Shown here: positions 1-20,374 of the stretch, piece after piece
How the letters are laid out: each line of letters opens with the position of its first letter
How positions within the stretch are numbered: the first letter of the stretch is position 1
NCBI GenBank assembly: GCA_024687845.1
Contig: JAILEL010000081.1
Location: 1 to 20,374 of the forward strand
Direction: 5' to 3'
Source: Eubacterium sp.
GTDB lineage: Bacteria > Bacillota_A > Clostridia > Lachnospirales > Lachnospiraceae
Length of the DNA: 20,374 nucleotides
Notes under the pieces: generated by a model
Told to the model about the DNA's origin: nothing
Seen by the model: the letters and a program-made list of their open reading frames with translations, nothing else
Database searches by the model: none
Program-made: the position numbers and the translations under genes

Positions 1-1
1 T

Positions 2-835
2 GAAGAAGCAACAACATTTGTAGAGGCAAAGGATACAGTTGTAGCTAAGCTTACAATAACAGCACCTACAGCTGAAGAAGATCCAGAGTATAAGCCAGAA
101 CCAAAGTATACATACAAGGTAGCTGGAACAAGTGATGAGACATATAAAGATGAAGTACCTACTTCAGCAGGCAAGTACACAGTACGTGCAGTAGTAGCAG
201 ATACAGATAAGTATATCGGATTCACAAAGACTGCAAACTTTGAGATAACAGCAAAGCAGCAGGCAGCCGGAACAGTAGCAATCTATATCGATGATGCAGA
301 AGCAACTACAATTCCATATGCAGATGCAGCAAAGATCACACCTAAGGTTACAATTACAAAGGGAGATCAGACAGAAGCTAACGTAAAATATGAATACAAG
401 AAGCAGAATGCAGGCGATGGAACTTATACAAAGGTAGCACCTACAGAAAAGGGCGACTATGTAGTAAGAGCAACCGTAGCTGAGACAGACACATATCTTG
501 GATTCGAAGCAACAGCAGAATTCAGTATATCTGATAAGCTTCAGGCTGAAGGTACAGTAGCAACATTTAATGGCGAATTACAGACAGTTGAATTCATGGA
601 AGCAGAAGGTCTCGTAATCACACCTAAGATGACTTACACAGTACCTGAGGATGCAGCAGAAGCAGAAGCTCTGGATGTAACTTATACATACAAGAAAGCA
701 GAAGCTAGTGATAGCACATATTCAGATAAGCAGCCTACAGAGATTGGCGAGTACACAGTACGCGCAGTTGTAGCTGAAACAGATAAATATGTTGGATTCA
801 CAGCAACAGCTAACTTCAAGATTACAGAGGATCCT
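2..835 (+). repeat. Three tandem MBG/Ig-like protein repeats of roughly 285 nt
   Basis: Inside the surface protein, units at about 2-262 (first one cut by the window edge), 263-547 and 548-835 share the pattern of an acidic linker, YTYK or YEYK, PT.xGxYxVRA, VAxTDxYxGF and a short terminal strand. The units are diverged, so this is an old domain duplication rather than a recent identical tandem repeat. More copies may lie upstream of the window. Confidence 0.7.
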
Positions 836-3229
836 GATAAGGCCGAGGCAGAAGCTAAGGCAGCAGCTATTAAGAGCGCTGAAGAAGATGTTCTTAAGAG
901 ATTACAGGATACTTATGAAACACTTAAGAGTTCAAATAAATACTCAGAGGGAGAGCTTGCAGCATTAGAGGCAGCTTATAACCAGAGTGTTAAGGACATT
1001 AAGGCAGCTATTGATGATATAGCAAATGATGGCACAGTTACTAAGTCAACAGAAGTTCCTGAGAAGGCAGAAGCATTACTTAAGGCAGCTAAGGGAGATC
1101 TTCAGAATGCAGTAGATGCACAGTCAAAGAACGAAGCAGCTGATAAGGCAGTAGCAGATGCAGTAGCAAATGCAAATACAGTTCTTGCAGCAGCAGAAGA
1201 TGCACTTAATAATGAAAATGCGATTCAGGAAGATAAAGATAAGGTAACAGAAGCTAAGCAAACAGTTGAAGCAGCTAAGCTTGCAGCAGAAGCAGCTGAA
1301 ACAAATGATGCTAAGAATGAAGCAGCTAAGGCTCTTAAGGATGCAGTAGATACACTTGATTCAGCAGTTGATGAGTCAAATCTTCATGCAGCAATTGCAG
1401 AAGCAGTTATGAATCAGGAGAACATCCAGCCATTCGTTAAGAAGGTTGCAACAGACAGTCTTAAAGAATACGCTGAAAGAGTTAAACCTGACGATCTGAA
1501 TGAAGAAGAAGCAACAGCATTTAATAAAGCACTTGAAGATGGTAAAGCAGCAATCGAGGCAGCATCTAACAATGAAGAAATTCTTGGAACAGATGAACAG
1601 CCTGGTATCCTTGCACAGCAGAAGGACGCTGTTAAGGCAGCAGCAGATGCTATAAATGAAACCAGAGCAGCAAATGCAGCTAAGGAAGCAGCTAAGGTTG
1701 TGGCTGAGATGGCAGAAGCAGCAGCAGATGATGCAAAGGCAAATGAATATGCATCAGATGAAGATAAGAAAGCTATAGACGATGCTAAGGAAGCACTTGC
1801 AGGCGCTATGGAAACACTTGACGCAGCTGAAACAAATGAAGCTAAGAATGCGGCAGCTGAAGCAGTAGAAAAAGCAGCAAAGGCACTTGAAGATGCAACT
1901 GATAAAGCAAATGCAAATTCTGCAACAGCAAAGGCTCAGGCAGAAGCAGAAGCAGCAGCTAAGGAAGCAGCTGAGAAAGCACTTGCAGATGCTAAGACAG
2001 ATGCTAAGAAAGCTATCGAAGCTCTGTATGATGCAAAGAACCTTTCAGACTATCGTCCAGATCAGCAGAAGGAACTTGCAGCAGCTAAGGAAGCTGGAGA
2101 CAAGGCTATAGATGCAGCTAAGACAACTGATGAAGTTGCTACAGAACTTGCAGCAGCTAAGAAGGCTATCAACGCAGTTAAGACTGATTCAGCTAAGACC
2201 AAGGAAGAAGATGCAGCTAAGAAAGCAGCAGATGCAGCAGCAGCTAAGGCAGCAACTGATAAGATTAACGCTATTAGCACACCTGTTACAACAAATTCTA
2301 AGGGTGCTATAGATGCAGCAAGAGCAGCATACAATGCACTTACAGCTGATCAGAAGAAACTTGTTTCAAATAACGTAGTTAAGAAGCTTACAGATGCTGA
2401 AGCTACATATAATGCTTTAGTATCACCATATGATCCTGTTGACACAAGCAAGCTTACAGTTAACAGTGCAACTGGATCAGCTAAGAATGGTTCTATCGAA
2501 GGTGTAGACAGCACAATGCAGTACTCACTTGACGGAAAGAGCTGGACAGATATAGCTGATGGCGCAACATCTATTACAGGTTTTGCAGCAGGTAAGGTAT
2601 ATCTGAGAAGAAAAGCTGATTCAGCACACGCAGCAAGTAAAGCAGTTACAGTAACAATTAAGAAGATTAATCCTTCAAAGCCTAACTTCTACTCATTATT
2701 ATTACATCAGCATCAGGTAAAGAAGACATCTACAATCCTTACATGGACAAAGGTTGCCGGTGCTAAGAAGTATGTAGTATATGGTGGAAAGTATGGCGCT
2801 AAGATGAAGAAGATTACTTCTACAACTAAGAATAAGGTTACAAGAAAGGGTCTTAAGGCTGGAACAATGTACAACTTCTACGTTGTAGCAATCGATGCTC
2901 AGGGTCTCAGAATATGTACCTCTGATACAGTTTACATTGCTACAAAGGGTGGAAAACTTACAAACCACAAGAAGATTACAACCAGCGTTTCTGGAAAGTC
3001 AACAACTATTTCAGTAGGCGGAACTCTTAATCTTAATGCTAAGGTAACTAAGGAAAGCAGTAAGCTTCAGATTAAGAAGATCAATGGTCTTAAGTATGCT
3101 TCCACAAATCCTTCAATTGCTAAGGTTAGCAAAAAGGGAGTTATAACGGGAGTTAAGAAAGGAACCTGTTACGTATACGTATATGCACAGAATGGTGTAT
3201 ATAAGAAGATTAAGGTAACAGTACAGTAA
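2..3229 (+). CDS. Large multidomain surface/secreted protein, 5' end missing (MBG-like repeats, Ala-rich coiled coil, FN3, Big_2)
   Basis: The reading frame is open from base 2, so the N-terminus lies outside the window; the first Met at 596 is internal, not a start. About 1075 residues are visible. Residues 1-280 hold three related units of about 90-95 residues, each ending in a motif like GxYTVRAxVAxTDxYxGF...F.I, resembling MBG/Ig-like domains of Gram-positive surface proteins. Residues about 280-810 are extremely rich in Ala, Glu, Lys and Asp and should be helical coiled coil, ending in a FIVAR-like stretch (AYNALTADQKKLVS). A fibronectin type III-like domain (about 889-987, with LTWTKVAGAKKYVVYG) and a C-terminal Big_2 domain (about 995-1075) follow. 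There is no LPXTG signal or C-terminal membrane helix, so any anchoring must lie in the missing part. Role inferred: adhesin or cell-surface structural protein. The start of the FN3 domain looks locally out of frame (see findings). Confidence 0.85.
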   Translation, partial: EEATTFVEAKDTVVAKLTITAPTAEEDPEYKPEPKYTYKVAGTSDETYKDEVPTSAGKYTVRAVVADTDKYIGFTKTANFEITAKQQAAGTVAIYIDDAEATTIPYADAAKITPKVTITKGDQTEANVKYEYKKQNAGDGTYTKVAPTEKGDYVVRATVAETDTYLGFEATAEFSISDKLQAEGTVATFNGELQTVEFMEAEGLVITPKMTYTVPEDAAEAEALDVTYTYKKAEASDSTYSDKQPTEIGEYTVRAVVAETDKYVGFTATANFKITEDPDKAEAEAKAAAIKSAEEDVLKRLQDTYETLKSSNKYSEGELAALEAAYNQSVKDIKAAIDDIANDGTVTKSTEVPEKAEALLKAAKGDLQNAVDAQSKNEAADKAVADAVANANTVLAAAEDALNNENAIQEDKDKVTEAKQTVEAAKLAAEAAETNDAKNEAAKALKDAVDTLDSAVDESNLHAAIAEAVMNQENIQPFVKKVATDSLKEYAERVKPDDLNEEEATAFNKALEDGKAAIEAASNNEEILGTDEQPGILAQQKDAVKAAADAINETRAANAAKEAAKVVAEMAEAAADDAKANEYASDEDKKAIDDAKEALAGAMETLDAAETNEAKNAAAEAVEKAAKALEDATDKANANSATAKAQAEAEAAAKEAAEKALADAKTDAKKAIEALYDAKNLSDYRPDQQKELAAAKEAGDKAIDAAKTTDEVATELAAAKKAINAVKTDSAKTKEEDAAKKAADAAAAKAATDKINAISTPVTTNSKGAIDAARAAYNALTADQKKLVSNNVVKKLTDAEATYNALVSPYDPVDTSKLTVNSATGSAKNGSIEGVDSTMQYSLDGKSWTDIADGATSITGFAAGKVYLRRKADSAHAASKAVTVTIKKINPSKPNFYSLLLHQHQVKKTSTILTWTKVAGAKKYVVYGGKYGAKMKKITSTTKNKVTRKGLKAGTMYNFYVVAIDAQGLRICTSDTVYIATKGGKLTNHKKITTSVSGKSTTISVGGTLNLNAKVTKESSKLQIKKINGLKYASTNPSIAKVSKKGVITGVKKGTCYVYVYAQNGVYKKIKVTVQ

Positions 3230-3269
3230 AGGTATTTACGAGTAAGTGATCGAGATGTATAAAAAAAGT

Positions 3270-3318
3270 AGTATTGAGAATGCTTACAAGTAAGTGGATC
3301 TCTTAGATTCACAATACT
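3270..3318 (+). other. Imperfect stem-loop downstream of the surface-protein gene
   Basis: AGTATTGAGAAT (3270-3281) pairs with ATTCACAATACT (3307-3318), 11 of 12 positions. The enclosed loop contains a second small hairpin, CTTA-CAAG-TAAG. It lies 40 nt after the stop codon and 11 nt before a strong terminator, so the surface-protein mRNA probably ends in two consecutive stem-loops. A small RNA or an mRNA-stability element is possible; function unknown. Confidence 0.5.
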
Positions 3319-3329
3319 CCTTTCTAGCT

Positions 3330-3362
3330 ACAGGCTGGTACGAAAGTGCCAGCCTGTTTTTT
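3330..3362 (+). terminator. Rho-independent terminator of the surface-protein gene
   Basis: A 12-bp stem, ACAGGCTGGTAC with GTGCCAGCCTGT (one G-T wobble), closes a GAAA tetraloop and runs into six T. It sits 100 bp after the surface-protein stop codon and ends about 120 bp before mnmE, separating the two transcription units. Confidence 0.93.
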
Positions 3363-3481
3363 CGTTTACCAATGAGTATTGCTATAGACATTCCTATTTT
3401 TCTGTCATATACTCAGTTGTAGTGTTTTAAAGGGTTGGATGCGGTATTCTGTAATATATTAGACTTTATGAGAGGATTGAA

Positions 3482-4942
3482 ATGAGCATATATAAAAGCG
3501 ATACAATTTGTGGTGTGGCAACAGGATTGGGACGGTCAGCTATTGGTATGATTAGAGTCAGTGGACCGGATGCCATAAAGATATGCGACCGCATTTTTGT
3601 GGGTAAGAAGAGAATTAGTGAAATGGATTCATTCATGGCTGCTTTCGGAAGGATTGTGGAGAATTCTATAAATCAGGAATCGCGAGATGATTCTAATTTT
3701 GAAATAATAGATGAAGCTGTGGTTCTTGTAATGAAGGCTCCGCATACTTACACTACTGAGGACACTGTGGAAATAGATATTCATGGTGGAAACTATGTAG
3801 TTAAGCGGGTTATGGATCTGTTGGTCTCTCAAGGTGTGAGAGTAGCTGATCCTGGAGAATTCACCAAGAGAGCATTCCTGGGTGGAAGAATCGACATGGC
3901 TGAAGCTGAGGCGGTGATGGATGTCATTAATGCAGAAACGGAAATGGCACTAAAGTCGTCTATTAGTCAGTTGTCTGGTAAGCTTAGCCGGGAGGTTTCA
4001 GAGCTACGCGAAAAGCTTCTATACAGTACCGCATATATTGAATCTGCTCTAGATGACCCTGAGAATTACAGCCTAGATGGATTTGATGAGAAACTCTCAC
4101 AGGATCTGGATAACGTTTTAGCCAGAATCGAAAAACTGCTTTCAACTGCTGATGAAGGAAGAATAGTCAGAGAGGGCATCAGTACTGCGATAGTTGGCCG
4201 ACCTAATGTTGGTAAGTCCTCTGTTCTGAATATGCTCTTAGGCGAGGAACGTGCAATCGTAACGGACATAGAGGGAACCACAAGAGACACTCTTGAAGAG
4301 TATGTAAATATTGGAGGAATCCTTCTTAAGCTGATAGATACTGCAGGAATACGTGAAACGACGGATGTGGTGGAGCGAATCGGCGTTGATAAAGCTAGAG
4401 GAAGTATAGATGATGCCGACCTTGTTATGCTGATCCTTGACAGCTCAGAAGACATTACCGAGAACGATATGGAGATAATATCCTCGCTTGCTGATAAGAA
4501 TAAGAAGGTTATCACACTTCTTAATAAGAGTGACAAGAATCAGGTACTGGATAGGGAAAAGCTGAATAGTATTGTAAGAAATATTTCGAACGGGCAAGCA
4601 GGTCATAAGGATAATGGTTTGGATATGAATATTATCGAAATATCTGCCAAGACAGGATCAGGTCTGGATACACTCCGTGATAAAGTCTCAGAACTATTCT
4701 TTAGTGATGAGATTACATTTAATAATCAGGTTCATATTACAAATTCCCGTCAGAAATCAGCACTTATCGCTGCAAGAGACAGTCTGGAAAGAGTTCAACA
4801 GAGCATAGCTGATGGAATGGGAGAGGATTTTTATACCATAGATCTGATGGCCGCCTACGAAGCACTGGGAGAAATAATAGGTGAAACACTCGAAGATGAC
4901 TTGGCAGACAAGATATTCAGTGAATTCTGTATGGGAAAATAA
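3482..4942 (+). CDS. mnmE: tRNA modification GTPase MnmE (TrmE)
   Basis: MnmE is a G protein that works with MnmG to install the (carboxymethyl)aminomethyl group at C5 of the wobble uridine in certain tRNAs, using a folate-derived one-carbon unit. At 486 residues it is slightly longer than the usual 450-460. Visible motifs are the N-terminal folate-binding domain with IGMIRVSGPD; G1 GRPNVGKS (239-246); TT of G2 (266-267); DTAG of G3 (286-289); NKSD of G4 (348-351); and the diagnostic C-terminal FCMGK with its conserved Cys. The start has an AGAGGA ribosome site 5 nt upstream. MnmG is encoded 4.2 kb downstream rather than adjacent. Small insertions (about residues 61-75) account for the extra length. 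Confidence 0.97.
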   Translation: MSIYKSDTICGVATGLGRSAIGMIRVSGPDAIKICDRIFVGKKRISEMDSFMAAFGRIVENSINQESRDDSNFEIIDEAVVLVMKAPHTYTTEDTVEIDIHGGNYVVKRVMDLLVSQGVRVADPGEFTKRAFLGGRIDMAEAEAVMDVINAETEMALKSSISQLSGKLSREVSELREKLLYSTAYIESALDDPENYSLDGFDEKLSQDLDNVLARIEKLLSTADEGRIVREGISTAIVGRPNVGKSSVLNMLLGEERAIVTDIEGTTRDTLEEYVNIGGILLKLIDTAGIRETTDVVERIGVDKARGSIDDADLVMLILDSSEDITENDMEIISSLADKNKKVITLLNKSDKNQVLDREKLNSIVRNISNGQAGHKDNGLDMNIIEISAKTGSGLDTLRDKVSELFFSDEITFNNQVHITNSRQKSALIAARDSLERVQQSIADGMGEDFYTIDLMAAYEALGEIIGETLEDDLADKIFSEFCMGK

Positions 4943-5064
4943 AATACCGATGTTAATTACAGGGGACGTATGTGGTTCTTTGGGGTGAAAAGCTATTATA
5001 AAGTAAAAAAATCGTTGGTAATATTTCACAATCTTCTTCGTCGAATTTAACAAAAGTAATTTCT

Positions 5065-5120
5065 AAATCGTGCAAACTCAGTCATATTTGAGCAGAAAAA
5101 TGACCGAGTTTGCACGATTT
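5065..5120 (+). repeat. 21-bp near-perfect inverted repeat (terminator-like or mobile palindrome)
   Basis: The arms at 5065-5085 and 5100-5120 match at 20 of 21 positions around a 14-nt loop; each contains CGTGCAAACTC or its complement with one mismatch. The right arm runs into a T-rich tail (TTTTTCTTT), so it could terminate mnmE transcription, 122 bp after the mnmE stop. The stem is much longer than the other terminators in this window (about 8-14 bp), so a dispersed intergenic palindrome is an alternative. Confidence 0.7.
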
Positions 5121-5454
5121 TTCTTTACCTGGGATGGCATTTATGAACCATATTGCTTCCGAAAACAACAACTGATGGTATAGTATTGAAATGAATATAT
5201 CTAAATATTGTGATATCTGTAAAATCATTAAGAAATCTTAGCAATAAATAGTTGCGAAACGAATAGTTGCATCTGGGATATATTATTCTTTTTCTTTATA
5301 TGATAGGGTTTATTGAAGAAGATTAGAAACCAATGCACAGAATTACTTTGTTAGCGTATATGTGATAGCTTCAAAACATTTGCGTGCAAAAATGTCTTTG
5401 AAGGGAACTTTCTGGGATTTTATTGTAGTTATTGTAGTTATTGAATGATATAAT
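5121..5454. other. Intergenic stretch with no recognised gene
   Basis: About 330 AT-rich bases between the 21-bp inverted repeat and the Rpn-like gene. No plausible coding region with a ribosome site is visible on either strand. Near its end is a short tandem TTGTAGTTA TTGTAGTTA. A TATAAT at 5449-5454 abuts the ribosome site of the next gene and so is unlikely to be its promoter. Confidence 0.5.
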
Positions 5455-5465
5455 GGAGGTAGTAT

Positions 5466-6338
5466 ATGGAAATAATTAACACAAAACATAAGGACAGATT
5501 ATTTTGTTTTATTTTTGGAAGAAAAGAAAATAGCAAATGGACACTTGATCTTTATAATGCTCTTAATGGAACTAATTACGAGAATCCAGATGATGTGCAG
5601 ATTTTTACTATTGAGAATGTTCTTTATATGGGAATGAAGAATGACATTGCTCTTATCGTGGAAGATATACTTAGTGTATATGAGCAGCAGTCAACATATA
5701 ATCCCAATATGCCGGTTCGAGAACTAATCTATGTTTCAAAACTATATAACAAATATATAAAGATGAACAAACTGAATATTTACAGTAAAAGTACTATAAG
5801 ACTTCCAAAACCTAAATTGATTGTTTTCTATAATGGAGAAAAAGATAAGGAGAATACAATTTTAAAACTCAGTGATTCATTTGCTGAAACTTCTCCGGAA
5901 ATAGAATCTGATATTTCTGTAAATGTAACTATGATCAATATCAATTATGGAAATAATGCGGATGTTTTAAATAAATGTAGTATATTACAAGAATATTCTT
6001 GGGTAATAGATAAAATACGTATATACAACAAAGATATGGAAATGCTGGAGGCGGTAAATAGTGTGCTGGATGAAATGCCGGATTCGTATAGATTAAAACC
6101 GTTTTTGGTAGCTCATAAGGCGGAGGTGACAGATATGTGTATCACAGAATATGATGAAAAAGAAACACTTAAGGCAATAGGTGAGGAGTATTTTGCTGAA
6201 GGAAGAGCTGAAGGAAAAGCTGAAGGAAGAGTTGAACGTCAGGAGGAAAATATACGATCAATTGATGAATTAGTAAAGGCAGGACAAGTTCCGGCAGATA
6301 TTGCGGATATTATTATTTCGAAGATTTCCGAAAATTAG
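5466..6338 (+). CDS. Rpn family PD-(D/E)XK nuclease / putative transposase
   Basis: The 290-residue protein matches the Rpn (recombination-promoting nuclease, YhgA-like) type. Its N-terminal half carries KNDIALIV with a candidate catalytic D60 and VYEQQSTYNPNMPVREL with E73-x-Q75, in the order expected of the PD-(D/E)XK core. The C-terminus has the typical low-complexity AEGRAEGKAEGRVE segment followed by a short helical tail ending KISEN. Family members are DNA endonucleases that promote RecA-independent recombination and are expanded in many Lachnospiraceae. A GGAGGT ribosome site lies 5 nt before the ATG. It stands alone with no terminal inverted repeats around it, so it is a single accessory gene rather than a visible insertion sequence. 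It lies between mnmE and the BlaI/M56 pair, in a block that separates mnmE from mnmG. Confidence 0.87.
   Translation: MEIINTKHKDRLFCFIFGRKENSKWTLDLYNALNGTNYENPDDVQIFTIENVLYMGMKNDIALIVEDILSVYEQQSTYNPNMPVRELIYVSKLYNKYIKMNKLNIYSKSTIRLPKPKLIVFYNGEKDKENTILKLSDSFAETSPEIESDISVNVTMININYGNNADVLNKCSILQEYSWVIDKIRIYNKDMEMLEAVNSVLDEMPDSYRLKPFLVAHKAEVTDMCITEYDEKETLKAIGEEYFAEGRAEGKAEGRVERQEENIRSIDELVKAGQVPADIADIIISKISEN
6195..6230 (+). repeat. 12-nt tandem repeat, three copies, within the Rpn-like gene
   Basis: GCTGAAGGAAGA, GCTGAAGGAAAA, GCTGAAGGAAGA encode (A-E-G-R/K)x3. Short Glu-Gly-basic repeats at this position are common in Rpn-family proteins, and copy number may vary by slippage in steps of four residues, always in frame. 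Confidence 0.85.
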
Positions 6339-6401
6339 AACTTTATAAGGGATGTATGCTTTTTTGCTGAAAGTAGTTCATTTTTTCTTCACAAAATAAT
6401 A

Positions 6402-6458
6402 TTGACGTAAATGGTCGAACGTGTTAGACTTCAATTAGTCGAACGTGTTCGACCATTT
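6402..6458 (+). promoter_or_regulatory. Promoter with two operator-like dyads controlling the blaI-M56 pair
   Basis: TTGACG (6402-6407), a 17-bp spacer and TAGACT (6425-6430) form a housekeeping-type promoter. GTCGAACGTGTTAGAC (6414-6429) lies in the spacer and -10 box, and GTCGAACGTGTTCGAC (6438-6453) covers the predicted transcription start, 24 bp apart. The second copy is a 7-bp dyad with a 2-bp spacer; the first has one mismatch. The outer arms AAATGGTCGAAC (6409-6420) and GTTCGACCATTT (6447-6458) are also exact inverted repeats. The arrangement fits autorepression by the adjacent BlaI-like protein (inferred). Confidence 0.75.
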
Positions 6459-6521
6459 TGATATACAAAGTATCATTTGGGGAACATTGCTTGATATATA
6501 ATAAAGACGTCTTTGAGGTAA

Positions 6522-6887
6522 ATGAATATGGAAACACCAAAGGTATTTGATAGTGAATACAGATTTTGTCTAATTCTATGGGAGCATGAACCAATTAAAA
6601 GTACTGAGCTTGCGAAGCTTTGTGAGTCGGAGCTTGGCTGGAAGAAGGCGACTACTTATACTGTGATTAAAAGGCTGACTGAGCGAAATGTAATCAAGAG
6701 TGAAAATGCCGTTATCACGTCTCTTGTGACAAAATCAGAGGTTCAGACTGCTGAGATTGATGACATGGTTGATAGAACATTTGCGGGAAGCATTCCTGAT
6801 TTTCTTGCGGCATTTGCTAACAGCAGGAAGCTGTCGAAGAAGGAGATTAGTGACATACAGAAGCTTATAGACGAATATAAGGAATAA
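6522..6887 (+). CDS. BlaI/MecI/CopY family transcriptional repressor
   Basis: A 121-residue protein of the usual BlaI length. The N-terminal winged helix is recognisable: EYRFCLILWEHEPIKSTELA, then LGWKKATTYTVIKRLTERN as recognition helix, then the wing and a C-terminal dimerisation region with SIPDFLAAFANSRKLSKKEI. Family members repress their own operon and are inactivated when the partner M56 protein triggers their proteolysis. The partner starts 4 bp after the stop codon. Two starts are possible: ATG at 6522 (3 nt after a GAGG site) or ATG at 6528 (9 nt after it), the latter giving METPKVF. No beta-lactamase gene is nearby, so the regulated target is either the M56 gene itself or elsewhere. 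Confidence 0.92.
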   Translation: MNMETPKVFDSEYRFCLILWEHEPIKSTELAKLCESELGWKKATTYTVIKRLTERNVIKSENAVITSLVTKSEVQTAEIDDMVDRTFAGSIPDFLAAFANSRKLSKKEISDIQKLIDEYKE

Positions 6888-6891
6888 AATT

Positions 6892-8877
6892 ATGGTAAAT
6901 GTATTTTTAAAACTTCTGAATATGAGCTTTTCGGCCAGCCTTCTGATTCTGGCATGCATTTTTATAAGGTATACATTTAAAGGTATGCCTAAACACATGA
7001 GATGCTTTCTCTGGCTTTTGGTTCTGGTAAGACTTGCCTGTCCTTTCTATGTGGAGAGTCCACTTAGTGTTCTTCCAAGGAAGAATTTTATAAGTGTGTC
7101 TGAGACGGATAGCGATATAAGTAATTCTCAGATTGATGCTTCTGATAATAGTATTAATATGAGTAGCAACCTTGATCTGAAGGATTCTGAAAGCCTTAAG
7201 ATGGACCAAAATGTTAAGACTATAGCTAATGAGATGGGTAGTTCTGATATCAGGAATAGTGAGAAAAGTCAGCAGCTAGATACGCAGTCGAATTCATTCT
7301 TTTACATCAGACAGTCTAAACTTGTTGGGCTTCTATCTGTAATATGGCTTCTTGGCGTTTTAGCAACGATCGGTTATGGAATCATATCATACATCAGACT
7401 CCTTAAATGTGTGGATGATGCAGTTATTTTAAGGGATAACATCTTTCAATCAGATAGAATAGTGACACCTTTTGTGCTGGGCTTTTTCAGGACAAGGATT
7501 TACATTCCGTACAATCTGACCCCAACAGAGACTTATTTTGTTCTGAGTCATGAGCGTGCACACATTTCCAGAAAGGATCATCTGCTGAAACCGATTGCTT
7601 TTGCAGTGTCCTGCATTTATTGGTTTAATCCGCTTGTCTGGATAGGCTATATGCTTCTTTGCAGAGACATAGAGCTTGCCTGTGATGAAAAGGCAGTTAA
7701 TCTGATTGGATATAATAAGAAGAAAGAGTATTCACAATCAATCCTGAACCTCAGTGTGCCGTCTAGATACATTTCGGCATGTCCTGTGGCATTTGGTGAA
7801 ACAGGTGTAAAGGAAAGGGTAAGAAGTGTACTTAATATGAAGAAAAGTAAGAAGATAGTAATTGTTTCAGGAGCAGTTCTGGTAGCACTTACAGGAATAG
7901 GATTCCTCACGTATCCTAAGGTTGAGAAACTAGATGTTGAAAAAAATAAAGCTATAGAAGAGTTTGCAGCAGCGGAAGCTGAAGCCACAGCAAAGGCCGA
8001 AGTAGTATCTGAAGCAGAAGAAGTAGCAGCAGCTGAAGCTAAGGCAGCAGAAGAAGCGAAAGCTGAAGCTGGATCCGAAGTAACTACAGAAACAGTCTCT
8101 AAAAGCGAACTTTCTAATGATGAGTCGTCTGATAATGACGTAAAGAAAGAAAAAGTGTTAACAAGTGTTGTTACGGTTGATCCTGAAGCGGAAGAAAAAG
8201 TTGTATTTAGTCTGGATGGGGAGACTGTAAAATTATTAGATGAGGATGGAAATGAAATAACTTGTATAGCTATTGAGGAAAATGGTGACTCTTCTACAGT
8301 TTATTCAAATGCAGAATCTTCAACAACATCTTTTGACGAGTATGGTTCGGAGATAGATGACATTGAAGTATCATTACCCGAAACAGAAAATTCTATTGGA
8401 AAAAAGACTATAGAGGTAATAAAAGCTGTTTCGGAAGATGGTGATTCTCAGTCGAAGTATGTGTATGTAATATCAGATCCAGATAAAGCAAATGGCGAAG
8501 GTATTCTGAATAATATGACAATAGTTCGTCCATTTAGTGATGATCATAAAGGTGTTGATCTGGGTGGAAAAGAGGGCGATCCAATATATCTTTCTTATAG
8601 TGGCAAAGTAAGTAATGTGGGCTATGACGATGAGAGAGGTAACTTCATAGAGATAGAGAATGCAGATGGTTGTACGATTATATATAATCATCTGAAGGAT
8701 AAGCCAGGATATAAGGTTGGGGATTCAGTTATGCCAGGTGATAAAATAGGAGAAGTAGGAAACACAGGAAATAGTACAGGACCACATCTTCATATCTCGG
8801 TACTTTCGAAAGATGGAGAATATATAGATCCTCAAAACTATACACCTTATGAATATATTCTCGAAGAAACTGACTGA
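6892..8877 (+). CDS. BlaR1-like M56 membrane metallopeptidase fused to a C-terminal M23 (LytM) domain
   Basis: A 661-residue membrane protein. Residues 1-345 form the M56/BlaR1 module: hydrophobic segments near 5-25, 36-55, 146-168, 232-255 and 322-342, the zinc motif HERAH (220-224) and a third-ligand candidate E261 in ELACDE. An Ala/Glu-rich linker follows (about 345-410), then an extracytoplasmic region ending in an M23 domain with HKGVD (H552, D556), H600 and HLHIS (H632, H634), all the expected zinc ligands. In BlaR1/MecR1 the sensor is a penicillin-binding domain; here that place is taken by a peptidoglycan-hydrolase-type domain, suggesting wall sensing or remodelling coupled to BlaI cleavage (inferred). 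M23/M56 fusions are known in Firmicutes. The start follows an AAGGAA site 7 nt upstream, and the gene is co-transcribed with the repressor. Confidence 0.92.
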   Translation: MVNVFLKLLNMSFSASLLILACIFIRYTFKGMPKHMRCFLWLLVLVRLACPFYVESPLSVLPRKNFISVSETDSDISNSQIDASDNSINMSSNLDLKDSESLKMDQNVKTIANEMGSSDIRNSEKSQQLDTQSNSFFYIRQSKLVGLLSVIWLLGVLATIGYGIISYIRLLKCVDDAVILRDNIFQSDRIVTPFVLGFFRTRIYIPYNLTPTETYFVLSHERAHISRKDHLLKPIAFAVSCIYWFNPLVWIGYMLLCRDIELACDEKAVNLIGYNKKKEYSQSILNLSVPSRYISACPVAFGETGVKERVRSVLNMKKSKKIVIVSGAVLVALTGIGFLTYPKVEKLDVEKNKAIEEFAAAEAEATAKAEVVSEAEEVAAAEAKAAEEAKAEAGSEVTTETVSKSELSNDESSDNDVKKEKVLTSVVTVDPEAEEKVVFSLDGETVKLLDEDGNEITCIAIEENGDSSTVYSNAESSTTSFDEYGSEIDDIEVSLPETENSIGKKTIEVIKAVSEDGDSQSKYVYVISDPDKANGEGILNNMTIVRPFSDDHKGVDLGGKEGDPIYLSYSGKVSNVGYDDERGNFIEIENADGCTIIYNHLKDKPGYKVGDSVMPGDKIGEVGNTGNSTGPHLHISVLSKDGEYIDPQNYTPYEYILEETD

Positions 8878-8885
8878 TGAAAAAA

Positions 8886-8924
8886 CGGTTATTCGTTCCA
8901 CGTGGAATGGATAACCGGTTTTTT
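8886..8924 (+). terminator. Terminator after the M56/M23 gene
   Basis: CGGTTAT (8886-8892) pairs with ATAACCG (8911-8917), continuing through two wobbles into the self-complementary TTCCACGTGGAA, with six T after it (8919-8924). A-tracts to the left could let it work on the other strand too. It begins 8 bp after the first stop codon. The apex resembles a parS site (see findings). Confidence 0.88.
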
Positions 8925-8954
8925 ACTATTGAAAGATAGCATTAATATGATAGA

Positions 8955-9091
8955 ATAGGTAACGATTTAACTTCGTTAAATCGTTGCTCCGAGCAAAGCG
9001 AGGATACGCTGTGCGAAGCACAGCCAAGACTTACGAAGTAAGGATTGCATATCTGCAAAGCAGATATGGTACGATAGGTAACGATTTAACT
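8955..9091. repeat. Array of five short hairpins with C-RAA-G triloops, bounded by an 18-bp direct repeat
   Basis: Consecutive stem-loops: 8961-8985 (11-bp stem, loop TTC, which is GAA on the other strand); 8988-9004 (TCCGAGC-AAA-GCGAGGA, with two G-A oppositions in the stem); 9008-9024 (7-bp stem, loop GAA); 9030-9042 (5-bp stem, loop GAA); 9048-9068 (9-bp stem, loop AAA). Spacers are 2-5 nt. ATAGGTAACGATTTAACT occurs at 8955-8972 and again at 9074-9091; the second copy lacks the right half of the first hairpin. Stems differ in sequence while loops and closing pairs are alike. No coding potential is seen. Function unknown. Confidence 0.85.
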
Positions 9092-9160
9092 ATTTGTGTT
9101 ATCATAAAATATGTGTAACTGAACAATTACAAATTATTATAGAAATTCTGGAGTGTTTAT

Positions 9161-11152
9161 ATGAACGTAGAAGAATCGTACGATATAGTAGTTGTTGGAG
9201 CGGGACATGCTGGATGTGAGGCTTCACTTGCTGCTGCAAGAATGGGCTTTGAGACTATCATGTTTACTGTCAGTATGGACAGTGTTGCTCTCATGCCTTG
9301 TAATCCTAATATTGGTGGAAGTTCCAAGGGACACCTTGTCAGAGAAATAGATGCACTTGGCGGAGAGATGGGCAAGAACATAGATAAAACCTTCATTCAG
9401 TCCAAGATGCTAAATGTATCTAAGGGACCTGCTGTTCATTCTCTTCGCGCTCAGGCTGATAAGGGTGAGTATACGAAGCAGATGAGAATGACACTTCAGG
9501 CTGAACCAAAGCTTACTCTGAGACAGGGCGAGGTTGCAGAGCTACTGTTTGAGGAAGTAGGAGATAGTGAGAATTCAGAAACATCAGTGACCGATGATAC
9601 AAGTAAAGATAGAAAAAGAACTGTCAGAATTACTGGTGTGAAAACATTTTCTGGTGCAGTTTACCATGCTAAAGCGGTTATCCTATGCACAGGTGTTTAT
9701 CTAAAGGCTATGTGTATCTATGGTGACACGATTACTTATACCGGCCCGAATGGTCTTATGGCTGCAAATCATCTCTCACAGTCAATGATTGATGCAGGAA
9801 TTCCTCTAAGACGTTTCAAGACAGGTACACCACCGAGACTTGATGGAAATACTATTGATTATTCTGTTATGGCTGAGCAGAAGGGTGACGAGCATATTCA
9901 GCCATTTTCATTTACCAATAAAGAAGAGGATATTATGAGAGATCAGATATCCTGCTGGCTTACATATACAAGTGAGGAAACTCACGAGATTATCCGAGAG
10001 AATATTGACCGTTCTCCGCTTTTTTCAGGTGTTATAAAGGGAACCGGGCCGAGATACTGCCCGTCTATAGAAGATAAAGTAATGAAATTTCCTGATAAGA
10101 ACAGGCACCAGCTCTTTGTTGAACCTGAGGGCGAGTTCACTTCGGAAATGTACCTTGATGGGCTGTCCTCTTCTCTTCCTGAAGATGTGCAGTACAGAAT
10201 GGTGCATTCGATTCCAGGGCTTGAAAATGCTAAAATCGTGAGACCAGCATATGCAATCGAATATGACTGTATCTCAGCTACAGACCTTAAGCCATCACTT
10301 GAGTTTAAAAATGTACATGGACTTTTTTCAGCTGGTCAGCTGAATGGAAGTAGTGGTTATGAGGAAGCGGGAGCTCAGGGACTTATGGCTGGAATAAATG
10401 CAGCTAGACTTCTTCAGGGTAAGGAACCTGTTGTTTTATCGAGATCTGACGGCTATATTGGCGTGCTGATTGATGACCTTGTGACTAAGGAAACCAAGGA
10501 ACCTTATAGAATGATGACCAGCCGTGCTGAATACAGGCTTCTTCTGAGACAGGATAATGCTGATCTCAGACTTACAGATATAGGCCATGAGATTGGACTT
10601 ATAGATGATAAGAGATATGCCGCTTTTTGTGAGAAGCGACGCCTTATCGAGTCAGAGATTTCACGCCTTAAGGAGACTATGATAGGTGCAGGAAGAGAGA
10701 CTCAGGAATTCCTGGCAAAGTACGAAAGTGCTCCAATCCATACTGCGGTTTCACTGGCTGATATCATTAGAAGACCGGAATTCAGTTATGAAAAGATTAC
10801 AGAGATAGATAATGAAAGACCGGTAGAACTTAGACTTTCCGAAGTATCAGAAAGCGAATTACATAGTGATTTACCAGACCCAAGTTTCATTAGAGAGGTT
10901 ATCGAGCAGATTAACATTTCAATAAAATATGAAGGCTATATAGACAGACAGAAAAAGCAGGTGGAACATTTCCTTAGAATGGAAGAGAAGAAGATTCCGG
11001 AAGACATCGATTATTCAAAGGTCAAGAATCTTAGAATAGAAGCGAGACAGAAGCTGGAAGCTGTGAGACCGCGTTCCATAGGCCAGGCATCAAGAATCTC
11101 GGGCGTGTCCCCAGCCGATGTAACTATGATAATGCTGTACTTGAATATATAG
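9161..11152 (+). CDS. mnmG: tRNA uridine-5-carboxymethylaminomethyl modification enzyme MnmG (GidA)
   Basis: A FAD-dependent partner of MnmE; the complex modifies the wobble uridine of tRNAs reading NNA/NNG codons. The 663-residue protein shows the N-terminal dinucleotide fold [13 protein letters not shown] (10-22), MPCNPNIGG with the conserved Cys47, a second FAD/NADH region with [20 protein letters not shown] with the second conserved Cys, and the C-terminal helical MnmE-binding region ([19 protein letters not shown]). It is about 30 residues longer than usual, largely from a Ser/Glu/Asp-rich insertion around residues 127-150. A GGAG site lies 7 nt before the ATG. The hairpin array lies directly upstream, so any mnmG promoter must be inside or just after it. 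Confidence 0.97.
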
Positions 11153-11254
11153 AGCTGTTCTGTTAGAATTATATTGCTTGGATTTAATAGTGAGATAGTA
11201 TGATTGCTATTTATACCTGATAAAAACTACTTGCGGGAGCATTGCAGATAGAAT

Positions 11255-12244
11255 ATGAATTATATCGTATTTGATCTTGAGTGGAACCAGAGCCCTAACG
11301 GACAGGCCGGAGAACATCCAAGGATGCCATTTGAGATAATTGAAATAGGTGCTGTAAGGCTGAATGAAGAGTATCAGATTACAGGAGAATTTAATAAGCT
11401 TATTAAGCCAAAGCTATATACGAAGCTGCATAGATATATCAGAGATATTCTGAATTATGACGAGACTACTTTGAAGACTGAGGGAGTTCCATTTAAGGAG
11501 GCCTGTACAGAGTTTCTGGAATGGTGTGGCGAGGATTCGAATGGCTCGTATACATTTTGTTCCTGGGGACCATCAGACCTGAACATTCTGCAGAATAATA
11601 TGGATTTTTATAAGATGCAGAGGATGGCATTTCCGCTAAGATTCTATGATATTCAGCAGATTTATGCAGAGAAATACACCAAGGATAACACGGTGTGCAA
11701 GCTGGAGAAGGCGATAGACCATCTTGAGCTTCCTCATGACAGACCGTTTCATGCGGCGATAAATGATGCTTACTATACTGCGAGGATTATGCAGGACGGA
11801 AAGCTTGGAGATATAAGTGAGAAATACGTTTATGACGTATATAGGCATCCTAAGAAGCGCACGGACAATATTCACGATTTTCATGATGGAATTCTGGATG
11901 AAATATTCGGTGAATATCCATCCAAGAAAGAGGCACTAATGGATCGGAATATTACCGATATCAGATGCGTTCAGTGTGGAAGGAAGACAACAAAGCTTAT
12001 AAATCCATTTCAGATTAATAATTCAACAGAGCTTGGTGTTGGCAAATGCATTCGTCATGGTAGGATGATGTCAACTATCAAGATGAGATCTGCTTCAGAC
12101 AGTTCGGAAAATGTATTCGTTGTTAAAAAGGTTGTCCCAATAAATAAATCAAAATTTTCGGAGATCAAAAAGAAGCGAGCTGTCATTCAAACAAAAAAGC
12201 GAGAGCGGGACAAAAAATATAGAGAGCGTAAACAGGAAAACTGA
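11255..12244 (+). CDS. DEDDh 3'-5' exonuclease-domain protein with C-terminal CxxC...CxxH motif
   Basis: Residues 1-180 form a DnaQ/ERI-1-like exonuclease domain with all DEDDh residues: D7 and E9 (VFDLEWN), D108 (GPSDLNIL), H166 and D171 (HAAINDAYYTA). These bind two metal ions and remove nucleotides from 3' ends of DNA or RNA; the substrate cannot be told from sequence. The C-terminal part adds C238-x2-C241 and C265-x2-H268, a possible zinc knuckle, and ends in a strongly basic tail (about 298-329) likely to contact nucleic acid. The gene begins 102 bp after mnmG. The ribosome site is weak: GGGAG lies 15 nt upstream of the ATG. It is closed by a strong terminator 6 bp after the stop. Confidence 0.88.
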   Translation: MNYIVFDLEWNQSPNGQAGEHPRMPFEIIEIGAVRLNEEYQITGEFNKLIKPKLYTKLHRYIRDILNYDETTLKTEGVPFKEACTEFLEWCGEDSNGSYTFCSWGPSDLNILQNNMDFYKMQRMAFPLRFYDIQQIYAEKYTKDNTVCKLEKAIDHLELPHDRPFHAAINDAYYTARIMQDGKLGDISEKYVYDVYRHPKKRTDNIHDFHDGILDEIFGEYPSKKEALMDRNITDIRCVQCGRKTTKLINPFQINNSTELGVGKCIRHGRMMSTIKMRSASDSSENVFVVKKVVPINKSKFSEIKKKRAVIQTKKRERDKKYRERKQEN

Positions 12245-12249
12245 AACGC

Positions 12250-12284
12250 AAAAAAAGATGAGCCTTTGAGGGCTCATCTTTTTT
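12250..12284. terminator. Bidirectional terminator between convergent genes
   Basis: GATGAGCC (12257-12264) pairs with GGCTCATC (12271-12278) around a 6-nt loop, flanked by seven A on the left and six T on the right. The symmetric A and T tracts let it end both the exonuclease transcript from the left and the minus-strand GGDEF-like transcript from the right, whose stop codon is 6 bp away. Confidence 0.93.
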
Positions 12285-12289
12285 GGGGG

Positions 12290-13183
12290 TTATATAGCTA
12301 TCTGCAGCCATACAGGATAGTCTCTTTCTGGTCCTATCATCTGGGAGGCTACATTTACAATCAGATCCTCGTCAAGTCCATTCACCTGGAATCTGTTACG
12401 GATTCTGTTGATTACACAGATTGTGTTCTGCATATTGATTTCAGGCAGAAGCGCAAAAACCTTGTTAGCAGATACGGTGACAACGTCGCTCTTTCTGAGT
12501 GACTTGATGATTGCCTCGCGTGCTTCTTTATATGCCTCTTCGTAAGGATTGTCGAATCTTATCTCATCTACTGGGGCAAATGTAAATGTGAGCTCACAGG
12601 CAACACTCTGATATGTATCATTATAGTTTGTCAAAAATTCTTTTATAGTCTTGTAGTTCTGATAATCTACACACATAGCACCTTTGTTGCTATCTGCAGA
12701 ATCGCCGAAATCATAGAAAACAACATTGCTCTTGCCAGCGGATTTTTCAAGAGCCACGTCGGCCTTATCAAACAGCTCTTCATAGTTGGTTCCTTGTTCA
12801 GGTACCATAACAGCACCCATGGAAACCTCAACTGGTGCAGATGTATCGAGTTCGGAATATTTCTGAGACAACTCATTTACCTTCTCACCTATGTAAGAAT
12901 AGATCTCTTCAATTCCCTTCTTGTTTTCCATGTCCTTATAGAAAATAACGAATTCATTACTTCCTATACAACCTTTAATGTCGTAGTTTTCAGTTGAACT
13001 GTCGATGATGCGGACCAGATCGTTCTGAATCTTGTCGCCATCGGCTTTACCATTTATCTCGCCATTCAGCTCGTCGATTAACCTTTCAAGCGTTAATACG
13101 CTGTCCATTTTTATTATGGCAAGAAACCCTTTTTCAGTTGCACACGCTTCGCTTAACCTTTCTATAATATTTGATTTTCCCAT
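12290..13183 (-). CDS. Protein with two degenerate GGDEF-like halves
   Basis: A 297-residue soluble protein. The start is the ATG at 13183, preceded 7 nt upstream by a GGGAG site (GAAGGGAGAAAGATT); an ATG 48 nt further upstream lacks such a site. Residues 1-160 resemble a diguanylate cyclase fold: GSNEF (74-78) sits where GGDEF should be, followed by VEVSMGAVMVPEQGTNYEELFDKADVAL, very close to the usual C-terminal half of the domain. Residues 175-297 look like a second copy: SLRKSDVVTVSANKVFALLPE (229-248) matches the region around the active loop, with SANKVF instead of GGDEF. Both lack key glycines and acidic residues, so cyclase activity is unlikely; c-di-GMP binding or a structural role is inferred. 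No membrane segment or signal peptide. Confidence 0.7.
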   Translation of the reverse strand: MGKSNIIERLSEACATEKGFLAIIKMDSVLTLERLIDELNGEINGKADGDKIQNDLVRIIDSSTENYDIKGCIGSNEFVIFYKDMENKKGIEEIYSYIGEKVNELSQKYSELDTSAPVEVSMGAVMVPEQGTNYEELFDKADVALEKSAGKSNVVFYDFGDSADSNKGAMCVDYQNYKTIKEFLTNYNDTYQSVACELTFTFAPVDEIRFDNPYEEAYKEAREAIIKSLRKSDVVTVSANKVFALLPEINMQNTICVINRIRNRFQVNGLDEDLIVNVASQMIGPERDYPVWLQIAI

Positions 13184-13304
13184 AATCTTTCTCCCTTCGA
13201 CTAAACACCATAAAAACCTTCTCACTTCCATCCTTTACAAATTATAGCGACTATTACTGCTACTAAAGGGCATACATATAATAATGTGGGTATTCTCCTA
13301 TACT

Positions 13305-13352
13305 TTAACACAAAATTGTGAAATATTTGTCAACAAATTAACACATTTTGTG
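13305..13352 (-). promoter_or_regulatory. Candidate promoter and dyads upstream of the GGDEF-like gene
   Basis: On the minus strand TTGACA occurs at 13333-13328, with a weak -10 (TGTTAA) 17 bp later. Two similar dyads flank the -35 box: CACAAAATTGTG (13309-13320), overlapping the spacer and -10, and CACATTTTGTG (13342-13352). The spacing suits a repressor or activator site, but the -10 is poor and the region is very AT-rich. Confidence 0.4.
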
Positions 13353-13403
13353 AATAAAAAATAGATAAACTGTGAAAGTTCTGTTAACGTTTGGGAGATA
13401 GTC

Positions 13404-14135
13404 TTAAAGCGGTGTTTTGCTGGCCGCTGGGGCTTTTCTTGGGTAGGCTCCGGGAGTATTTTTAGTCTTTCGGATTACGACAAAGCTTCGCTTGATATCT
13501 GAGTCAACCAGGTCGAAGGCGATGGTCTCCTCCAGCTTGCCACCCAGGGTTTTGATGGCTTTTGCGGCGGACTTCAGTTCTTCTTCTATGTCACCTGATT
13601 TATAAGCTATGAAATATCCGCCTGTTTTGGCATAAGGGAGGCAGTATTCGGTCAGTGTGCTCTGGTTTGCAACTGCTCTGGATACAACAAAATCGAAGCT
13701 GTCTCTGAGCTCACTTTTCCTTGCACCTTCCTCCGCACGGGCATGGATAGTTGTCACATCCTCCAGACCCAGTTCTTTTATTACTTCATCTAAAAAGCGG
13801 ATTCTTTTATTCAGTGAATCCAGAAGTGTTAGTTTTATTCCTGGAAATGCAATCTTAAGAGGGATTCCCGGGAAGCCTGCTCCGGTTCCTACGTCAATGA
13901 CAGTAGACTGAGCAGCGAGTGCCTTCGCCTGTGCAACTGCATTTACCAGTGACAGACTATCTGCAAAATGTTTCAGGTCGAATTCCTGTGAATCAGTGAT
14001 GGCAGTGAGGTTCATTACTTTATTCTTCTCAATAACCATATTTTTATAGGTTTCAAACTGATGAAGCTGCTTCTCATTCAGAGTGATTCCCAGCATTTCA
14101 GCATAATTTTGTAGATTATTAGCTTTGTTATCCAT
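13404..14135 (-). CDS. rsmG: 16S rRNA (guanine-N7) methyltransferase RsmG (GidB)
   Basis: RsmG methylates N7 of a conserved guanine in the 530 loop of 16S rRNA, using S-adenosylmethionine. The 243-residue protein has the family N-terminus (KNKVMNLTAITDSQEFDLKHFADSL), the SAM motif VIDVGTGAGFPGIPLK (79-94), LLDSLNKRIRFLDEV and DFVVSRAVA, and ends in the typical YPRKAPAASKTPL tail. Length is normal. In most Firmicutes it directly follows mnmG on the same strand; here it is on the opposite strand, separated from mnmG by two other genes. It is divergent from the LCP gene, with 195 bp between them. Confidence 0.96.
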   Translation of the reverse strand: MDNKANNLQNYAEMLGITLNEKQLHQFETYKNMVIEKNKVMNLTAITDSQEFDLKHFADSLSLVNAVAQAKALAAQSTVIDVGTGAGFPGIPLKIAFPGIKLTLLDSLNKRIRFLDEVIKELGLEDVTTIHARAEEGARKSELRDSFDFVVSRAVANQSTLTEYCLPYAKTGGYFIAYKSGDIEEELKSAAKAIKTLGGKLEETIAFDLVDSDIKRSFVVIRKTKNTPGAYPRKAPAASKTPL

Positions 14136-14253
14136 TTTATCTATCCGTCCATTTTACATTACTTTTAGAATTGAATAGTAAATATTCATGAATTTTTAAG
14201 AAAATTCCACACTTTATTCTAATATTTATTAGTCAATATAGTCAAGAAAGTGT

Positions 14254-14281
14254 TTGAATTAAATGTTTTTTGTGTTATCAT
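14254..14281 (+). promoter_or_regulatory. Candidate promoter of the LCP-nucleotidyltransferase-membrane protein operon
   Basis: TTGAAT (14254-14259), a 16-bp spacer and TATCAT (14276-14281; 5 of 6 matches to TATAAT) lie about 50 bp before the LCP start, in the divergent region shared with rsmG. Confidence 0.55.
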
Positions 14282-14330
14282 ATTGTGATGTAATGCATTT
14301 CTGCAAATTAGATTAGAAAATATCAGTGAG

Positions 14331-15881
14331 GTGTCTTTAGACAAAATGAGTAAGTTAAGCATTACCGGATTTATTCTGGCGGGAATTGAAGCGGTTGTTT
14401 CTTTAATTGTAATATATCTTGCACTATCTACGAAAATGGTTCCTCAGGTTCCGGGAATTTTAGGTTCTTTATTATTAGTCCTGATTCCTTTTTTAGTTTT
14501 CCTGTTGGCTAAGAAGAAGAGCAAGAAACCTCAGATAGCCGCTATTGTCATATCAGGACTTATGTGCGTTATGATGGGTGTGGCTACATATTACCTATAC
14601 GTAACAACAAAGGCTATAAATAAGGTCACAGGTGAGTCTGTCGAGGTTGATGAGATAAATGTGTATGTATCTAAGGATGATCCGGTTACCTCAATAAATG
14701 AAGCTGTTGATAATGGATATGTATTCGGTATTATAAATAATGATGATACCTCCCATGTCGATGAAACTATTCAGAAGATTGAGTCTGATCTTGGAGTTAC
14801 TATAAGTACTCAGGAATATGAATCAATCTTTGGACTTATTGGTGCATTTGAAGGCGGAGCTATTCAGTCGTTCATTACGAATACAGGTTCACTTCTTGCT
14901 CTCGATAGTACTGAAGAATATGTTGACTATACTAAGAACCTCAAGATAATTATGGAGAATAAGATTACTGAGAAGCTGGAAGAGGTTAAGGTAGAAGAAA
15001 CTGATAAGGACAGATTCTGTGCTTATTTTAGCGGTATTGATACATTTGGCTCAGTTACTGCAAGAAGTAGAAGTGATGTTAATATTATCGGAGTAATCAA
15101 CAATCAGACTAAGCAGGTTCTTCTTCTCTCAACTCCAAGAGATTATTATGTTGAGATTGATGGAACTAATGGCAAGAAGGACAAGCTGACACATGCTGGA
15201 ATCTATGGTATCGAGAGTTCTATTGGAACTTTGGAGAACCTTTATGATACAGATATAAGTTATTATGTAAGGATTAATTTCTCTGGTTTCCAGAGTATAA
15301 TAGATACATTAGGTGGAGTTGATGTTTATTCAGACCAAAGCTTCACATCTATTACTGAAGAGGGAACTTATTCATATGAAGAAGGAATCAATCATCTGAA
15401 TGGTGAGGAAGCACTTGGTTTTGCAAGATGCAGATACGCATTTATCGATGGTGACAGACAGCGTGGACGTAACCAGATGCAGGTTATCAAGGCAACTATT
15501 GAGAAGCTTGAGTCAGCTGAGACTCTTAAGAAATATTCTTCACTTATGGACGATATGTCAGATTCTTTCCAGACTGACATGGCTAAGGATGAGGTAGGAT
15601 ATCTGGTACAGAGTACACTTGATAATGGAAACTGGACAGTTCTTACATACAGTGTAGGTGGTTCAGATTCAGAGCAGGTATGCTATTCACTTGGAACAGA
15701 GGCCTATGTAATGCTTCAGAATGAGGGGGACATTGCTTACGGTAAGGAACTTATCAATCGAGTACTTTCTGGAGAGATTGTTACACAGGATGAGATCAAT
15801 CAGTATATTGAGACCAAGGATAGTGAAGATATGATTACTGAGCAGGTTCCAGAAGAGGATTCAGAGGACTCTGCTGAATAG
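14331..15881 (+). CDS. LytR-CpsA-Psr (LCP) family glycopolymer ligase with N-terminal membrane and accessory domains
   Basis: LCP enzymes transfer lipid-linked glycopolymers such as teichoic acid or capsule onto peptidoglycan outside the membrane. The protein has three membrane segments (about 11-33, 42-60, 69-91), an accessory extracytoplasmic domain (about 105-215, as in CpsA-type members), then the LCP core: SRSDVNIIGV, STPRDYYV (D271), KLTHAG, and GFARCRYAFIDGDRQRGRNQMQVI with the conserved Arg and Asp residues that bind the pyrophosphate lipid. The tail (485-516) is acidic and low-complexity. Start choice is uncertain: GTG at 14331 lacks a good ribosome site, whereas ATG at 14346 has GAGGTG 12 nt upstream and gives MSKLSITG. 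The next gene follows after 31 bp, suggesting an operon. Confidence 0.92.
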   Translation: MSLDKMSKLSITGFILAGIEAVVSLIVIYLALSTKMVPQVPGILGSLLLVLIPFLVFLLAKKKSKKPQIAAIVISGLMCVMMGVATYYLYVTTKAINKVTGESVEVDEINVYVSKDDPVTSINEAVDNGYVFGIINNDDTSHVDETIQKIESDLGVTISTQEYESIFGLIGAFEGGAIQSFITNTGSLLALDSTEEYVDYTKNLKIIMENKITEKLEEVKVEETDKDRFCAYFSGIDTFGSVTARSRSDVNIIGVINNQTKQVLLLSTPRDYYVEIDGTNGKKDKLTHAGIYGIESSIGTLENLYDTDISYYVRINFSGFQSIIDTLGGVDVYSDQSFTSITEEGTYSYEEGINHLNGEEALGFARCRYAFIDGDRQRGRNQMQVIKATIEKLESAETLKKYSSLMDDMSDSFQTDMAKDEVGYLVQSTLDNGNWTVLTYSVGGSDSEQVCYSLGTEAYVMLQNEGDIAYGKELINRVLSGEIVTQDEINQYIETKDSEDMITEQVPEEDSEDSAE

Positions 15882-15912
15882 ATTAAATAATTTATGAAGA
15901 GGGAAAAGTATT

Positions 15913-16833
15913 ATGAAGAAAAATGGACCAGTTCTGGTTATTATGGCAGCGGGGCTTGGAAGCAGATTTAAGGGTCTGAAGCAGATTCAGTCTGTTGACA
16001 AGGAAGGGCATATTTTGATGGATTATGCTATCTATGATGCAATAGAGGCTGGCTTTTCAGAGGTAGTATTTATTATACGTAAGGATTTTGAGGACAAATT
16101 CAAAGCGGCTATTGGAGACAGGGTGAGCAAGAAGATTCCGGTTTCCTATGTTTATCAGTCACTGGAAGATGTTCCGGCAAATGTAGAGATTCCTGAAAAC
16201 AGAACAAAGCCTTGGGGTACTACTCATGCATTATGGAGTGCACGTAAGGCCCTTAAGGGAAAGAAATTCCTTACAATAAATGCAGATGATTTTTACGGCA
16301 GGGGAGCGTACCTTGCAGCATATGATTTTCTGATAAATGCGAAGGAAAAGGGAGAGCATGGCTGTATATGCTATGACCTTGTTAAAACTCTTAGTCCTAC
16401 AGGAACTGTGAGCAGAGGTATCTGCCAGGCTGATGAAAATGGCAAGCTTGTTAGAATAGATGAGAGAAAGAACATCAAGCTTGAAGATGAAAGAGGTTAT
16501 TATACTTTAGATGACGGCGTTTCATTTCACCTTATTCCGAATGGAGCACTTGCTTCGATGAATCTCTGGGCTTTCAGTGAAGGCTTCATTGATGATATAG
16601 AGGTAAGCTTTGCTGAACGCTTCGTAGAAGGCGTAAAGGACCGTCCTGATACATTTGAGGAGACAATCTCCGATGCAGTTCAGAGTATACTTGAAAGAAA
16701 TCAGGGACAGGTTAAATGTATCCCTACGGATGAACAGTGGTTTGGAATGACTTATCTTGAAGAGCTTGAAATAGTTAAGGACAAGTTGAAGAAACTTGGA
16801 GAGGATGGAGTTTATGTCCATGACAAGTGGTAA
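15913..16833 (+). CDS. Sugar-phosphate-type nucleotidyltransferase (GT-A fold)
   Basis: A 306-residue protein with the nucleotidyltransferase signature MAAGLGSRFKGLKQ (11-24), in which the GxGxR loop and Lys bind the NTP, and NADDFYG (123-129), whose acidic pair binds the metal. PWGTTHALWSARKAL (100-114) matches the nucleotide-recognition helix. Such enzymes activate sugar phosphates or similar small alcohols with NTPs; the exact substrate cannot be read from sequence. It lies 31 bp after the LCP gene, with a GAGGG ribosome site, and its 3' end overlaps the start of the following membrane-protein gene. Inferred role: supplying an activated building block for the polymer that the LCP protein attaches. 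Confidence 0.85.
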   Translation: MKKNGPVLVIMAAGLGSRFKGLKQIQSVDKEGHILMDYAIYDAIEAGFSEVVFIIRKDFEDKFKAAIGDRVSKKIPVSYVYQSLEDVPANVEIPENRTKPWGTTHALWSARKALKGKKFLTINADDFYGRGAYLAAYDFLINAKEKGEHGCICYDLVKTLSPTGTVSRGICQADENGKLVRIDERKNIKLEDERGYYTLDDGVSFHLIPNGALASMNLWAFSEGFIDDIEVSFAERFVEGVKDRPDTFEETISDAVQSILERNQGQVKCIPTDEQWFGMTYLEELEIVKDKLKKLGEDGVYVHDKW

Positions 16834-17638
16834 CGAAAGACCATTTTATGAGGATCCGAAAGCTTATAAACGTGCAGGAATATTGTCGCTTGCAGGCTGT
16901 GTTTTTATGCTTGCGGCGACAGTATTATTTTGGATGAATACATATGTCAGATATACCGAGACGTCTTATGGCGGCTTCTCGTTTTATTCCAGTGTGAAAA
17001 GAGGACTGGATATGATGGTTACCCGTGATCTTGAGGGAAATGTAATCGACCGGGTTTTCAGTTTCAAGAGTTCTCTTCCGCTGGTTCTTTTTATAATGTA
17101 CTGGTGTGTAGTTCTTTTCCTTGCATTCTTAGGACTTAAGGACCACATTCTTATGGAAGATGTTTTGGTAGATCGCAGGAAAACCGTGAGACTTGGACTG
17201 CTGGGAGCGGTTGTGGTACTAATGTTTTTGATGAGCCATACTTCTGTCTTCAGGGGAATGGCATCAGAGGCGAAGAATATGGTATCTGGATGGAGAGATA
17301 AGATAATTCTAGCCAGAGACCTTGGAATGGCGGGGGCGGATCATATGAAATATATGTATTTTGTCGGTCCCGGTCTTATATGCTTCTGGATAGGAGTGCT
17401 GCTATATCTTGGTTCCATTGTGTATAGATTTGTAATAGATACACTTAATGAGGACGATGAACTGGCGTCGCCTGAGAGCAGGCAGGAGACAGACTCACCA
17501 GTTGGAGAATCTGATGAGATGCAAACTGAACAGAAAAAACCTGTAAACAATACTATAGATGATGAGCTGGATGCTTACCTTTCAGCCTTAGAGCCTGATA
17601 TATTAAAACAGGATCCATTAAAAAAAGATGACAGATGA
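16814..17638 (+). CDS. Four-helix membrane protein of unknown function
   Basis: About 274 residues, family not recognised. Predicted membrane segments lie near 21-43, 87-108, 124-142 and 182-207, followed by an acidic, Ser/Glu/Asp-rich cytoplasmic-type tail of about 65 residues ending KDDR. Several starts are possible (TTG 16796, ATG 16805, 16814, 16820). ATG 16814 is chosen because GGAGAGG ends 9 nt before it; it overlaps the nucleotidyltransferase gene by 20 nt, implying translational coupling. As last gene of the LCP operon it may take part in wall polymer assembly or export, but no transporter or flippase motif is seen. Its last codons and stop are inside the terminator hairpin. Confidence 0.75.
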   Translation: MSMTSGNERPFYEDPKAYKRAGILSLAGCVFMLAATVLFWMNTYVRYTETSYGGFSFYSSVKRGLDMMVTRDLEGNVIDRVFSFKSSLPLVLFIMYWCVVLFLAFLGLKDHILMEDVLVDRRKTVRLGLLGAVVVLMFLMSHTSVFRGMASEAKNMVSGWRDKIILARDLGMAGADHMKYMYFVGPGLICFWIGVLLYLGSIVYRFVIDTLNEDDELASPESRQETDSPVGESDEMQTEQKKPVNNTIDDELDAYLSALEPDILKQDPLKKDDR

Positions 17639-17656
17639 TGACTGTCATCTTTTTTT
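17621..17656. terminator. Terminator overlapping the end of the membrane-protein gene, probably bidirectional
   Basis: GATGACAG (17627-17634) pairs with CTGTCATC (17642-17649), extended by A6/T6 pairing. The 7-nt loop ATGATGA contains the TGA stop at 17636-17638. With A-rich left and T-rich right flanks it can also stop the convergent aroA transcript, whose stop codon is about 33 bp away. Confidence 0.92.
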
Positions 17657-17688
17657 ACGCTTGATTTTATCCTGGCAAGAATGAGGTT

Positions 17689-19005
17689 TTAGAAATTTAA
17701 GGACTGGAAATCCTCATAAAAGCCTGGATAGGATTTCTCAACCGCCTGACAGTTTGTAATGGTTACCGGTTCTTTACATCTTATAGATGCTATAGCAGAT
17801 GTCATGGCTATTCTATGATCATTGCAGCTGTCAACCGTTCCACCTCTAAGAGAAGGAATACCATGAATAATGATAGCATCATTTGCTTCATAGATATTTG
17901 CACCAAGAATTGAGAGAGTACCTACGACTGTTTGTACTCTGTCACTTTCTTTTATTCTAAGGCGCTCTACGTTTCGGATTACTGTCTTGCCCGATGCAAC
18001 TGATGCAATGGCGCTGATAATCGGAACAAGATCTGGAATATCAGTTGCGTCGATTTCAGTACCATGCAGATTCGCAGGTGAGACAGTAATTGATGTTTGG
18101 TTTGCATCCATTGTTACTCTGGCACCAAAGGATTCAAGAATAGAAAGAATCTTCTTATCTCCCTGAAGGGAATGGATATTAAGTCCCGTTACAGTGACAG
18201 GACTATCGCCTATGGCACCTGCAGATAGGAAAAATGCTGCATTTGACCAGTCGCCTTCGGCATATACAACATCAGGGCAGTGATATTTTTGTCTGCCTTT
18301 TATATTAAAGATTGTATCGGAATTACGAGCCTTGGTTTCTACTATATCTATTCCACTGTCCTTAAGAACCTTAAGCGTTATATCATCATATGGCCTTGAC
18401 TCAAGTCTACCAGTAACATGAAGAACGCTGTCTTCTTCTATCAGCGGAAGTGCAAAAAGAAGACCTGTAATAAACTGTGAAGAAATATTTCCTGCTATAG
18501 TATAAGTCCCGCCATTTAGTTTTCCTTCTATATGAAGTGGGTTTGACCCCTGAGGTGACATGGTAAGACCATGGGAAATGAGTTCTTCGTACATGGGTGA
18601 AAGTGGTCTCTCACTCAGCCTGCCATGCATAGAAATGTCGCAGTTGATTCCCAACGCTCCAATAACTGGAATTATAAAACGAAGTGTAGAACCGCTTTCC
18701 CCTGAATCGATGCTGAGTGTACTCTCAGAATTTTCGGAATTCTTAGAATTCACAGCACCAAGTGGGCTGATTGGTTTTATTAAATATGAATCAGAGGTTT
18801 TGCTTATCTCTGCTCCCAGTCCGGTAAGGCAGTTTACAGTTGCCTCTATATCTTTAGATGAGTCTGGAGTTACCATAGTTACAGCTGAGCTTGAAAGTGC
18901 AGCTGAAATAAGGAGTCTATGAGCATGAGATTTGGATGCTATAGCTCTTACTGTACCGCCGAAGCGGTGATTTTTGTTTTCTAATGAAATGGTGTTGCTT
19001 TTCAT
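17689..19005 (-). CDS. aroA: 3-phosphoshikimate 1-carboxyvinyltransferase (EPSP synthase)
   Basis: The sixth shikimate-pathway step: joins phosphoenolpyruvate to shikimate 3-phosphate on the way to chorismate. The 438-residue protein has normal length and two-domain repeats. Seen: ASKSHAHRLLISAAL (23-37; Lys25-Ser26 and Arg30 of the substrate site), SGESGSTLRFIIPVIGALG, GNISSQFITGLLFALPL, EGDWSNAAFFLSAG, DIPDLVPIISAIA with the catalytic Asp, RLRIKESDRV, and CNDHRIAMTSAIA near the C-terminus, all characteristic. The ESGSTLRF version of the PEP loop differs from the LGNAGTAMR of enteric enzymes. An AAGGA site lies 8 nt before the ATG. It is divergent from tyrA, sharing a compact promoter region. 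Confidence 0.97.
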   Translation of the reverse strand: MKSNTISLENKNHRFGGTVRAIASKSHAHRLLISAALSSSAVTMVTPDSSKDIEATVNCLTGLGAEISKTSDSYLIKPISPLGAVNSKNSENSESTLSIDSGESGSTLRFIIPVIGALGINCDISMHGRLSERPLSPMYEELISHGLTMSPQGSNPLHIEGKLNGGTYTIAGNISSQFITGLLFALPLIEEDSVLHVTGRLESRPYDDITLKVLKDSGIDIVETKARNSDTIFNIKGRQKYHCPDVVYAEGDWSNAAFFLSAGAIGDSPVTVTGLNIHSLQGDKKILSILESFGARVTMDANQTSITVSPANLHGTEIDATDIPDLVPIISAIASVASGKTVIRNVERLRIKESDRVQTVVGTLSILGANIYEANDAIIIHGIPSLRGGTVDSCNDHRIAMTSAIASIRCKEPVTITNCQAVEKSYPGFYEDFQSLNF

Positions 19006-19050
19006 AATTTTTCCTTGCTGTAGTGATAGGGTAGTTTAATTAACGTAGCA

Positions 19051-19079
19051 ATAGTACCACAAGGTTATGATTTATTCAA
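19051..19079 (-). promoter_or_regulatory. Candidate aroA promoter
   Basis: Minus strand TTGAAT (19079-19074), 17-bp spacer, TACTAT (19056-19051): four of six matches in each box. The predicted start falls inside TACGTTAAT (19047-19039), a motif also found at the tyrA promoter. The leader is about 35-40 nt. Confidence 0.55.
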
Positions 19080-19086
19080 CAATCTA

Positions 19087-19115
19087 TTGACAAATGGAGT
19101 CGGGGAGTCTATACT
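19087..19115 (+). promoter_or_regulatory. tyrA promoter
   Basis: TTGACA (19087-19092), exactly 17 bp, then TATACT (19110-19115): a near-consensus housekeeping promoter. TACGTTAAT (19120-19128) covers the expected transcription start. The two divergent -35 boxes (this one and that of aroA) are only 7 bp apart. Confidence 0.85.
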
Positions 19116-19171
19116 TTGTTACGTTAATGCGCTAAAGTAATATGAATATATATAAGGAGATTGAAACGAAT

Positions 19172-20080
19172 ATGAGTGAATCTATTGAAGATAAGTCTAA
19201 TTTTGTGGAAGAGAATAATGAAGAATCACAGACTCGCGATTATCTGATAGTTGGAGTTGCAGGACTGGGACTTATCGGTGGTTCCTATGCCAAAGCATTT
19301 AAGAAGAATTCAAATGCCAGAGTACTGGGCTGTGATAGAAACAGAGAAGTCTTTGAAACAGCACTTGAAGAGGGAGTTTTAGATGGTGAGCTGACCATTG
19401 ATAACATTTCAGAATGTGATCTTATCATTCCTGCTCTCTATAATCAGGCGGTTATTGACTATGTAAATGAGATTGCTCCATATGTAAGACAGGATGCGAT
19501 TGTTATGGATACAGGTGGTCTTAAGAGAAGAATCTGTGCTGAATGCTTTCCTCTAGCAAAAAAATATGGCTTTACCTTCTTTGGCGGTCACCCAATGGCA
19601 GGAAAGAAATATTCTGGTTACAAATACAGCAGTTCGAAGCTTTTCAAAGATGCATCAATGATTGTTGTTCCTGAGGATGTTTTTGATATTGAGACTCTTG
19701 AGAAGCTAAAGGAAATCCTGGCTCCTTGCAATTTTGGAAGAATGACAATCTGTACACCTGATAAGCATGATAAGCTGATTGCATTTACCTCAGAAATGGC
19801 TCATATTGTTTCTAATGCATATATAAAGAGTCCTACAGCGAGAGAGCATAAGGGATTTTCTGCAGGAAGCTACAAGGATATGACAAGAGTTGCATGGCTG
19901 AATGAAGACATGTGGACAGAGATATTTATGGAGAATAAAGACAATCTGATCTATGAACTGGACACTATTATTGATTATCTGAAGGAGTATAAACAGGCAC
20001 TTCAGGACGAAGACAGTGAGAAACTTCATCAGATACTTCACGAGGGAAAAGTCGCAAAAGAAGAGGTGGATGGAAAGTAG
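19172..20080 (+). CDS. tyrA: Prephenate dehydrogenase
   Basis: Oxidatively decarboxylates prephenate to 4-hydroxyphenylpyruvate, the committed step to tyrosine, with NAD(P). About 302 residues. The dinucleotide fold GVAGLGLIGGSYAKAF carries GxGxxG at 31-36, GCDRN follows as the end of the second strand, and GGHPMAGKKYSGY (138-150) is the family active-site motif with its His. The helical dimer domain (AHIVSNAYIKSP, GFSAGSYKDMTRVA) follows. Start: ATG 19172 is preferred because AAGGAGA lies about 12 nt upstream; an in-frame ATG at 19142 has no ribosome site. The first 20 residues are acidic and outside the conserved fold. No ACT or chorismate-mutase domain is fused. Confidence 0.93.
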   Translation: MSESIEDKSNFVEENNEESQTRDYLIVGVAGLGLIGGSYAKAFKKNSNARVLGCDRNREVFETALEEGVLDGELTIDNISECDLIIPALYNQAVIDYVNEIAPYVRQDAIVMDTGGLKRRICAECFPLAKKYGFTFFGGHPMAGKKYSGYKYSSSKLFKDASMIVVPEDVFDIETLEKLKEILAPCNFGRMTICTPDKHDKLIAFTSEMAHIVSNAYIKSPTAREHKGFSAGSYKDMTRVAWLNEDMWTEIFMENKDNLIYELDTIIDYLKEYKQALQDEDSEKLHQILHEGKVAKEEVDGK

Positions 20081-20208
20081 ATTTTTTTTGATTTTTTGAT
20101 GGATTGATTCTACTGATTATAGTATAATAGGAACAGCTTTTTTGAAATGCTTATTGGGGTTAACTGTTGTACTGCTGACATATATTGGCAGCGGTTTTCG
20201 TACTGTTT
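20081..20208. other. Non-coding stretch after tyrA with a possible promoter
   Basis: No gene with a plausible ribosome site is visible. After a T-rich run, TATAAT occurs at 20123-20128, but the -35 at 17 bp (TGGATT) is weak. Further on, GCTGAC and GGCAGC (about 20174-20192) can form a small stem-loop. If transcribed, the RNA would start near 20134 and run into the long hairpin at 20209. Confidence 0.4.
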
Positions 20209-20374
20209 CTAGTATAGTGTTTCTTAATTAACTGGACTATAAACGCAGAATGTTTTTCAGAGAGTGCAGTATCAAAAACGTAGGAATAGTGGGCTATTCC
20301 GAGGCTTTTGGTGCTGTGCTATTCTGGAAAACAGGCAAGTTTAGAGTCCAATTAATTAGAAATCTCTATACTAG
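20209..20374 (+). ncRNA. Long imperfect hairpin, candidate structured RNA or MITE, cut by the window edge
   Basis: The two halves are complementary along almost their full length: CTAGTATAG (20209-20217) with CTATACTAG (20366-20374); 20225-20244 with 20339-20358 (18 of 20, around TAATTAA-TGGACT); GTTTT-CAGA on the left with its complement on the right; GCAGTATCAAAAAC with GCTTTTGGTGCTGT using U-G pairs; and GGAATAG-TGGG-CTATTCC (20283-20300) at the tip. An unpaired internal loop lies near 20245-20251. It resembles no family I can name with confidence; a 6S-like RNA, a leader RNA or a short inverted-repeat element are all possible. Confidence 0.55.

Follow-up and report, generated by a model that had tools for sequence, protein, structure and literature searches.

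A genus-restricted intergenic repeat of covarying mini-hairpins upstream of mnmG in a Eubacterium genome

The array of five mini-hairpins that precedes mnmG in the window, a stretch of 20,374 nucleotides from Eubacterium sp. (contig JAILEL010000081.1), is almost certainly a member of a repeat family dispersed between genes. The array is a multi-copy, genus-wide repeat, which the initial annotation, made from the sequence alone, had overlooked. The family unit extends from hairpin H1 to hairpin H5 and a GGYAC tail, is non-coding and is restricted to one genus of gut bacteria, where most of the species sampled carry it. Our preferred reading, held with modest confidence, is that of a BOX- or MITE-like non-autonomous repeat of DNA mini-hairpins, located here where the mnmG leader is predicted to start, whose hairpins would act, and would be partly repaired, as single-stranded DNA. 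A literature search returned no earlier account of this Lachnospiraceae repeat family, in which structure is conserved and sequence is not, and the letters of the H2 core likewise gave nothing relevant. If the stems are kept by template switching at the DNA level, selection on RNA is not needed for strong covariation, which is usually taken to prove a structured RNA, and the family would provide a natural multi-copy system in which to test that warning. The family would also place stable leaders ahead of genes such as mnmG.

The five hairpins span 108 nt of the + strand (8961–9068). H1 (8961–8985) has 11 bp and a loop that reads TTC on the + strand, equivalent to GAA on the − strand, an orientation opposite to that of most listed relatives as judged by eye; the other four of the five, H2 to H5, carry C-RAA-G loops on the + strand. 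H2 (8988–9004; TCC.GA.GC.AAA.GC.GA.GGA), the most conserved hairpin of the array, has tandem G.A mismatches that separate its three outer base pairs from the two inner ones. H3 (9008–9024) has 7 bp and a C-GAA-G loop and contains GCGAAGC, H4 (9025–9047; CAAG.A.CTTAC.GAA.GTAAG.G.ATTG) combines 5 + 4 bp with an A.G mismatch and a C-GAA-G loop, and H5 (9048–9068) has 9 bp and a C-AAA-G loop. Re-examination agreed with the initial annotation on five hairpins in 108 nt, on GAA and AAA loops with the first inverted and on two occurrences of GCAAAGC. All five mini-hairpins are present, H2 not being a plain one, and the spacers, given as 2–5 nt, measure 0–3 nt, with H3–H4 and H4–H5 abutting if H4 is taken to include its outer pairs. 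The array is flanked by 28-nt direct repeats that are 89% identical to each other. The left repeat, ATATGATAGAATAGGTAACGATTTAACT (8945–8972, + strand), overlaps the −10 box of a predicted promoter and the left arm of H1, and the right repeat (9064–9091, + strand) takes in GGTAC, the 3' motif of the family, and the beginning of another unit. By eye, a direct repeat resembling GCAACAAAAGYGCAACAAA lies just 5' of arrays in six loci from different genomes (L292, L293, L294, L289, L291 and L129).

A chance origin of the array was ruled out by dinucleotide shuffles, a comparison that had been suggested at the outset. Four triloop hairpins with such loops and stems of at least 5 were observed in 171 nt, against at most one per shuffle in 5000 shuffles. 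In addition, fold z-scores were −6.5 (DNA, + strand), −5.9 (DNA, − strand) and −7.3 (RNA, + strand), and none of 200 shuffles folded as well.

Membership of a family became apparent in close relatives, in five genomes of which TGCGAAGCA outnumbers its own backward reading 1.8- to 13-fold. Around clusters of this word in UBA4381 (G004), the hairpins of the window recur in the order of the window with partly different stems. Two covariance models were built, R1 from seven copies and R2 from 111 R1 hits. R1 matched 8 of the 20 genomes behind the mnmG loci, 3 of 200 genomes of the family Lachnospiraceae and 50 of the 61 genus genomes. R2 matched 52 of these 61, in which a genome holds as many as 32 copies, together with 2 of 392 genomes drawn from the whole order, the reference genome UBA4381 among the two; the larger searches used stricter filters, under which weak copies may be lost. 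Array-bearing members of the genus include Eubacterium ruminantium (G009) and Lachnospiraceae bacterium C6A11 (G005). The window copy (8987–9081, + strand) scores 101.9 bits with R1 and 99.5 bits with R2, and these scores are not independent, the window being in both training sets; as a training member it shows the family feature, H2 to H5 in order with covarying stems. Collections of phages and plasmids gave no match, and among viral contigs the flanking-repeat pattern matched once, apparently within a coding stretch, and a second pattern not at all. A further multi-hairpin repeat with C-GAA-G loops was seen in UBA4381 (L133, L137, L142 and L143), with weak R2 matches of 27–40 bits.

Constant loops on varied, compensating stems had been proposed from the single copy, and strong covariation in relatives bears this out in both the seven-copy and the 93-copy alignments. 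The MAFFT alignment of seven copies is 94.7% paired, with two-sided changes in ten pairs. Among 93 distinct copies, in an alignment fitted to the covariance model, 96.3% of 2729 pair cells hold standard pairs, both sides have changed in 653 cells, two-sided changes occur in 30 of 30 pairs and the covariation score is 0.672 vs 0.189 in shuffled controls; the fitted alignments A4 and A5 lean towards the model structure. When the register is slid, pairing drops to 31–40%. The H2 core pattern is present in 64 of the 93 distinct copies, and GGCAC or GGTAC occurs within the last 25 nt in 72. Loop, flank and context counts were based on 90 of the 111 R1 hits. A C-G pair closes 238 of the 281 triloops, which include 194 GNA, 49 ANA and 6 TNC. 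A strong strand bias is also evident (RNR 301 vs YNY 12, of 341). Loops inverted on the same 5-nt arms make up four loop pairs (3 of 80 arms), and a hybrid hairpin in L136, recognised by eye, joins an H1 arm to an H5 arm.

Several of these features could be read as purely mutational, that is, as palindromes that perpetuate themselves through template switching during replication and spread by duplication or chance, with neither recognition nor function. Template switching by a polymerase yields arm homogenisation and inversion of spacers or loops according to PMC8604942, and it homogenises arms and inverts spacers in RNA genes according to PMC8794818; such products, the tandem array units found in several genomes and the L136 hybrid all suit this account. 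Hairpin order, H2 core and GGYAC tail nevertheless recur genus-wide, and the loop bias of 301 to 12 persists despite inversions that do occur. Furthermore, in a 400-kb sample of G005, C-GAA-G or C-AAA-G in either orientation was found in only 15 of 541 triloop hairpins with stems of at least 5. A purely mutational origin is accordingly considered unlikely. Genome-wide, C-RAA-G hairpins showed no more than a weak excess (G005 and G002, 0.8- to 1.8-fold), so that the pattern belongs to the arrays and not to a general bias.

Strong covariation is also what would be expected if the array were transcribed as a structured 5' leader of the downstream mRNA (here that of mnmG), serving to stabilise or regulate it and with stems under selection for RNA pairing, an alternative to which we give some weight, well short of an even chance. 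The kinds of mismatch tolerated in the stems bear on this question. In array stems G-U accounts for 1.5% and A-C for 0.6% of cells (39 vs 17 over 2636 cells, with three rows left out of A5 and the outermost H2 pair omitted), compared with 5.7% and 0.7% at fixed stem positions of the tRNAs in those loci (60 vs 7 over 1060 cells); the lower G-U share of the arrays (p about 2e-11), both sets having been found by programs that favour G-U, counts against selection on RNA pairing. G-U still exceeds A-C in the arrays (39 to 17, p 0.005), and RNA-level constraint may for that reason be at work as well. One-sided changes between nearest relatives comprise 17 G-U and 10 A-C in arrays vs 20 and 1 in tRNAs (p 0.013), again at odds with an RNA leader; in a second alignment the array counts are 15 and 5, a difference from the tRNAs that is not significant (p 0.09). 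The ratio of two-sided to one-sided changes was dropped as a discriminator between DNA and RNA, since the tRNA control (142 two-sided changes, 20 one-sided G-U) looks alike. Hairpin loops in RNA are usually GNRA or UNCG tetraloops, unlike the GNA triloops that predominate in the arrays. Taken together, the G-U deficit, which hints that pairing is kept partly at the DNA level, the loop inversions, the L136 hybrid and the stability of GNA hairpins lead us to favour maintenance as DNA, though it is not proved.

In the window, the array is situated between a terminator-like hairpin, 3' of an M56/M23 peptidase gene, and mnmG (gidA; 9161–11152, + strand). Directly 5' of the array, a predicted promoter on the + strand (8929–8956) comprises the −35 element TTGAAA (8929–8934), a 16-nt spacer and the extended −10 element TG-A-TAGAAT (8948–8956); it matches the consensus at 10 of 12 positions with TG ahead of the −10 box, and a scan of 451 bases gave four promoter-like sites vs 1.9 expected from shuffles. 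This position favours the RNA leader. An earlier suggestion of structured RNA ahead of mnmG is plausible in this respect, but the array is not confined to mnmG, and G-U lies below the level of tRNA stems. A scan with MnmG provided 80 related loci, one of them (L007) with only 48 nt of upstream sequence, and with an E-value cut-off of 0.01 none carries an array at mnmG, so the array is not a conserved mnmG leader. The C6A11 locus (L006) has two array copies elsewhere and none at mnmG, and L001 shows a weak array match (E 0.14) in the mnmE–mnmG spacer. The window was likewise without any Rfam family at gathering score, which further weakens the case for an RNA leader, and the earlier statement that no known family fits the whole array holds so far. 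Below threshold (8850–9200, E up to 5), the best match was a microRNA model, accompanied by a weak snRNA match; the microRNA match is sub-threshold, lies on the terminator hairpin (8880–8923) and is taken as spurious. That hairpin, just upstream of the array, is an inverted repeat of 44 nt that contains A and T tracts and is terminator-like on the + strand. Between mnmE and mnmG, the window also encodes (6522–8877) a BlaI-like repressor (Penicillinase_R) followed by a 661-aa M56 (BlaR1) and M23 protein.

Orientation was assessed across the genus after 11 more hits or tandem groups from G221 had been added, giving 101 rows and, after homologous loci were clustered, 88 loci. On simple ORF calls, 51 loci lie between codirectional genes, 38 in sense and 13 in antisense orientation (p 0.0006), and the remainder are divergent (14), convergent (6), inside a called ORF (7) or with one neighbour missing (10). 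Of 84 copies with enough flank, 75 have a definable H1, and in 14 of these 75 an extended −10 box lies 2–6 nt ahead of it, vs 24 of 3627 random positions. The copies with a −10 box represent 12 independent loci, among them the window copy (−35 TTGAAA, −10 TAGAAT), and all 12 are sense to the next gene vs 45 of 68 others (p 0.015). Both sense biases are in line with an RNA leader. Against it stand the 13 independent codirectional copies that are antisense and the 8 independent loci that adjoin tRNA genes, where some arrays are antisense too. No replication-strand bias was detected in G221 (14 of 22, p 0.29). Array copies adjoin tRNA genes in, for example, L209, L220, L225 and L149, and by eye the upstream flank in L212 resembles the end of a 23S rRNA gene. 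A more specific proposal, to which we assign a low probability, is a shape-coded single-stranded DNA element, in which GNA mini-hairpins in fixed order on one strand are read by some factor whatever the sequence of their stems and would enter melted promoter bubbles in sense orientation; this would explain the starts 2–6 nt past an extended −10 box and the box-like TGGYAC ends.

On the preferred reading, a non-autonomous repeat of DNA mini-hairpins, the strand bearing GNA loops would, once single-stranded, fold into very stable mini-hairpins; GNA and GNNA mini-hairpins of DNA are exceptionally stable according to PMC4686876. Switching of a polymerase between the arms as templates would then re-make perfect stems and occasionally flip a loop. 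The repeat would spread as a non-autonomous element, either on MITEs or through some other factor, and the copy at the predicted mnmG transcript start would give rise to a structured 5' leader, perhaps as a mere side effect. Several points weigh against this reading: G-U remains in excess of A-C, loop inversions are few, the sense excess of 38 to 13 is also expected from a function in the transcript, MITE ends are seen in G240 alone, and the one transposase family examined, Y1_Tnp, yielded no mobilising enzyme.

Recent dispersal of the array inside a MITE was shown in G240. Herein, an element of about 309 bp (308–309) carries the array and is present in five copies at unrelated sites (L240, L242, L244, L295 and L296), four of them about 99% identical and the fifth 95% identical and truncated. 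Its terminal inverted repeats are imperfect, with 14 of 24 positions matching, and three of the four complete copies are bordered by exact AT-rich target duplications of 7, 8 and 7 bp. This composite is a MITE carrying the array, and such ends are seen in G240 alone and not in the window copy. In four other genomes (G246, G267, G265 and G218), homology between copies is limited to about 70–240 nt around the array. Movement of REP- or REPIN-like elements in single-stranded form, driven by a transposase of the Y1/HUH type (RAYT or IS200/IS605), would agree with the strand-specific hairpins and with the Y1_Tnp domain encoded by 36 of 61 genus genomes. IS200/IS605 elements are not known for target duplications of 7–8 bp, such as those of the G240 composite. 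Moreover, Y1_Tnp is present in 28 of 50 array genomes and in 8 of 11 array-free ones by R1 calls (p 0.5), and the copy-rich genomes G003, G005, G222 and G265 are without a Y1 match. Movement of this kind is thus regarded as very unlikely, and the single-strand-specific transposase first suggested is unsupported for Y1_Tnp, the one candidate family examined.

Among known systems, the BOX elements found in Streptococcus pneumoniae (PMC3049150), with their modules boxA, boxB and boxC, are similarly modular, intergenic and multi-copy, with stem-loops and a range of few related species. The modules of the array are mini-hairpins whose loops are C-GNA-G and whose stems covary freely. MITEs share with the G240 composite its imperfect terminal repeats, its 7–8 bp duplications and its near-identical dispersed copies, whereas ends are known from that composite alone and homology in the other four genomes is confined to the surroundings of the array. 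REP/BIME sequences with RAYT (PMC2817692) resemble the arrays in dispersed palindromes, compensatory changes and mosaic arrangement, and in REP elements the palindrome is preceded by a GT(A/G)G head; the array, unlike them, sets several different hairpins in a fixed order instead of one palindrome, and Y1 genes are unassociated with it. The loop and closing pair are the same as in d(GCGAAGC) mini-hairpins (PMC4686876), and GCGAAGC itself is present in H3, although these mini-hairpins are a chemical motif from oligonucleotide studies and not a genomic repeat family. Other nested hairpin clusters with GCGAAGC loops, whose membership of R1 or R2 is not clear, were seen in the mnmE–mnmG spacers of L003 (3130–3440), L001 (1380–1560) and L002 (5760–5980), and the outer stem TTACTATTCATAG is common to L001 and L002.
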